Positions 1 through 64,000 of a stretch of DNA of 64,000 nucleotides are shown piece after piece (the first letter of the stretch is position 1; every line of letters starts with the position of its first letter). Under the pieces are notes generated by a model. That model was not told where the DNA came from, searched no databases, and saw nothing but the letters and a program-made list of their open reading frames with translations. Both the position numbers and the translations under genes were made by a program. Location: contig NZ_BMPF01000001.1 of assembly GCF_014647455.2 (NCBI RefSeq), positions 124,001-188,000 of the forward strand, in the 5' to 3' direction. The stretch is from Halarchaeum grantii (lineage in GTDB: Archaea > Halobacteriota > Halobacteria > Halobacteriales > Halobacteriaceae).

Positions 1-1
1 C

Positions 2-259
2 ACCCCCCGTGTGTGCGTCCGACAGCGGGAGACGAACACGCACGTCGAAATCACCGTCGCGGACGACGCGCCGCCGCTCCCCTCGGTCGAGGCCGACGTC
101 CTCACCGGCGACCACGAGATGACGGACGTCTACCACAGCACCGGCATCGGTCTCTGGCTCGTCTACTGGAGCGTCGACCTCTCGAACGGCCACATCACCG
201 TCCGCTCCACCGAATCGGGGAACCGCATCACGCTCTCGCTCCCCCACACGTCCGACTGA
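2..259 (+). CDS. Sensor histidine kinase, C-terminal fragment (5' end outside window)
   Basis: The reading frame is open from the window edge and ends at a TGA at 257-259. The visible 85 or so residues are the end of a HATPase domain: an acidic VADDAPPLP segment corresponding to the D-x-G box, a GIGLWLVYW G2 box, then the final beta strands ending RITLSLP. This is the ATP-binding part of a haloarchaeal PAS-type sensor kinase acting in two-component signalling. The H-box, any sensor domain and any partner regulator lie upstream, so the signal sensed cannot be stated. The first in-frame start codon (position 11) is internal to the domain and is not taken as the gene start. Confidence 0.75.
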   Translation, partial: TPRVCVRQRETNTHVEITVADDAPPLPSVEADVLTGDHEMTDVYHSTGIGLWLVYWSVDLSNGHITVRSTESGNRITLSLPHTSD

Positions 260-369
260 CGTCCGCACGTCGAGACGCCAGTCGCCTCGGCGACCTCCGT
301 CGTGACACCCGACATCACGCGCCACAGCCGGCCACTCGCCTTTTCCGTCGCGGCGGGCAATTCCGTTGC

Positions 370-1773
370 ATGACCGAGGATTCGGATGCCACCGCCGACG
401 ACGCGTCGTCGCTCTCCCGGCGCGAGTTCGCGCTCGGCGGGGTTGGCGTACTCGCGCTCGGCGGCGCGGGCGCCTACCTCTCCACGTCCGGTCGCGGGTC
501 GAGCGAGTCGATGTACGTCCTCCAGCAGGGCTACCTCCGCTGGGAGGTCGACCCGCTCTCCCACGAGGACGCGACGGTCGAGGAGTTCTACGACTACCAG
601 ACGCGCTCGGCGTCCGCGAGTCCGGCCGTCGACGTCACGAGCGGGCCCGCCGCCTCCCGCGTCTTCCTCTACGCCGGCCCCGTCGGCACGTCGCTCGTCT
701 TCCTCCACGGGAGCCCCGACGTGGACCACGGCGGGACGGCGTTCCTCACGTTCTCCGGCCTCTCGCGTTCGGCCGGCGAGTGGGCGGTCCGCGACGACCC
801 GATGGGGACCGACGACGACTTCGAGAAGTGGGAGGGCGGTAACGCGAAGGTGAAGTGGCAGTGGGACGCCAACACGACCGACGGCGGCGCGTTCTGGGGT
901 GTCGAGGACGCACAGACCATCACAATCACGCCGAAGACCCTACAGGGTGTCGACGCGTGGCGCTTCCTCACCGGCGACCCCGGGAACACGACGGCGTTCG
1001 ACCTCTCCACGGAGAAACCCGCGAAACTCAAGCCCGCCGACGGGCGCTCCGTGAAGCGCGCGAACGTCGACATCATGCCCGACGAGGACCCGAACGAGTT
1101 CGACCCGTACGCGACGTCGACGCTCACGGTCGTCGTGAAGAAACCGCCCGAGGGCGCGGACGCGAGCGAGTGGGTGGCCCCGAGCGACGTCGACCCCGGG
1201 AACTACTCCGTCTACTTCGGGTCGAAGGACTACCTCGCCGGGCAGAACGGCGCCTCCCCGCAGAAGCACTTCCGGCAGGACGGCGACCTCTACCTCCAGT
1301 ACAAGACGAAGAGCGCGCAGTTTTCCCTCGACTCCGCCTACGGCTACCTCGTCGGAAAGACGGGGTCGAACACGTGGTTCCGGGGGCGCGACACCGTCCG
1401 GCCGGGCGGCTTCGACAACACCGAGCGCGAGCCCTCACAGCTCGTCGTCACCGACATGAACGTCGACCCCGAGGGCGGCGACCGCGAGCACCTCGCCTCG
1501 GAGTACGTCGAGTTCACGAACGACGGCGACGACCCCCTCGACATGACCGGCTACACCGTCGTCGACGCCGAGGGCTGGGAGTTCCACCTGCCCGACGGCT
1601 TCACGCTCGAAGCGGGCGCGTCGGTCCGCCTGCACACCGGCGAGGGCCAGTGGAACGAGGACGACCTCTACTGGGGTCTCGACACCCCCGTCTGGGGGAA
1701 CGACGGCGACACGATTCGCGTCCTCGACGCCGAGGACGAGGCCGTCCTCGAGTACGGCTACCCGCGGACCTGA
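370..1773 (+). CDS. Tat-exported protein with C-terminal lamin-tail domain
   Basis: A 467-residue protein. Residues 16-20 read SRREF, followed by an Ala/Gly/Leu-rich stretch to about residue 37: a twin-arginine signal, so the protein is exported folded. No lipobox Cys follows. Residues about 40-355 are an acidic domain I do not recognise. Residues about 358-467 look like a lamin-tail domain (LTD), with EYVEFTN, a GYTVVDAEG beta hairpin and GDTIRVLD. LTDs occur at the ends of many secreted haloarchaeal nucleases and surface proteins and are thought to bind ligands or nucleic acid. No nuclease motif was seen here. The start was set at the ATG before the acidic n-region; the frame stays open upstream but only encodes Arg-rich shadow sequence. 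Confidence 0.8.
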   Translation: MTEDSDATADDASSLSRREFALGGVGVLALGGAGAYLSTSGRGSSESMYVLQQGYLRWEVDPLSHEDATVEEFYDYQTRSASASPAVDVTSGPAASRVFLYAGPVGTSLVFLHGSPDVDHGGTAFLTFSGLSRSAGEWAVRDDPMGTDDDFEKWEGGNAKVKWQWDANTTDGGAFWGVEDAQTITITPKTLQGVDAWRFLTGDPGNTTAFDLSTEKPAKLKPADGRSVKRANVDIMPDEDPNEFDPYATSTLTVVVKKPPEGADASEWVAPSDVDPGNYSVYFGSKDYLAGQNGASPQKHFRQDGDLYLQYKTKSAQFSLDSAYGYLVGKTGSNTWFRGRDTVRPGGFDNTEREPSQLVVTDMNVDPEGGDREHLASEYVEFTNDGDDPLDMTGYTVVDAEGWEFHLPDGFTLEAGASVRLHTGEGQWNEDDLYWGLDTPVWGNDGDTIRVLDAEDEAVLEYGYPRT

Positions 1774-1801
1774 CGACTCCGGCGGGACGAGGAGTGACGC
1801 G

Positions 1802-2116
1802 TCAGGCGACCGCCCGAACGACCACGTACGTCCGGTTCTCGTACCGGACGCAGTCGTCCCAGAAATCGTAGGCGCTCCGGTTCTCGGGGAGCGTGCCGTT
1901 CTCGACGGCGCGGGCGACGACGGACCGCTGGCGCTCAGTGAGGGTTTCGTAGGCGACGACGTCCGAGCAGTGGCTCTCGTTTATCGCGTCCGTGAACGCG
2001 TGCGTCTCGCTCGGATTCGACTGGTCGCCGAGCGGCGCGACGCCGAAGGCGAGGAGGGCGACGGAGACACCGACGAGGAGGACGGCGACGAGGAGAGCCC
2101 ACTGGTGGCGCTGCAC
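1802..2116 (-). CDS. Small membrane-anchored protein, uncharacterised
   Basis: A 104-residue protein with one hydrophobic segment at residues about 6-30, which could be a signal anchor or signal peptide. The rest is acidic and probably lies outside the cell. It contains two Cys residues (SHCSDVV and WDDCVRYE) that could form one disulfide, and several NxT/NxS sequons (NGT, NRS, NRT), so it is a plausible AglB substrate. The two-Cys ectodomain resembles a set of small haloarchaeal proteins of unknown function. It is convergent with the lamin-tail gene, with 28 bases between stops. Confidence 0.7.
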   Translation of the reverse strand: MQRHQWALLVAVLLVGVSVALLAFGVAPLGDQSNPSETHAFTDAINESHCSDVVAYETLTERQRSVVARAVENGTLPENRSAYDFWDDCVRYENRTYVVVRAVA

Positions 2117-2158
2117 GCTCGAAGTCGTCGCTCGGCTTACAAGTGTCTTATCCCGACG

Positions 2159-2497
2159 TTAGCCGTCCCTCTCGGACCCGGCGACGCCGACCTCGGCGCG
2201 CGGCGGGACGTAGAGGCTGAGCGTCTCCAGCGCCCCCTCGTCGCTCGCGCGCACCTCGTGCGTCTCGCCCGCCTCCACGACGAGCAGGTCGCCTTCCTCG
2301 ACGTCGAGCGGCTCGCCCGCGACGACGACGCTCCCCGACCCCGAGATGACGTAGAGCCACTGGTCGCTCCCCGCGTGAGCGTTCGTCGGCCCGCCCGTCG
2401 CCTCGCCCGCGTCGAGCGTCATCACTGCGGCCTGCGCGTCCTCGGTCTCCATCAGCACGTCGAACCAGCGCTCGGACTCGACTCGCGTTCGCTTCAC
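2159..2497 (-). CDS. Single-domain cupin protein
   Basis: 112 residues, the usual size of a minimal cupin. The two conserved motifs are visible: the first around NAHAGSDQWLYVISGSG (metal-ligand His and a Glu-to-Gln type change) and the second around GDLLVVEAGETHEV (distal His). Such proteins bind a divalent metal in a beta barrel and act as small isomerases, dioxygenases or sensors; the sequence does not say which. It lies between the small membrane protein and the large protease, all on the minus strand, with about 70 bases before the protease stop, so it is probably transcribed separately. Confidence 0.8.
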   Translation of the reverse strand: MKRTRVESERWFDVLMETEDAQAAVMTLDAGEATGGPTNAHAGSDQWLYVISGSGSVVVAGEPLDVEEGDLLVVEAGETHEVRASDEGALETLSLYVPPRAEVGVAGSERDG

Positions 2498-2569
2498 GCG
2501 CGCCGCTTCGCACGCCGGGGCGTGAACGCTTGCGGTCGACTCGGACCGCCGCCGAGGAGGGCACCCGCC

Positions 2570-5500
2570 TCAGCGGCGGCGGAGGAGGAGGGCGGCGGCC
2601 GCCGCGACGAGTACCGCCCCGACACCGGGAGCGGGCGACCCACCGCTCGTCGTCTCGCCCGCCGCCACCGTCGTGCTCGACGGACTCGTCGCCGTCTCGA
2701 CGGGGGCGGCCGTCGGCGTCGGCGTCGCTTCCGAGGGCGCGCCGCCGACGGCGAAGACGGAGAACCCGGGCGTCGTCGCGGCGTACGCGTCGCCGCCGCG
2801 AGACGCCGTCGGGAGCGGGTCCCACGTCCCGCCGTGGTAGCGGTAGAGCGTGACGTCCGCGGGCGCGACGCCGTCCGGGAGCGCGCGGTCGGCGACGGTG
2901 AAGTGGAGCGTCGCCGAGCGCACGGCCGCATCCCCGGCGTCCGCCTCGACGCCGAAGTAGCGCACCGCCCGGGAGCGGTCGAGCGCGGGCGTCCCGCTCG
3001 GTGCCGAGCCGGTCGGCCTCGCAACCGTCACGGTGACGCGCGACGCGTTCCCGGTCAGCGAGAGCGTCGCCCCGGTGACGCCGACGCCGTCCGACGTGGC
3101 GTCCGTGAGCGTGACGGTCGCCGTCCCGTTCCGCACGGGCGCCGAGACCACGACCGTCGTGCCGTTCGACGACGCGGTCGTCTCGGTCCGCGTCGTCGTA
3201 GTCGTCGTGGTCGGGGCCGTCGTGGTGGTCGTGCCGGCGCTCCCGCCGCCGGCGAAGCCCCCGCCACCGCCGCCTCCGCCGCCGCCACCGTCATTACTGG
3301 TGGTGGTGGTCGTGGCTCGCGCTTGGACGGAGACCGTGGTCGACGCGCTCGCCGTCTGCCCGCGGGTGTCGACGACGGTGACGCGCGGGTGGGCGGTCGC
3401 CGCCGACGCGTAGGCGTGCGTGATCGTCGCCTCGGACGCGTTCGTCGTCCGCTCGATCGTGCCGTCACCGTCGACGTCCCAGCGGTACTCGGCGATGCCC
3501 TGCGTGTCCGTTGCGTCGGCCGCCGAGAGCGTCACCGACTCGCCCACCCGTGGGGTCGACGGGGTCGCGGTGAGCGCCGCCGTCGGCGCCAGGTCCACGA
3601 CCTCGATCGCCGTCTCGTTCGAGACCGTGTGCCCGCCGGTGTCCGTCACCGAGTGAGTCAGCGCGTACGTCCCGAGGGCGTCGTAGGCGTGCGTGACGAC
3701 GGTGCCGTTCGCCGTCGTACCGTCACCGAAGCGCCACGTCGAGTTCGCGACGCCGAGGTTGTCCCACGAGGTGTCGGCGTACGCGAGCGTTTCGCCCACC
3801 TCGACGGGCCCCGATTCGTTCAGCGCGAACCGGGGCTCGGGCGGGACGTCGTGCACCTCGAAGGCGTCGAACGTCGTCGACGTCATCGCGTTCCCGCCGG
3901 CGTCGACGGCGCGCACCGCGAGGCTGACGTTCCCGTCGTCGCCCGTGGTGTTCAACGCGACGGCGTACCGGTGGACGTCCCCCGCTTCGGTGGCGTCGAG
4001 TAGCGTGGCGTTCTCCCACTCGCTCGCGTCGCCGTCGAACGGCGTCGTCGTCGCGCTCGCGTTCGCGTGCGCCACCGTGAACGCCGAGAGCGAGGCGTTG
4101 TCGACGACGCTGACCGAGACGACGGTCGAGCCGTTCGGCGCGTCGCTCGTCGCGTCGAGGCGCTCGACGTCCACCTGCCGGAGCTGTGGCGGGACGACGT
4201 CCGCCGACTCCTCATAGGTCACCTCGTACGTCGAGACGGTTCGCGAGGACTGCGCGAGCGCGTCGTTGCGCGCGTTCACCCGAATCGCGACCGTCGTCCC
4301 GTCGTCCGTCGGCACCTCGAGCGTCGGCGTCCCCGTCGTGTTGTTGACGCGCGTCTCGCTCCCGTTCACTCGGACGCGAACGGTGTCGTTCGCCGCGTCG
4401 CGATACGGCGTCCCGACGCCACTGTAGGCACTCTGCGTCGCCTGCGGTACGAGCGTCACGGTGCCGTCCGCGCCCCACGCCGTGTACGTGCCGGTGAACG
4501 GCTGTCGGAGGACCGACTGCTCGGCCGCCGTCCCGTACGCGGGGAGCGCGAGCGCGCGCGGTCCGACCCGCCACGAGCTGTCGGCGCCGGTCGCGACCAC
4601 GCCGAGCGCGGCGCCCGCCGTCCGGTACACCGATTGCACTCGCCGGTCGCCGAGCGACCCGGCCTCGAGCGTCCGGCCGTACGCGTCGCGGTACGCGACG
4701 TCGTAGGTCGTCCCGGCCTCGGCACGCGCGTACGTGACGTTCGTCCGCGCGAGGTCGGATTCGCGCACCGTCCACGTGTTCGCGCCGCTGATCCCGGACG
4801 CGGTTCGCTGCAGGTAGTAGACGCCCGCGGCGTCGAGGCTCGCGTCCGCGTTCGTCCCGAGGAACCACGTCGGCTCGACGGAGAGGTCGGTGGCGTTGCT
4901 CGCGTAGACCGTGCTCGCGCCGTCCGTCCCCGTCGCCGCGCTCACCGAGTAGGCGTACGCGTCGCCGTCGCCGTCCGTCTCCACTTCGGTCGCGGCGACG
5001 CGCGTGTAGCGCCCGCGCGTCGACGTGTTCGCGACGGCGACGCGCTGTGCGTACGTGTCGTCCTCGTCGAGCGTGACCGTCGTGTTCCCGTCGATCGCCA
5101 CGGTTCGCCGCGTAATGACCGGGTTCCCCCCGCTCTCGCTCACGCCTGCCGAGAGCGCGGTGTACGTCCCGTTCGTTAGCAGGTAGCGCGTGACCGTTCC
5201 GTCCGAGAAGCCTATCCGGTCGAAGAGCGCGACCGAGTGCGGGCGCTGGAACGGCCCGTTCCGCTCGGGGTAGAGGAGGACGGGGTCGTCCGTGACGTTC
5301 GTCCCGCCCATCCCGTGCTTCTCCACCGTGACCGCGTACGCGCGGGCGAAGCCGAAGACCCCGGTCGCGTCGCTCGCGTCGAACGAGACGCGCCCGGCGT
5401 ACGCGCCGACGACCGACCCCGTTCGGACGGTGGCGGTCACGTTCGCGCGCTCCCCGGGCGCGAGCGCGAGCGTCGAGCGGTTCAGCGACACGGACGCGTC

Positions 5501-7234
5501 GCCCTCGCCCGGGTTCACGACGTTTCGAAGGCTCGCGTTCATCGCGAGCGTCGCGTTCGACTCCCCGTAGTTCGCCACCGTGAGCGTCGCGTTCGCCGTC
5601 GTGTTCGACGTGTAGCGCCCGACGTCAGTCGACCCCGGCGACACCACGATGTCGGGGTCGGGGTCGTCCGAGGCGTTCACACCGACCGCTTCGAGGGCGT
5701 CCGTCGCGTTCACGCGCCCCGCGCCCTGCACGTACGCGTCCGCGTCGCCGAGCGGGTCGGCGGTCGAGACGAGTCGCGACTTCACCTCGCGTGGCGTGAG
5801 CGCGGGGTTCTTCGAGAGCACGAGCGCGACGACGCCGCTCGTTACCGGCGTCGCCATCGACGTGCCGCTCTTTTCGACGTAGTCCAGCCCGTCCTCGTAG
5901 AAGGCGTTCGCGCTCACGACGCGCGACCCGGGCGCGACGACGTCGGGCTTGACGTAGTAGCCGCGCGGCGTCGGCCCGCGCGAGGAGAACGACGCCACCG
6001 AGCCGTCGTTGTCGGTCGCGCCGACGGTGATGGCGTCCGCGACGACCCCGGGGCTCTGTACGGAGAGGTACTCGCCGTCGTTGCCGGCCGCGACGACCAC
6101 GGGAATCCCCTCGCCGGTCGCCGCCTCGATGGCGTCCGTGTACGGGTCGTTCGAGCGGAGCATGTACGCCGGGCCGCCGAGGCTCATCGAGACGATGTCC
6201 GTCGCGCTGTCGTTGACGGCGGCCTCGATACCCGCGACGACGCGACTCGTCGGTGCCCCGCCCGTCCCGAAGACGCGGACGTCGACGAGGCTCGCGTTCG
6301 GCGCGATGCCGGCCTGCGTGCCGTTACTCGCCTCGCCCGACCCCGCGATCGTCGCCGCGACGTGCGTCCCGTGCCCCGTCTCGTCCGCCGCCGGTGCCTC
6401 GCCGTCGACGAGGTCGTACTCGCCGACGACTTTCCCCTCGTCGAGGTCCGGGTGGGTCTGGTCGATACCGCTATCGATGACGGCGACGGTGACGCCCGCG
6501 CCGCTGACGCCGTAGTCCGCTCTCGCGCGCTCGCCGTCGACGATGCGGTCGGCCTCCGCGTTCGCCGCGTGGTACCGCACGTCGAGCGTGACGTGCGCGA
6601 CGTCGCCGTCGTTCCGGAGGCGCTCCGCGACCGACGCCGCGTCGGCCTTTGCGACGCGCGTCGAGGCCGCGCCGATGATGCCGAGACGCCGCTCCGTCTC
6701 CAGACCGCGAACGGAGTCGAGGGCGTCCGTCGAGGCCGCCGACGGCTCCCCCGACCGCCGCGCGTCGCCCGTGCCGTCCGCGTCGCGCACGATCACCGGG
6801 ATCGACGTGCTGTTCGCGTCGTCGTACCCCTGCGCGCGGAGGAGGTCGACGTTGAACAGCGTGGGGTCGAACGTCTCGAAGTCGACGCCGGCCGGGACGA
6901 CGTACGTCCCGCGGGGCGTGCGGAGCGTGTACGTCGTCGTGGCCGCGTCCGTGTAGTAACGCGTCGTCCCGTTGCGCGTCACCGCGTGGACCGTCTGCCC
7001 CGTGACGAGCGTCACGTTCGTCACCGTCCCCTCGAAGGAGGCGGCCGACGGCGTCCGCGTGACGGTCGAGGTGTTCGCGTCGCTGGCGCCGAGGGCGTCG
7101 AGTGCGGGCGCGGTGCCCGCCTCGTCAGGCACGGGTGCATCGAGCGATGCGTGGGCGGCCGCCGGTGCCGCCGCGCTCGCGACGACGAGGACGACGGCGA
7201 GTGCGGCGAGTGCGGCGAGTGAACGACGTCTCAT
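2570..7234 (-). CDS. Very large secreted subtilisin-like (S8) protease with PKD domains and C-terminal anchor
   Basis: 1554 residues. A Sec signal peptide (MRRRSLAAL..., cleavage near residue 28) fixes the start at 7234; 204 bases of upstream open frame are Arg-rich shadow. An inhibitor-like propeptide region precedes the S8 domain. Its catalytic residues are Asp254 (AVIDSGID), His288 (GHGTH), oxyanion Asn385 (AAGND) and Ser459 (GTSMATP). Residues about 520-1100 are beta-rich and unassigned. PKD-like repeats lie at about 1130-1215 (WRFGDG) and 1217-1300 (WDVDGDG). A Gly-rich then Thr-rich linker (about 1310-1350) leads to another beta domain. The last 20 residues (PGVGAVLVA... ending LLLRRR) resemble a PGF-CTERM sorting signal, implying processing and lipid anchoring by an archaeosortase. 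It is likely a cell-surface protease acting outside the cell. Typical halolysins are about 400-550 residues, so this is about three times longer. Confidence 0.9.
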   Translation of the reverse strand: MRRRSLAALAALAVVLVVASAAAPAAAHASLDAPVPDEAGTAPALDALGASDANTSTVTRTPSAASFEGTVTNVTLVTGQTVHAVTRNGTTRYYTDAATTTYTLRTPRGTYVVPAGVDFETFDPTLFNVDLLRAQGYDDANSTSIPVIVRDADGTGDARRSGEPSAASTDALDSVRGLETERRLGIIGAASTRVAKADAASVAERLRNDGDVAHVTLDVRYHAANAEADRIVDGERARADYGVSGAGVTVAVIDSGIDQTHPDLDEGKVVGEYDLVDGEAPAADETGHGTHVAATIAGSGEASNGTQAGIAPNASLVDVRVFGTGGAPTSRVVAGIEAAVNDSATDIVSMSLGGPAYMLRSNDPYTDAIEAATGEGIPVVVAAGNDGEYLSVQSPGVVADAITVGATDNDGSVASFSSRGPTPRGYYVKPDVVAPGSRVVSANAFYEDGLDYVEKSGTSMATPVTSGVVALVLSKNPALTPREVKSRLVSTADPLGDADAYVQGAGRVNATDALEAVGVNASDDPDPDIVVSPGSTDVGRYTSNTTANATLTVANYGESNATLAMNASLRNVVNPGEGDASVSLNRSTLALAPGERANVTATVRTGSVVGAYAGRVSFDASDATGVFGFARAYAVTVEKHGMGGTNVTDDPVLLYPERNGPFQRPHSVALFDRIGFSDGTVTRYLLTNGTYTALSAGVSESGGNPVITRRTVAIDGNTTVTLDEDDTYAQRVAVANTSTRGRYTRVAATEVETDGDGDAYAYSVSAATGTDGASTVYASNATDLSVEPTWFLGTNADASLDAAGVYYLQRTASGISGANTWTVRESDLARTNVTYARAEAGTTYDVAYRDAYGRTLEAGSLGDRRVQSVYRTAGAALGVVATGADSSWRVGPRALALPAYGTAAEQSVLRQPFTGTYTAWGADGTVTLVPQATQSAYSGVGTPYRDAANDTVRVRVNGSETRVNNTTGTPTLEVPTDDGTTVAIRVNARNDALAQSSRTVSTYEVTYEESADVVPPQLRQVDVERLDATSDAPNGSTVVSVSVVDNASLSAFTVAHANASATTTPFDGDASEWENATLLDATEAGDVHRYAVALNTTGDDGNVSLAVRAVDAGGNAMTSTTFDAFEVHDVPPEPRFALNESGPVEVGETLAYADTSWDNLGVANSTWRFGDGTTANGTVVTHAYDALGTYALTHSVTDTGGHTVSNETAIEVVDLAPTAALTATPSTPRVGESVTLSAADATDTQGIAEYRWDVDGDGTIERTTNASEATITHAYASAATAHPRVTVVDTRGQTASASTTVSVQARATTTTTSNDGGGGGGGGGGGFAGGGSAGTTTTTAPTTTTTTTRTETTASSNGTTVVVSAPVRNGTATVTLTDATSDGVGVTGATLSLTGNASRVTVTVARPTGSAPSGTPALDRSRAVRYFGVEADAGDAAVRSATLHFTVADRALPDGVAPADVTLYRYHGGTWDPLPTASRGGDAYAATTPGFSVFAVGGAPSEATPTPTAAPVETATSPSSTTVAAGETTSGGSPAPGVGAVLVAAAAALLLRRR
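3186..3320. repeat. Low-complexity Gly/Thr linker coding repeat in the S8 protease
   Basis: On the coding (minus) strand this tract encodes a run of Gly codons (11 consecutive Gly, then a GGG cluster) bounded by Thr runs. On the plus strand it appears as repeated CCGCC and GTCGTGGTC units. It is a flexible surface linker between the PKD repeats and the C-terminal domain, and a likely site of replication slippage and length variation between strains. Confidence 0.75.
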
Positions 7235-7457
7235 ACGAGAAAACCGAACGTTCGCCCGTGGCGGCCATCCCGGCATAAAAGTAGCGGCTAATACGACGCG
7301 CGTCACGCGGCGTCCGCGTGACGAATCGGCGTCCGGGCACGCACCCGGTCTCGGACGGTCGTGCACCCGCGAACGGCGGCGGCGCGTGACGACACGAACG
7401 ACGCGAGCGCGGCCGCCACGGGCGTTACGACGCCCCATACGGCCTCGGAAACGACGG
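7235..7457. other. Divergent intergenic region between the S8 protease and the L1 operon
   Basis: This stretch lies upstream of both the protease (minus) and the r-protein operon (plus). It must hold the protease promoter; the AT-rich CGGCATAAAAGTAGC element around 7270-7285 is the best TATA-like candidate and would give a leader of about 15-25 nt. No gene with recognisable content was seen. In several haloarchaea the L11 gene lies upstream of L1, but it is not here. Confidence 0.5.
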
Positions 7458-7465
7458 CTTTAAGG
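7458..7465 (+). promoter_or_regulatory. TATA-like element of the L1-L10-L12 operon
   Basis: CTTTAAGG lies about 26 bases before a predicted transcription start near 7487. That start gives a leader of about 75 nt before the L1 start codon, matching the length known for halobacterial L1-L10-L12 transcripts. Confidence 0.6.
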
Positions 7466-7486
7466 ACGGCATACCCCTCATCCCAG

Positions 7487-7562
7487 ACGAGACAGGCGTA
7501 GCCTGTTTCACTGACCCGTAGAAGCTCCCCTTGAGGGGGCAGACACACTACGGAGGTGAAAG
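7487..7562 (+). promoter_or_regulatory. Structured mRNA leader of the L1 operon (candidate L1 autoregulatory site)
   Basis: The leader contains a perfect 6-bp inverted repeat with a 3-base loop (ACAGGC/GCCTGT, 7492-7506). A second hairpin, GCTCCC/GGGGGC with a 5-base loop, lies at about 7524-7540, and GACCCGTAGAA sits between the two. In haloarchaea and methanogens, L1 represses its own operon by binding an mRNA mimic of its 23S rRNA site; in halobacteria that mimic is in the untranslated leader. Position and structure fit. A strong ribosome binding site (GGAGGTGA) lies at 7552-7559, just before the ATG at 7563. Confidence 0.6.
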
Positions 7563-8198
7563 ATGGCAGATAACATAGAAGAGGCAGTCGCGCAAGCGAT
7601 CGAGGAGGCCCCAGAGCGGAACTTCCGTGAGACGGTGGACCTCGCGATCAACCTCCGTGACCTCGACCTCAACGACCCGTCGAACCGCGTCGACGAGAGC
7701 GTCGTGCTGCCGTCGGGCACCGGACAGGAGACGCGTATCGTGGTTTTCGCCGAAGGTGAGACGGCCGTCCGAGCCGAAGACGTCGCAGACGACGTCCTCG
7801 GTGGCGACGAGCTCGAAGACCTCGGTGACGACGATGACGCTGCGAAGGACCTCGCCGATGAGACCGACTTCTTCATCGCCGAAGCGTCCATGATGCAGGA
7901 CATCGGTCGCTACCTCGGTACCGTCCTCGGTCCGCGCGGGAAGATGCCGACCCCGCTCCAGCCCGACGACGACGTTGTCGAGACCGTCAACCGCATGAAG
8001 AACACCGTGCAGCTCCGGTCGCGTGACCGGCGCACCTTCCACACCCGCGTCGGTGCGGAGGACATGAGCGCCGACGACATCGCGTCCAACATCGACGTCA
8101 TCGTGCGTCGACTGCACGCCGACCTCGAGAAGGGGCCCATGAACGTCGACTCCATCTACGTGAAGACGACGATGGGTCCCTCCGTGGAGGTGGCCTAA
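7563..8198 (+). CDS. rpl1: 50S ribosomal protein L1
   Basis: 211 residues, the normal archaeal L1 length. The diagnostic [10 protein letters not shown] segment (residues about 120-130) and the C-terminal [11 protein letters not shown] strand that contacts the rRNA stalk are both present. L1 forms the mobile L1 stalk near the E site and guides deacylated tRNA release. In archaea it also represses its own operon through the mRNA leader. It is preceded by a strong Shine-Dalgarno sequence, and its stop codon directly abuts the L10 start codon with no spacer. The acidic insert around residues 72-100 is typical of halophilic L1. Confidence 0.97.
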
Positions 8199-9236
8199 AT
8201 GTCCGCAGACTCCGAGCGCACGACGGAGACCATTCCCGAGTGGAAGAAGGAGGAAGTCGAGGCGCTCGTGGAGTTCCTCGAGTCCTACGACTCCGTCGGC
8301 GTCGTCAACGTCGCCGGCATTCCGTCGCGCCAGCTGCAGGACATGCGCCGCGAACTCCACGGGAGCGCCGAGCTCCGCATGAGCCGGAACACGCTCCTGA
8401 AGCGTGCGCTCCGCGAGGTCGACGACGGCCTCGAAGACCTCACCGAGTTCGCACACGGTCAGGTCGGACTCGTCGGCACGAACGACAACCCGTTCGGCCT
8501 CTACAAGCAGCTCGAGGCGTCCAAGACGCCCGCGCCCATCAACGCCGGGGAAGTCGCCCCGAACGACATCGTCATCCCCGAGGGTGACACCGGAATCGAT
8601 CCGGGTCCGTTCGTCGGCGAACTCCAGCAGATCGGTGCCGACGCACGCATTCAGGAGGGCTCCATCCAGGTGCTCTCCGACTCCGTCGTCACCGAGGAAG
8701 GCGACGTCGTCTCCGACGACGTCGCGAACGTCCTCGGTGAGCTCGGCATCGAGCCGAAGGAGGTCGGTCTCGACCTCCGGAGCGTCTTCAGCGAGGGCGT
8801 TCTCTTCGACCCCGAAGACCTCGCGATCGACGTCGAGGAGTACCGCGCGGACATCCAGTCCGCCGTCGCCTCGGCGCGGAACCTCTCCATCAACGCCGAA
8901 TACCCGACCGCCGCCACCGTCCCCGACATGCTCCGCAAGGCCGCCGGGGAAGCGAAGAGCGTCGGTCTCGAAGCCGCGATCGAGAGCCCCGACCTGATGG
9001 ACGACCTCGTCAGCACGGCCGACGCGCAGGTTCGCGCGCTCGCCGCCAACATCGACGACGAGGAGGCGCTCCCCGAGGAACTCCGCGGCGTGGAGGCACC
9101 CGCCGCCACGGCCGAGGAGTCCACGGAGGAGTCCGAGGAAGAACAGGCTGAAGAAGAAGAAGCCGAACCCGAAGACGACGGCGACGACGACGACGAAGAC
9201 GCCGGCGGCGAGGGTCTCGGCGAGATGTTCGGTTAA
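8199..9236 (+). CDS. rpl10: 50S ribosomal protein L10 (acidic stalk protein P0)
   Basis: 345 residues with the archaeal P0 arrangement: an rRNA-binding N-terminal domain (about 1-110, including [10 protein letters not shown] and RNTLLKRAL), the archaeal insertion domain (about 110-180), helical spine segments that bind L12 dimers, and an acidic hinge rich in Glu and Asp ending EGLGEMFG. It is the base of the ribosomal stalk that recruits translational GTPases. The start codon follows the L1 stop directly, so translation is probably coupled. The terminal motif matches the L12 tail and is a factor-binding signature of archaeal stalk proteins. Confidence 0.97.
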
Positions 9237-9257
9237 CACACTACGAGGTTCACAACA

Positions 9258-9599
9258 ATGGAGTACGTTTACGCTGCACTCATCCTGAACGAATCGGGCG
9301 ACGAGATCAACGAGGACAACGTCACGGCGGTTCTCGAGGCCGCTGGCGTCGAGGTCGAGGAATCCCGCGTCAAGGCGCTCGTCGCCGCGCTGGAGGACGT
9401 CGACATCGAGGACGCCATCGAGTCCGCCGCGGCCGTCCCGGCCGCCGGCGCGTCCGGTGGCTCTTCCTCCGGTAGCTCCGAGGAGACCGAGGAGTCCGAG
9501 GAGTCCGACGACGCCGAGGCTGAGGAAGCCGACGAAGGCGGCGAGGAAGAAGAGGACGAGGAGGCCTCCGGTGAGGGCCTCGGCGACCTCTTCGGCTAA
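9258..9599 (+). CDS. rpl12: 50S ribosomal protein L12 (archaeal P1 type)
   Basis: 113 residues. The N-terminal dimerisation helices start [10 protein letters not shown], followed by the [18 protein letters not shown]-type helix pair, an Ala/Gly/Ser hinge (residues about 65-80), an acidic linker and the tail GEGLGDLFG that contacts elongation factors. Several dimers attach to L10 to form the stalk. The gene is 21 bases after the L10 stop, with a GAGGT ribosome binding site. It ends the operon; a T-rich tract follows. Confidence 0.97.
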
Positions 9600-9619
9600 T
9601 CCCCGCGACACCCAATCAC

Positions 9620-9632
9620 GTTTCTTTCTTTC
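9620..9632 (+). terminator. T-rich tract after the L12 gene
   Basis: GTTTCTTTCTTTC lies 20 bases past the L12 stop. Archaeal RNA polymerase terminates at T-rich tracts without a hairpin, so this is a candidate operon terminator. Confidence 0.45.
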
Positions 9633-9732
9633 GCGCCACACCGCGTAGCGGCGGCGCCGTCCCGTCATCGCCCGCGAGCGCCCCCGTCGCGACACCGACG
9701 TTCAAGTACGGGAAGGCGACCAGTTCGGCGCG

Positions 9733-10977
9733 ATGTACGCGTTCGGCGTCCGCGTCGGCTTCGAGACGGGATCGGCACTCGTGGTACTCGGGTTCGTGGC
9801 GCTCGGCGTCGCGCTCGGTACCGTCTCGGGGCTGACGCCCGGCCTCCACGTGAACACGCTCGCGGTACTCTTAGCGGCGGCCGCGCCCGCCCTGCCCGGG
9901 CCGGCGCGCGGCGTCGCCGTGGCGATACTCGCGGCGGGCGTTGTCCACTCGATCCTCGACGTCGTGCCCGCGCTCGCGCTCGGCGTGCCGGACACGGCGA
10001 TGGCGCCGTCGACGCTCCCCGGTCACCGCCTCGTGCTCGCCGGCCGGGGTCGCGAAGCCCTTCGGCTCTCCGCGCTCGGGAGCGGCGCGGCCGCGCTCCT
10101 CGCGTGTCTCTTCGGGTGGCCGATCACGCAGGCGATTCGGCCGCTCGCGCCGCTCCTGCGCGAGCACCTCACGGTCGTGCTCGCCGCCGTCGTCGTCTTC
10201 CTCGTCCTGACCGAGGCCTCGCGCCGCCAGCGCATCGGCGCGTGCGCGGCGTTCACCTGTAGCGGCGTCTTCGGCGTGCTCGCACTTGACCAACCCACGG
10301 ACGCGCTCCTCGGCAGCGGCGACCTGCTGATGCCGGCGTTCGCGGGTCTGTTCGGGCTCCCGGTGCTCGTGGCGGCGGCACGCGGCGGCGGGCCGCCGGC
10401 ACAGGCCGACGCGGCGATCACCACGTCGCCGCGCCGCACGCTCCTCGCCGGCCTCGCCGGCGCGGCGGCGGGGGCGGCGGTGAGTTACGTCGCCGGCGTC
10501 TCCAGCGCCGTCGCGGCCGTCGTCGCCCTCGCCGCGCTCCCCGCGAGAAGCGACGGTGACCGCGCGTTCCTCGTCGCGACGAGCGGTGTCAACACGAGCA
10601 ATACAATCTTCGCGCTCTTCGCGTTCGTCGCCCTCGACGAGGCGCACACCGGCGTCGTCGTCGCGCTCGACCGGAGCGCGGTGCCGCTCGACCTCCCGCT
10701 CTACGTCGTCTCACTCCTGCTCGCCGCCGCGCTCGGCGTCGTCCTCGTGCTCGTCGTCGGCGACCGCTATCTCGACGCGGTCCGCGTTCTCCCGCACCGG
10801 GCGGTCTGCCTCGTCGCGCTCGGCGTCGTCTGCGCGCTCGCGCTCGTGCTCGCGGGACCGGTCGGCCTCGTCGTCCTCGCGGCCGGGGCACTTGTCGGCT
10901 TCGTCCCCGTCCACTTCGGCGCGCGTCGCGTCCACCTGATGGGCGTGCTGATCGTGCCGATCGTGCTCGCGGCGTGA
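9733..10977 (+). CDS. TctA-like (DUF112) integral membrane permease
   Basis: 414 residues and almost entirely hydrophobic, with roughly 11-12 membrane segments. The N-terminal GTVSGLTPGLHVNTLA and the later GVNTSNTIFALFAFVAL segment are the two halves of the TctA/DUF112 fold, each with a Gly/Pro-rich substrate loop. In bacteria TctA is the large permease of the tripartite tricarboxylate transporter. Archaeal homologues occur alone, without TctB or TctC, as here, so substrate and energy coupling are unknown. It is a single gene after the ribosomal operon. Confidence 0.8.
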   Translation: MYAFGVRVGFETGSALVVLGFVALGVALGTVSGLTPGLHVNTLAVLLAAAAPALPGPARGVAVAILAAGVVHSILDVVPALALGVPDTAMAPSTLPGHRLVLAGRGREALRLSALGSGAAALLACLFGWPITQAIRPLAPLLREHLTVVLAAVVVFLVLTEASRRQRIGACAAFTCSGVFGVLALDQPTDALLGSGDLLMPAFAGLFGLPVLVAAARGGGPPAQADAAITTSPRRTLLAGLAGAAAGAAVSYVAGVSSAVAAVVALAALPARSDGDRAFLVATSGVNTSNTIFALFAFVALDEAHTGVVVALDRSAVPLDLPLYVVSLLLAAALGVVLVLVVGDRYLDAVRVLPHRAVCLVALGVVCALALVLAGPVGLVVLAAGALVGFVPVHFGARRVHLMGVLIVPIVLAA

Positions 10978-10998
10978 GCGCGAAAAAGAGAGGTGGAG

Positions 10999-11649
10999 TT
11001 AGGCGCTGGCGTTACCGTGCTGGACGCCGCCGAGGAGGGTCTGCACGCGCTGGGACTCCCGGTCGTCGAACTGCTGCGGGTAGACGGCGACGGCGATGAC
11101 GTAGTCGTCACCGTCCTGTACCTTCGTGACGTGGACGTAGACGTCCATCGACTGGCCGCCTTGGAGCTTCGCCTGCGCGCTGAACGTCCCGACCGTGGTC
11201 TCGTGGCCGAGCATCGTCGCCGTGTAGTTCGAGCGGTGCTGGATGTCGTCGATGCTCTCGTAGTTCTGCTGGAGCATCATCACGAGCTGTGCGTTGCTGT
11301 AGTCGGAGACGGGGTTGAACGGCCCCTGTCCGAGCACTTTCACCTGCGGGGTGGCGACCGCGCTGAAGACGGCGGCGCGCTTCGAGCCGAGCGGCCCGAG
11401 GTCGATTTCGCGGTCGTACTGGGCGATCCAGTTCGTCACCTCGACCTGCTTCGACTGGCCGGCGGCGCTGAAGTTCCGCGTGATGACCGACTGGTTCACG
11501 GACACTTCCTCGTAGTCGGTCTCGGAGAGCGCTTGGTCGCTGACGGTCGCTTTGTCGGCGCTGAACGTCACGGGCCCCGAGAGGAACGAACACCCCGAGA
11601 GCGCGACGAGCACCACGAGCCCCACCGCAACGAGTTGTTTCTGTCGCAT
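10999..11649 (-). CDS. Haloarchaeal lipoprotein (DUF6517-like)
   Basis: 216 residues. It has a signal peptide with a lipobox, LVALSGCSF, and a lipidated Cys at residue 20, so it is attached to the outer face of the membrane. The mature part is a beta-rich domain with NYTATMLGHETTVG and YVHVTKVQDGDDYVIAVAVYP, which I recognise from a common family of haloarchaeal lipoproteins of unknown role. Several NxS/NxT sequons are present. It is convergent with the permease gene, with 21 bases between stops. Confidence 0.75.
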   Translation of the reverse strand: MRQKQLVAVGLVVLVALSGCSFLSGPVTFSADKATVSDQALSETDYEEVSVNQSVITRNFSAAGQSKQVEVTNWIAQYDREIDLGPLGSKRAAVFSAVATPQVKVLGQGPFNPVSDYSNAQLVMMLQQNYESIDDIQHRSNYTATMLGHETTVGTFSAQAKLQGGQSMDVYVHVTKVQDGDDYVIAVAVYPQQFDDRESQRVQTLLGGVQHGNASA

Positions 11650-11693
11650 GCTACGGGCGAGTATTCGTCGCCCGGGAAAAAAGCCTCCGGCCG

Positions 11694-13172
11694 CTACAGC
11701 CTGTATGTCGGACCGCTGTCAGTGTCTTCGACCGTGACGTCGAGCGCCTCTAGCTCGTCTCGAAGTCGGTCTGCGCGCTCGTACTCACCTTCCGCCCGCG
11801 CTTCCTCTCTGAGTTCTAACACGAGGTCGACGAGGTCCTCGGCGAGCGTGACGTCACCGCCCTGCTCGGCGCCGAGTTCGAAGCCGAGGACGCCGCCGCC
11901 GTACTCCTCGAACGTCTCGACGGCGGCCTTGAGGCCCCCGTAGTCGTAGTCGTCGCGCTCCGCGAGGTGAACGTTCACCGCCGACACGAGGTCGAAGAGC
12001 GCGGTGAGCGCCTCGCGCGTGTTGAAGTCGTCGTTCATCGCCGCCTCGAACTCCGTCGCGGCGTCCTCCGTGGCCGCCCGGAGGTCCGCGTCTTCGGCCT
12101 TCGTGTGGGCGTCCACGGAGTCGAGGGCGGTGACGGCGTCCTCGTAGCAGCGTTCGAGGCGCTCGGCGCGCTCGACGGCCTCGTCGATGGCGTCCTCCGA
12201 GTAGGTCTGACGGCTGTTGTAGGTGCCCGAGACCATGAAGAGCCGGAGTGCGTTCGCGCCGTACTCCGCGACGGCGTCCGCCACCGTGATGAAGTTCCCG
12301 AGGCTCGAGCTCATCTTCTCCTCGTCCATCTCGAAGAGCGCGCAGTGGAGCCAGTAGTTCGCGAACGGCTCGCCCGTCGCGGCCTCCGACTGTGCGATCT
12401 CGTTCTCGTGATGGGGGAAGACGAGGTCACGGCCGCCGACGTGGATGTCGAGCGTCTCCCCGAGGTGCGCCATGCTCATCGCCGAGCACTCGATGTGCCA
12501 GCCGGGACGGCCCTCGCCCCACGGCGACTCCCACGTCTGGCCCTCCGGGTGCGCCGGCGTCCCCGGGTGGTCGTGGCCGCGGTGGCGCGCGATGGCGTCC
12601 GCGTCGACGCCGTCCGCCTTCCAGAGCGCGAAGTCCGCCGGATGGCGTTTCTCGGAGCGCTCGTCCGGGTCGCCCTGCTCCTCGATGCTCTCCAGGTCCT
12701 GATTGGAGAGCTTCCCGTACTCCTCGAAGGAGGTGACGTCGAAGTAGACGGAGCCGTTCGACTCGTAGGCGTGACCGGACTCGACGAGCGTCTCCACGAG
12801 GTCGACGATCTCGGGGACGTGCTCGGAGACGCGCGGGCGGACCTCAGTCCGCTCGAGGTTGAGCGCGCGCATCGACTCGAGGACCTCCGTGATGTACTGC
12901 TCGGCGACGTCGTTCTCGTCGTCGCCGTCGCGGCCGACGCGCGCGACGATCTTCTCGTTCACGTCCGTGAAGTTCTCGACGTGCCGGACGCCGTATCCCA
13001 GATGTCGGAGCCAGCGGCTCATCACGTCCACGTGCACCCACGAGCGGGCGTGGCCGAGGTGGGGCGGGTCGGAGGTCGTCAGGCCACAGTAGTAGAGGCG
13101 GACGTCGTCGGGGTCCTGCGGGACGAACTCCTCGGTCTCGCCGGAGAGCGTGTTACTCACGCGCAGCGTCAT
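11694..13172 (-). CDS. cysS: Cysteinyl-tRNA synthetase
   Basis: 492 residues, the normal class Ia CysRS length. It charges tRNA-Cys in the cytoplasm. Visible features are the HLGH version of the HIGH motif at residues 38-41 preceded by the zinc-ligand Cys29 (YYCGLT), a second zinc region with WHIECSAMS, the GGRDLVFPHHENE tRNA/adenylate segment, and the EKMSSS form of the KMSKS loop near residue 285. The C-terminal helical anticodon-binding part ends DTDSGPTYRL. The gene stands alone between the lipoprotein and a small conserved gene. Confidence 0.97.
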   Translation of the reverse strand: MTLRVSNTLSGETEEFVPQDPDDVRLYYCGLTTSDPPHLGHARSWVHVDVMSRWLRHLGYGVRHVENFTDVNEKIVARVGRDGDDENDVAEQYITEVLESMRALNLERTEVRPRVSEHVPEIVDLVETLVESGHAYESNGSVYFDVTSFEEYGKLSNQDLESIEEQGDPDERSEKRHPADFALWKADGVDADAIARHRGHDHPGTPAHPEGQTWESPWGEGRPGWHIECSAMSMAHLGETLDIHVGGRDLVFPHHENEIAQSEAATGEPFANYWLHCALFEMDEEKMSSSLGNFITVADAVAEYGANALRLFMVSGTYNSRQTYSEDAIDEAVERAERLERCYEDAVTALDSVDAHTKAEDADLRAATEDAATEFEAAMNDDFNTREALTALFDLVSAVNVHLAERDDYDYGGLKAAVETFEEYGGGVLGFELGAEQGGDVTLAEDLVDLVLELREEARAEGEYERADRLRDELEALDVTVEDTDSGPTYRL

Positions 13173-13225
13173 TACCCGCGAGGTAGGGCGAGCCCCGACG
13201 TTAAACCGTTGGTCTGTGCGGCGCG

Positions 13226-13723
13226 CTACGCGGGCACGCCGTCGAGTGCGGCCTCCACCGCCCGCACGGCGTCCGGGCCGTCGCGGCGCCCGACGACGAC
13301 GAGCAGGGCGTCCCCGGCAACGCCGGCGGCCTCGACGGCGACGTCCGCGACGCCGAGGCGCCCGAGGACGCCCCCGAGCGCGGTCGCGTCCACGTCGCCC
13401 GTCGCGAGCACGCCCGTCAACGCCCCCTCTCCGGGCGCGAAGCCGGCGCCGTTCACCGCGAGCAGCGCGTCCTCGGGGTCGTCGACGCGGCCGAGGCGAC
13501 TCTCCATCGTGACGCGGGCGTCGCGCGACTCGGTTCCGTAGCCGTCGAGCGCGTCGGCGTGCCTGCGGAGCGCCGTCGCCGCCGCGTCCACGTCCGCCTC
13601 GGCGTCGAGGCCGAGGAAGCGCGCCGCCGCCGCGTGGTTCACGACGCCCGCGCGCAACGCGGTGTGGAGGAAGGGGTGGTCGTGGAGCGCCGCGCGTACG
13701 TCCGCCGCGAGCGTGTCGGGCAT
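13226..13723 (-). CDS. Conserved haloarchaeal protein (DUF7523-like)
   Basis: 165 residues. The N-terminal helical part reads like a DNA- or ligand-binding module (HPFLHTALRAGVVNHAAAARFL). It is followed by an ACT-like alpha/beta part with SRDARVTMESRLGRV, LTGVLATGDVDATALGGVL and DALLVVVGRRDG. The family is widespread in haloarchaea and uncharacterised; the DUF number is from memory. The start was placed at the ATG at 13721-13723. The open frame continues 1 kb further upstream, but that part only mirrors the CbiX gene. It is divergent from CbiX, with 99 bases between them. Confidence 0.75.
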   Translation of the reverse strand: MPDTLAADVRAALHDHPFLHTALRAGVVNHAAAARFLGLDAEADVDAAATALRRHADALDGYGTESRDARVTMESRLGRVDDPEDALLAVNGAGFAPGEGALTGVLATGDVDATALGGVLGRLGVADVAVEAAGVAGDALLVVVGRRDGPDAVRAVEAALDGVPA

Positions 13724-13790
13724 GCGGGGACGAAAGACGAGAGGGAGGTTAACGCTTCGTGGTCGCGCGACGCACCGCCGCAGACGGTGG

Positions 13791-13800
13791 TCATAAGGCC
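13791..13800 (+). promoter_or_regulatory. TATA-like element for the CbiX gene
   Basis: TCATAAGGCC is centred about 28 bases upstream of the CbiX ATG at 13823, the spacing of a leaderless haloarchaeal promoter. This supports the chosen start. Confidence 0.45.
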
Positions 13801-13822
13801 CGCGCGCGCCAACACACGATGT

Positions 13823-14710
13823 ATGCAAGCGCTCGTCATCGTCGCGCACGGCTCGCACCTCAATCCGGGGTCGAGCGAACCGACGTTCGCGCACGCGGAC
13901 ACCGTTCGGGCGACCGGGGCGTTCGACGAGGTCCGCGAGGCCTTCTGGAAGGAGGAGCCCTCCTTCCGCGAGGCCCTGCGCACCGTCGAGTCCGAGGAGG
14001 TGTACGTCGTGCCGCTGTTCGTCTCCGAGGGGTATTTCACCGAGCAAGTCATCCCGCGCGAACTCCGCCTCGAAGGCTGGGACGTTGAGGAGTGGAACTC
14101 GGACGGGACGGACGCCGAGCACGTCACGCTCGACGCCGCCGACGTCGAGAAGACCATCCACTACTGCGGGCCGGTCGGCACGCACGACTCGATGGACGAC
14201 GTCATCGTCGAGCGCGCGAAGTCCGTCACCGGCGACGCGGACGTCGGGGAGGGGTTCGGCCTCGCCGTCGTCGGCCACGGCACCGAGCGCAACGAGAACT
14301 CCGCGAAGGCCATCCACTACCACGCCGACCGCATCCGCGAGAGCGGGCGCTTCGAGGAGGTGCAGGCCGTGTTCATGGACGAGGACCCCGAGGTCGACGA
14401 CGTCTCCGACCTCTTCGAGAGCGACGACGTCGTCGTCGTCCCGCTCTTCGTCGCGGACGGCTTCCACACGCAGGAGGACATCCCCGAGGACATGGGCCTC
14501 ACGGACGACTACCGCGAGGGCTACGAGATACCCACGGCGGTCGACGATACCCGCATCTGGTACGCGGGCGCGGTCGGCACCGAACCGCTCGTCGCGGACG
14601 TCATCCTCGAGCGCGCGCGTGACGCGGGCGCTGACGTCGCCGCCGCCATCGAGACGGTGCGCGAGCAGACGCGCGAGGACGCCGGTGACACGGCCGCGGC
14701 GGGGGACTGA
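13823..14710 (+). CDS. cbiX: CbiX-type sirohydrochlorin cobaltochelatase (double domain)
   Basis: 295 residues with two tandem chelatase domains. Each starts with the diagnostic strand and His: ALVIVAHGSHLNPGSS at residues 2-17 and GLAVVGHGTERNENS around residue 153. Each later has a VVPLFVSEGYF or VVPLFVADGFHT segment with the second metal His region. The enzyme inserts cobalt (or another metal) into the sirohydrochlorin ring in cobalamin or siroheme synthesis. The next gene starts one base after this stop and encodes the Fe-S protein normally paired with CbiX in haloarchaea, so they are a two-gene operon. Confidence 0.9.
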   Translation: MQALVIVAHGSHLNPGSSEPTFAHADTVRATGAFDEVREAFWKEEPSFREALRTVESEEVYVVPLFVSEGYFTEQVIPRELRLEGWDVEEWNSDGTDAEHVTLDAADVEKTIHYCGPVGTHDSMDDVIVERAKSVTGDADVGEGFGLAVVGHGTERNENSAKAIHYHADRIRESGRFEEVQAVFMDEDPEVDDVSDLFESDDVVVVPLFVADGFHTQEDIPEDMGLTDDYREGYEIPTAVDDTRIWYAGAVGTEPLVADVILERARDAGADVAAAIETVREQTREDAGDTAAAGD

Positions 14711-14711
14711 G

Positions 14712-15860
14712 ATGAGCGATGGCGTCGCCGCCCTGATGGAGGCGGCCACGGACGGCGTCGACTTCGACGGCCTCATCGTCGAGAACACCGCGTACGGCTA
14801 TCGCTTCGAGACCCCCGAGGTATCGAAACGCGGCATCGACGCCAGCGAACTCGCCGCGCTCGCCGACGGCGACCCCTACGTCCGGAACTGGCGCTACTGG
14901 GAGGAGACGGTCGGCGGCCACGGCACCGCCCGCCGGGCCTTCCTCCGGTGGCTCGAAGGCGCCGCCGACGCGAACGCGCCGGATGCGCCCGAGACGGACG
15001 AGTCGGCCGCCCACGCGGAGCCCGACGACGGCGGCGAGACCGACGAGGACGGGGCCGACGACGGCGAGGCGACCGACGTGAACGCCCGTATGGACGCCCT
15101 CAGCGACGGCGGCCGCACCCGAACGTGGGGCGAACTCCGCATCCGGGTCCGCCTCGCCGAGGGCGGCGCGCGCGTCTACGACGTCCGCCACCACGAGGAC
15201 GCCGAGGCGGACCCCGCCGCTCTCGACACCTACCGCGACCCGCTCGACGCGCGCGAGCTCGTGAAACACGACGACGACGGGCGCTATCGCCCGCTTTCGA
15301 CCGCGCCGTCGCTCCCGCACGGCTGGCGCTTCGTCGACCTCTCGGGCGACGATCTCGTCGACACCGTCGGCTTCGTCTACCCGGCGACGGTCGAGAACTG
15401 GTACCGCGAGCGCGAGGGCGACCTCGACGTCACGCACTGGCGCGAGACGGCGGACCGACAGAGCGGCATCTACGGCGTCGTCTCGGAACTCCCCGACGAG
15501 GCGCTCGCGTGGGCCGCCGAGGCCTGCTGCGTCGACAGCCAGTGCCTGAAGCGCCGCGAGTGGGACCACGACGCCGAACACGACCTCGACGTCCCGCGCG
15601 GCGACGGGGAGTTCCCCTGTCGCGAGCCCTGTTCGCTGTTCGTCGCCGCCGCGCGCAAGTTCACCTACCTCGAACAGGAGGACGAGCACACCTACGAACT
15701 CACGCTCACCGAGAGCGAACTCGAACAGCTCGGCGACCTCCTCGACGCCGTCGCGGACGGCCGCACTGAGGAGATTCGGGAAGCCGACGTCGGCGACGGC
15801 GCGAACCGCTATCGCGCGCGCTACCTCCGCGCGAAACGCGGGACGGACCTCGCCGACTAG
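14712..15860 (+). CDS. DR2241-family Fe-S protein linked to CbiX
   Basis: 382 residues. The N-terminal domain (about 1-85) is followed by an acidic low-complexity linker (about 85-125) and a conserved domain. The C-terminal half carries Cys residues in the pattern CCVDSQC...CREPC (residues about 274-305), fitting a 4Fe-4S cluster. Homologues of this DR2241 type sit next to, or are fused to, CbiX chelatases, and a role in tetrapyrrole metal insertion or redox is inferred from that. It lies one base after cbiX and is certainly co-transcribed. Its stop overlaps the convergent membrane-protein gene by 4 bases (CTAG). Confidence 0.8.
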   Translation: MSDGVAALMEAATDGVDFDGLIVENTAYGYRFETPEVSKRGIDASELAALADGDPYVRNWRYWEETVGGHGTARRAFLRWLEGAADANAPDAPETDESAAHAEPDDGGETDEDGADDGEATDVNARMDALSDGGRTRTWGELRIRVRLAEGGARVYDVRHHEDAEADPAALDTYRDPLDARELVKHDDDGRYRPLSTAPSLPHGWRFVDLSGDDLVDTVGFVYPATVENWYREREGDLDVTHWRETADRQSGIYGVVSELPDEALAWAAEACCVDSQCLKRREWDHDAEHDLDVPRGDGEFPCREPCSLFVAAARKFTYLEQEDEHTYELTLTESELEQLGDLLDAVADGRTEEIREADVGDGANRYRARYLRAKRGTDLAD

Positions 15861-16408
15861 CGCACGGCGTACCACGACCCCGCCGTGCAGGCCGCCGCGA
15901 CGAGCGCGAGCGCGAGCGCGGCGTATCCGTTCACGAAGAGCAGCGCCAGCACCGCACAGAGCACGCCGATGACGGCGACGGTGGCGGGGACCGCCGGCCG
16001 CAGCCGGTCGGCGAGCGACGCCTCGTCGTCGGCGCGCTGGACTTCCGCGAGCGACTCGTCGACGTCGACCCCCTGTGGCTCCGTCGCCTCCGTGACGCGC
16101 ACCGGGACTTCGATGCGTTCGGCGCCGTAGCCGGCGACGACGTCGAGCGTTCCCTCCACGGGACGCGGGCCGTCCGGGGCGACCGACACCGGGACGGTCT
16201 CCGTGGCGTCCTTGGCCACGTAGTGATTGCCGTCGCCGACGCTCGCGACCCGCGAGAGGTCGTCGTCGAGGTGGACGTGGACGTGGCTCGCGGTGCCGTG
16301 ATTGACGAGGTCGACGGCGAACGACCGCTCGACTTCGAGCGCGGTCGGGTCGGCGTCGAGCCCGTGGATGCGTTCGCGGTTCAGGTGGACGGTGAGCGTC
16401 CGCGACAC
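15857..16408 (-). CDS. Conserved haloarchaeal protein, Ig-like domain plus two C-terminal membrane helices
   Basis: 183 residues. Residues 1-105 are beta-rich: MSRTLTVHLNRERIHG, then VHVHLDDDLSRVASV and a TETVPVSVAPDGPR segment, like a CARDB or Ig-type fold. An acidic linker follows, then two hydrophobic segments (about 140-178) ending near the C-terminus. There is no signal peptide, so the soluble domain is probably cytoplasmic and tail-anchored. The family (DUF7524-like, from memory) is common in haloarchaea with unknown role. It overlaps the DR2241 gene tail to tail by 4 bases. Confidence 0.7.
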   Translation of the reverse strand: MSRTLTVHLNRERIHGLDADPTALEVERSFAVDLVNHGTASHVHVHLDDDLSRVASVGDGNHYVAKDATETVPVSVAPDGPRPVEGTLDVVAGYGAERIEVPVRVTEATEPQGVDVDESLAEVQRADDEASLADRLRPAVPATVAVIGVLCAVLALLFVNGYAALALALVAAACTAGSWYAVR

Positions 16409-16454
16409 GGTTCGAACGGGCAGACGACGCCCGAGAGCAAAAAGGTTCCTCAGG

Positions 16455-16649
16455 TTACGCCGGCGTCTCCTCGCGCATGTCCGGCGGGAGGAGGTTCGGG
16501 ATGCCGTCCTCGATCGGGTAGGTCTCGCCGCAGTCCGTGCACGTTAGCGTCCCCGAGACGACCTCGCCGTCCTCCTCGTCCTCGGCGTCGAGTTCGAGGT
16601 CGTGTTTGTCGAGCGGACAGCAGACGATGTCCATGAGGTCCCGCTTCAT
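16455..16649 (-). CDS. Trm112-family methyltransferase activator protein
   Basis: 64 residues with the short Trm112 zinc-binding fold: MDIVCCPLDKHDLEL at the N-terminus, GTLTCTDCGETYPIEDGIPNLLP in the middle and an acidic C-terminus. Trm112 partners and stabilises several tRNA, rRNA and release-factor methyltransferases; in Haloferax it is a hub for many of them. The N-terminal CC and the CTDC pair supply the zinc ligands. The ATG at 16647-16649 gives the family's usual start. It lies about 100 bases downstream of purA on the same strand. Confidence 0.88.
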   Translation of the reverse strand: MKRDLMDIVCCPLDKHDLELDAEDEEDGEVVSGTLTCTDCGETYPIEDGIPNLLPPDMREETPA

Positions 16650-16752
16650 GTTTCGAGGGTGGGCGTCCGCCGCCCAAAAGCCTACGGGTTCCCCGTGACC
16701 CTCGCGGCTACGCCGCTCGGTAATCGACGACGCCCCGTTGGCGCTCGTCGCC

Positions 16753-18120
16753 CTATTCGAAGGGGTTCGTCCGCACGACCGTCTCCTCACGACCCGGGCC
16801 GACGCCGAGCGCGTAGGCGGGGACGCCGAGTTCGTCCTCGACGTACTCGACGTACGCCTTCGCCTCGGCGGGGAGCGCATCGTAGCCCTCCTCGGCGACG
16901 ACTTCGGAGTCGAACGGCTCCCAGCCGTCGAACGTCTCGAAGACGGGTTCGCAGGCCGCCCAGCGCTCCGTCGTCGCGGGAATCGTCTCGAGCTCCTCGC
17001 CGTCGAGTTCGTAGGCGCGCCCGACCTTCACCTCGTCCAGCCCCGCGAGCACGTCGAGGTGGTTGATGACGACGCCGGTGAAGCCGTTCGCGCGCGTGGA
17101 GTGCCGAAGCATCGCGAGGTCGAGCCAGCCGACGCGGCGCGGGCGACCGGTGACGGTGCCGTACTCGCCGCCCTCGTCGCGGATGTAGGTCGCGAGCTCC
17201 TCCTCGCGGCCCTCGCCCGGCGTGTAGCCCGGGGTGTCGCCCTCGACGCCGCCGAGCTCGGTGGGGAGCGGGCCGCTGCCGACCCGCGTCAGGTAGGCCT
17301 TCACGATGCCGACGACGTCGCCGTCGTCGCCGCCGACGACGCCGGGACCGAGGCCCGTGCCCGTCGAGGCGCCGCCGGCGGTCGGGTTCGAGGACGTGAC
17401 GTAGGGGTAGTTCCCGTGGTCGATGTCGATGAGGGTGCCCTGTGCGCCCTCGAACATCACTTCCTCGCCGGCCTCGAGGCGGTCGGCGAGGAAGTCCCCG
17501 GCGTCCACGAGCATGTCCTCCTCGACGAGGCGCTCGGCGTATTCACGGTATTCCTCGTGGAGCGCGTCGACGTCGAACGCTTCGTCGGTCTCGACGCCGA
17601 AGACGTCCTCGGCGAGCGCGCGCTTCTGCGGGACGACGTACTCGAGCTTCTCGCGGAGGACGTCCTCGTTCACGAGGTCGCCCACGCGAATGCCGCGACG
17701 GCCGGCCTTGTCCTCGTAGGTCGGGCCGATCCCGCGACCCGTGGTACCGACCTCCTCACCGTCCTCGCTCTTCGCCTCCTCCTCGATGCCGTCGAGGACG
17801 CGATGGTACGGGAAGATGACGTGCGCGCGACGCGCGACGCGGACGTCCGGGTCGAGGCCGCGTTCCTGGAGGGCGTCTATCTCTTCGAAGAGCGTGGCCG
17901 GGTTGACGACACAGCCGTTGCCGAGGACGCCGGTCTTGCCGCGAACGGCACCGCTCGGCACGAGGGAGAGCTTGTACTCCTCGCCCTCGTGCACGACGGT
18001 GTGGCCGGCGTTGTCGCCGCCCTGATAGCGCGCGACGACGTCGACGGCGTCGCCGAAGATGTCGACGACGCCGCCCTTGCCCTCGTCGCCCAGCTGTGAG
18101 CCGACGATGGTGACGGTCAT
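16753..18120 (-). CDS. purA: Adenylosuccinate synthetase
   Basis: 455 residues, slightly longer than the usual 430. It joins IMP and aspartate using GTP in the first committed step to AMP. The N-terminal P-loop GSQLGDEGKGG (catalytic Asp and Lys), RYQGGDNAGHTV with the catalytic His, the GPTYEDKAGRRGIRVGDL segment and the GRPRRVGWLDL loop with TxxxxRA (STRANGFTG) are all visible. The protein is cytoplasmic. An acidic insertion near residues 105-120 is in keeping with halophilic adaptation. It is divergent from the small wHTH gene. Confidence 0.97.
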   Translation of the reverse strand: MTVTIVGSQLGDEGKGGVVDIFGDAVDVVARYQGGDNAGHTVVHEGEEYKLSLVPSGAVRGKTGVLGNGCVVNPATLFEEIDALQERGLDPDVRVARRAHVIFPYHRVLDGIEEEAKSEDGEEVGTTGRGIGPTYEDKAGRRGIRVGDLVNEDVLREKLEYVVPQKRALAEDVFGVETDEAFDVDALHEEYREYAERLVEEDMLVDAGDFLADRLEAGEEVMFEGAQGTLIDIDHGNYPYVTSSNPTAGGASTGTGLGPGVVGGDDGDVVGIVKAYLTRVGSGPLPTELGGVEGDTPGYTPGEGREEELATYIRDEGGEYGTVTGRPRRVGWLDLAMLRHSTRANGFTGVVINHLDVLAGLDEVKVGRAYELDGEELETIPATTERWAACEPVFETFDGWEPFDSEVVAEEGYDALPAEAKAYVEYVEDELGVPAYALGVGPGREETVVRTNPFE

Positions 18121-18330
18121 ACGCCGGACGTTTCGCCGCCTCGGTGAAACCCGTTACGGTCCGTGACCCGAGAACTATCCATAGGCGTGTACACTCCCGA
18201 CGCGGTAGTCCGAAAGAGTGACCACGTACGACCCCATTCCTGTCGGTTCCGCCGGGCAGAAAGACGTATATCCCCCGCGTGCGAAACCGCGTCAGAGCGG
18301 CGTACCCCGGCGCGACCGGCGTAGGACAAC

Positions 18331-18339
18331 CTTTAAAGC
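18331..18339 (+). promoter_or_regulatory. TATA box for the small wHTH regulator
   Basis: CTTTAAAGC is a strong TATA box centred about 30 bases before the ATG at 18365, giving a nearly leaderless transcript. A second TATA-like element, GTATATCC, is at 18266-18273 and might serve a longer transcript. Confidence 0.6.
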
Positions 18340-18364
18340 CTGCCCGGACAAGTTAACAAATGCC

Positions 18365-18676
18365 ATGATAGACCGACTTGAGAAAGAGGTCGATATGCTG
18401 GAACGCCACCTCGAAGTGCTCCGAATGGTCATCGAGAACGAGCCCATCGGCATCGTCAAGATGTCCAACGAGACCGGCTACCCACACCACAAAGTCCGCT
18501 ACTCCCTGCGCGTCCTCGAAGAGGAAGACCTCATCGAGCCGTCCAGTCAGGGCGCGATCACGACCGAACACACGCACGAGTTCGTCGACGAACTCGACGA
18601 GAAGGTCGACGAGATCGTCGGCAAACTCGAGTCCATGAAGATCGAGTCCGCCGAGGAAGCCGAAGCCGAGAGCTAG
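18365..18676 (+). CDS. Small winged-helix-like regulator with coiled-coil flanks
   Basis: 103 residues. An N-terminal helix (MIDRLEKEVDMLERHLEVL) leads into a helix-turn-helix: VIENEPIGIVKMSNETGYPHHKVRYSLRVLEEEDLIEPS reads as helix, recognition helix and wing. The C-terminal amphipathic helix (DELDEKVDEIVGKLESM) probably dimerises. It resembles archaeal predicted transcription factors conserved in haloarchaea; no target is known. The start codon is set by the leaderless promoter. Its stop overlaps the convergent coiled-coil gene by 4 bases (CTAG). Confidence 0.75.
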   Translation: MIDRLEKEVDMLERHLEVLRMVIENEPIGIVKMSNETGYPHHKVRYSLRVLEEEDLIEPSSQGAITTEHTHEFVDELDEKVDEIVGKLESMKIESAEEAEAES

Positions 18677-20769
18677 AGTTCGGGCACGGTCACGTGGAAC
18701 GACCCGTTTCGGTCCTCCACGAGACAGAGGTGGTAGCCGCGTTTTCGCGACACTTTCACGTAACTCTCCTTCTCGCTCCGCCGTAACAGCCCGCCGGACG
18801 CCGTCGCGTCGCCCGCGACTTCGAGCGCGCCCGGTTCGAAGAACGACGCCGTCACGTAGAGCGCGCCGCCGAGCGAATCCGCGAGTTCGCCGACCGCGGA
18901 CGCCGCGTCCGTCAGTGCCTCCATCTCCGCGCCCGTCACCGGGTCGCGCGACGTGTTCAGCGCCGCGACCACGAGCGGGTCGCCCATCCGGTCGCGGAGC
19001 ACGACGTCGAAGTCGTGGCGCGTCGCCTCGCCCGTCTCGCCCTCGAGTTCGACCGTCCCGTCGAGCTCCGCGCGGTCGATTTCGGGAATCGACTCGTAGA
19101 GGTCGGCGAGACCCCGACTGTGTCCGGACTCCAGTACCTCCCTCGGGAGGCCGCGAACCACCCACGAGACGAACCGGTACGCCGCCGTCGACTCGAGGAA
19201 CGACTCGTAGGGCTCGCCGTCGACCGTCGCGCCCGACGCGTCGAACGTCGTGTGGTGTTCGAGCGTGAGGTTCGCGTCGATCTCGGACTGCTCGGCCTCC
19301 CCGAGGTCATCGAGCGTCGGGTCGGCCTTCGACTCGTAGCGCACGAAGAGGTTCGTCCCGGCGAGCGCCTCCGCCGGCGAGAGGTCGCCCGGCCCCGGTT
19401 TGGCGGCTTCGAGGTCGGCCTCCAGCGTCGCGATTCGCTCCTCCAGTCGCTCGACCGTCCCACGGAGGTCGTCGCGTTCCGCGCGCACGTCCTCGAGGTC
19501 GCGCTCGCGCGCCGCGACCGCCTCCTCCGCGTCCGCGAGTCGCGCTTCGAGTCTCTCGATGCGCTTCTCGCGCGTCGCGAGTTCGCGCCGGAGCGTCTCG
19601 ACGCGCCCTTCGCTCTCCCCGTGGGACGCCGCCGACGCACCGGCCGACGCCTCGCCGTCCGTGGGCCCGTCCGCGTCCGAGTCGGTGGCGTCCGCCGCGG
19701 CCGGCTCGATATCGTCTTCCTCGGGGGCGAGCGCCGGCACGCGCGTCGCCTCGCGCTCCGCCGCCTCCGCGTCGGCCGACTCGACGGTATCCTCCTCCTC
19801 CTCGGGCATCGCGCGCGCCGTCGGCTCCTCCTCGACCGCCGCCTCGGCGGGCGGATCGGCGGACGGCCGCGGCGCCTCGGAATCAGTCGGCCGCCGCCCA
19901 GTGGCGGCCGTCGACTTGCCTACGGACTCGGGCTCGCGCACGGCGTCGGCCGGCGTGTCGGCGCTCGGGCCGCCGGCGTCGCGCGCGGACGCCCCCACCG
20001 ACGGGCGCTCCGTGGCCCGGTCGTCCGTCGCGCCGTCGGCCGTCGGGTTCCCCCCGAGCGCGGCGGTCGCGTCGAGCGGGTCGTCCGTGTCGGCGTCTGC
20101 CGGCGCGTCGTCCGCGTCCGAGTCGGTGGTGTCCGCCGTCCCGGTGAGCGCTTCGGTGTCCGCGCCCGCGTCGCCGTCGCTCGCCACGTCGACGGCCGCA
20201 CCGGCCGCGGCGCCCGCCTCGTCCGCCTCGACCTCGGGGAGGTCGGGGAACGCGAGGTCGACGGAGACGACTTCGTAGACGCCGACTTCGTCGGCGGCGC
20301 GCTCGAAGGCGTCCGCACCGGTCACCACCTCGGGCGCGTTCCCGACGAACGCGACGGGGAGCGAGCGCCCGCCGTAGTACGCGACGTAGTAGTCGCCGCT
20401 CAGGACGTCCTCGGAGAGCTCGACGTAGCCCGTGAAGCCCGCGTCCTCGAGGGTCGCGTCCGTCTCGGTGAGCGGCGTGTCGTTCGTGTAGTACTGCGCG
20501 CGCGTCTCGCCGTCGGCTTCCTGCATCGCGAAGAGCAGCGGAAGGGAGAGATCGGGCGCCTCGTAGGCCGTCCCGGCGGACGCGGCGACGTCGTCGACGG
20601 TCCCGCCAGCGACGCCGACCGGGCGGCCGTTGACGAAGAAGAGCCAGACGTCGTCGGCGACGACGGCGCCGGAGAAGTCCGCGTCCGAGAGCGACGCGAG
20701 CGCCGCGGCCCCACCCGAGAAGGGGCGCGACTCCCACGTCTCGACGCGTTCGACCGTTCGTGTCTGCAT
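18673..20769 (-). CDS. Large conserved haloarchaeal protein with disordered linker and coiled coil
   Basis: 698 residues. A conserved N-terminal domain (about 1-185; WLFFVNGRPVGVAGG, GDYYVAYYGGRSLPVAFVG) is followed by about 190 residues of Ala/Asp/Glu/Thr low complexity. Next come a coiled coil at about 383-456 (RRELATREKRIERLEARL pattern) and a conserved C-terminal domain (about 470-698; NLFVRYESK, DFDVVLRDRMGDPLVVAALN) with some resemblance to restriction-endonuclease-like folds. I know it as a haloarchaeal family (DUF7527-like, from memory), sometimes loosely labelled a regulator. It has no signal peptide and is probably cytoplasmic. It shares a 4-base stop overlap with the wHTH gene. Confidence 0.7.
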   Translation of the reverse strand: MQTRTVERVETWESRPFSGGAAALASLSDADFSGAVVADDVWLFFVNGRPVGVAGGTVDDVAASAGTAYEAPDLSLPLLFAMQEADGETRAQYYTNDTPLTETDATLEDAGFTGYVELSEDVLSGDYYVAYYGGRSLPVAFVGNAPEVVTGADAFERAADEVGVYEVVSVDLAFPDLPEVEADEAGAAAGAAVDVASDGDAGADTEALTGTADTTDSDADDAPADADTDDPLDATAALGGNPTADGATDDRATERPSVGASARDAGGPSADTPADAVREPESVGKSTAATGRRPTDSEAPRPSADPPAEAAVEEEPTARAMPEEEEDTVESADAEAAEREATRVPALAPEEDDIEPAAADATDSDADGPTDGEASAGASAASHGESEGRVETLRRELATREKRIERLEARLADAEEAVAARERDLEDVRAERDDLRGTVERLEERIATLEADLEAAKPGPGDLSPAEALAGTNLFVRYESKADPTLDDLGEAEQSEIDANLTLEHHTTFDASGATVDGEPYESFLESTAAYRFVSWVVRGLPREVLESGHSRGLADLYESIPEIDRAELDGTVELEGETGEATRHDFDVVLRDRMGDPLVVAALNTSRDPVTGAEMEALTDAASAVGELADSLGGALYVTASFFEPGALEVAGDATASGGLLRRSEKESYVKVSRKRGYHLCLVEDRNGSFHVTVPEL

Positions 20770-20818
20770 GTGCGTGTCGTGGCGACACCCACGTAAAACG
20801 TTTTCCGGCGACTCGGAC

Positions 20819-21097
20819 CTAGAGACTGCCGCCGGCGTCGTCGGCGAGCTCCTCCATGCGCTTGCTGATGCGCCCGGCGTTCGAGAACTCGTCCTCGCTC
20901 ATCGCGGTCGCGAGGGCGTTCCCGAGCACGAAGACCGCGTGCTTGTGCTCGCTCTTGGACTTGTGGACGTGGGAGGGGTCGATGTCGAGTTCGTCGTACG
21001 TGTCGAAGACGCTCGCGTCGACGGTGTCGTACTCCGAGAACTGGTCCTTGATCTCCACCATCTGCTCGTGGAGTTCGAGCAGTTCGTCCTTGTGCAT
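20819..21097 (-). CDS. UPF0058 family protein
   Basis: 92 residues matching the archaeal UPF0058 family: N-terminal MHKDELLELHEQMVEIKDQF helix, a conserved HVHKSKSEHKHAVFVLGNALA centre and a helical C-terminus. Its function is unknown. The conserved His/Lys-rich centre suggests nucleic acid or metal binding, but this is only an inference. It lies 49 bases upstream (in its own direction of transcription) of the coiled-coil gene and could share its transcript. Confidence 0.85.
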   Translation of the reverse strand: MHKDELLELHEQMVEIKDQFSEYDTVDASVFDTYDELDIDPSHVHKSKSEHKHAVFVLGNALATAMSEDEFSNAGRISKRMEELADDAGGSL

Positions 21098-21165
21098 GGA
21101 CGAATTTAGGTATAGGACGGGTTAAGCCTTGCTGGCTAGCGCGTCACACACCGAAAAAGGGCGCG

Positions 21166-21378
21166 TTAGAAGACGTACTCGTCGTCGTGGCCCATCATAC
21201 CCTCGTCCTCGAGGCCGGGGTCGTCGTCCTCCATCGGGCCACTCGTCTTGTACGCCTTGATTCCGGCCGAGAGGAGGTCCTCGATGGCGTCCTCGCGGGT
21301 CAGGAACTCGCCCTGCTCGACGAGTTGGGCGATCTGCATCTCGATGTGGTCAGGGATGTTGATTTCCACCTTGGGCAT
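21166..21378 (-). CDS. Ribbon-helix-helix (CopG-type) protein
   Basis: 70 residues. MPKVEINIPDHIEMQIAQLVEQGEFLTREDAIEDLLSAG forms an N-terminal beta strand and two helices of a ribbon-helix-helix DNA-binding fold, followed by an acidic tail. RHH proteins bind DNA as dimers through the strand. The acidic tail (DDDPGLEDE) is unusual for a repressor, so a role in protein interaction is also possible. A TATA-like GGTATAAAC (21409-21417, read on the minus strand) lies about 35 bases upstream, giving a leader of under 10 nt. This is a broadly conserved haloarchaeal gene. Confidence 0.8.
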   Translation of the reverse strand: MPKVEINIPDHIEMQIAQLVEQGEFLTREDAIEDLLSAGIKAYKTSGPMEDDDPGLEDEGMMGHDDEYVF

Positions 21379-21540
21379 TCGTCTAACCCGAGTTTTGGTG
21401 GCTCCCGGTATAAACTTGGCGGGCTGATTTTCCCGTTCGGAAACTATCCCTTTCAGAAACGAAAACTGTCTTTCCGTCGCCGGCGCGCGCTGTTTCCCGA
21501 TACCGGTACGCTCAGAAGTGCGGAGCCACTACGTCGTCGC

Positions 21541-22137
21541 ATGAGTGTGACGGACGTCACGGACCTCTACCGGGAGTTCGGCGAGGAGCGCCTCCCGCCC
21601 GGCCAGACCGAAACGAGCGCCTTCCCCGTCCTCGACAAGAGCGGGACGCCGGACTGGGACCCCGAGACGTGGTCGTTCAGCGTCCGGGGTGCCGTCGCCG
21701 AGGAGTTCGACCTCTCGTGGGAGGCGTTCCGCGAGTTGCCGAGCGAGACCCAGCGACAGGACTTCCACTGCGTCACCGGCTGGAGCAAGCTCGACTGCGA
21801 GTTCACCGGCGTCACCTTCCCGACGCTCCTCGAGGAGGCCGACGTCGACGCCGACGCGGTCCACGTCATGTTCCACGGCCTCGACGGCTACACGACCGAC
21901 CTCCCGCTCGACGTCGTGAACCGCCGCGAAGTCCTCTTCGCGTGGGACTACGACGGCGAGCCCCTGCCGCGCGAGCACGGCGGGCCGCTCCGCGTCGTCA
22001 CCCCGCACCGCTACGCCTACAAGGGCGCGAAGTGGGTGGACGGCGTCACCTTCCTCACCGAACGCGAGCGGGGCTACTGGGAGAAGCGCGGCTACTCCGT
22101 CAGCGCGAACCCGTGGGCGGAAGAACGGTACAGTTGA
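21541..22137 (+). CDS. Sulfite-oxidase-fold molybdopterin-dependent oxidoreductase
   Basis: 198 residues forming one oxidoreductase molybdopterin-binding domain (SUOX/MsrP fold). The molybdenum-ligand Cys is in DFHCVTGWSKLDCEFTGV, in the expected position before TFPTLL. Later blocks YTTDLPLDVV, HGGPLRVVTPHRYAYKGAKWV and the aromatic-rich C-terminus bind the cofactor. There is no heme domain, no dimerisation domain and no Tat signal, so it is a short cytoplasmic-type form whose substrate and electron partner are unknown. It lies 77 bases upstream of menF. Confidence 0.88.
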   Translation: MSVTDVTDLYREFGEERLPPGQTETSAFPVLDKSGTPDWDPETWSFSVRGAVAEEFDLSWEAFRELPSETQRQDFHCVTGWSKLDCEFTGVTFPTLLEEADVDADAVHVMFHGLDGYTTDLPLDVVNRREVLFAWDYDGEPLPREHGGPLRVVTPHRYAYKGAKWVDGVTFLTERERGYWEKRGYSVSANPWAEERYS

Positions 22138-22214
22138 ACCACCGCCCCTTCTGAGCGCGTCGAGAGGTCGTGGGTCGTAGGGGCTAAGGCGCACGCACTC
22201 CGAGTTCGTCGTAG

Positions 22215-23582
22215 ATGGATCAACGCGAGGGCGTCGCGCGGGCCGACACGGCGGGGCTCGTCAGTCGGACGGTCCGGTTGCCGGACGCGTCGCTGTCGGG
22301 GCTGTTGCGGACGCTCGGGAAGCCGAACGCCGTCTGGACGGCGCCCGGCGAGCCGACGGTCACGGGCTACGGTGCGGCGGCGCAGGTGACGGCGGACGGC
22401 CCGGCGCGGTTCGCGACGGTCCGCGAGCGCGCCGGCGCGGTCTTCGAGTCGGTCGACCGCCCGGCGGATGCGCCAGTGGTCGCGCGACCGCGTTTCCTCG
22501 GCGGATTCGCGTTCCACGACGGCCACTCGGCGACGGCCCACTGGGCGGGGTTCCCGACGGCGACGTTCGTCCTCCCGCACGTGCAGGTCGTGACGACGCC
22601 CGAGGCGACGTGGCTGACGGTGAACGCGTACGGCGAGCGCGCGAGCGTCGAGCGCGTCGAGGAGACGATCGCGTCGGTGCGCGAGCGCTTCGACCCCGAG
22701 GAGCACGCGGCGGGCCCACCGCCGGGCGTCGTCTCGACGGCGCGAACGACGGGTCGCGCGGAGTGGCGCCGACAGGTGGAGGCGGCGACGGCGCGCATCC
22801 GCGCGGGCGACCTCGAGAAGGTCGTACTCGCTCAGGCGCTCGACGTGACGCTCGACGCCCCGTTCTCCCTGCCGGACGCGCTGGAGCGTCTCGGCGAGAC
22901 GTACCCGGACTGCTTCCGGTTCGCGTTCCGCCCGACCGACGGCGCGACGTTCTTCGGAGCGTCCCCGGAGCGCCTCGTGACGCGCGACGGGCGCGAACTC
23001 CGGACGGGCGCGCTCGCGGCGACGGTCGGGCGCGGCGAGACGCCGGACGACGACCAGCAGCTCGAGGCGGACCTGCGCTCGTCGGCGAAGTACCGCCACG
23101 AGCACGAAGTGGTCGCCGAGCGCATCCGCGAGCAACTGCAGGGCGTCGCCTCGAACGTCGCGACGGGCGAGCGCTCGGTCCGCAAGCTCGCGACCGTCCA
23201 ACACCTCTTCACGCCGATAACCGGGGAGACCGATGAGCACGTCCTCTCGCTCGCCGAAGCCCTCCACCCGACGCCCGCCGTCGGGGGGTTGCCGCCGGAC
23301 GCGGCGCTGGACGTGATCCGGGAGACGGAGACGTTCGACCGCGGGTGGTACGCGGCGCCGGTGGGCTGGTTCGATGGGGCGGGCGACGGGACGTTCGCGG
23401 TGGCGCTCCGGTCGGCGCTCGCGCGCGGCGAGCACGTCCGGCCGTTCGCGGGCGCGGGCATCGTCGCGGACTCCGACCCGGACGCCGAGTGGGCGGAGGT
23501 CCAGTTGAAGTATCGCCCCATCCTCGACGTCTTCGAGCGAACCGGCGACGCGACCCCCGACGCGGGTGGAGGCGACCGATGA
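22215..23582 (+). CDS. menF: Isochorismate synthase
   Basis: 455 residues. The C-terminal chorismate-binding domain (about 175-445) is clear: RIRAGDLEKVVLAQ, FGASPERLVTRDGRELRTGALAAT, KYRHEHEVVAERI and HLFTPITGETDEHVLSLAEALHPTPAVGG. The enzyme converts chorismate to isochorismate, the first step of menaquinone synthesis. The genes that follow (menD, menB) fix the menaquinone assignment over siderophore synthesis. Its stop overlaps the menD start (ATGA), so the two are translationally coupled. GGCTAAGG at 22182-22189, about 28 bases upstream, is a weak TATA-like element. Confidence 0.93.
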   Translation: MDQREGVARADTAGLVSRTVRLPDASLSGLLRTLGKPNAVWTAPGEPTVTGYGAAAQVTADGPARFATVRERAGAVFESVDRPADAPVVARPRFLGGFAFHDGHSATAHWAGFPTATFVLPHVQVVTTPEATWLTVNAYGERASVERVEETIASVRERFDPEEHAAGPPPGVVSTARTTGRAEWRRQVEAATARIRAGDLEKVVLAQALDVTLDAPFSLPDALERLGETYPDCFRFAFRPTDGATFFGASPERLVTRDGRELRTGALAATVGRGETPDDDQQLEADLRSSAKYRHEHEVVAERIREQLQGVASNVATGERSVRKLATVQHLFTPITGETDEHVLSLAEALHPTPAVGGLPPDAALDVIRETETFDRGWYAAPVGWFDGAGDGTFAVALRSALARGEHVRPFAGAGIVADSDPDAEWAEVQLKYRPILDVFERTGDATPDAGGGDR

Positions 23583-25351
23583 CGGGCGACGGGCCGGCGC
23601 CGAACCGCGCGACGCTCCACGCGCGCGTGCTCGTGGACGAACTCGCGAAGGCCGGCGTCTCCTCGGTGTGCGTCGCGCCGGGGAGTCGCTCGACGCCGCT
23701 CACCGTCGCGTTCGACGCCCACGAGGGCGTGACGACCTTCTCGCACCTCGACGAGCGCTCGGCGGCGTTCTTCGCGCTCGGGCGCGCGAAGCGCCTCGGC
23801 GACCCGGTCGCGCTGGTCTGCACGTCCGGGACGGCGGCGGCGAACTTCCACCCGGCCGTGATTGAGGCGGCCCAGTCGCGGGTGCCGCTCGTCGCGCTGA
23901 CGGCGGACCGACCGCCCGAACTCCGGGACAGCGGCGCGAACCAGACCATCGACCAGGAGAAGCTCTACGGCGACGCCGTCCGCTACTACGCGGACCTTCC
24001 GGAGCCCGCCGTCGAGGCACGGAAGCTCCGCTCGGTGCGCGTGACGGCGGACCGCGCCGTCGCGGCCGCGACAGGCACGCACCCGGGCCCCGTCCACCTG
24101 AACGTCCCGTTCGCGAAGCCACTCGAACCGACCGAGGCGCCCGCGCCGCCCGAGTCGCCACACGGCGTCCCCGAGACCTGGGAGCGCGAGCACCCGCTGG
24201 CCGCGCGCGGACGCGACGGGCCGTTCGTCGCGACGGCACAGGGCCGACTCACGCCCGACGAGGCGACGGTCGCGGACCTCGCAGCCGCCATCACGCGCGC
24301 CGAGCGCGCCCTCGTCGTCGCGGGGCCGACCGACCGCGACTACGCCGACGAACTCGTCGGGTTCGCCGAGGCGGCCGGCGCCCCGATACTCGCGGACCCG
24401 CTCTCGGGCCTCCGCTACGGCCCGCACGTCGACGCGGTGCCGGTCTACGGGGGCTACGACGGCTACCTCCACCCCGAGGTCACCGCGTCGTGGCCGGACC
24501 CCGACGTCGTCCTCCGCGTCGGCGCCTCGCCGACGTCGAAGCCGCTGCGGACCTACCTCGCGCGCGTCGACGCCCGGCAGGTCGTCGTCGACCCGGCGGG
24601 CGAGTGGCGCGAGGCGACGTTCACCGCGACGGACCTCGTTGTCGCCGACCCCGGCGTGCTTGCCGACGCTCTCGCGGCGCGCGTCGAGACGGGGGGCGCC
24701 GACTGGCCCGAGCTCGCCGAGGCCGAGCGCGTGCACGCAGAGGAGGTTGCCGCGACGGACGACGCCTTCGAGGGCGGTATCGCGCGCCGCGTCGTCGCGG
24801 ACGCGCCCGACCCCGCGACGCTCTTCGTCTCGAACAGCATGCCCGTCCGCGACGTCGACCGCTACGGCGCGCCCCGGACGGGCGACCTCACCGTGCTCGG
24901 AAACCGCGGCGCCTCCGGCATCGACGGCGTCACCTCCTCCGCGCTCGGCGCGGGGAGCGCCGCCGACGACCCCCTCGTCCTCCTGACGGGCGACCTCGCG
25001 TACTACCACGACTCCAACGGGCTGCTCGCCCTCGAGCGCTGCGGCGTCGACGCCACGGTCGTCCTCGTGAACAACGACGGCGGCGGCATCTTCCACATGC
25101 TCCCCATCGAGGCCTTCGACCCGCCATTCGAGGGGCAGTTCAAGACGCCCCACGGCCTCGACTTCGCTCCGACGGCCGACCTCTACGGCTTCGACTTCGT
25201 CCGCGTCGACGGCCTCGGCGACTTCGCGGCCGCCTACGCGGCGAGCGTCGAGAGCGACGGCACGCAGGTCATCGAGGTGTCGTCGGACGCCGAGGCGTCC
25301 CACCGCACGCGCGAAGCCATCGCCGAGCGCGTCCGCGAGCGACTTACCTGA
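23579..25351 (+). CDS. menD: 2-succinyl-5-enolpyruvyl-6-hydroxy-3-cyclohexene-1-carboxylate synthase
   Basis: 590 residues, a thiamine-diphosphate enzyme that condenses 2-oxoglutarate with isochorismate. N-terminal VCVAPGSRSTPLTVAF, the ERSAAFFALGRAK segment with the catalytic Glu, CTSGTAAANFHPAVIEA and the DRPPELRDSGANQTIDQ block are classic MenD motifs. The C-terminal ThDP/Mg site is TGDLAYYHDSNGLLAL followed by NNDGGGIFHMLPI. The ATG overlaps the menF stop by 4 bases (ATGA). The product feeds the steps leading to o-succinylbenzoate and MenB. Confidence 0.95.
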   Translation: MTGDGPAPNRATLHARVLVDELAKAGVSSVCVAPGSRSTPLTVAFDAHEGVTTFSHLDERSAAFFALGRAKRLGDPVALVCTSGTAAANFHPAVIEAAQSRVPLVALTADRPPELRDSGANQTIDQEKLYGDAVRYYADLPEPAVEARKLRSVRVTADRAVAAATGTHPGPVHLNVPFAKPLEPTEAPAPPESPHGVPETWEREHPLAARGRDGPFVATAQGRLTPDEATVADLAAAITRAERALVVAGPTDRDYADELVGFAEAAGAPILADPLSGLRYGPHVDAVPVYGGYDGYLHPEVTASWPDPDVVLRVGASPTSKPLRTYLARVDARQVVVDPAGEWREATFTATDLVVADPGVLADALAARVETGGADWPELAEAERVHAEEVAATDDAFEGGIARRVVADAPDPATLFVSNSMPVRDVDRYGAPRTGDLTVLGNRGASGIDGVTSSALGAGSAADDPLVLLTGDLAYYHDSNGLLALERCGVDATVVLVNNDGGGIFHMLPIEAFDPPFEGQFKTPHGLDFAPTADLYGFDFVRVDGLGDFAAAYAASVESDGTQVIEVSSDAEASHRTREAIAERVRERLT

Positions 25352-25393
25352 ACCCCCCGAGGTTTTTGCGCCTCCGCGAGTGATACCCGAGTG

Positions 25394-25810
25394 ATGCCCT
25401 CCAATCACACGACGCGCGTGCTCGCCGCCGCCGGCCTCGTGCTCGTCGGCGTCCTCGCGCTGCTGTACAGCCTCGCGGTCGTCGCCGAACTCCTCATCGG
25501 TGCCGGCGCGTTCGCCGGCCTGCTCGTCCTCGCCGCCTTCGTCTACTACGGCGGCCTGAACCGCCGCACGCTCGTCTACATCGCGATGGCCGTCACCGTC
25601 GTCTACGGGGCGTTCACGCTCCAACTCCCCGCCGCGGTCGTCGCCGCCTGCGTCGTCTACCTCACCGCGTGGGTGACCGGCTCGGACAGCCCGCTGGACG
25701 CCCCCGACACGACGCTCGTCCCGGTTCGTGCGGACGCGGACCGCGACACTTCCGAGGACGACGTGGCCGACGACGACGCGTCCGGGGACGCGGAGACGCG
25801 AACCTTTTAG
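25394..25810 (+). CDS. Small polytopic membrane protein inside the menaquinone cluster
   Basis: 138 residues with three or four hydrophobic segments (about 8-27, 31-50, 57-75, 78-92) and an acidic cytoplasmic-type tail. I do not recognise a family. A TATA-like GGTTTTTGC (about 25363-25371) lies about 26 bases before the ATG, so it may have its own leaderless promoter. Lying between menD and menB it may act with the membrane-bound part of menaquinone synthesis, but this rests only on position. A GTG three bases upstream is an alternative start. Confidence 0.7.
   Translation: MPSNHTTRVLAAAGLVLVGVLALLYSLAVVAELLIGAGAFAGLLVLAAFVYYGGLNRRTLVYIAMAVTVVYGAFTLQLPAAVVAACVVYLTAWVTGSDSPLDAPDTTLVPVRADADRDTSEDDVADDDASGDAETRTF
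25804..25809 (+). promoter_or_regulatory. TATA-like element for menB
   Basis: CTTTTA overlaps the stop of the preceding membrane-protein gene and is centred about 28 bases before the menB ATG, the spacing of a leaderless promoter. Confidence 0.4.
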
Positions 25811-25834
25811 CGCGGCCCACCCCCACCCTCGGGC

Positions 25835-26761
25835 ATGAGCGAGGTCTCCGAGATCTTCGACCCCGAGCGCTGGGAGTCGGTGGAGCGATTCGACTTCGAC
25901 GACATCACCTACCACCGCGCGCGCGACGTCGGCGCGCTCCGCATCGCCTTCGACCGCCCCGAAGTCCGCAACGCCTTCCGCCCGCAGACCGTCGACGAAC
26001 TCGCGACCGCCCTCGACCACGCGAAACGCCAGTCCGACATCGGCTGCGTCCTCCTCACCGGGAACGGCCCGAGTCCCAAGGACGGCGGCTGGGCCTTCTG
26101 CTCCGGCGGCGACCAGTCGGTTCGCGGGACGGAGGGCTACGAGTACCACGGGGAGGGCGACGGGACCGACGACGAATCCGACGCGGACGACGTCGACGAG
26201 GCCGAAGCCGGCCGCCTCCACATTCTCGAAGTCCAGCGCGCGATCCGCTTCATGCCGAAACCCGTCGTCGCCGTCGTCCCCGGCTGGGCGGTCGGCGGCG
26301 GCCACAGCCTCCACGTCGTCTGCGACTTGACGCTCGCGAGCGCCGAGCACGCGAAGTTCCTCCAGACCGACCCGGACGTCGCCTCCTTCGACGCCGGCTT
26401 CGGCTCCGCCTACCTCGCCAAGCAGGTCGGCCAGAAGAAAGCCCGCGAGGTCTTCTTCCTCGGGAAGACCTACTCCGCCGAGGAGGCCGTCGACATGGGG
26501 ATGGCGAACGAAGCCGTCGCGCACGAGGAACTGGAGGAGACGGCCCTCGAGTGGGCCGCGCGGATGTGCGAGAAGTCCCCGATGGCGATGCGGATGCTCA
26601 AGTACGGCTTCAACGCCACCGACGACGGCATGGTCGGCCAGCAGGTCTTCGCCGGCGAAGCCACGCGACTCGGCTACATGACCGACGAAGCACAGGAGGG
26701 CCGCGACGCCTTCCTCGAGGGCCGCGACCCCGACTTCGACGACGACGCCTGGTACTACTAG
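25835..26761 (+). CDS. menB: 1,4-dihydroxy-2-naphthoyl-CoA synthase
   Basis: 308 residues of the crotonase fold. It cyclises o-succinylbenzoyl-CoA in menaquinone synthesis. Recognisable segments are ITYHRARDVGALRIAFDRPEVRNAFRP, WAFCSGGDQSVRGTEGY (oxyanion and substrate loop), VVPGWAVGGGHSLHVVCDLTLAS, and DVASFDAGFGSAYLAKQVGQKKAREVFFLG with the catalytic Asp. The terminal WYY matches bacterial MenB. An acidic insert near residues 108-128 is a halophilic feature. The clustering with menF and menD supports this exact function over other enoyl-CoA hydratases. Confidence 0.94.
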   Translation: MSEVSEIFDPERWESVERFDFDDITYHRARDVGALRIAFDRPEVRNAFRPQTVDELATALDHAKRQSDIGCVLLTGNGPSPKDGGWAFCSGGDQSVRGTEGYEYHGEGDGTDDESDADDVDEAEAGRLHILEVQRAIRFMPKPVVAVVPGWAVGGGHSLHVVCDLTLASAEHAKFLQTDPDVASFDAGFGSAYLAKQVGQKKAREVFFLGKTYSAEEAVDMGMANEAVAHEELEETALEWAARMCEKSPMAMRMLKYGFNATDDGMVGQQVFAGEATRLGYMTDEAQEGRDAFLEGRDPDFDDDAWYY

Positions 26762-26768
26762 CCGTTCC

Positions 26769-29024
<2,256 letters not shown>

Positions 29025-29576
29025 ACGGAACAGAGGGAGCGCAGGCGCAAAAAGACACCCGAGTGTTCCAGTATCGTCCTAGTCACTGGTGCTCGACACG
29101 CCACCAGAGAAGCACGACTACGAGCGTAACTCATACTCCCCGGAAGCGGTAGTCCCGATACCGAGAGTCGCTATCCATCGCTCAGTTGGTTTCATAATCG
29201 GAATACGCTCCGCAAGGCGGTCTCTGTGGCCTCCGGAGGTAGATTCTGTAGAGAGGGCTGTTCTCTCGACGTCGAGGGGAAGACGAGAACGCTCAGGAGC
29301 GTAGTGCTACGTCGCGTTCACGCCACTTCATGAGCCGTTGACGCGACGCCGAGAACTCCAAAACCGACAGACGGAGGGCGATTATGACTGCTGAAGGAGC
29401 GCTCTCTCGCCCGCTTCGACGAGAGCGACGCCGCCTATTCCCCTCCAAAGCACCGTTCAGGGCCCCTATCTACCAAGGAAGGTTCTTCAGACTCGGTTCC
29501 TAGGTAGACCGACAAGCCACGTTTACCGGGTTCTTGCGGGGATTCGTCTGAGTATGAATCCTGACTCGCCCTTCGT
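29025..29576. other. Intergenic gap of about 550 bases, less GC-rich, no recognisable gene
   Basis: The composition is visibly more AT-rich than the flanking genes and all frames are broken by frequent stops. Short open stretches (for example 29089-29304 plus) encode nothing I recognise. It contains the maeB promoter and that of the next gene. It may hold remnants of an insertion or of decayed genes, but no inverted terminal repeats or transposase motif could be identified. Confidence 0.5.
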
Positions 29577-30350
29577 TTGCGACCAACTTCGCTTCATAAT
29601 CAGCTCACGTCTATCGGTTTCATCGCGCTGGTGAATCGTGTCGCCGCTGGCCGAACGCTCTTGGTCCTGCCGCACGAATTCCCGAACATGCCGATGCGCG
29701 CCGACGACCCCGCCGACGAGCTCGAGGAGCACGGCCAATTCGCTGGTGGGACGACGTGGCTCGCCCACCCGGAAGAGGCGATGGCGCGCGCGAGCCACAT
29801 CCTCGACACGGACGCCGGCATCCTCCTCGTCGACCCCGTGGACGCCCCCGGACTCGACGAGCTGGTGAGCGAGTTCGGTGATGTCGCGGGCGTCGTCCTC
29901 CTCCTCGACCGCCACGAACGCGACTGCACCGCCGTCGCAACGCGCCACGACGTCCCCGTCTATCGGCCCTCCTTCCTGACGCGTGACGTCGGCGTGCAGA
30001 CCGACCCGTTCAGCGGCACGCTCCCCGGCACCGACTACAGCCTCATCCGCGTCCTCGACACGCCGGTCTGGAACGAGGCCGCGCTCTTCGACGGCGAGAC
30101 GCTCGTCGTCCCCGAGGCCGTCGGCACGGCGGAGTTCTTCCGCGGCACCGACGAACGGCTCGGCGTGCATCCTGCTCTCCGGCTCACGCCGCCGAGCGCG
30201 CTTCGGGGCCTCCGCCCCGAGCGCGTCCTCGTCGGCCACGGCACACCCGTCCACGAGGCGGCCACGGACAGCCTCCGCTACGCGCTCGCGCACTCCCGGC
30301 GGAACGCGCCCGGCGTCTTCGCGAAGGGCCTCCTGAGCGCGCTGCGCTAA
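29577..30350 (+). CDS. Conserved haloarchaeal protein, degenerate MBL-fold type
   Basis: Up to 257 residues. FIALVNRVAAGRTLLVLPHEFPNMPMRADDP opens the protein and matches a haloarchaeal family. Later VVLLLDRHERDCTAVATRHDVPVY and the final RPERVLVGHGTPVHE look like the D-x-H and GHG elements of a metallo-beta-lactamase fold. The canonical HxHxDH metal site is not seen, so catalysis is doubtful. The start is uncertain: TTG at 29577, GTG at 29631 (just before the conserved NRVAAGRT) or an unseen alternative. The stop overlaps that of aglJ by 4 bases (CTAA). Confidence 0.7.
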   Translation: MRPTSLHNQLTSIGFIALVNRVAAGRTLLVLPHEFPNMPMRADDPADELEEHGQFAGGTTWLAHPEEAMARASHILDTDAGILLVDPVDAPGLDELVSEFGDVAGVVLLLDRHERDCTAVATRHDVPVYRPSFLTRDVGVQTDPFSGTLPGTDYSLIRVLDTPVWNEAALFDGETLVVPEAVGTAEFFRGTDERLGVHPALRLTPPSALRGLRPERVLVGHGTPVHEAATDSLRYALAHSRRNAPGVFAKGLLSALR

Positions 30351-31258
30351 TCCCGGTTCTCGAGGCGCCGCAGCTGCTCGCGGTGGAGCGTCACGAGCAG
30401 GTCCGAGAGCACGCCGAACATGAGGAGCTGGATGCCGAGCAGCACGGTGAACGCCGCGAACAGCGCCATGATGTTGTGCGAGACGCCAACGGTGACCCAC
30501 TCGACCGCGACGTAGAGTGCAGTCACGAACCCGACGAGCGTCGACCCGGCACCGACGCTCCCGAAGTAGAAGAGCGGGTTATTCGTCTTCGCGAGCTTGT
30601 AGAGCGCGAAGATGATGCGGGCGCCGTCGCGGAACGGCCGCAGGTTCGTATCTGATTCATCCGGTCGATCAAGGTACGTGATGTCGACGACGCGCGTCTG
30701 GATGTCGTGTTTCGCGCACTCGACGGCCATCTCCGTCTCGATGGCGAACCCGTCCGCCGTGAGGTGCATCCGCTCGAAGGACTCGACGGTGAACGCGCGA
30801 TAGCCGCTCAGGATGTCGCGGAAGTCGTGGCCGTGGATGAAGGAGAACGACCGATTGATAATCGAGTTCCCGACACCGTTCAGCGTGCTCATCGCGCCGT
30901 CCTCCATCTCCGCGAACCGGTCGCCGATGACGTGCTCGGCGCGCCCCTCGAAGAGCGGTTCGAGCATCGCGTCCGCGTCCTCGGCGCGATAGGTGCCGTC
31001 GCCGTCCAGCATCAACACGTACGGCCGTTCGACGTGCTCGACGCCCTCTCGAACCGCCTGTCCCTTCCCCGCGCCGGACTGCTCGACGACGCGCGCACCG
31101 TGCTCGCGCGCTATCTTGCGCGTCCCGTCCGTCGAGTGCCCGTCGACGACGAGGACCTCGTCGAAGCCCCTGTCGTGAAAGGCCTCGACGACCCCGCCGA
31201 TGGTCTCCGCCTCGTCGAGCGTCGGGATGAGGACGCAGACGTCTGAGTAATCCGGCAT
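30347..31258 (-). CDS. aglJ: Dolichyl-phosphate hexosyltransferase AglJ type
   Basis: 303 residues. It is a GT2 glycosyltransferase with N-terminal VCVLIPTLDEAETIGGVVEAF, VVDGHSTDGT and VLMLDGDGTYR (the DxD metal site), a DILSGYRAF acceptor segment, and two C-terminal membrane helices (about 232-252 and 262-285). In Haloferax volcanii AglJ adds the first hexose of the S-layer N-glycan to dolichyl phosphate at the inner membrane face. The ATG at 31256-31258 gives the usual MPDYSDV start. It marks the left edge of the glycosylation island and is transcribed away from the rest. Confidence 0.88.
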   Translation of the reverse strand: MPDYSDVCVLIPTLDEAETIGGVVEAFHDRGFDEVLVVDGHSTDGTRKIAREHGARVVEQSGAGKGQAVREGVEHVERPYVLMLDGDGTYRAEDADAMLEPLFEGRAEHVIGDRFAEMEDGAMSTLNGVGNSIINRSFSFIHGHDFRDILSGYRAFTVESFERMHLTADGFAIETEMAVECAKHDIQTRVVDITYLDRPDESDTNLRPFRDGARIIFALYKLAKTNNPLFYFGSVGAGSTLVGFVTALYVAVEWVTVGVSHNIMALFAAFTVLLGIQLLMFGVLSDLLVTLHREQLRRLENRD

Positions 31259-31449
31259 TGGATACGCCTGGGTCTGTCGGGAGCAAAAACCTCCCGTCTT
31301 CGATCCCCAACCGACCACGGGGTTTTAGCTCCGGGACGCCGTCTCGCCGGTATGGTTTCGCTCACGTCCGGTGGCACGAACCGCTCGGGCTCCTCGGGTC
31401 CAATCGACCCGGGACGATCCGCGCGGGTGACTCGGAAATTGATTCAGTC

Positions 31450-32604
31450 ATGAAGGCCATGATTCTGGCGGCGGGCGAGGGGACTCGCCTGCGGCCGCTG
31501 ACCGAGGCGCGCCCGAAGGCGATGCTCCCGGTGAGCAACCGCCCGATCCTCGAGCACGTCGTCGAGGCCGTCGCCGAGGCGGGCATCGACGACCTCGTCC
31601 TCGTCGTCGGCTATCGCCGCGAGCGCATCCAGAGCTACTTCGGCGACGGGGACCGATGGGACGTCGACATCGAGTACGTCGTGCAGGAGAAACAGCTCGG
31701 CACCGGCCACGCCCTCCTTCGGGCCGAGGAGCACGTCGAGGGGCCGTTCGTCGCGCTGAACGGCGACCGCATCGTCGAGGCCGAGGACGTCGCGCGCGTC
31801 GTCGACACGCTGGAGGCGAGCGGCGAGACGGCGCTCGGTGTCGCGAACGCCTCCCGCCCGAGCGACTACGGCGTCGTCAGCCTCGAGGGGGAGACCGTCG
31901 TCGACATCGTCGAGAAACCGCCGCGTCATGCGACGCACTCGGAGGTCGTGAACGCCGGGCTCTACGGCTTCACTCCCGACATCTTCGCGGCGCTTCGGGA
32001 AACCGAGACGGACGGCGAACTCGGCGTCACGGACGCCCTCGAACGCCTCGTCACCGAGGGGACCGTCGCCGCCGTCCGACTGCGGGGGCAGTGGCTCGAC
32101 GTCTCCTTCCTCTGGGGGCTCCTGCGCGTGAACGCCCAGGTCATCGAGGCGTCGACGGCGGACTCCGCGCGCGTCTCTGAGGCCGCGTCCGTCGTCGGTG
32201 ACGTCGCACTCGGTGCCGACACGCGCGTCCGACCGGGCGCGCGCGTCCTCACCGGGACGGCGCTCGGCGACAACGTCGACGTCGGCGCGAACGCCGTCGT
32301 CTCGAACGCCGTCGTCCTCCCCGACGCAACCATCGGCGACGGCGCGGTCGTCCGCGACGCCGTGGTCGGCGCGAACGCCACCGTTGGCGCGAACACGACC
32401 GTCGAGGGCGGTGACGCGGACGTGACGGTGAGGGACCGCGTCCACGAGGGCGTCCGCCTCGGCGCGGTCGTCGGCGACAACACCAGCGTCGGCGGTGCGG
32501 CGACGCTCGCGCCCGGGACGGTCGTCGGGAACCGCGCGGACGTCGAGACGGGGTCGCACGTCGACGGTCGCATCGAGAGCGACGCGGTCGTCCGGAGGGC
32601 CTGA
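31450..32604 (+). CDS. Sugar-1-phosphate nucleotidyltransferase with hexapeptide-repeat domain (GlmU-like)
   Basis: 384 residues. Residues 1-230 are a nucleotidyltransferase: MILAAGEGTRLRPLTEARPKAMLPV with the signature GxGTRLRPLT and Lys, ALNGDRIV and VNAGLYGFTP. Residues about 245-384 are a left-handed beta helix of imperfect hexapeptides (VVGDVALGADTRVRPGARV, then NVDVGANAVVSNAVVLPDA). This is the layout of archaeal bifunctional GlmU or Sta/RmlA-type enzymes. It would make an NDP-sugar, probably UDP-GlcNAc given that glmS starts 3 bases after its stop; dTDP-glucose is the alternative. It is cytoplasmic. Confidence 0.88.
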   Translation: MKAMILAAGEGTRLRPLTEARPKAMLPVSNRPILEHVVEAVAEAGIDDLVLVVGYRRERIQSYFGDGDRWDVDIEYVVQEKQLGTGHALLRAEEHVEGPFVALNGDRIVEAEDVARVVDTLEASGETALGVANASRPSDYGVVSLEGETVVDIVEKPPRHATHSEVVNAGLYGFTPDIFAALRETETDGELGVTDALERLVTEGTVAAVRLRGQWLDVSFLWGLLRVNAQVIEASTADSARVSEAASVVGDVALGADTRVRPGARVLTGTALGDNVDVGANAVVSNAVVLPDATIGDGAVVRDAVVGANATVGANTTVEGGDADVTVRDRVHEGVRLGAVVGDNTSVGGAATLAPGTVVGNRADVETGSHVDGRIESDAVVRRA

Positions 32605-32606
32605 CG

Positions 32607-34415
32607 ATGTGCGGAATCGTCGGCTACGCCGGCCACCGCGACGCCCTCCCGCTGCTCGCGGGCGGCCTCTCGAACCTCGAGTATCGCGGCTACGACTCCG
32701 CCGGAATCGCACTCTGCGCGGGCGACGACGTCACCGTCTACAAGACCGTCGGGGAGGTCGACGCCCTGCGCGAGACGCTCCCCGAGTCCTCGGAGGCCAC
32801 CGTCGGCATCGGCCACACGCGCTGGTCGACGCACGGCAAGCCGACGGACGGGAACGCCCACCCGCACACCGACTGCACGGGCGAGATCGCGGTCGTCCAC
32901 AACGGCATCATCGACAACTACGACGCGCTGAAGGCGGAGCTCGAAGCCGAGGGCCACACCTTCGCGAGCCAGACGGACACGGAGGTCGTCCCGCACCTCG
33001 TCGAGGCCGAACGCGCGGCCGGAAAGGGCGTGAAGGCGGCGTTCGAGAGCGCGGTCGCGCGCCTCGAGGGGAGCTTCGCGCTCGCGATGGTCGCGGGCGA
33101 CGGCGAGGAGATCTACCTCGCGCGACGGGACTCCCCGCTCTGCGTCGGCCACGGCGACGGCGAGACGTTCGTCGGGAGCGACGTCACGGCGTTCCTCGAG
33201 CACGCCCGCGAGGTCACCTACCTCGAGAACGGCGACATCGCCGTCGTCACCCCGGACGGTATCACCGTCGAGCACGACGGCACCCCCGTCGAGCGGCCGG
33301 TCGAGCGGATCGAGTGGGAGGCCGACGCCGCCGAGAAGGGGGGGTACGAGCACTACATGATCAAGGAGATCCACGAGCAGCCGCACGCGCTCCGGCAGGC
33401 GCTCTCCGGGCGCGTCGGACACGGGAGCGTCGACCTCGACGTCGACCTCCCCGAGGAGTACGTGCGCTCGCTCGAGGAAATACAGGTCGTCGCCTGCGGG
33501 ACCTCACACCACGCCGGCCTCTACGCCGCGCGCCTCCTCGAGTCGCACGCGGACGTCCGCACCACGGTCCACGTCGCGAGCGAGTACGGGTTCACGGGCG
33601 GCCGCGACCCGAGCCGGACGCTCGTCGTCGCCGTCACGCAGAGCGGCGAGACCGCCGAAACGCTCGGCGCGCTCCGCGACGCCGCCCGCGTCGGCGCGCG
33701 CACGCTCGCCGTCACGAACGTCGTCGGGTCCTCGGTCGCGCGGGCGGCCGACGAGTCGCTCTACATCCGTGCCGGCCCCGAAATCGGCGTCGCCGCGACG
33801 AAGACGTTCGTCTCACAGGTCGCGACGCTCGCGCTCCTCGCCGTCCACGTCGGCCGCGAACGCGGCGTGCTCTCCGCGGCGGCGGCGAGCGAGCTGCTCG
33901 GTGACGTCCGGGGGCTCCCCGGCGCCGTCCAGCGCGCGCTCGACGCCGACCAGCAGGTGCGAGACGTCGCCGAGGCGTACGCCGACTCGGAGGCGTTCTT
34001 CTTCATCGGCCGGTACTTGGGGCACCCCGTCGCGCTCGAGGGGGCACTGAAGCTCAAGGAGATCAGCTACGACCACGCCGAGGGCTTCCCCGCCGGCGAG
34101 CTCAAGCACGGCCCGCTCGCACTGGTGACGGAGGAGACACCGGTCATCGCCGTCCTCACCGAGGGCGCGCGACCCGACGAGACGCTGAACAGCGTCAAGG
34201 AGGCCGAATCGCGCGGCGCGCCCGTCATCGGCTGTCACTCCGACGGCCACGGCGAGAAGTTCATCGACGCCGCCTTCGAAGTGCCCGCGCTCGGGGAGAT
34301 GGAGCCCCTCGTCGCGAACGTCTACATGCAACTCTTCGCGTATCACGTCGCGAACCGCAAGGGGCGCGCCATCGACAAGCCGCGCAATCTCGCGAAGAGC
34401 GTGACGGTGGAGTGA
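32607..34415 (+). CDS. glmS: Glutamine-fructose-6-phosphate aminotransferase (isomerising)
   Basis: 602 residues, the standard GlmS length. The N-terminal glutaminase starts MCGIVGYAGHRDA with the nucleophile Cys2, followed by LEYRGYDSAGIAL, HTRWSTHGKPTDGNAHPH and HNGIIDNYDAL. Two SIS domains follow (VVACGTSHHAGLYAARLLE and IGRYLGHPVALEGALKLKEISYDHAEGF), ending KPRNLAKSVTVE with the catalytic Lys. It makes glucosamine-6-phosphate. The 2-base gap after the nucleotidyltransferase shows an operon for UDP-amino-sugar supply at the head of the glycosylation island. Confidence 0.96.
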   Translation: MCGIVGYAGHRDALPLLAGGLSNLEYRGYDSAGIALCAGDDVTVYKTVGEVDALRETLPESSEATVGIGHTRWSTHGKPTDGNAHPHTDCTGEIAVVHNGIIDNYDALKAELEAEGHTFASQTDTEVVPHLVEAERAAGKGVKAAFESAVARLEGSFALAMVAGDGEEIYLARRDSPLCVGHGDGETFVGSDVTAFLEHAREVTYLENGDIAVVTPDGITVEHDGTPVERPVERIEWEADAAEKGGYEHYMIKEIHEQPHALRQALSGRVGHGSVDLDVDLPEEYVRSLEEIQVVACGTSHHAGLYAARLLESHADVRTTVHVASEYGFTGGRDPSRTLVVAVTQSGETAETLGALRDAARVGARTLAVTNVVGSSVARAADESLYIRAGPEIGVAATKTFVSQVATLALLAVHVGRERGVLSAAAASELLGDVRGLPGAVQRALDADQQVRDVAEAYADSEAFFFIGRYLGHPVALEGALKLKEISYDHAEGFPAGELKHGPLALVTEETPVIAVLTEGARPDETLNSVKEAESRGAPVIGCHSDGHGEKFIDAAFEVPALGEMEPLVANVYMQLFAYHVANRKGRAIDKPRNLAKSVTVE

Positions 34416-34528
34416 GTGGAGACGTAGCACGCCACATCCGGTCAGTTGTCGCCCCTGATCCGGCCATTCTTGAGATGTGATGGTACTGAGTGATGACCCC
34501 CGTCACTAAACCGCGAGCTGATATCCAA

Positions 34529-34536
34529 CGTTTCAT
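34529..34536 (+). promoter_or_regulatory. TATA-like element for the flippase gene
   Basis: CGTTTCAT is centred about 28 bases upstream of the ATG at 34561, consistent with a leaderless transcript separate from glmS (145-base gap). Confidence 0.4.
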
Positions 34537-34560
34537 GCATGAGGTCACGTAATTACGCCT

Positions 34561-36024
34561 ATGTCTGACGGGGGCAACGAACAGTTCGTCAACATCCGTA
34601 ATCAGGCGACACTGTCGATAATCGGCACGTTCGTCGATGCTGCGGTGAGCTTCGTCGGACTCGTTCTCTTTGCAAACGTCCTCGGAGCCGGTGGTCTCGG
34701 ACGGTTTTACTTGCTCCTTGCAGTCGTTAGAGTCGCCCGGTTCCCGATCGGCGGTATAGGCAACGCGGTGATGAAGCGGGGGAGCGAACTCGACAACGAC
34801 CCAGCGGCCTTCCTCGGTGGTGGGATCGCGTACGCTGCCGTGTACGCGACCGCGATTGGAGCGGTGCTCCTCGCGCTCCTCTCCGTCTTCCCCGGCGTCA
34901 TCCCCTACGATACGCCGCTCGTCGTAACGGCATTCGCCCTGTTCGCCATTGAGCTGTTCTATTATCTCTCGCTCGACGCCTACCGGAGCTACGGGAAGAC
35001 CGGATACGCGGGGCTCACCGACAACGCCCTCGGTATCCTCGAGACGGCGCTCCAAATTGCCCTGCTCCTCGCTGGTTTCAACGTCCTCGGGCTCCTTGTC
35101 GGGACCGCTGTGATGACTGCGCTCGTCGCAGCCGCGCTCCTCGCGTTCTCGGTTGTGGGCGTAGTCCGCCCGACCGAGGAAGTGCTCGCCTCGATCTGGC
35201 GCTACGGTCGCTGGTCTGTAGTGACGTCGGGACTCAGCAACGCGTACAGTCGTCTTCCACTCCTCCTCGTCGGTGCCGTCCTCGGTGACGACGTCGCCGG
35301 CTACTACACGTCTGCGAACCGCCTGCTCGTCCTCGGGAGCCACGTGGCGTCGAGCATCGCGCCCGCACTGATGGTCCGTGCGAGCTCGTCCGGCCTCGAG
35401 AGCGCATCCAGCCTCCCGGACCTTCGGATCGCGCTCCGGTACGCCACCGTGCTTGCGATACCGATGCTGCTCGGGAGTCTCCCGCTCTCCAACGATCTCA
35501 TGGTCACCGTCTTCGGGCCGACGTTCTCAGGGACGGGCCCGGTCCTCGTCGGCCTCGCAGTCTACCACGTCGTGAACACGTACGACGTAGTGGTTTTCTC
35601 TTTCTTCGACGGTATCAATCGGCCGGAGAATGCGACGAAGGCGACGGCCGTCGCGCTCTCCGTCCTCACCGTCATGAGCGTTATCGCCGTCTTCCGCGTC
35701 GGTTTACTCGGCGTCGTCGCGGCCGTCATCCTCTCTCACCTCGTACGTCTCCTTGTTGGAGAGTGGATGCTGTACGCGGCTTTCAAGCGCGTCGTGGTCC
35801 CGCGAGATGTCGTCCGCCAACTCGTCGCGGGCGGCCTCATGTGGGCGGTCGTGGTCGCCCTCCACCGCTACGTGCCGATCACAGGCTGGTTCCACCTCTT
35901 AGCCGTTGTCGGCGTTGGCGCCGCCGTTTATGGCGCTGTCCTCCTCGCGCTTGACGAGTACCTTCGGGAGATGGTACAATCCGTACTTAGTGACGCGTTC
36001 GTGATCGCCGGATTCGGGGCATAG
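34561..36024 (+). CDS. Polysaccharide flippase of the Wzx/AglR type
   Basis: 487 residues with about 14 membrane helices and short charged loops, the layout of the MATE/MOP polysaccharide exporters. The conserved N-terminal helix FVNIRNQATLSIIGTFVDAAVSFVGLVLFANVLGAGGLGRFYLL is typical. The family flips lipid-linked oligosaccharides; in Haloferax AglR acts on dolichyl-phosphate mannose. Its place between sugar-nucleotide genes and glycosyltransferases supports export of the dolichol-linked glycan built by this locus. Codons here use more A and T at third positions than in glmS just upstream, suggesting that the island's variable part starts about here. Confidence 0.88.
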   Translation: MSDGGNEQFVNIRNQATLSIIGTFVDAAVSFVGLVLFANVLGAGGLGRFYLLLAVVRVARFPIGGIGNAVMKRGSELDNDPAAFLGGGIAYAAVYATAIGAVLLALLSVFPGVIPYDTPLVVTAFALFAIELFYYLSLDAYRSYGKTGYAGLTDNALGILETALQIALLLAGFNVLGLLVGTAVMTALVAAALLAFSVVGVVRPTEEVLASIWRYGRWSVVTSGLSNAYSRLPLLLVGAVLGDDVAGYYTSANRLLVLGSHVASSIAPALMVRASSSGLESASSLPDLRIALRYATVLAIPMLLGSLPLSNDLMVTVFGPTFSGTGPVLVGLAVYHVVNTYDVVVFSFFDGINRPENATKATAVALSVLTVMSVIAVFRVGLLGVVAAVILSHLVRLLVGEWMLYAAFKRVVVPRDVVRQLVAGGLMWAVVVALHRYVPITGWFHLLAVVGVGAAVYGAVLLALDEYLREMVQSVLSDAFVIAGFGA

Positions 36025-36056
36025 AACACGTGACGGTGCACGAACGGTACAAGAAC

Positions 36057-36063
36057 CTTTTTT
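36057..36063 (+). promoter_or_regulatory. TATA-like element for the sulfatase-like gene
   Basis: CCTTTTTT is centred about 28 bases before the ATG at 36088, as for a leaderless transcript. Confidence 0.45.
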
Positions 36064-36087
36064 GCTGGCGCCTCGGATATTCGGCCA

Positions 36088-37455
36088 ATGAGTAGCGATA
36101 CACCGAACGTACTGTTGGTGATCTTGGACAGCGCTCGCGCGCGGAACACGAGCTTCCACGGATATCACCGTCGAACAACGCCATTCCTCGATTCGTTCGC
36201 CGATTCCGCGACCCGTTACACGCAGGCACGTGCGCCGGCGGGATGGAGCCTTCCCAGTCACGCCAGTATCTTCACCGGTGCGTTACCACAGGAGCACGGC
36301 GTGAACGCCCTCGGCACGAAGCTCGACGACGACACGTCCGTATTCGAGTGGTTGTCCGATGAGGGATACGCGACTGGGCTATTTACCGATAACACGTACC
36401 TGACGGACCTGGATACGGGACTCTCGAACGGCTTCGACGTAGTGCTCAACGATAAGGACCCCTTCCCCTCCGGAATCTCCCCCGCGGCGTTTGCCGAGGA
36501 GGAAGGGACCGATCGCGTTGCGTTCCTCCGCGCTGCTATTGAGAGTGATGCGCCCGTACCATCGCTCCTGAACGGCGCCACGTGGATGCTGAAATGGCAC
36601 GTCCCTCAGTTGACGGCTGGCGCCGTCTTCACGCGTGGGTTCACGTACGCCGAGCACTTCGCGGAGTGGCGCGAAACTACTGACGGCCCATGGGCGGCCT
36701 GTGTCAATCTCATGGACACGCACGTCCCGTTCCGTCCGGACGACGAGTACGACGAGTGGGCGAGCGACGACACCCGCTCGGCCCGCAAGAGCGTTGCCGA
36801 GGATGACGTCGGCGAGGGCGAGGAGTGGAAGTACGCCCTCCAGCAGAACCGCTACGACGGGACGATCCGACAGGCGGACGCGGTCATCGAACGCATCGTC
36901 GACAGCCTCCGATCGGCCGGCGAACTCAACGAGACGCTCGTCGTCATCACCGCCGATCATGGTGAGGGGTTCGGTGAACGAACCCCCGTCACGGGGGATC
37001 TTGCGACGGGGCACGGGGATGGAACGTCGGAGAGTCTCCTACACGTTCCACTCGTGGTGCGCGCGCCCGGCCAGCACGACGGTACTGTGATCGAGAACCC
37101 AGTCGGTCTCGTCGACTTTCCGGACGTCGTTCGTACGGTCGTTGATGGTGGCTCTCCCGACTTCGACACCGATCGGACCGTGTTCGCGGGGGGCCTCACG
37201 GATGGTGACGCTGTGGATGTCGCGTACGAGCGTCACGAGTCGGTCGGCGTCTCGAAGTACGTTCGCATCGGCGATAATGCGTGGACAGTTCACGCGCCAG
37301 ACCCGCGCGTCAACTACCTCCACGACGAGGGCGCACCCACGAGCGTCGTCGAGGAGATGGCGTCGCTCTCTGACGCGGGAGTGGCCCGAGATGCGGACGT
37401 GGCGGTCTCGGAGGCGGCACACCAACAGCTCGAAGCGCTCGGTTACACGAAGTGA
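36088..37455 (+). CDS. Alkaline-phosphatase-superfamily (sulfatase-like) protein
   Basis: 455 residues. Metal-binding residues are visible: Asp14 in VLLVILDSARARN and Asp290-His291 in VVITADHGEGFGE. The nucleophile region reads WSLPSHASIFTG. The usual sulfatase pattern is C-x-P-S-R, so here Ser54 stands in place of the formylglycine-forming Cys and His58 in place of Arg. The protein may be a Ser-type sulfatase, or a phosphate- or phosphoglycerol-type hydrolase or transferase rather than a classical arylsulfatase. It has no signal peptide, so it would act in the cytoplasm or at the inner face. It ends LEALGYTK, the usual tail of this group. The position suggests modification of the surface glycan or its precursors. 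Confidence 0.85.
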   Translation: MSSDTPNVLLVILDSARARNTSFHGYHRRTTPFLDSFADSATRYTQARAPAGWSLPSHASIFTGALPQEHGVNALGTKLDDDTSVFEWLSDEGYATGLFTDNTYLTDLDTGLSNGFDVVLNDKDPFPSGISPAAFAEEEGTDRVAFLRAAIESDAPVPSLLNGATWMLKWHVPQLTAGAVFTRGFTYAEHFAEWRETTDGPWAACVNLMDTHVPFRPDDEYDEWASDDTRSARKSVAEDDVGEGEEWKYALQQNRYDGTIRQADAVIERIVDSLRSAGELNETLVVITADHGEGFGERTPVTGDLATGHGDGTSESLLHVPLVVRAPGQHDGTVIENPVGLVDFPDVVRTVVDGGSPDFDTDRTVFAGGLTDGDAVDVAYERHESVGVSKYVRIGDNAWTVHAPDPRVNYLHDEGAPTSVVEEMASLSDAGVARDADVAVSEAAHQQLEALGYTK

Positions 37456-38771
37456 ACCCCTGGACACGATACCCATCACCGTTGACGCACTACGCCCCGG
37501 CCACCTCTCCCAGTACGGCTACGAGTGGGAGACGATTTCCGTTCTCGACGACTTCCTTGACGAGGGCGCGACGCGCTTCCAGAACGCGTTCGCGAACGGA
37601 ACAAACACGGGTATCTCGCGCCCCTCAATGCTCACCTCGCGCTATCTCGGGGACTGGCCGACAGCCGACGGCCGCCCGTCGCGAGCGTGCTCCCGGACGA
37701 CGTGGCGACCGTCGCACTCCACTCGAATACCTACTTCGCGGCCCGCATCGGCGAACCCGCGGGATTCGATGTCTTCGATGATTTCGATGTCGGCGCGATC
37801 AAGGAGTCGACGCGCTCACTAGCCCACCGCGTGTTCCGGAAGACGATGGACGCTGTCTGGCCGACCGTCGAGCGCCTCGGCCTCCGCGAAACGGCCGAAA
37901 CCGTCCAGCGAGCGGTCGGCCTGGTTCATCACGAGTCGACGGCGTACGAGATGGCCGAGCGAACGACCGATCGGGTGCTCAACCCCGTCGACGACATCGA
38001 TAGCGACCTCTTCCTCTGGGTGCACTACATGGACCCGCACCGCCCGTTCTATATGCATCTCGACGACCCCGCGTACACGGACGAGCGACTTACACCGGAC
38101 GAGATCCACGAGCTGATGTAGAAGGTGGGGATCAACCCGGAGGAGACAACAGAGGAGGAACGGCGGCTCCTGATCGGCCTCTACGACTCCGAGTTACGCT
38201 ACGCGTCCGGAGAGGTACGTCGACTGATCGACGGCCTCCGGTCGCGGAGCAGCTGGGACGACGCGAACGTGATATTCACGGCTGACCATAGTGAGGAGTT
38301 CGGCGGTCACGGCTACTACTATCATCGGGACCGACCGTACGACGAACTCTTGCACGTCCCGATGCTCGTGAAGGGCCCTGACATTACTGGGGGGGACGGT
38401 CATCGAGCGGCGGGGGCTTATCGACCTCACCCCGGCGATCTGGGGCTGGTACGACGCGCCACGTCCGAACGGGTTCCTCGGCGAACCGCTCCTCGAAGGC
38501 GACGAGCGCCGCGTCGTGGCCACGGGGTCGTTCAGTAATCCCATCCCCGTCGTCGCTGGACGGTGGGACGGCCGGAAGTACATTGAGGCGGGCGATGACC
38601 ACGACCTCTACGACCTCACCGTCGACCCCGACGAGCGATAGAACCGCGCGGACGCGGAACCCGATCACACGGTCGAGTTCCATACGCTATTCCCGAACGG
38701 CTCTTCGATGAGGACCACAGAGCCGTTCCGACGGCCCCGAGCGTCTCGCCGACCTCGGCTATCTCAAGTAA
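37456..38771 (+). pseudogene. Decayed second sulfatase-like gene
   Basis: Sulfatase homology continues directly after the intact copy but in three frames. The N-terminal part (PITVDALRPGHLSQYGYEW, then SRPSMLTS) is in one frame to about 37680. A frameshift there leads to ASVLPDDVATVALHSNTYF up to an in-frame TAG at 38119-38121. The same frame resumes with NVIFTADHSEEFGGHGYYYH until a 7-G run at 38389-38395. A second shift gives TVIERRGLIDLTPAIWGWYD and a second in-frame stop at 38639-38641. A third shift gives the terminal RLADLGYLK ending at 38771. The metal Asp and Asp-His motifs are still readable, so the inactivation is fairly recent. No start codon in the right frame was found. Confidence 0.88.
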
Positions 38772-38820
38772 GATCAGGGGCAGCGAAACACCGATTATCG
38801 ACCGGTGGCAATCACGGGCA

Positions 38821-39726
38821 ATGTCGGCGCCTCAGTACACTGTCGCGATGAGTAACTACAATATGGTGGAGACTATCGAGATGTCCGTAACGAGCGTCGT
38901 CGAGCAACTCGACGACCGCTTCGAGGTGGTGGTTATCGACGACGGGTCGACGGACGGGAGCGTCGAGATACTCGAACGCCTCGAGGCGGAGTACGACAGA
39001 CTCCGCGTGTGTTACGACGCAGACAACGATAACCTCGCGGAGGCCCGAAACCACTCCTTCGAGGAGGCGCGCGGCAACTACGTCCTCGCGTCACTCGACA
39101 CGGACGACCAGTACACGCAGTGTATCCGGGAGTTCGTCGACCTCTACCACCAGTTCGAGGTAGGCTTCGACGGCGATTTCTTCCTTCTCGGAGTCGGCCT
39201 CTACATCGCACCTCGGAACCTGCTGCTCGATGTGCCGTACCGCTCTCTCGGCTACGGCGAGGACCGGGACTTCTTCCGCCGTCTCATTGCGAACGGGTCG
39301 CTACTGAGCCTCGAACACCGCAACGTCGAATACTCGCTCGGTTACGACCGCTCTCTCCGCGAGCGCTTCGAAGTCGGCTTCGAGACGATGGCCGTTCAGT
39401 TCCAGAGCGGTCTCCACTTCTGGCCGTACGTTCGGTGGGCGTGCGAGGAGATCCGCGAGGAGGGCGGACAGGAACTCGAGTGGTATCGTGGTCTCGCGCA
39501 TCTCGTGCTCGCGCCGTTCGCCTATCTCCGATCCCTACGTGGTCCGCACTACGAGGCGCCACCGGAGTTCACGGACATCGGCCGCTACAAGGAGGCGGTT
39601 CGACGGACCCACATGACGGCTGAGGAGATGGCGGACTACCTCGGCGTCGAGTTGGACTGGGAGGCCGTCGGGCCGCGTGGCCGCGCGATATTCGACGTGG
39701 ACGAGGCCGGTATTATCATCGACTAG
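38821..39726 (+). CDS. Family 2 glycosyltransferase
   Basis: 301 residues. The GT-A N-terminus YTVAMSNYNMVETIEMSVTSVVEQL, then VVVIDDGSTDGSVEILERL, RNHSFEEARGNYVLASLDTDDQY (metal-binding Asp cluster) show an active-type GT2 core. The C-terminal 120 residues are less conserved, and no membrane helices are obvious. It probably adds one sugar of the dolichol-linked glycan in the cytoplasm. A TATA-like GATTATCGA lies at 38793-38801, about 24 bases before the ATG. Its stop overlaps that of the convergent GT4 gene by 4 bases (CTAG). Confidence 0.88.
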   Translation: MSAPQYTVAMSNYNMVETIEMSVTSVVEQLDDRFEVVVIDDGSTDGSVEILERLEAEYDRLRVCYDADNDNLAEARNHSFEEARGNYVLASLDTDDQYTQCIREFVDLYHQFEVGFDGDFFLLGVGLYIAPRNLLLDVPYRSLGYGEDRDFFRRLIANGSLLSLEHRNVEYSLGYDRSLRERFEVGFETMAVQFQSGLHFWPYVRWACEEIREEGGQELEWYRGLAHLVLAPFAYLRSLRGPHYEAPPEFTDIGRYKEAVRRTHMTAEEMADYLGVELDWEAVGPRGRAIFDVDEAGIIID

Positions 39727-40934
39727 AACGGCCCGAAATCCTCGATGATCCGCTCGTGGAGCGCCCGCGACCCGGCTTCCCATGTGTATTCTTCGGCGGC
39801 GAGCAGTCGGGCTGCTCGCCCGATGTCGCGACATCTCTCGGGGTCGGAGGCGAGCGACGCGATAGTGTCAGGGAACGCGTCGAGGCCGGCGACAACGAGT
39901 TCCGCGCCGTCCGCGGCGTCGATCCCGCGCGCGCCGAACGGCGTGGAGACGACGGGGAGACTCCGCGCGAAGAAGTCGATCAGTTTGATGTTCGTTCCGC
40001 CCCCGGAAAGCATCGGATTCAACGCGACATCTGCGGCATCGAGGTGCGCCTCGAAGCCATCCTCGACGTACCCCGTCACGGTGACGTTCGCCGGGAGGTC
40101 GCGTCCAGAGAGGGCGTTCCCGACGCCGCCGAGGATCAGGAAGTGAACGGGCGGCGTGGTGTCGCGCATTCGATCGGCGATGTCGACGACCGCGTGGGCA
40201 GCCTCCGCGTTCGGCTCGTAGTTGCTCCCCATGAAGACGCAGACGGTCGCGTTCGCCGGGATACCGTGCGAGCGCCGGCACCCGCGCGCGGCAGAGGAGT
40301 GCGGACGATGCTCGCGGATGTCGCTCTCGTAGGTGCCGTTCGGGACAACGATGACGGGTCCGCCCGGGTCGTACGTCTCGCGGTAGACGCGCGCATCTCG
40401 CTCGCTCGTACAGACCACGAGGTCCGATCCCTCAACGGAGCGGCGTTCGAGCGCGGCGACGCGGCGTTCGACGCGGTCCTCGAAGAGTGGCTGATCTATG
40501 TCTCCGAAGCGCTCCATCTCGACGTTGTGGCTGGAGAAGACGACGGGCGTCGAGTCGTCGACGGCGTCGAGGACGTAGGGCGTCTGCCAGGGTTCGCGCG
40601 CGAGGACGACATCCGCGTCGTCGAGCATCCCGGGAAGCCCATCGTTCGCGAGTGAGAGCGCGCGGCCCGCGAGGAGGTTCGGGTAGCCGAGCAGCATCGG
40701 CGACTTCACCACTTCGTGAAGCGGGTGTAAGTGGCGGTACTCGTCGTAGCCGTCCGCGATTCGGACGTTTCGGCGGAGGTCGAGCGACTTGTACATCGCG
40801 GGCGATCCGCCCTGACAGTACCGGACGACGGTGTCGCCCGCCGCCGGAAACTCCTTCACGAGGCCATGCGTGCGGTGGTCTCCTCCCATCTGCGGCGGAT
40901 ACGTGACGTAGGGGGCGACCTGGCAGAGGTGCAC
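39723..40934 (-). CDS. Family 4 glycosyltransferase
   Basis: 403 residues of GT-B fold. The N-terminal LCQVAPYVTYPPQMGGDHRTHGL and the SSHNVEMERFGD segment are acceptor-side. The C-terminal nucleotide-sugar side has TVCVFMGSNYEPNAEAAHAVVDIA, VTGYVEDGFEAHLDAADVALNPMLSGGGTNIKLIDFFARSLPVVSTPFGARGI, where the usual E-x7-E motif is replaced by GTNIKLIDFFA as in several archaeal GT4 enzymes. The sugar and linkage cannot be read from sequence. It overlaps the GT2 gene tail to tail. Confidence 0.87.
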   Translation of the reverse strand: MHLCQVAPYVTYPPQMGGDHRTHGLVKEFPAAGDTVVRYCQGGSPAMYKSLDLRRNVRIADGYDEYRHLHPLHEVVKSPMLLGYPNLLAGRALSLANDGLPGMLDDADVVLAREPWQTPYVLDAVDDSTPVVFSSHNVEMERFGDIDQPLFEDRVERRVAALERRSVEGSDLVVCTSERDARVYRETYDPGGPVIVVPNGTYESDIREHRPHSSAARGCRRSHGIPANATVCVFMGSNYEPNAEAAHAVVDIADRMRDTTPPVHFLILGGVGNALSGRDLPANVTVTGYVEDGFEAHLDAADVALNPMLSGGGTNIKLIDFFARSLPVVSTPFGARGIDAADGAELVVAGLDAFPDTIASLASDPERCRDIGRAARLLAAEEYTWEAGSRALHERIIEDFGPF

Positions 40935-40973
40935 GCGTTATACGCGGACGATAACGGGCTTATTCGTACCGGT

Positions 40974-41276
40974 CTACCGGTAACCGAGCGCTTCGAGGTG
41001 GTCCTCGACACTCTCGCTTGTGTCCATCTTGAGGACGTCGCCGCTGAGCAGGGGGACACTGGGGAACGACGCCGCGTCGGCAACCTCGCACATCTCGTCC
41101 GTGACCGTGCCGTCCGCGTCCTCGCTCCCGTCACGTCGGCGGACGAGCCATCCGTCGTCGGCCGTGACGCGGAGCGCGTTGTTCGACTTCGTGACGACGG
41201 CCCCGTCCGCGGCGTCGCCGTACCGTGCGGGTACGCCTTCTGAAAGACGCAGAATCCCTCGTCGAACGTCTCTCAA
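40974..41276 (-). pseudogene. C-terminal stub of a sulfatase-like gene
   Basis: About 100 readable residues, RYGDAADGAVVTKSNNALRVTADDGWLV followed by a tail ending EDHLEALGYR. The end matches the C-terminus of the intact sulfatase-like protein in this island. The catalytic two thirds are absent: only 145 bases separate this stub from the next gene, and they hold no metal-site motifs. The nominal start is a TTG inside homologous sequence and the frame stays open a little upstream. It is best read as a deletion remnant of a third sulfatase-like gene. Confidence 0.65.
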
Positions 41277-41421
41277 GACTATGGGAGACAGTCGGCCAAG
41301 AACCGATCCGCGCGAAACGCGTCCATCGAGAGCAGCACTGTCCGGGCTATGGTTCCCCGTTGGGGCGCCCCCCGTTTTATAGACTCAGAGACAGTTTCAA
41401 ACTTCTCTCAACTATCGCTGG

Positions 41422-42549
41422 CTACTCCTCTGCGTTCACGAACCGCTTTTCACCCTCGAAAACGACCTCCCGCAGCCCCTCGGCAAACGCTTCGTAGCGG
41501 TACTGGTCGCCGTGTTGTCGTATCGTCTCGGCGTCGAAGTCCGCGGGATCGAACTCCCCGACCGTTGCGCGTAGCGACTCGACCGTCGGGTCGAACGTGA
41601 GTCCTGTGACCCCCTCCTCAACCTGAGACGCCGTGAACCCCTCGTCGACGCCGAGGAGGGGTTTACCGGCCATCATTGCTTCCGCACCGACGAGTCCGAA
41701 GTCCTCCTGTATGGGCGCGTAGACCACCGCAGTGGCGTTCGCGACGAGCGACTCGATGTCGTCGACGAACCCACGTATCTCGACGTTGTCGTGTCCGGCA
41801 GCGATCGACTCGAGCCGTTCGCGTTCTTCGCCGTCACCCGCGACGACGAGGCGGTCCTCAAGGCCGGAAAAAGACTCCACGATCAGGTCGATCCGCTTCT
41901 CGCTATCAAGACGCGACCACGTCACGAAGTAACCATCGTCACCTTCGTTGCGCCAGTCGCCCGTCACGGGTGGGTAGACGACCTCGGCGTCGCGGCCGTA
42001 GTAGCGCCGGATGCGGTCGCGGATCACCTCCGAATTCCCGACGAACGTATCCACGTAGTCGAGCGCCTCCTTATCGAGCGCGCGCCAGATCTTCGCGTAC
42101 GCGCGGGCTGCAAACCCGACGCCGGGGTAGTTGAGGTCCGTCATCCGACTCCGGAAGAGATCATAGAGCCACCGCGGCGGACTGTGCGGGTAGTGGACGA
42201 CGCGCTGGTCGGCCGCCGGGACGTAGTACTTCGAGAGCGGCCCGCTCTCGAGGAGAACCTCGTAGGCCTCAAGTTCGGCAACGCCCTCCGTCATGTCGAT
42301 CCCGACACTCGCGGACTCGAAGGGGTTCATCCCGCCGTTCCGCCAGTCGAGGAGGCGGCCGCTCAGCCCCGTCGTGTACTTCGACTGGCGCATCGCGTAC
42401 ACCTCGACGTCGTCCGGGACGTCAACGTCGTCTGCGACATACATCGTGTATATCGGTGCGTTGAGGACGCGTGCGGCCTCAATGGCGAACGTCTCGCTTC
42501 CCCCAATCGTTGGGAAGCGGTCGTGGAGCACGGCGACATCGTCCGTCAT
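41422..42549 (-). CDS. Family 4 glycosyltransferase
   Basis: 375 residues from the ATG at 42547-42549; a TTG or GTG 21 bases upstream is less likely. DVAVLHDRFPTIGGSETFAIEAARVL opens the acceptor domain. YPHSPPRWLYDLF, TFVGNSEVIRDRIRRYYGRDAEVVYPPV and YFVTWSRLDSEKRIDLIVESF mark the hinge. EIRGFVDDIESLVANATAVVYAPIQEDFGLVGAEAMMAGKPLLGV carries the E-x7-E catalytic motif. It is cytoplasmic and probably extends the dolichol-linked glycan. It diverges from the next GT4, with about 290 bases between. Confidence 0.9.
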   Translation of the reverse strand: MTDDVAVLHDRFPTIGGSETFAIEAARVLNAPIYTMYVADDVDVPDDVEVYAMRQSKYTTGLSGRLLDWRNGGMNPFESASVGIDMTEGVAELEAYEVLLESGPLSKYYVPAADQRVVHYPHSPPRWLYDLFRSRMTDLNYPGVGFAARAYAKIWRALDKEALDYVDTFVGNSEVIRDRIRRYYGRDAEVVYPPVTGDWRNEGDDGYFVTWSRLDSEKRIDLIVESFSGLEDRLVVAGDGEERERLESIAAGHDNVEIRGFVDDIESLVANATAVVYAPIQEDFGLVGAEAMMAGKPLLGVDEGFTASQVEEGVTGLTFDPTVESLRATVGEFDPADFDAETIRQHGDQYRYEAFAEGLREVVFEGEKRFVNAEE

Positions 42550-42841
42550 GACCGCGGCTTGTGACACCACGGCCTTAACCGTGCCTGTCGGGGGTCGTCA
42601 TCCGCACAGCGTTCCGAGATGTCGCCGATCTTCCCCACTGAGGCACGACGTATCGCGGTCGCACGCGCGCTCGGCGACCGCCCCGGAAGACAAGCAAGCG
42701 CTCCAGCGTCTCCGCCATGTTGAGGTTCACATCGCCACGCTACACGCCAACATCGTTCACAGTTCCGTTCGTCGGTGGTTTAACCCTGTTTATGGATATG
42801 AGAAGGGAATACCTATGTGTCGCGTGAGAGAACAACGGACG

Positions 42842-43972
42842 ATGCGAGTCGGGGTCATCACACCGCGATATCCGCCGACGATGCGGGGCGGCGGCGAGGT
42901 CAGCGTCCAGTTGCTCGCCGAGCACCTCGCCGCCCACGACGACGTGACGTCCCTCCGCGTCTTCGCCTTCGACGGTGCGGACGAGACGACCCGCCAGGAC
43001 GGCGTCGTCGTCCATCGCGTCGCCGACGTGCTCAACCGGGTACCCGAGGTGGCGAATATGCAGGCGGTGCTCGCGCTCCGCGAGTACGCGGAGGAGGTTG
43101 CGGCATGCGACGTCCTCCACGCCTACAACATGGCGCTCAATCCCGTCGCGGGCTACCTCTCCGAGCGTCACGGGGTCCCAGGCGTCGCGACGCTAAACTC
43201 CTACGACGTTCTCCCGAAGGCTGCGTTCGGCGTTCAGCCGAAGCCGAGTCGCCACGCCTACGAGGTGCTCGCGATGCCGACGACCGGCCGCGTCCTCCGG
43301 TCGTACATGCGCCGTCTAGACCGATTCGTCACGCTGAGTGAGGCGAGCGCTGCGGTCTATCGGCGAAACGGCTTCGGCGACGCCAGCTTCAGCGTCGTAC
43401 CGAACATGCTTGATCCGTCTTTTGACCCGCCCGAACGCCGCCCCGATGGCAATGGCTACGAACTCCTCTACGTCGGGAGCCTTATTCCCGAGAAGGGCGT
43501 TGAGTCGCTCGTACGCGCCGTCTCCGACCTTCCCGGGGACACGTCCCTGACTGTCGTCGGCGACGGCCCCGAGGACGACTCCCTCCGTCAGCTCGTTGCA
43601 TCGCTCGGCATCACGGACCGCGTGACGTTCACGGGCCGCGTCCCATACGACCGCGTCCGCGATCGGTACGCGACGGCGGACGTCTTCGTTCACCCCGGGG
43701 TCTGGCCGGAGCCGTTCGGCCGGACGATACTCGAGGCCATGGAAACCGGCCTCCCGGTCCTCGTCTCCGACATTGGTGGGCCCGCCGAAGTCATCGATGA
43801 CCGCCTCTGCCGGTTCGCCCCCGGGACGCCGAGCGCCATCGTTGAGGCCGTTGGCCGACTCCGCGGACGCGAGGATTCCGTCGGCGCGCACAACCGCGAA
43901 CGCGTCCGCGAACGGTACGCGCCCGAGCGCATCACCGCGGAGATGCTTGACGTCTATCGGTCGGTCCAGTAG
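42842..43972 (+). CDS. Family 4 glycosyltransferase
   Basis: 376 residues from the ATG giving MRVGVITPRYPPTMRGGGEVSVQLLAEHL. An upstream ATG at 42815 (nine more residues, MCRVREQRT) is possible, since TATA-like TTTAACC at about 42779-42785 would put transcription start next to it. LLYVGSLIPEKGVESLVRAV, VTFTGRVPYDRVRDRYATADVFVHPGVWPEPFGRTILEAMETGLPVL carries the GT-B C-terminal E-x7-E motif. It stops 2 bases short of the convergent alkaline-phosphatase-superfamily gene. Confidence 0.92.
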   Translation: MRVGVITPRYPPTMRGGGEVSVQLLAEHLAAHDDVTSLRVFAFDGADETTRQDGVVVHRVADVLNRVPEVANMQAVLALREYAEEVAACDVLHAYNMALNPVAGYLSERHGVPGVATLNSYDVLPKAAFGVQPKPSRHAYEVLAMPTTGRVLRSYMRRLDRFVTLSEASAAVYRRNGFGDASFSVVPNMLDPSFDPPERRPDGNGYELLYVGSLIPEKGVESLVRAVSDLPGDTSLTVVGDGPEDDSLRQLVASLGITDRVTFTGRVPYDRVRDRYATADVFVHPGVWPEPFGRTILEAMETGLPVLVSDIGGPAEVIDDRLCRFAPGTPSAIVEAVGRLRGREDSVGAHNRERVRERYAPERITAEMLDVYRSVQ

Positions 43973-43973
43973 G

Positions 43974-44909
43974 TCAGACGTAACCGAGGTTCTGGAGGCG
44001 CTTTTCGACGGTTTCCGACGTCGCCTTGTCGACGTCGGCTGGACGTTCGAACGTCGGTTCGTACTCGCCCGTGTCCGTCGCCTCTGTCTCCACCCACGGA
44101 ACACGGCGCACCGCTCCGATCGGACACCCCGGCGGGTGACCATAGACGTTCCACTCCCCGAAGGAATTCCCGTGGTCGGCGGAGATTACGACGCGCTCGG
44201 CGTCAAGGTTCGAGAGCAACACTACCACGTCGTTGAGCACGTATCGCAGATTCGCGAGGTAGGAATCCCACGCGCGTTCGCGCGATAGTTCGCCTGCCGC
44301 CAGGCGATCCCAAACGGAGTGCCATCCCTCCCCAAATGTCTCGATATCGATACCGGAGCCGATCGGGTCGGGGACACTCGGAAAGTGGGGTTGCATGTAG
44401 TGAACGAGCAAACGCTCGCAGTCGCTCGAGCGCCCCGCCGCGACCGCTCGATCCGTGACGTGCCGCGCGGGGACCGTGCCCACGCCTTCGTCCCATCCGT
44501 ATGTCCACACCTCGTCGACGTCCACGAACGCGTCCGAATCGACCTGGCCTTCGCTAAATGGATTCGCTGTCACGTACGCCGTCCGACGGATCTCGTCGGT
44601 ATATGCCTCCGTGAAGTTCGTGCGCATCCAGTCCTTCGACGCGCTCGCGGTCGAACGGATCGAGGGAATCTCATCTGGGAGGAACTCGTACTCGGACGTA
44701 ACGGCCGCGAGCGCGTCAACCCGGCAGGCGTCAAGCAATACGAGTGCATCCCACTCGCGTTCGTACACCGGCGTCTCTCTGGGGTCATACGGCAGTGCGA
44801 GGCGGCCGAGTTGGCGCGCGACGTCCTGTACGCTCAGTGAGACGGCAGGGCCGAACCCCTCCTCACGGACGACGCGAGGACGGGCTGCGAGCCATGATGA
44901 GAGATCCAT
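43974..44909 (-). CDS. Alkaline-phosphatase-superfamily protein of the glycosylation island
   Basis: 311 residues from the ATG at 44907-44909; a GTG 21 bases upstream is an alternative. WDALVLLDACRVDAL gives the first metal Asp (residue 60). IRSTASASKDWMRTNFTEAY at residues 85-104 is the expected nucleophile region, with Ser/Thr and no Cys. VVISADHGNSFGE gives Asp245-His246, and GHPPGCP supplies a further His. The core is complete but shorter than classic sulfatases (about 310 against 450-500 residues). The reaction could be sulfate- or phosphate-ester cleavage or group transfer on glycan intermediates. It ends LQNLGYV like its neighbours. No signal peptide was seen. Confidence 0.82.
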   Translation of the reverse strand: MDLSSWLAARPRVVREEGFGPAVSLSVQDVARQLGRLALPYDPRETPVYEREWDALVLLDACRVDALAAVTSEYEFLPDEIPSIRSTASASKDWMRTNFTEAYTDEIRRTAYVTANPFSEGQVDSDAFVDVDEVWTYGWDEGVGTVPARHVTDRAVAAGRSSDCERLLVHYMQPHFPSVPDPIGSGIDIETFGEGWHSVWDRLAAGELSRERAWDSYLANLRYVLNDVVVLLSNLDAERVVISADHGNSFGEWNVYGHPPGCPIGAVRRVPWVETEATDTGEYEPTFERPADVDKATSETVEKRLQNLGYV

Positions 44910-44949
44910 CGACCACGTGTTGAACCGCACTGCGTAAATACGACCCGAG

Positions 44950-46026
44950 TCAGCGGGCGGTCACGCACTCGTAGATGTCGGCAACCCGTTCACCAATCGG
45001 TCCCCAGTTGAGCGACTCGGCGCGCAGCATCGCGTCCTCACGCATCGAAACGAGGTCTGCATTGCACGCGTCCGTTAGGACGTCTTCGAGCGGCTCGTCG
45101 GGGTCGTAGACGATCCCCGCGTTCTCGCCAACGAGGTAGTCGTTGCACCCGATATCGGGTACGATCGGCGGGCACCCGAAGGAGAGAGAGGACACCACGC
45201 TGCCGGACGTGAGGACGTCGCGGAATGGGAAGACGGCAGCGTCGGCGGCATTGAAGTACGTCTGGAGGTCGTCGTCCGGGATAAATTCGGCGACGAGCGT
45301 GACGTCGTCGCAGTTGCCGACGACTTCCTCAAGGTGTCGTCCGTAGCGCTCTGACGCCGGATTCCCCGCGACAATTAGGTGCGTGTTCGGCGCATTCAAT
45401 CGCTCGAACGCGTCGACGAGTCCCTCGACGCCCTTGTACGGGCGGAGGTTCCCGAAGAAGAGGAAAGTCGTCTCGTCGTCGAGCGACAGCGTCTCGCGTG
45501 CCTCCTCGTGCGAGATGTCGTTCGCGTAGTCCCCGATGTAGTTCCCGTGCGGGACGACGTGGAACTTCTCTCGGTGGCACTCGGCCAGCCCGTACGTCTC
45601 GATGAGGATATCCTCAGAACGGGGACAGTGGACGAGAACCGAATCGGCGGCGAACGAGACGAAGAGTCGGCGGTAGACTCGATGGTATGTGGGCCAGTCG
45701 ACGTCGTGTGGGACCACGTTATGCGCCGTCCAGATGAGCGAGAAGCCGAGAAGACGGAGAAGGAGGACTTCAAGCGCAAACGCGACGCTCTTCACCGCCG
45801 TCTCAGCGAGGTTGTCGCCGTAGTAGAACGCGTGGAGCCAGTGGAGGTGAACGACATCCGCGTCGTTCCCGCGGGCCGCGCGGAGGGCCGCGAACAGACC
45901 GGGACCATCTGGGTCGATTAGCGTCGTCGAGACACCCGCATCCTCTAGTGCATTAGCAAGGTCACGCTGGTAAGGGTTCTCCGGGCCTGCGTCCGGGAGG
46001 TGCACTGCCGAAGGATCGGTCGTCAT
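44950..46026 (-). CDS. Family 4 glycosyltransferase
   Basis: 358 residues starting MTTDPSAVHLPDAGPENPYQRDLANALE. DVVHLHWLHAFYYGDNLAETAVKS and SLIWTAHNVVPHDV are in the acceptor domain. The C-terminal part has TFLFFGNLRPYKGVEGLVDAFERL, VTLVAEFIPDDDLQTYFNAADAAVFPFRDVLTSGSVVSSLSFGCPPIVPD, a sugar-nucleotide site in which the first E of E-x7-E is replaced. The WTAHNVVPH segment is typical of archaeal and bacterial glycan-cluster GT4 enzymes. It lies 41 bases upstream, on the same strand, of the alkaline-phosphatase-superfamily gene in the direction of transcription, so the two may be co-transcribed. Confidence 0.9.
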   Translation of the reverse strand: MTTDPSAVHLPDAGPENPYQRDLANALEDAGVSTTLIDPDGPGLFAALRAARGNDADVVHLHWLHAFYYGDNLAETAVKSVAFALEVLLLRLLGFSLIWTAHNVVPHDVDWPTYHRVYRRLFVSFAADSVLVHCPRSEDILIETYGLAECHREKFHVVPHGNYIGDYANDISHEEARETLSLDDETTFLFFGNLRPYKGVEGLVDAFERLNAPNTHLIVAGNPASERYGRHLEEVVGNCDDVTLVAEFIPDDDLQTYFNAADAAVFPFRDVLTSGSVVSSLSFGCPPIVPDIGCNDYLVGENAGIVYDPDEPLEDVLTDACNADLVSMREDAMLRAESLNWGPIGERVADIYECVTAR

Positions 46027-46098
46027 ACCCAAGGGTACACGGCACCGCGCAAAAACGTAGTGTTCGCTGGTACGGTTCCACCCACGCGTAGTGAGTGA

Positions 46099-46107
46099 AT
46101 TTTAACC
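46099..46107 (+). promoter_or_regulatory. TATA-like element for aglF
   Basis: ATTTTAACC is centred about 28 bases upstream of the aglF ATG at 46131, consistent with a leaderless transcript and supporting that start. Confidence 0.55.
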
Positions 46108-46130
46108 TCCCCGCGTCCAAGTTCCTGCCT

Positions 46131-46841
46131 ATGCAAGCTGTCGTGCTCGCCGCGGGCGAAGGGACCCGCCTCCGGCCGCTGACCGAGGATAAACCGAAGG
46201 GACTCGTCGAGGTCGATGGCCGGCCGATCCTCACGCACTGCTTCGAGCGGCTCGCGGAGCTCGGCGCGGACGAACTCCTCGTCGTCATCGGCTACAAGAA
46301 AGAGCAGATAATCAGCCACTATGGCGACGCGTTCGAGGGGATTCCGATCACGTACGAGCACCAGCGCGAGGCGAACGGGCTCGCGCACGCCCTCCTCACG
46401 GTTGAGAACCACATTGATGGCGATTTCATGCTGATGCTTGGCGACAACGTATTCGCGGCGAACCTCGCGGACGTCGTTGACCGACAGCGCGAGAACCGTA
46501 CGGACGCCGCGTTCCTCGTCGAGGAGGTTGGGTGGGACGAGGCGGGCCGCTATGGTGTCTGCGTGACGAACGACTACGGCGAGATCACCGAGGTCGTCGA
46601 AAAGCCTGATGACCCCCCCTCGAATCTCGTAATGACGGGCTTCTACACGTTCAGCCCAGCGATCTTCCACGCGTGTCACCTCGTCCAGCCGTCAAACCGC
46701 GGCGAGTACGAGCTCAGCGAAGCGATCGATCTCTTGATCCGCTCTGGACGCACCATTGACGCCGTTCGCCTCGACGGCTGGCGCCTCGACATCGGCTACC
46801 CCGAGGACCGCGACGAGGCAGAGCATCGCCTCACCGAGTAG
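46131..46841 (+). CDS. aglF: UTP-glucose-1-phosphate uridylyltransferase AglF type
   Basis: 236 residues, a single nucleotidyltransferase domain: MQAVVLAAGEGTRLRPLTEDKPKGLVEV, the metal-site Asp in MLMLGDNVFAAN, VEKPDDPPSNLVMTGFYTFSP and RLDGWRLDIGYPEDRDEAE. In Haloferax AglF makes UDP-glucose that AglM oxidises to UDP-glucuronate. The same pair lies here in order, followed by aglB. It is cytoplasmic. Unlike the nucleotidyltransferase at the other end of the island, it has no hexapeptide-repeat domain. Confidence 0.9.
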   Translation: MQAVVLAAGEGTRLRPLTEDKPKGLVEVDGRPILTHCFERLAELGADELLVVIGYKKEQIISHYGDAFEGIPITYEHQREANGLAHALLTVENHIDGDFMLMLGDNVFAANLADVVDRQRENRTDAAFLVEEVGWDEAGRYGVCVTNDYGEITEVVEKPDDPPSNLVMTGFYTFSPAIFHACHLVQPSNRGEYELSEAIDLLIRSGRTIDAVRLDGWRLDIGYPEDRDEAEHRLTE

Positions 46842-47116
46842 CGATAGTCCGTTGATGGCAGCTATCTCTCCGAGTTGCTCACCATACGCGGCGAGCTAAA
46901 TGCTCTTCAAGACGGAGGCCGCCGACGGCGATATGGAATGCTGGGGGCTCCGACACCCTCGATATTCGGACGCTCGTGGATGTCGTTCGTAAGACACCCG
47001 CGACGGCGTCTCCTCGTTCACCGGCTAGTGCTGGGTTCTCATCACTCCCGATTCTCTCGCCATGGACGCGTGACAGACGCGTGTTTCATATGTCGGGCCG
47101 GTCTATGGTTCAGCAA

Positions 47117-48430
47117 ATGTATCTCTCCGTCATCGGTTCCGGTTACGTCGGCACCACTATCGCAGTGTGTTTCGCGGAACTCGGGCACGACGTGGTGAAT
47201 GTCGATATCGACCAGGAGACGGTAGAGACGCTGAACGGCGGTGAAGCCCCGATCCACGAGGACGGTCTCGCGGACCTTGTCGCCGAGCATGCCGGCCCCA
47301 ACGGGACAGGTCGACTCCGCGCGACGACAGACTACGAGGCGATCCTCGAAACGGAGGCGACGTTCCTCTGTCTGCCGACACCGCAGCGCGACGACGGGAG
47401 CATCGACCTCTCTATCATGCGGGCGGGCGCGGCGTCGCTCGGCGAGACGCTCGCGGCGAAGGACGACCGACACACCGTGATTGTGAAAAGCACGGTCATC
47501 CCGCGCTCGACGACGGACACCATCGCCCCGACAGTCGCGGACGCCGCGGGGAAGACGATCGGGGCCGATCTCGGCGTCGGGATGAACCCCGAGTTCCTTC
47601 GCGAAGGGAGCGCCGTCCGCGACTTCCTCAACCCGGACAAAGTCGTCCTCGGCGCGGACGATGAGCAGACGCGCGATGTAATGGCAGCTGTCTTCGAGCC
47701 GCTCGTAGAGCGCGCGGGCAACCCAGCGGTCGTTGAGACGGACACGAAGACGGCGGAGATGATCAAGTACGCGAACAACGGCTTCCTCGCGACAAAGATA
47801 TCACTGATCAACGATATCGGGAACGTGTGCAAGGAGTTCGGCATCGATGCCTACGAGGTCGCGGACGCCATTGGCCTTGACGACCGGATCGGCGAACAGT
47901 TCCTCCGCTCCGGACTCGGGTGGGGCGGGTCGTGCTTCCCGAAGGACACAAACGCGATCATCGCTGCGGCGAAGGCCGAAGGATACGACCCCACGATGCT
48001 GGAGGCGGCGGTCGAGGTGAACGAGCATCAACCGAAGCGCCTTCTCGAACTCCTTGACGCGCACGTCGACGTCGCGGGTAAACGCGTCGCGGTCCTCGGC
48101 CTCGCATTCAAGCCTGGCACCGACGACGTCCGAAACTCCCGAGCGGTGCCCGTCATCGAGAGGTTGGCTGCTCGCGGCGCGGAGATCGTCGCGTACGATC
48201 CGGTCGCAATGGAGAACATGCGGGCGCTCGACCCGGACGCGGACATCGCGTATGCGGACTCGGCGGCTGACGCGCTTGACAGGGCGAACGCGTGCGTCGT
48301 CGTCACGGACTGGGACGCGTTCGCAACGCTCGACGAGGAATTCGAGCGGATGGCCGAACAGGTGGTCGTCGACGGACGGCGAGTCGTTGAACCGCGCCGG
48401 GGAATGACGTACGAGGGGCTCACCTGGTAG
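47117..48430 (+). CDS. aglM: UDP-glucose 6-dehydrogenase AglM type
   Basis: 437 residues. The N-terminal Rossmann segment is MYLSVIGSGYVGTTIAVCFAELGHDVVNVDID. Further motifs are FLCLPTPQRDDGSIDLS, GMNPEFLREGSAVRDFLNPDKVVLG, TAEMIKYANNGFLATKISLINDIGNVC, and the catalytic Cys in SGLGWGGSCFPKDTNAI. The C-terminal domain has VLGLAFKPGTDDVRNSRAVPVI. It oxidises UDP-glucose to UDP-glucuronic acid with two NAD+, so the glycan made here probably contains hexuronic acid. The start was chosen to match family N-termini; ATGs at 47090 and 47105 are in frame. Confidence 0.93.
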   Translation: MYLSVIGSGYVGTTIAVCFAELGHDVVNVDIDQETVETLNGGEAPIHEDGLADLVAEHAGPNGTGRLRATTDYEAILETEATFLCLPTPQRDDGSIDLSIMRAGAASLGETLAAKDDRHTVIVKSTVIPRSTTDTIAPTVADAAGKTIGADLGVGMNPEFLREGSAVRDFLNPDKVVLGADDEQTRDVMAAVFEPLVERAGNPAVVETDTKTAEMIKYANNGFLATKISLINDIGNVCKEFGIDAYEVADAIGLDDRIGEQFLRSGLGWGGSCFPKDTNAIIAAAKAEGYDPTMLEAAVEVNEHQPKRLLELLDAHVDVAGKRVAVLGLAFKPGTDDVRNSRAVPVIERLAARGAEIVAYDPVAMENMRALDPDADIAYADSAADALDRANACVVVTDWDAFATLDEEFERMAEQVVVDGRRVVEPRRGMTYEGLTW

Positions 48431-48446
48431 CTCCCCACTTCACAAG

Positions 48447-48452
48447 GCTTAT
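48447..48452 (+). promoter_or_regulatory. TATA-like element for aglB
   Basis: GCTTAT within CAAGGCTTATCC is centred about 28 bases before the ATG at 48479. This indicates a leaderless aglB transcript and argues against the TTG start at 48464. Confidence 0.5.
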
Positions 48453-48478
48453 CCTCACTTTCCGTGTCGTCAGACGTA

Positions 48479-51400
48479 ATGAGCGATGATAGTGAACAGT
48501 CCGGCGATCCCTCCATCGCCGGGCGTCCGGTCCTCGATATAGCGGCGGACTGGTATCACGTTCCCGTGATTGCCCTCCTCATAGCGTTCATGGCGTGGGT
48601 GCGTGCACAGTCCTGGCAGGCGTTCGTCCGGAACGGCGAGGTGTTCTTCGGCGGGAACGACCCGTGGTACCACTATCGGAGCACGATGTACGTCGTGCGT
48701 CACTGGCCGGCGACGATGCCGTTCGACCCGTGGACGCAGTTCCCGACGGGGATCAGCGTCGGCCAGTTCGGCACACTGCTCGACCAGTTGATGGCGACGG
48801 TCGCCCTACTACTCGGTCTCGGTAGCCCGAGTCAGCACACCGTCGCGATGACCGTGCTGTTCACGCCTGTCGTCGTCGGGGCTCTCGTCGTGATCCCGAC
48901 GTACTATCTCGGGAAGCGCCTCGCCGGCCGTTCGGCTGGCGTCATCGCGGCGCTCGTTCTCGCCGTCCTTCCCGGGATGTTCCTCCAGCGCAGCCTCGTC
49001 GGTACCGCCGACCACAACATCGCCGAACCGCTCTTTCAGGCGTCGGCGGTCGCCGTACTCCTCGTTGCCCTCCACGTCGCCAAGCGCGACCGCCCCGTCT
49101 GGGAGCAGGTACGCGCACGCGAGTGGGGCGCGCTGAAACCTGTCCTCGGCTGGAGCGCACTCGCCGGGATCGCGACCGCGCTCTACATGTGGGTGTGGCC
49201 GCCGGGCGTCCTCCTCGTCGGTATCGCCGGCGTCTTCTTCCTCCTGAAACTCGCGAGCAACCACTACAACGGTCGGAGCCCCGACCATCTCGCGTCCGTC
49301 GGCGCGACGAGCATGAGTGTCGCGGGCGTCCTCTTGCTCGTTCCCTTCGATACAATCGCGTTCTCACCGTCGCGTTTCTCCCTCCTCCAGCCGGTTGCGG
49401 CGCTCGGCGTCGCCGCCGCCTGTGTCTTCCTCGCGTGGCTCTCCCGGACCTTCGAGGCGCGCGACCTCGACCGCTCGCTCTACCCACTCTCCGTCCTCGG
49501 CGCCACCGTCGTCGGCGCGGGCGTCGTCTCCGTCGTCCTCCCTGACGTCTTCTCCATGGTCGCGTCGAACTTCATGCGCTTCGTCGGCTTCGACGCGAAC
49601 GCCGCCCAGCGAACCATCGGGGAGGCCCAGCCGTGGCTCGGGAGCCTCTCGCGTTACGGTGGCTCTCGCTTCGCGCTCTTCTTCAGCTCCTACGGCCTCG
49701 CGTTCTTCGCGATGCTCGCGGCGCTCGCGTGGCTCCTCTGGCGGCCGTTCTACGACAGCGATAGCGACCGCGAGCGGTGGTTCGCCGTCGTCGCGTTCGT
49801 CGGCACCACGGTCGTAATCGCGGTGCCCGGCCTCCTCCCGACGGTCGCGGGCAACGTCGGCCTCCCGCCGACGCTCACCGGCCTCGTGCTCGTCGGCGGC
49901 CTGCTGTTCGCGTCGCTCGTCCTCGGCGACCACGCGGCGGAGAAGTCGCTCGTCGTCGTCTGGACGCTCTTCCTCATCGCGGCGGCGTTCACGCAGGTGC
50001 GCTTCAACTACTACCTCGCGGTGCCGGTCGCCGTCCTCAGCGGCTACGCGGGGGCGAGCGTCCTCCACTCGGAGTACGTCGACCTCGGGTCGGCTCGCGA
50101 CGCCCTCCAAGACGTCGAGGCGACGCAGGTCGTCGCCGTCGTCGCCGTCCTCCTGTTGCTCGTCGCGCCGCTCACGATGTCCGTGACGCTCAGCACGCCG
50201 CAGGGGCAACTCCAGACGAGCACGGCGTCGCAGGTCGGCGCGTCCGCGAGCCCCGGGTCGGTCCTCGCGTGGAACCCGATGCTCCAGTGGATGCAGAACA
50301 ACACGCCCGAGGAGGGGAACCTCGGTGGCACCGGGAACGCGGACCAACTCGAGTACTACGGGACGTACCAGCAGACGAGCGATTACGACTATCCGGACGG
50401 GAGTTACGGCGTGATGAGCTGGTGGGACTACGGGCACTGGATCACGGTGCTCGGCGAGCGCATCCCGAACGCCAACCCGTTCCAGGGTGGCGCGACGTAC
50501 GCCGCGAACTACCTGCTCGCGCAGAACGAGACGACGGCGAACCAGATACTCGACTCGAGGGGCGACGCCAGCGAACGCACGCGCTACGTCGCAGTCGACT
50601 GGCAGATGGCGTCCGTCACCTCGAAGTTCTCCGCGCCGACGGTGTTCGCCGAGAACGTCTCCGCGTACGACTTCTACCACCCGCTCTATCAGGGGAACCG
50701 GTCGGCCGGCTACAGCGTCCGGACGTACGCGCACACGCAGAACTACTACGACTCGATGATGGTCCGGCTCTTCCGCTATCAGGGCTCGTCGATGAGCCCC
50801 AGCGGCTACGTCCTCGACTGGGACTCGACGGCTGGTGACGCCGGGCAGTTCTACGTCGCGGACAGCAGCACGCAGGTCGTCAAGCAGTTCAACTCGACCG
50901 AGGAAGCCCGCGAGTACGTCGCGAACGACTCGACGTCACAGCTCGGCGGCATCGGGCGCTACCCGAGCGAATACGTCCCCGCGCTCGAGCACTATCGGCT
51001 CGTCGGGCTGAGCGACCAGGCGATCTCCTACCAGCAGCGCCTCAGCGGCTCGTACTTCCAGGAGCTCCCCTACTGGGCGAAGCTCTACGAGCGCGTCCCC
51101 GGCGCGACGGTGCAGGGCACCGGCCCCGCGAACACCACCGTCACCGCGAGCGTGACGATGGAGGCGACGCAGGTCGGCCAGAACTTCACCTACACCCAGC
51201 GCGCACAGACCGGCCCCGACGGCGAGTTCACGATGACGCTCCCGTACTCGACGACCGGCTACGACGAGTACGGCCCGGAGAACGGCTACACGAACGTCAG
51301 CGTGCGCGCCGAGGGCCCCTACCAGTTCAACGCCGTCGAGGGCTCCGGGATGAACAACCAGACCTACTGGACGGACACGGCGAACGTCTCCGAGGGACAG

Positions 51401-51544
51401 GTGAACGGTGCGACCGACACCACGGTGCAGGTGTCGCTCGAACAGCTCACGCTCCAACCGCAGACCGACTCCGGGAACACGAGCGCGTCCCTCTCGGAAC
51501 CGTCCGCCGTGACGACGGTCGCGTCGACCGAGCGGGCGGGCTGA
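48479..51544 (+). CDS. aglB: Dolichyl-phosphooligosaccharide-protein glycotransferase AglB
   Basis: 1021 residues. It transfers the lipid-linked glycan to Asn in N-x-S/T sequons on the outer face of the membrane. The first loop carries FFGGNDPWYHYRSTMY (metal-binding Asp). A later loop has TADHNIAEPLFQ (catalytic Asp/Glu region). About 13 membrane helices follow, then the C-terminal domain with the diagnostic WWDYG at residues 648-652. The C-terminal beta domain (about 880-1021) is typical of haloarchaeal AglB. By eye the first third is less GC-rich than the rest, so the gene may be a recombination mosaic at the edge of the variable island. A DUF368 gene starts 7 bases after the stop. Confidence 0.96.
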   Translation: MSDDSEQSGDPSIAGRPVLDIAADWYHVPVIALLIAFMAWVRAQSWQAFVRNGEVFFGGNDPWYHYRSTMYVVRHWPATMPFDPWTQFPTGISVGQFGTLLDQLMATVALLLGLGSPSQHTVAMTVLFTPVVVGALVVIPTYYLGKRLAGRSAGVIAALVLAVLPGMFLQRSLVGTADHNIAEPLFQASAVAVLLVALHVAKRDRPVWEQVRAREWGALKPVLGWSALAGIATALYMWVWPPGVLLVGIAGVFFLLKLASNHYNGRSPDHLASVGATSMSVAGVLLLVPFDTIAFSPSRFSLLQPVAALGVAAACVFLAWLSRTFEARDLDRSLYPLSVLGATVVGAGVVSVVLPDVFSMVASNFMRFVGFDANAAQRTIGEAQPWLGSLSRYGGSRFALFFSSYGLAFFAMLAALAWLLWRPFYDSDSDRERWFAVVAFVGTTVVIAVPGLLPTVAGNVGLPPTLTGLVLVGGLLFASLVLGDHAAEKSLVVVWTLFLIAAAFTQVRFNYYLAVPVAVLSGYAGASVLHSEYVDLGSARDALQDVEATQVVAVVAVLLLLVAPLTMSVTLSTPQGQLQTSTASQVGASASPGSVLAWNPMLQWMQNNTPEEGNLGGTGNADQLEYYGTYQQTSDYDYPDGSYGVMSWWDYGHWITVLGERIPNANPFQGGATYAANYLLAQNETTANQILDSRGDASERTRYVAVDWQMASVTSKFSAPTVFAENVSAYDFYHPLYQGNRSAGYSVRTYAHTQNYYDSMMVRLFRYQGSSMSPSGYVLDWDSTAGDAGQFYVADSSTQVVKQFNSTEEAREYVANDSTSQLGGIGRYPSEYVPALEHYRLVGLSDQAISYQQRLSGSYFQELPYWAKLYERVPGATVQGTGPANTTVTASVTMEATQVGQNFTYTQRAQTGPDGEFTMTLPYSTTGYDEYGPENGYTNVSVRAEGPYQFNAVEGSGMNNQTYWTDTANVSEGQVNGATDTTVQVSLEQLTLQPQTDSGNTSASLSEPSAVTTVASTERAG

Positions 51545-51551
51545 TCCCGCG

Positions 51552-52490
51552 ATGAGTGTCCGCGAGTGGCTCGGCGTCTATCTGCGCGGCGCCGCGATGG
51601 GTGCGGCGGACGCCGTTCCCGGCGTCTCCGGCGGGACGATCGCGCTCATCACGGGCATCTACGGGCGCCTCGTCGCCGCCATCGCGAGCCTCGACCCGCG
51701 CGCGGCGCTCGCGCTCCTCGGCCCCGCCGTCCGCTCGCCCTTTGACGCCGACGCGCGCGCGACCGTCCGCGACGAACTCGTCCGCATGGAGGTCCCCTTC
51801 CTCGTCGTGCTCGGTGTCGGCCTCCTCTCCGCAGTCATCACCGTCGCGAACCTCGTGCAGTACTTCCTCGACGCGCATCCGGTCGCGACGTACGCCTTCT
51901 TCTTCGGGCTCGTCCTCGCGTCCGTGCTCGTGCTCGCCGGTGAGGTGAACCTCGGGACGCCGCGCCGCGTCGCCGTCGCCGCCGGCGGGTTCGTGCTCGC
52001 GTTCCTCGCGAGCGGCCCCGCGCAGAGCCAGCTCCCGACGAACCCCCTCGTGACCTTCCTCGTCGGCGCGCTCGCGATCTGTGCGATGGTTCTCCCCGGC
52101 GTCTCGGGCTCGCTCATCCTCCTGACGCTCGGGCAGTACGACCGGATGACGGGCGCCGTCCACGGGACGACCGCCGCCGTCCTCGCGGGCGACGTGGGCG
52201 CGGCGACCGCCGCCGGGGCGACGCTCGTCGTCTTCTCGCTCGGCGCGTTCGTCGGCCTCCTGACGTTCGCGCGCGTCGTCGCGTGGGCGCTCGAGCAGTA
52301 TCACGCGGCGACGCTGACGTTCCTCGTCGCGCTGATGGCGGGCGCGCTGCGTGCGCCGATCCGCCTCTCGTTCGCCGACGTCGGGACGCTCGACGCCGGC
52401 GTCGCGCTCGCCTTCCTCCTGCCGGCGCTCGTCGGTGTCGCGCTCATCGTCGCGCTCGAACGCGTCGGCGGCGGCGTCGTCCTCGACTGA
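51552..52490 (+). CDS. DUF368 membrane protein, candidate polyprenyl-phosphate translocase
   Basis: 312 residues with about 8-9 membrane segments. The two inverted-repeat signatures of DUF368 are present: GAADAVPGVSGGTIALITGIYGRL (residues about 17-40) and AICAMVLPGVSGSLILLTLGQYDRM (about 175-199). DUF368 proteins in bacteria (PopT) were recently shown to recycle undecaprenyl phosphate across the membrane. The start lies 7 bases after the aglB stop, so the two are co-transcribed. This suggests that it returns dolichyl phosphate released by AglB to the inner face; that substrate is an inference. Confidence 0.88.
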   Translation: MSVREWLGVYLRGAAMGAADAVPGVSGGTIALITGIYGRLVAAIASLDPRAALALLGPAVRSPFDADARATVRDELVRMEVPFLVVLGVGLLSAVITVANLVQYFLDAHPVATYAFFFGLVLASVLVLAGEVNLGTPRRVAVAAGGFVLAFLASGPAQSQLPTNPLVTFLVGALAICAMVLPGVSGSLILLTLGQYDRMTGAVHGTTAAVLAGDVGAATAAGATLVVFSLGAFVGLLTFARVVAWALEQYHAATLTFLVALMAGALRAPIRLSFADVGTLDAGVALAFLLPALVGVALIVALERVGGGVVLD

Positions 52491-52538
52491 GCGCGCCGCG
52501 GCGAACGCCTCAAGGCCGCGCACCACGTTCTCCCACGT

Positions 52539-52907
52539 ATGACCGAATTAGAGCAGACTCCCGTCTCGCGCGCGACCGTCGCGGACGTCGCCGCCGACAC
52601 CGACCTCTCCGCCGATGCGCTCCGGGCGGCGCTCGGCGACCTCCAGTCGCTCGCGAGCGACTCGCCCGGCGTCGCGAGCGTCGACGACCTCGTCTACGAG
52701 TGGCGGACGGCGTTCCGCGACGACCCGCTCGTCGAGCGCACTCCCGACGCCTACCACCTCGCGGTGCCCGCGCGCGTCTGGGCGGACTTCGCGGAGCGCC
52801 TCGATTGGAGCGACGCCGAGCGCGACGCCGTCGAGGCGGTCCACACCGCGGCGTTCGCCCCGGAACACGACGACACCGCGGCGCGGCCGCTGGTGCTGGG
52901 TCGATAG
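52539..52907 (+). CDS. Conserved haloarchaeal protein, uncharacterised
   Basis: 122 residues, acidic and soluble. The N-terminal part, VSRATVADVAADTDLSADALRAALGDLQSL, resembles a helix-turn-helix or a small helical bundle. The rest (YEWRTAFRDDPLVERTPDAYHLAVPARVWADFAERL) contains aromatic residues that look structural. No catalytic motif was recognised. The start follows a 48-base gap after the DUF368 gene, so it could be the last gene of the aglB transcript. It converges with the zinc-ribbon gene. Confidence 0.65.
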   Translation: MTELEQTPVSRATVADVAADTDLSADALRAALGDLQSLASDSPGVASVDDLVYEWRTAFRDDPLVERTPDAYHLAVPARVWADFAERLDWSDAERDAVEAVHTAAFAPEHDDTAARPLVLGR

Positions 52908-52932
52908 CGACCGGCGAAAACGAAGGGCCGCG

Positions 52933-53118
52933 CTACTCGTCGGCGCGGTGGTGGATCCAGTTCTCGATGCCGACGAACTCGTCCGCGCCGCAGCCGCCGC
53001 ACTCAGCCGGAGGCTCGAAGCGGCGTTTGCCGGCGGGCGTTCGGCTCGGAGCCCCGGCGTGGATTAACTGACAGTTATCACATACGTACCGCGCAACTTC
53101 CTCCGGTGTGTGGGACAT
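52933..53118 (-). CDS. Small zinc-ribbon protein
   Basis: 61 residues from the ATG at 53116-53118, MSHTPEEVARYVCDNCQLIHAG. Two CxxC pairs, CDNC and CGGC, form a zinc ribbon, and the tail reads DEFVGIENWIHHRADE. Small zinc-finger proteins of this kind are common in haloarchaea and mostly uncharacterised; some affect biofilm formation or transcription. A longer frame upstream (adding MAENLMQLRSQARI) is less likely. Confidence 0.75.
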   Translation of the reverse strand: MSHTPEEVARYVCDNCQLIHAGAPSRTPAGKRRFEPPAECGGCGADEFVGIENWIHHRADE

Positions 53119-53258
53119 GATACGTGCTTGAGACCGCAACTGCATAAGGTTTTCCGCCATTCCGTGTTTCCTCTCTTCGGCCGGTATCCGTCTATTCTTT
53201 ACTGATACTTTCGGCGCCGCTGCCCCTGACGCGAACGCGGCGTCGGGTGGGCGGTGGC

Positions 53259-54431
53259 CTACCGACGGAGGTCGTAGAGCGTCCGGAAGACGGTCGGGGA
53301 GAACCGGCGCTCGACGCGGCTCGGCGAGCGCCCCTTTCCGGCCTGCTCGGTCGCTTGGACGCGTTCGACGACGCCGACCTCCGCCAGCTCGTAGAGGTAG
53401 CGCTTGATCGTTCCCTGCGAGAGGTCGACGTCCTGGTCGGCCGCGATGGCCTCCGTCGTCGCGGAGACCGAGCGGCGCTCCTCACGGTCGAGGTCAACGA
53501 GCGCCCGCAACACGCGCTGTTTGTTCGCCGAGAGCGCGAGCACCGTCCCGAGCGAGACGGCGTCGTGTGGGACCTCCGCGATGGCGGCGTCGACGTCGGC
53601 GTCGGTGATGCGACCGCGATCCGCCTCCTCGGCGCGGCAGGCGGCGACGAAGAGCGCCGCGAGCGCGTCGTGGGCGTTCCCGTCCGCCCAGTCCGCGATT
53701 CGGCTGGCGAGCGCGTGGTCAAACGCTTGGCGCGCCAGCCCGTTCGACGCGCGCGTCATCAGTACGTCGATGAGAACCCGGCGCTGGTAGCGGCCGATAT
53801 CGATGTCGCGTGCGGTGTAGTCGGAGAGCGCGCCGTCGGCCGGGGCGGCCCGGCCGACGGCGAGCCAACTGGCGTTGTTCGGGAGCCCCGAGAGCCACTC
53901 GACGAGGGCGTCGTCCGCGACGCCGGGAGCGTCGACGTGGTCGACGGCGACGACGGCGCCCGCCCGCGAGCCGCCGAGGGCGTCGTGAAGTCGCCGCTGG
54001 ATCTCCTGAGTACCGACACCGTGCTCGGGTACCGACTCCTCGACGACGGCGTCGAGCACGCGGTGGTAGAAGGCGAACTCGCTCGTTGTCTCACGGAGGT
54101 CGACGTAGACGAACCACGGGGTCCGCGACGAGCGCGCCCGCGTGGTCGTGTAGATGGCTTCGCGGGACTGTGCGGAGAAGCGCTCGAGGTGGTCGAAGAG
54201 CGACGTGACGACGGCGCTCTTCCCGGCGCCGAAGGGGCCGTGCACGTACGCGTTCGGCGGGAGCGTCCCGTCGAAGACGGGGTCGATGTGGTCGAGCAGT
54301 CGCTCGACGACCGGTCCGCGACCCGCGGGTTCCTCGATGTGAGCAACGGGTGAGAGCACCTCGTAGTCGCGGACGAGCCGGCGCGAGTCCGCCTCCTGCC
54401 GTCGTCGCTGTATCCTCGCGTCGATGTTCAT
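53259..54431 (-). CDS. Divergent Orc1/Cdc6-like AAA+ ATPase
   Basis: 390 residues from the ATG at 54429-54431. The N-terminal basic segment (NIDARIQRRRQEADSRRL) is followed by an AAA+ domain with Walker A GPFGAGKS at residues about 70-77. The Walker B strand reads AVVAVDHVD, lacking the DE pair of canonical Orc1/Cdc6. A winged helix occupies about 285-390 (KQRVLRALVDLDREERRSVS). The layout is that of archaeal initiator-type proteins, but the degenerate Walker B makes ATPase activity and initiator function doubtful. No ORB-like repeats were seen in the short upstream region. It may instead be a chromosome-borne paralogue with another DNA role. Confidence 0.8.
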   Translation of the reverse strand: MNIDARIQRRRQEADSRRLVRDYEVLSPVAHIEEPAGRGPVVERLLDHIDPVFDGTLPPNAYVHGPFGAGKSAVVTSLFDHLERFSAQSREAIYTTTRARSSRTPWFVYVDLRETTSEFAFYHRVLDAVVEESVPEHGVGTQEIQRRLHDALGGSRAGAVVAVDHVDAPGVADDALVEWLSGLPNNASWLAVGRAAPADGALSDYTARDIDIGRYQRRVLIDVLMTRASNGLARQAFDHALASRIADWADGNAHDALAALFVAACRAEEADRGRITDADVDAAIAEVPHDAVSLGTVLALSANKQRVLRALVDLDREERRSVSATTEAIAADQDVDLSQGTIKRYLYELAEVGVVERVQATEQAGKGRSPSRVERRFSPTVFRTLYDLRR

Positions 54432-54494
54432 TGCGTGGGGGATAGTCGTTGTTTGGTATCTGTTCACGTCGTGAAAAGCCGACGGTTCGAAACG

Positions 54495-55574
54495 TCAGAG
54501 GCCGAGATAGCCGGCGTTCGGCAGGACACCCAGCAGGTAGAGGACGCCGATGATGAACATCATGAACGCGATCGCCATCGCGGGCGGGTCCACGTGCGTG
54601 CCGGAGTGCGAGTAGAAGATGCGCTGGAGGGCCTCGCCGGAGAGGCCGCTGAGCGCGCCGACGACGCCTGCTGCGACGATGGCGGCGACCGGACTGCCGA
54701 ACATCGACATCGCGAGCACCGCACCGACGGAGCCGAGGAGGGTGATGTGGTGGGTGACCGGGATCTTCTCGACGCCCAAGTTGAGGAAGAGCAGGCTCAT
54801 CGCGGAGATGGCGTAGCCGAGGAAGATACTCCCCGTCTTGAGCCAGATGTAGCCGCCGAGGACGCCCCCGACGAGACCGATGGCGGTGACGCCCACCCAC
54901 TTGTACTGGTGGGGGAGCCACGGCTCGACGGCGAGTCGGCCGGCGTTCCCCGCGTGGACGTCACCGTCCTGATCGCGGGTTTCCTCGCGCTCGAACGGCC
55001 CCATGTCGAGGTAGCCGTCGCCCGCTGGCTTCCCGATGAGCGGGTAGCCGAAGACGAGTCGGGCGATCATCGCGGTGAGGAAGACGGAGAGCGCGATGCC
55101 GTCCGTCGGAAGGCCGAGGCCGCCGGAGAGCTTCGCGATGAGCATCCCGAGCACGCCGAAGATCGCGCCGACGGCGAGGATGTCCGGCTTCGTGCCGTAG
55201 GCTTCCGTGATGTTCTTTCCGAGGTGGTAGTCCCAGCCGGACGGGTTCATCTCGGGGTACTTCTTCCCGACGTACGCGGAGGCGGCGACCCCGGCCGCGA
55301 ACGAGATGTGGGGGCCGGTGACCGCGCCGAAGCCGATGACGCCGGTGACGCCGACGGCGAGTTCACCGTTCGGAACGCTGGGGAGTTCGCCGACCTCGCT
55401 CTGTAGGATGGCGAGCCCCTCGCCGAGGAAGACGACGAACCCCGTGAAGACGAACGAGGGGAGCGCGCCGAGCGCGGCGCCGAGCGCCCCGCCGGCGAGC
55501 GCGGCGATGACGAGCACGAGGAACGCGCCGGGCTCCATCCCGATGACGGGGATGGTCTGGAGCGGGAGGAACAT
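54495..55574 (-). CDS. Polytopic membrane protein linked to glycerol kinase (putative glycerol transport)
   Basis: 359 residues with about 8 membrane helices: FLVLVIAALAGGALGAALGALPSFVFTGFVVFLGEGLAIL, then GVTGVIGFGAVTGPHISFAAGVAASAYVGKKYP, and later VGVTAIGLVGGVLGGYIWLKTGSIFLGYAISAMSLLFLNLG. A cytoplasmic-type loop with many charged residues separates the halves. It lies 3 bases downstream of glpK on the same strand. I recall homologues next to glpK in other haloarchaea, so glycerol uptake is the likely role. It is not an MIP aquaglyceroporin (no NPA motifs). Confidence 0.72.
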   Translation of the reverse strand: MFLPLQTIPVIGMEPGAFLVLVIAALAGGALGAALGALPSFVFTGFVVFLGEGLAILQSEVGELPSVPNGELAVGVTGVIGFGAVTGPHISFAAGVAASAYVGKKYPEMNPSGWDYHLGKNITEAYGTKPDILAVGAIFGVLGMLIAKLSGGLGLPTDGIALSVFLTAMIARLVFGYPLIGKPAGDGYLDMGPFEREETRDQDGDVHAGNAGRLAVEPWLPHQYKWVGVTAIGLVGGVLGGYIWLKTGSIFLGYAISAMSLLFLNLGVEKIPVTHHITLLGSVGAVLAMSMFGSPVAAIVAAGVVGALSGLSGEALQRIFYSHSGTHVDPPAMAIAFMMFIIGVLYLLGVLPNAGYLGL

Positions 55575-55577
55575 CGG

Positions 55578-57110
55578 TTATTCCTCCTGCGCCCAGTCGA
55601 GGGAGCGCTCGACGGCGTCGTCCCAGCGGCCGTACATCCGGTCGGCGTCCGACTGACTCATCTCGGCGTCGAACTCGCGGTCGACCTGCCAGTTCGAGCG
55701 GAGTTCGTCGATGGTGTCCCAGTAGCCGACGGCGAGCCCGGCGGCGTACGCGCTCCCGAGCGCGGTGGTCTCGTCGACTTCGGGGCGCGCGATCTCGGTC
55801 TGGATGATGTCCGCCTGTAGCTGGCAGAGGAAGTTGTTCTTCACGGCACCGCCGTCGACGCGGAGGCTGGTGGTCTCGACGCCGGAGTCGGCCTCCATCG
55901 CCTCGGCGATGTCCCGGGTCTGGTAGGCGATGGATTCGAGCGTCGCGCGCACGATGTGCTCCTTCTTCGTCCCGCGCGTCATCCCGACGATGGTGCCCCG
56001 CGCGCGGCCGTCCCAGTGGGGCGCGCCGAGGCCCGTGAACGCGGGGACCATGTAGACGCCGTCCGTGGAGTCGACGGAGCGCGCGAGTTCGGCGGTCTGG
56101 GCGGCGTTGTCGATGAGGTCAACGTCCTCGAGCCACTCGATGGCGGCGCCGGTGATGAAGATGGAGCCCTCGAGGGCGTACTGGACGGGCTCGCCGGACA
56201 TCTGGAAGCCGACGGTGGTGAGGAGTCCGTGCTCGGACTCGACGGCCTCGTTCCCGGTGTTCATCAGGTAGAACGAGCCGGTGCCGTAGGTGTTCTTCGC
56301 GTCGCCGGCGTCGAAGCACGTCTGTCCGAAGAGCGCGGCCTGCTGGTCGCCGAGCGCGCCCGCGACCGGGACCTCGGCGCCGAGGAACCCATCCGAGTCG
56401 GTGTGGCCGTAGTAGTTCTCGTCGCTCGACGGGCGGACCTCGGGGAGCATCTCGGCGGGGACGTCGAACTCCGCGAGGAGTTCCTCGTCCCACTCCATCT
56501 CGTGGATGTCGAAGAGCATCGTCCGCGAGGCGTTCGTGACGTCCGTGATGTGCTCGCCGGTGAGGTTGTAGATGAGCCAGGCGTCGATGGTGCCCATCAG
56601 GAGTTCGCCGTCGCGGGCGCGGTCGCGGAGGTCCTGCGAGCGTGAGGACTGCAGCTTCAGGGGCTCGGCGTTGTCGAGGATCCACTCGGTCTTGGTCGCG
56701 GAGAAGTAGGCGTCCGCCTCGAGACCGGTCTTCTCGCGGATCCACTCGACCTTGTCCGCCGCCTCGAGTTCCTCGACGCGGTCGGTCGTCCGGCGGTCCT
56801 GCCAGACGAGGGCGTTGTGTACGGGCTTGCCGCTCTCCCTGTCCCAGACGAGCGTCGTCTCGCGCTGGTTCGTGATGCCGATGCCTTCGAGTTGCTCGGC
56901 GTCGAGGCCCGCTTCCTCGAGGCCGCGCGTCACGACCTCCTGGGTGTTCTCCCAGATCTCCATCGGGTTGTGCTCGACCCACCCGGGCTCGGGATAGATC
57001 TGCTCGTGCTTCTCGTAGGCGTTCGCGACGACCTCCCCGCTGTGGTCGAAGACCATGAAGCGGGTTCCGGTCGTCCCCTGATCGATCGAACCGACGTATG
57101 TGTCTGCCAT
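55578..57110 (-). CDS. glpK: Glycerol kinase
   Basis: 510 residues, FGGY family. N-terminal VGSIDQGTTGTRFMVFDHSGEVV binds phosphate. ITNQRETTLVWDRESGKP, WILDNAEPL, LGDQQAALFGQTCFDAGDAKNTYGTGSFYLMNTG and the PAFTGLGAPHWDGRARGTIVGMTRGTKKEHIVRATLESIAYQTRD block are all typical. It makes sn-glycerol-3-phosphate, the substrate of the GlpABC dehydrogenase encoded nearby. The gene pairs with the downstream membrane protein in a two-gene operon. Glycerol is a major carbon source for haloarchaea because Dunaliella produces it. Confidence 0.97.
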   Translation of the reverse strand: MADTYVGSIDQGTTGTRFMVFDHSGEVVANAYEKHEQIYPEPGWVEHNPMEIWENTQEVVTRGLEEAGLDAEQLEGIGITNQRETTLVWDRESGKPVHNALVWQDRRTTDRVEELEAADKVEWIREKTGLEADAYFSATKTEWILDNAEPLKLQSSRSQDLRDRARDGELLMGTIDAWLIYNLTGEHITDVTNASRTMLFDIHEMEWDEELLAEFDVPAEMLPEVRPSSDENYYGHTDSDGFLGAEVPVAGALGDQQAALFGQTCFDAGDAKNTYGTGSFYLMNTGNEAVESEHGLLTTVGFQMSGEPVQYALEGSIFITGAAIEWLEDVDLIDNAAQTAELARSVDSTDGVYMVPAFTGLGAPHWDGRARGTIVGMTRGTKKEHIVRATLESIAYQTRDIAEAMEADSGVETTSLRVDGGAVKNNFLCQLQADIIQTEIARPEVDETTALGSAYAAGLAVGYWDTIDELRSNWQVDREFDAEMSQSDADRMYGRWDDAVERSLDWAQEE

Positions 57111-57130
57111 TGGTGGTCTCGTCGGGCGGC

Positions 57131-57142
57131 ATATTCTTTATC
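57131..57142 (-). promoter_or_regulatory. TATA-like element for glpK
   Basis: Read on the minus strand, GATAAAGAATAT lies 21-32 bases upstream of the glpK ATG at 57110, the spacing for a leaderless haloarchaeal transcript. AT-rich sequence with TAATAAAGGTTA-like content continues to about 57190 and may hold operator sites. Confidence 0.5.
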
Positions 57143-57385
57143 GACGACGCCGCCCGAGTGGTCAATATGAATTAACAATAATAAAGGTTACTCCCGGTGC
57201 CCATGCATCAGTAAACGGCGGGTCCCGTCGGTGGCCGGGGATGGCGACGGGGCGAGGTCGCGAGAACACGGGACAGACGCCTTGCGCCGGCGGTTCGGTC
57301 GGGTCGCTCGAACACGACTCGTACGGGGGGCGGGCGCGGCGACGGCGCCGGCTACCGCCGCCCGCCCGTCGCCGGTAAACTCGCC

Positions 57386-57844
57386 TCAGAAATCGGGGAG
57401 GTCGTCGGGCGCCTCGTAGTCGGCGTCCCAGTCGACGTAGTCGGCCTTCAGGCGGTCGGAGACGATGCGCCCGAGCTCGGTCAGCTCGGCGTTGATGGCC
57501 GAGACGGTGCTCCACGAGTCGAGGGCGGGGTGGAGGTCGCGCTCCTTCCAGTCCTCCGGGAGGCCGGGCGCGTGATAGCCCACGCGATCCGCGAAGTCGT
57601 CCCAGAAGAAGTCGAAGCCCGTGACCAGCCCGAGGTCCTCGACGATCTCCCACTCGGACTCATCGAGGTCGCTCTGCGCCGCCCACTCGGCGAACCCCTC
57701 CTCCCACGCGCCCTCCCGGAGGAAGGCGTCGAGGTCGTCTCTGTGCGTGTCGTTCGCGCCGGCGACGTCCACATCGTCGTAGTCGCTCAGGTCGGCGTCG
57801 GACTCGAGCTCGGGCGGGTCGGGCGTCTCGACGTCGAGGCTCAT
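57386..57844 (-). CDS. Acidic uncharacterised protein in the glycerol cluster
   Basis: 152 residues, strongly acidic (many Asp and Glu), no membrane segment and no recognised domain. It contains several Trp-rich motifs (WEEGFAEWAAQ, FDFFWDDFADRVGYHAPG, ERDLHPALDSW) suggesting a helical fold. The family appears restricted to haloarchaea. It lies between glpK and the divergent glpABC operon, 113 bases from glpA, and could share regulation with glpA or be independent. Confidence 0.65.
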   Translation of the reverse strand: MSLDVETPDPPELESDADLSDYDDVDVAGANDTHRDDLDAFLREGAWEEGFAEWAAQSDLDESEWEIVEDLGLVTGFDFFWDDFADRVGYHAPGLPEDWKERDLHPALDSWSTVSAINAELTELGRIVSDRLKADYVDWDADYEAPDDLPDF

Positions 57845-57915
57845 ACCTCCACGAGCGCGCGCCGACCCGAAGTAGGTTGTCCTCCCGGTCGTTTACTCGT
57901 GCCCCCGAGATAGGG

Positions 57916-57926
57916 GATAAAGATAA
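57916..57926 (+). promoter_or_regulatory. TATA-like element for glpABC
   Basis: GATAAAGATAA is centred about 37 bases upstream of the glpA ATG at 57958, giving a predicted leader of about 10 nt. Confidence 0.5.
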
Positions 57927-57957
57927 GGTGCGGGAGTGAGACGTACACACGAACCGC

Positions 57958-59676
57958 ATGGGAACGAGAACGGAGGTGCTCGTCATCGGCGGCGGCTCCA
58001 CGGGCTGTGGCGTCGTTCGCGACCTCGCGCGTCGCGGCGTCGACACGACCCTCGTCGAGAAGGGCACCCTAACCAACGGGACGACCGGTCGGATGCACGG
58101 CCTGCTCCACTCGGGCGGCCGCTACGCCGTCTCCGATCAGGCGAGCGCGCGCGAGTGCATCGAGGAGAACCGCGTCCTTCGGGACATCGCCGGCCACTGC
58201 GTCGAGGAGACGGGGGGGCTCTTCGTGAAGCGCCCGGAGGACGACGAGGAGTACTTCCAGGAGAAACTACAGGGCTGTCGGGACTGCGACATCCCCGCCG
58301 AAGTCCTCACGGGCGCCGAGGCACGCGAGCGCGAACCCTATCTCGCGAAAGACGTCGAGAAGGCCATCGCGGTGCCGGACGCCGCCGTCGATCCCTTCCG
58401 CCTCTGCGTCGCGAACGCAGTCGACGCCGAGAACCACGGCGCGCGCGTCGAGACACACGCCGAAGTCACCGACCTCCTCGTCGAGGGCGGCGAGATCGTG
58501 GGCGCGGAAGTCACGCACGAGTCCGGGAAGGGCCCCCGCGAGCACGGGACGCCCGGCGAAGTCGAGGAGATATACGCCGACCACGTCGTGAACGCGGCGG
58601 GCGCGTGGGCGGGTCGCATCGGCGACCACGCCGACCTCGACGTCGCCGTCCGCCCCTCGAAGGGCGTGATGACAGTGATGAACACCCGGCAGGTCGACAC
58701 CGTCGTGAACCGCTGTCGGCCGAAGGGGGACGCGGACATCATCGTCCCCCACGAGACGGCCTGTATCCTCGGCACCACCGACGAGGAAGTCGGCGACCCC
58801 GAGGACTACCCCGAGGAGGAATGGGAGGTCGACCTCGTCATCGACACGCTCAGCGAACTCGTCCCCATCCTCCAAGAGGCACGGACGCTCCGTTCGTTCT
58901 GGGGCGTCCGCCCGCTCTACGAACCGCCCGGAACGGGGACGCAGGACCCGACGGACATCACGCGCGACTACTTCACCCTCGACCACGAGGAGCGCGACGC
59001 GGTGCCGGGCATGACGAGCATCGTCGGCGGCAAACTCACCACCTACCGGATGATGGCCGAGTCCATCACCGACCACGTCTGCGAGAAACTCGGCGTCTCT
59101 GCCACCTGCGACACCGCCGACGCGCCGCTCCCCGGGAGCGAGCGTCCGGGCGACCTCGAGGCGGCGATGGAGCGCTTCGGCCTGCGCTCGCCGGTCGCCC
59201 GGCGGAGCGCCCAGCGCCTCGGCTCGCGGACCGAGGACGTCCTCGCGTCCTGCGACCCGAACCCCGTCGTCTGTAGCTGCGAGGGCGTCACGCGCGCGGA
59301 AGTGCGGGACGCCATCGACGACTCGGGCACCGACCTGAACGCCGTGCGAATCCGGACGCGCGCCTCGATGGGGAACTGTCAGGGCGGGCGCTGTGCGCAC
59401 CGAATGGCCGCCGAACTCCACCCCGAGCACGACGAGGCCACCGCGCGCGCGGCGCTCGACGAACTCTGGGCGGAGCGCTGGAAGGGCCAGCGCCACGCGC
59501 TCTGGGGCGAACAGCTCTCGCAGGCGATGCTGAACCGCGCGATCCACGGCGCGACGATGAACCGCGACAACGACCCCGCGCGGACGGACGACGCCGTGGA
59601 CTGGGACGCCTTCGACGGCGGGCGGTCGGACGCCGGAGAGGGCGAGGTCGGCGAGGAGGGCATCCATGGCGATTGA
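57958..59676 (+). CDS. glpA: Anaerobic-type glycerol-3-phosphate dehydrogenase subunit A
   Basis: 572 residues. FAD-binding [30 protein letters not shown] at the N-terminus, [31 protein letters not shown] and [12 protein letters not shown] mark the catalytic core. The C-terminal BFD-like domain carries an iron-sulfur site, CSCEGV followed by CQGGRC. With GlpB and GlpC it oxidises glycerol-3-phosphate to dihydroxyacetone phosphate and passes electrons to the quinone pool. The last codons overlap the glpB start by 11 bases. Divergent transcription from the glpK side suggests a shared regulatory region. Confidence 0.96.
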
Positions 59677-60919
59677 GGACGACGTCCTCGTCGTCGGCGG
59701 CGGCGTCGCCGGGATGACGGCGGCGCTCGCGGCGGCCGACGAGGGCGCTTCGGTCAGGCTCGTCACGAAGAAGCAGAGCACGCTCCGGCACGCGAGCGGC
59801 CTCGTGGACGTCCTCGGCTACGCGCCGGACGGGAAGCTGCTCGCCGACCCCTTCGACGCCCTCACCGACCTGCCGGCCGACCACCCCTACGCGCTCGTGG
59901 GCGCCGAGGCGATACGGGCGGGCCTCGAGCGCTTCGACGCCGTCGCGGGCGAGCTGTACCGGGGCGGACACACGGAGAAGAACGCCCTCCTGCCGACGCA
60001 CGGCGGGACGGTGAAGCCGACAGCCCGCTATCCGGCGAGCGCCGCCGCCGGCCTCGCGAGCGACGACCGGGACGCGCTGCTGGTCGGCTTCGAGACGCTG
60101 ACGGACTTCGACGCACCGCTCGCCGCCGAGCACCTCGAGGCGGCGGGCGTCCCGTTCGACGCGCGCGGCGCGACCGTCTCCTTCCCCGGCGAACCCCGGG
60201 CGGACGCGAAGGTGACGCGCTACGCGCACGCGCTCGACGAGGACGCGGACGGCGAACGCGGCCGCCTCGCCGCGCGGGTCGCGCGCGTCCACGACGGCGA
60301 ACCGCGAGTCGGCTTCCCGGCGGTACTCGGACAGGAGCACCCTGCAGATGTGCGCGCCGCCCTCGAAGCCGACCTCGACGCGGACGTCTTCGAGGTGCCG
60401 ATGGGGCCCCCGAGCCTCCCCGGCATCCGACTCGAGTACGCCTTCCGCGCGGCCCTCGACGACGCGGGCGTCCACACCGTCCGCCGGCCGGTCGTCGACT
60501 ACGAGACGGACGGTGAGGGTCGGCTCAGCGCCGCCGTCGTCGAGCGCAACGGCCAGCACATCCCCCACTACGCCGACTCGTTCGTGCTCGCGACTGGAGG
60601 ATTGGTCGGGAAGGGCCTCGATTCGGACCGCGAGGCCGTTCGCGAACCCGTCTTCGACTGCCACGTCCCCCAGCCCGAGGACCGCTACGACTGGTTCCGC
60701 GACGAGGCGTTCGGCGAGCAGCCCTACGCGCGCTTCGGCGTCGACGTGGGCGACGACCTCCGCCCGCGCGACGAGGACGGACGCATCGAGTTCGAGAACC
60801 TCCGCGCCGCCGGGAGCGTCATCGGCGGCTACGACTTCGCCACCGAGTGCTCCGGAACGGGCGTCAGCCTCGCGACGGGCGACGCCGCCGGAGCGGCCGC
60901 AGGAGCTGATACCCAATGA
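59666..60919 (+). CDS. glpB: Glycerol-3-phosphate dehydrogenase subunit B
   Basis: 417 residues. The N-terminal flavin-binding segment is [55 protein letters not shown] later [31 protein letters not shown] belongs to the second half, and [27 protein letters not shown] ends the protein. GlpB carries the electron-transfer flavin that joins GlpA to membrane-bound GlpC. Its start lies inside glpA and its stop overlaps the glpC start by 4 bases (ATGA), showing tight coupling across glpABC. Confidence 0.95.
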
Positions 60920-62250
60920 GTGACGCAGAATCCCCCAGCGACGACTTCGAACCGATAGAGGTGTTCCCCGACGAGGAGACGCCCGACCTCCGTCCGGGCG
61001 CCGACGACTGCTACAAGTGCTCGACGTGCGACACGAACTGCCCGGTCGCGGAGGTCGACGACGACTTCCCCGGCCCGAAGTTCCAGGGCCCCGAGCAGTG
61101 GCGCCTCAAGCGCAAGGAGGACGCCTCCGTCGACGACTCCATCTCGAAGTGCTCGAACTGCATGCGCTGTGACTCCGCGTGCCCCAGCGACGTGGGGCTC
61201 TCCCAGATGCACAACACCGCGCGCGCCGAGTACGTCGAGGAGGAGCTCTCGAAGACGAGCCTCACCTACTGGCGCAACCGCATCCTCGCGAACTACCGGA
61301 CGTCCGCGTTCCTCGCGAGCAAGGTCCCCCGCATCGCGAACTTCGCGATGAACTTCGGGCCGGCGCGCTGGGCGATGGAGAAGACGCTCGGCGTCACGAG
61401 CGAGCGCGAGTTCCCCGAGTTCGCCACGGAGACCTTCCGCGAGTGGTGGGAGCGACAGGGCGGCGCGGACGGGTCGCGCGAACGCGCCCGCGAGGCACGC
61501 GAGCGCCGCGGCGAGGACGTCGACGCCGACAAAAGGGTCGCGTACTTCCACGGCTGTTACGCGAACTACAACACCCCGGAGGTCGCGAAATCCCTCGTCC
61601 GGGTGTTCGAGCACTTCGGCTACGAGCTCGTCGTCCCCGAGCAGCGCTGCTCGGGCACCCCGATGTTCGCGAACGGGATGCTCGACGACGCCGAGCGCCA
61701 CGCCGAGGTGAACGTCTCCTCGATGGGCGACCTCATCGAACAGGGCTATGACGCCATCGCGTCGTGTACGTCGTGCTCGATGGCGCTCCGACAGGAGTAC
61801 CCGGAGCTCTTCGACATCGACGGCATCGAGGACGTCGCCGAGAACACGTGGGAGGCCCTCGAGTACCTGCGCGTGCAGGAGGACCTCTCGGGCGAACTCG
61901 CCGGCGCGGAAGTCGAGGACGAGCACCTCGCGTCGCTCGCCTACCACGCGCCGTGTCACGCCCGCAATCAGGGCTTGGACGGGCAGGCGCTCGAGCTCTT
62001 CGATGACCTCGCGGGCGTCGACGCGGAGGACGTCGGCGACTCCTGCTCCGGTATCTCCGGGACGTACGGTTGGAAGGAGGAGAAGTACGAGACGTCGATG
62101 AAGATCGGCGAGGAGATGTTCGACCACATGGAGGACGCCGAGGGCGAGGTCGGCATGACGGAGTGTCCGACCTGCGCGATGCAGATGGAGCACGGCACCG
62201 GCTACGAGATCCGACACCCGCTCGAAGTCGTCGCCGCGGCGCTCACGTAG
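60916..62250 (+). CDS. glpC: Glycerol-3-phosphate dehydrogenase Fe-S subunit C
   Basis: 444 residues. Two N-terminal 4Fe-4S motifs, CYKCSTCDTNCPVAE and CSNCMRCDSACPSDVG, are followed by a helical stretch (about 120-190). Two CCG-type domains then occur: YFHGCYANYN with RCSGTPMFANG, and YHAPCHARNQ with SCSGISGTYG plus ECPTCAMQM. GlpC takes electrons from GlpAB and reduces menaquinone, linking glycerol use to the menaquinone genes elsewhere in the window. There is no strong membrane helix, so binding to the membrane is presumably peripheral. Confidence 0.95.
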   Translation: MSDAESPSDDFEPIEVFPDEETPDLRPGADDCYKCSTCDTNCPVAEVDDDFPGPKFQGPEQWRLKRKEDASVDDSISKCSNCMRCDSACPSDVGLSQMHNTARAEYVEEELSKTSLTYWRNRILANYRTSAFLASKVPRIANFAMNFGPARWAMEKTLGVTSEREFPEFATETFREWWERQGGADGSRERAREARERRGEDVDADKRVAYFHGCYANYNTPEVAKSLVRVFEHFGYELVVPEQRCSGTPMFANGMLDDAERHAEVNVSSMGDLIEQGYDAIASCTSCSMALRQEYPELFDIDGIEDVAENTWEALEYLRVQEDLSGELAGAEVEDEHLASLAYHAPCHARNQGLDGQALELFDDLAGVDAEDVGDSCSGISGTYGWKEEKYETSMKIGEEMFDHMEDAEGEVGMTECPTCAMQMEHGTGYEIRHPLEVVAAALT

Positions 62251-62291
62251 GCCCGCCGCGTTTACGTCGCCGGCGCCCCTCGAACGACGCG

Positions 62292-63332
62292 ATGCCCGAA
62301 CCCAGACGCCCTCGGCCGGACGCGCAGGTCGAGGAACTCCCCCTCCTCACTGACACCGCGACGGTGACGCGCGTGGACGCGCTCGATGAACGGCGCGGCG
62401 ACGAGATACGGCGCGCCGTCCACCGACTCCTCCGCGAGCACGGCGCGGACGTGACGCGCCACATCGACGACGACGGGATCGCGTGGAACGCCCTCGAACG
62501 GGAGCTCCACGATATCGACCTCCCGCGAGTGACGCGGCGGAAACTCGGCGTGCTCCGGGAGCGCCACGAGCGCGACTACCCCTCGCTCGTCGAGGTCGCC
62601 TTCGACCCCGCGACCGAGTTCGACTTCGCGCCCGGCCAGTTCGTCACCATCCGCTTTCGCGGCACGCCGCGCCCGTACTCGCTCGCGTCCTCGCCGAACG
62701 ACGAGGAGCTGTCGCTCTGCGTCCGCCGCGTGCCGGGCGGGCGCCTCTCCGAGAAGCTCTGCACGGACCTCGAACCCGGCGACCACCTCCCCGAACTGCG
62801 CGGGCCGAACGGCGACTTCACCCTGCAGGACCACTCCGCGAGGGACATGGCCTTCCTCGCGACGGGGACGGGCGTCGCGCCGCTGCGCTCGATGATCCGC
62901 TACGTCTTCGAGGAGGGGCTCGACACCTACGAGGGCGAGGCCCGCGACATCTGGCTCTTCCTCGGCACCGCGTGGGCGGACGACTGCGCCTTCCGCGAGG
63001 AGTTCCGCGCGCTCGACGCCGCCCACGAGCACTTCCACTACGTCCCGTGTCTCACGCGCGAACGCTACCTCACGGGCTGGACGGGCGAGACGGGCTACGT
63101 CCAGCAGACGCTCCTGAAGTACGTCGAGGACGGCGTCGAGGCGCCCGACCTGAGCGTGGGTCTCCGCGAGTTCCTCGACGCCGAGCCCGAGACGGACATC
63201 GACGCGCGCATCGACCCCACGGAGCTCGAAGTGTACGCTTGCGGGGTGTCCGCGATGGTGCAGACGCTCGAGGACGTCTGCTCGTGCGTCGGCGTCTCCG
63301 GCGGCGACATCCGCGGCGAGGGCTACGGGTAG
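62292..63332 (+). CDS. Ferredoxin-NAD(P) reductase-like flavoprotein
   Basis: 346 residues. A haloarchaeal N-terminal region (about 1-110) is followed by a ferredoxin-reductase core: FDFAPGQFVTIRFRGTPRPYSLASSPND binds FAD (RPYS), then DHLPELRGPNGDFTL, the NAD(P)-binding FLATGTGVAPLRSMI, and a terminal ELEVYACGVSAMVQTLEDVC with the catalytic Cys region. It passes electrons between a nicotinamide and an iron-sulfur or heme partner, not named by sequence. It lies 41 bases after glpC, but GTTTACGT at about 62258-62265 is a TATA-like element about 28 bases upstream, so it may be expressed separately. Confidence 0.85.
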   Translation: MPEPRRPRPDAQVEELPLLTDTATVTRVDALDERRGDEIRRAVHRLLREHGADVTRHIDDDGIAWNALERELHDIDLPRVTRRKLGVLRERHERDYPSLVEVAFDPATEFDFAPGQFVTIRFRGTPRPYSLASSPNDEELSLCVRRVPGGRLSEKLCTDLEPGDHLPELRGPNGDFTLQDHSARDMAFLATGTGVAPLRSMIRYVFEEGLDTYEGEARDIWLFLGTAWADDCAFREEFRALDAAHEHFHYVPCLTRERYLTGWTGETGYVQQTLLKYVEDGVEAPDLSVGLREFLDAEPETDIDARIDPTELEVYACGVSAMVQTLEDVCSCVGVSGGDIRGEGYG

Positions 63333-63386
63333 CGCGGCGTGCGGTGACGACACACGTAAGGCCCGGTGGTGACTACTCTCGCGGCA

Positions 63387-64000
63387 ATGAGTGACAGCGC
63401 GCGCGACGGCGAGGGGTCGGTGCGGCTCGTCGGGACCGCGCACGTCTCCGCGGACTCCGTCGCGGAGGTCGAACGCGTCATCGAGGAAGAAGACCCGGAC
63501 ACGGTGGCGGTCGAGCTCGACGAGGGGCGCTACCGGCAGATGAAGGGCGAGACGCCCGACGAGATCGCGCCGGCAGACCTCCTGCAGGGGAGCATGGCGC
63601 TCCAGTTCCTCGCGTACTGGCTGCTCTCCTACGTCCAACAGCGCATGGGCGAGCGCTTCGACATCCAGCCGGGCGCGGACATGCTCGCCGCCGTCGAGAC
63701 GGCCGAAGCCATCGGGAGCGACGTCGCGCTCGTCGACCGCGACATCCAGGTGACGATCCAGCGCTTCTGGGCGCGCATGAGCGCGTGGGAGAAACTGCGG
63801 ATGGTCGGCCAGCTCGCGCTCGCCGTCCTCGGCGTCGGCGGCGGCAAAGAGGAGGAGATGTCGATGGCGGACCTCACGGACGCCGACGTCGTCTCCGCGA
63901 TGATGGAGGAGTTCCGCCAGTTCAGTCCCGAGGGCGCCGAGGCGCTCATCGACGAGCGCGACGCCTACCTCGCGCACAACATCGTGAACCTCCGCGAGCA
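63387..64000 (+). CDS. TraB/PrgY-family membrane protein, N-terminal part (3' end outside window)
   Basis: The first 204 residues are present; the frame is open to the window edge. VRLVGTAHVSADSVAEVERVIEEEDPDTVAVELDEGRYRQM contains the two family signatures GTAHVS and VAVELD. LLQGSMALQFLAYWLLSYVQQRMGERFDIQPGADMLAAVETAE and IGSDVALVDRDIQVTIQRFWARM continue the family pattern, related to the EreA/ChaN-like fold. Membrane helices are expected in the missing C-terminal half. The function in archaea is unknown; enterococcal homologues limit pheromone activity. A TATA-like ACGTAAGG lies about 30 bases upstream. Confidence 0.85.
   Translation, partial: MSDSARDGEGSVRLVGTAHVSADSVAEVERVIEEEDPDTVAVELDEGRYRQMKGETPDEIAPADLLQGSMALQFLAYWLLSYVQQRMGERFDIQPGADMLAAVETAEAIGSDVALVDRDIQVTIQRFWARMSAWEKLRMVGQLALAVLGVGGGKEEEMSMADLTDADVVSAMMEEFRQFSPEGAEALIDERDAYLAHNIVNLRE

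Follow-up and report, generated by a model that had tools for sequence, protein, structure and literature searches.

Dolichol phosphate is the lipid on which Haloferax builds its N-glycans; once these have been flipped outward, AglB transfers them to protein (PMC3871713). AglR and Agl15 have been put forward as flippases for the outward step (PMC3871713), and apart from AglR the mechanism of outward translocation has been described as unknown (PMC4335974). On chemical grounds, transfer by AglB should leave dolichyl phosphate in the outer leaflet, each N-glycan stranding one carrier molecule on the wrong side of the membrane. No established protein for the return of this carrier in archaea was found. 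The question raised by the locus analyzed here is whether such a protein is encoded next to AglB itself. The window, a stretch of 64,000 nucleotides from Halarchaeum grantii, contains a gene for a DUF368 protein immediately downstream of aglB, and a preliminary description of the locus, made from the sequence alone, proposed it as a strong candidate for the missing step.

DUF368 proteins of bacteria bring undecaprenyl phosphate (C55-P) back inside; in bacteria lacking them, C55-P builds up in the outer leaflet under alkaline conditions, and cells expressing them resist an antibiotic that binds undecaprenyl phosphate at the surface (PMC9876793). The activity of the family is also partly in print for archaea: HVO_RS12060, the DUF368 protein of H. 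volcanii, gives at least partial complementation of a DUF368 mutant of V. cholerae (PMC9876793).

Genomic context of the DUF368 gene

The window carries aglF, aglM, aglB and the DUF368 gene in this order on the forward strand (Table 1). On its profile match and domain content, the gene upstream of DUF368 is certainly aglB, and the reported distance of 7 bases between the two genes was borne out. The spacer, between the aglB stop codon (TGA, 51542-51544) and the ATG start of the DUF368 gene, leaves scant room for a separate promoter. The aglB reading frame is also open from a GTG at 48464, the NF041297 match of aglM begins at residue 48 of its longest open reading frame (ORF), and the aglF coordinates are those of the longest ORF, in which the NF041313 match begins at residue 13.

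Table 1. Features of the aglB-DUF368 locus in the window
Feature	Coordinates	Strand	Details
aglF, UTP-glucose-1-phosphate uridylyltransferase	46095..46841	+	NF041313, 438 bits, above cut-off
aglM, UDP-glucose 6-dehydrogenase of the agl pathway	47117..48430	+	NF041297, 755 bits, above cut-off
aglB, archaeal oligosaccharyltransferase	48479..51544	+	TIGR04154, 911 bits; STT3, AglB_core-like and AglB_L1
7-nt spacer, aglB stop to DUF368 ATG	51545..51551	+	sequence
DUF368/PopT-family membrane protein; proposed dolichyl-phosphate recycling translocase	51552..52490	+	312 aa; PF04018; pLDDT 92
First signature motif PGVSGGT, residues 23-29	51618..51638	+	helix break of hairpin 1
Second signature motif LPGVSGS, residues 181-187	52092..52112	+	internal repeat of first motif

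The ORF that follows DUF368, at 52539, was considered as a further member of the conserved unit and rejected, being present in only 1 of 59 genus representatives besides the window's own genome. Close downstream lies a gene for an Orc1/Cdc6-like AAA protein (53259-54464, reverse strand), relatives of which are found near aglB in 16 of 59 genera for no obvious reason. Between this gene and a glycerol kinase-like ORF, the reverse strand encodes an apparent membrane protein of 358 aa (54495-55571) without a match in Pfam or NCBIfam.

Identity and predicted structure of the DUF368 protein

PF04018, the DUF368 profile, is now described as undecaprenyl phosphate translocase-like. The window protein matches it with 214.7 bits (cut-off 26; E = 2e-63) over profile positions 1-229 of 246, and no other PF04018 gene occurs in the 3.02-Mb assembly. 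The NCBIfam models are narrower: NF052564 (VCA0040-type polyprenyl-phosphate transporter) gave 196 bits (E = 8e-58) and NF052563 (bacterial PopT) 89 bits, both under the equivalog cut-off of 400. Since these cut-offs were set for groups of bacterial orthologues, the scores lower any claim of orthology while leaving PF04018 family membership untouched. By profile comparison the protein is a member of the DUF368 family, and it is not called an orthologue of any particular bacterial protein. Pfam returned PF04018 only and NCBIfam the PopT models only, with no match to PF09335 (VTT) or UptA.

The protein is a polytopic membrane protein with an internal repeat, and the family signature occurs in it twice. 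In an alignment of 68 archaeal and bacterial sequences, P23, G24, V25, S26, G27 and T29 of the first motif and L181, P182, G183, S185 and G186 of the second are invariant, and the N- and C-terminal halves of the protein align with each other around the PGVSG motifs (E = 1e-4). The AlphaFold2 model, computed solely from sequences of the window and of related loci, is all-helical (mean pLDDT, 92; pTM, 0.85), and both motifs coincide with helix breaks, so that the twin PGVSG regions may be read as a pair of re-entrant hairpins. A sequence search of the PDB found no relative, and Foldseek of the model against the PDB gave nothing at an E value of <0.001, with uniformly low TM-scores, indicating that a solved structure of this fold is not available. 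Family membership, the two-motif architecture and the confidently predicted helical model fit a PopT-type polyprenyl-phosphate translocase.

Conservation of the aglB linkage in Halobacteria

A total of 145 halobacterial genomes were searched with PF04018 and TIGR04154, and the positions of the matches were compared. DUF368 is present in 144 genomes and an AglB-like match in all 145 (144 above the cut-off). The DUF368 gene lies ≤1 kb 3' of aglB in 95/145 genomes, always downstream and co-directional, and five further genomes have the same arrangement at ≤3.2 kb, giving 100/145. About 1.5e-4 per genome would be expected by chance for a randomly placed gene; the adjacency far exceeds this. Linked copies occur in 9 of 10 family groups. 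The same linkage was found in independent named genomes: Haladaptatus salinisoli, Haloglomus irregulare, Halolamina salifodinae, two Halorubrum, Halorhabdus amylolytica and Halostagnicola sp. A56, as well as in four MAGs.

Everything encoded within 7 kb of aglB was also clustered and ranked, using one genome for each of the 59 genera. DUF368 is the most conserved neighbor, found in 40 genera and co-directional in all 40. A divergent glycosyltransferase cluster ranks second (32 genera); it is taken to be AglG-type, as NF041394 matches its counterpart next to aglB at other loci. Among 39 genera, the distance between the aglB stop and the DUF368 start is ≤20 nt in 19, and in 10 the two abut or overlap; an operon is probable. 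The preliminary description had proposed synteny across haloarchaea as a check and counted a lack of conserved adjacency among the refuting findings; the comparison instead showed the linkage to be strongly conserved and co-directional, as in an agl N-glycosylation cluster, by genome as well as by genus. No earlier report of aglB-DUF368 synteny was found in the open-licence literature, and prior mention elsewhere is possible. That DUF368 is of importance to Halobacteria had already been published, together with a general pointer to dolichol phosphate. The synteny places this known family in a new setting that is strongly conserved.

Unlinked copies and exceptional genomes

The linkage is absent in 45/145 genomes, mostly because these carry a different DUF368 lineage. 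A phylogeny of 120 DUF368 proteins groups most unlinked copies in a single supported clade (28 rows; SH-aLRT, 97), mainly from two family groups (f3 and f2). None of its 28 members is linked to aglB, versus 65 of 72 other haloarchaeal copies. Loss of adjacency is thus mainly replacement by, or retention of, this second lineage. Both placements of the clade, nested among the linked copies or sister to all of them, are compatible with the AU test (p = 0.29). Some genomes, e.g., G143 and G091, have one linked copy plus one copy of the unlinked clade. Most of the neighbors sampled around the clade are housekeeping genes (MutS-like, M20 peptidase, thermosome), and a GT2 glycosyltransferase is also among them. 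Three of the seven remaining unlinked copies, all from one genus, adjoin aglM instead.

Two genomes each contain, or appear to contain, one partner only. G021, a genome of 1.9 Mb, has aglB (locus L193) without DUF368 and constitutes a natural knockout; it also encodes DedA-fold proteins, one with a weak match to the UptA profile. The complete genome G118 (family f3, genus g8; locus L076) has kept a DUF368 gene of the unlinked clade, with no match to STT3 (PF02516) and only a weak, partial match to TIGR04154, suggesting an apparent loss of canonical AglB. Neither protein therefore strictly requires the other, and the coupling is not absolute.

DUF368 outside Halobacteria

Adjacency to STT3 was found in none of 28 DUF368-bearing genomes outside the class; in three genomes of one family the two genes are 13 to 14 kb apart. 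At six non-halobacterial loci of the same phylum (L122, L126, L129, L133, L134 and L140), DUF368 adjoins, within a conserved block, the gene for a divergent NAD-dependent sugar-nucleotide epimerase, which hints again at a role connected with glycans. Relatives also occur in Methanobrevibacter, other methanogen MAGs and one Thermoplasmata MAG (L223, L228, L250 and L271), and none of these four loci has an aglB match to the window protein.

Proposed function and alternatives

The best explanation is probably that the window protein is a PopT/DUF368 polyprenyl-phosphate translocase by which the dolichyl phosphate that AglB releases is brought back to the inner leaflet. The protein would reside in the cytoplasmic membrane, its gene probably being cotranscribed with aglB, and the arrangement in many genera favors translational coupling. 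At the outer face, AglB would move the glycan from dolichyl phosphate to asparagine, and the emptied carrier, free dolichyl phosphate, would stay behind in the outer leaflet. Carried back by the DUF368 protein, it would be recharged by AglJ-type glycosyltransferases at the inner leaflet. Dolichyl phosphate would accordingly be the substrate, transport in archaea would be inward, and N-glycosylation, including that of the S-layer, would depend on DUF368. A stronger version, in which the aglB-linked protein is a dedicated partner of AglB and the first such recycler in archaea, with the unlinked lineage having taken over in several lineages, is possible, with the balance tipping slightly against it.

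A broader form of the same explanation, rather than a strict alternative, is that DUF368 acts as a general polyprenyl-phosphate translocase for every dolichyl-phosphate pathway (N-glycans, the AglD/AglS mannose route and exopolysaccharide), its linkage merely reflecting the position of AglB as the largest consumer. The carrier on which the bacterial homologues act is a shared one (PMC9876793), G118 keeps DUF368 despite having no STT3 match, and many genomes have the unlinked clade in place of the linked one. Such breadth fits less well with a linkage that is the tightest and most conserved among aglB neighbors, and we regard it as a real but lesser possibility. DedA-fold (PF09335) proteins are encoded in 145/145 halobacterial genomes, and a route through DUF368 only is therefore unproven. 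The preliminary description needs tempering on this point, as DUF368 is not the sole possible recycler. DedA-fold proteins could be the main recyclers, with DUF368 active only under alkaline or sodium-rich conditions, and in bacteria the two families are indeed conditional and partly redundant (PMC9876793). This is unlikely, however, as the UptA equivalog cut-off was reached in 0/145 genomes, and haloarchaea live permanently in high sodium, where bacterial DUF368 matters. In addition, one DedA-fold protein of the window's genome is much closer to E. coli YdjX than to DedA, and the second match is so weak as to be barely recognizable. A putative phospholipid-flippase subfamily of DedA-fold proteins has been described (PMC10127716). 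YdjX presumably belongs to this subfamily, and the better match in the window's genome is YdjX/TVP38-like.

Two further readings accept the linkage and explain it differently. DUF368 might move glycan-charged dolichyl phosphate outward to AglB instead of recycling the empty carrier, which would predict the same linkage and would address an outward step for which AglR is the exception to an unknown mechanism (PMC4335974). Nevertheless, the phenotype measured for the family is accumulation of the uncharged carrier at the surface (PMC9876793), and AglR and Agl15 have already been proposed for outward flipping (PMC3871713), making a forward flippase very improbable. Even less credence is given to historical hitchhiking of two genes with no shared function. 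Some other neighbors of aglB, the glp genes and the Cdc6-like gene, do recur with no obvious link, in as many as 18 of 59 genera, but such cases are less numerous and lie mainly on the opposite strand, whereas DUF368 shares the direction of aglB in every case, its start codon often abutting or overlapping the aglB stop, across its 40 genera and nine families. Return of the empty carrier by DUF368, the earlier interpretation, is supported by the present analysis within the limits given above.

For the step still missing from archaeal protein glycosylation, recycling of the carrier, the aglB-linked DUF368 is the best candidate. As a conserved unit with aglB, it is directly testable in genetically tractable haloarchaea, for which aglB deletion strains exist for comparison, and it bears on how the return of polyprenyl phosphates is solved beyond bacteria.

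Comparison with known systems

The closest known counterparts are the bacterial PopT/DUF368 proteins (VCA0040 of V. cholerae and SAOUHSC_00846 of S. aureus; PF04018, COG2035). The window protein belongs to the same Pfam family, matching nearly the whole profile, and has the twin PGVSG motifs in common with them. Its scores, however, are under the NCBIfam equivalog cut-offs, and its host is an archaeon without peptidoglycan, in which the expected carrier is dolichyl phosphate. Furthermore, the gene is encoded with an oligosaccharyltransferase, aglB, and not with cell wall genes. The UptA/COG0586 DedA undecaprenyl-phosphate flippases have the same proposed task, recycling of polyprenyl-phosphate carriers, but belong to a different family (PF09335), and no haloarchaeal protein surveyed reached the UptA cut-off. 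AglR and Agl15 of Haloferax volcanii are proposed to translocate dolichyl-phosphate species across the membrane in the same pathway (PMC3871713). Their proposed role is unrelated, namely, outward movement of the charged carrier, a distinction drawn solely from descriptions in the literature; return of the empty carrier would be the role of the DUF368 protein encoded beside AglB.
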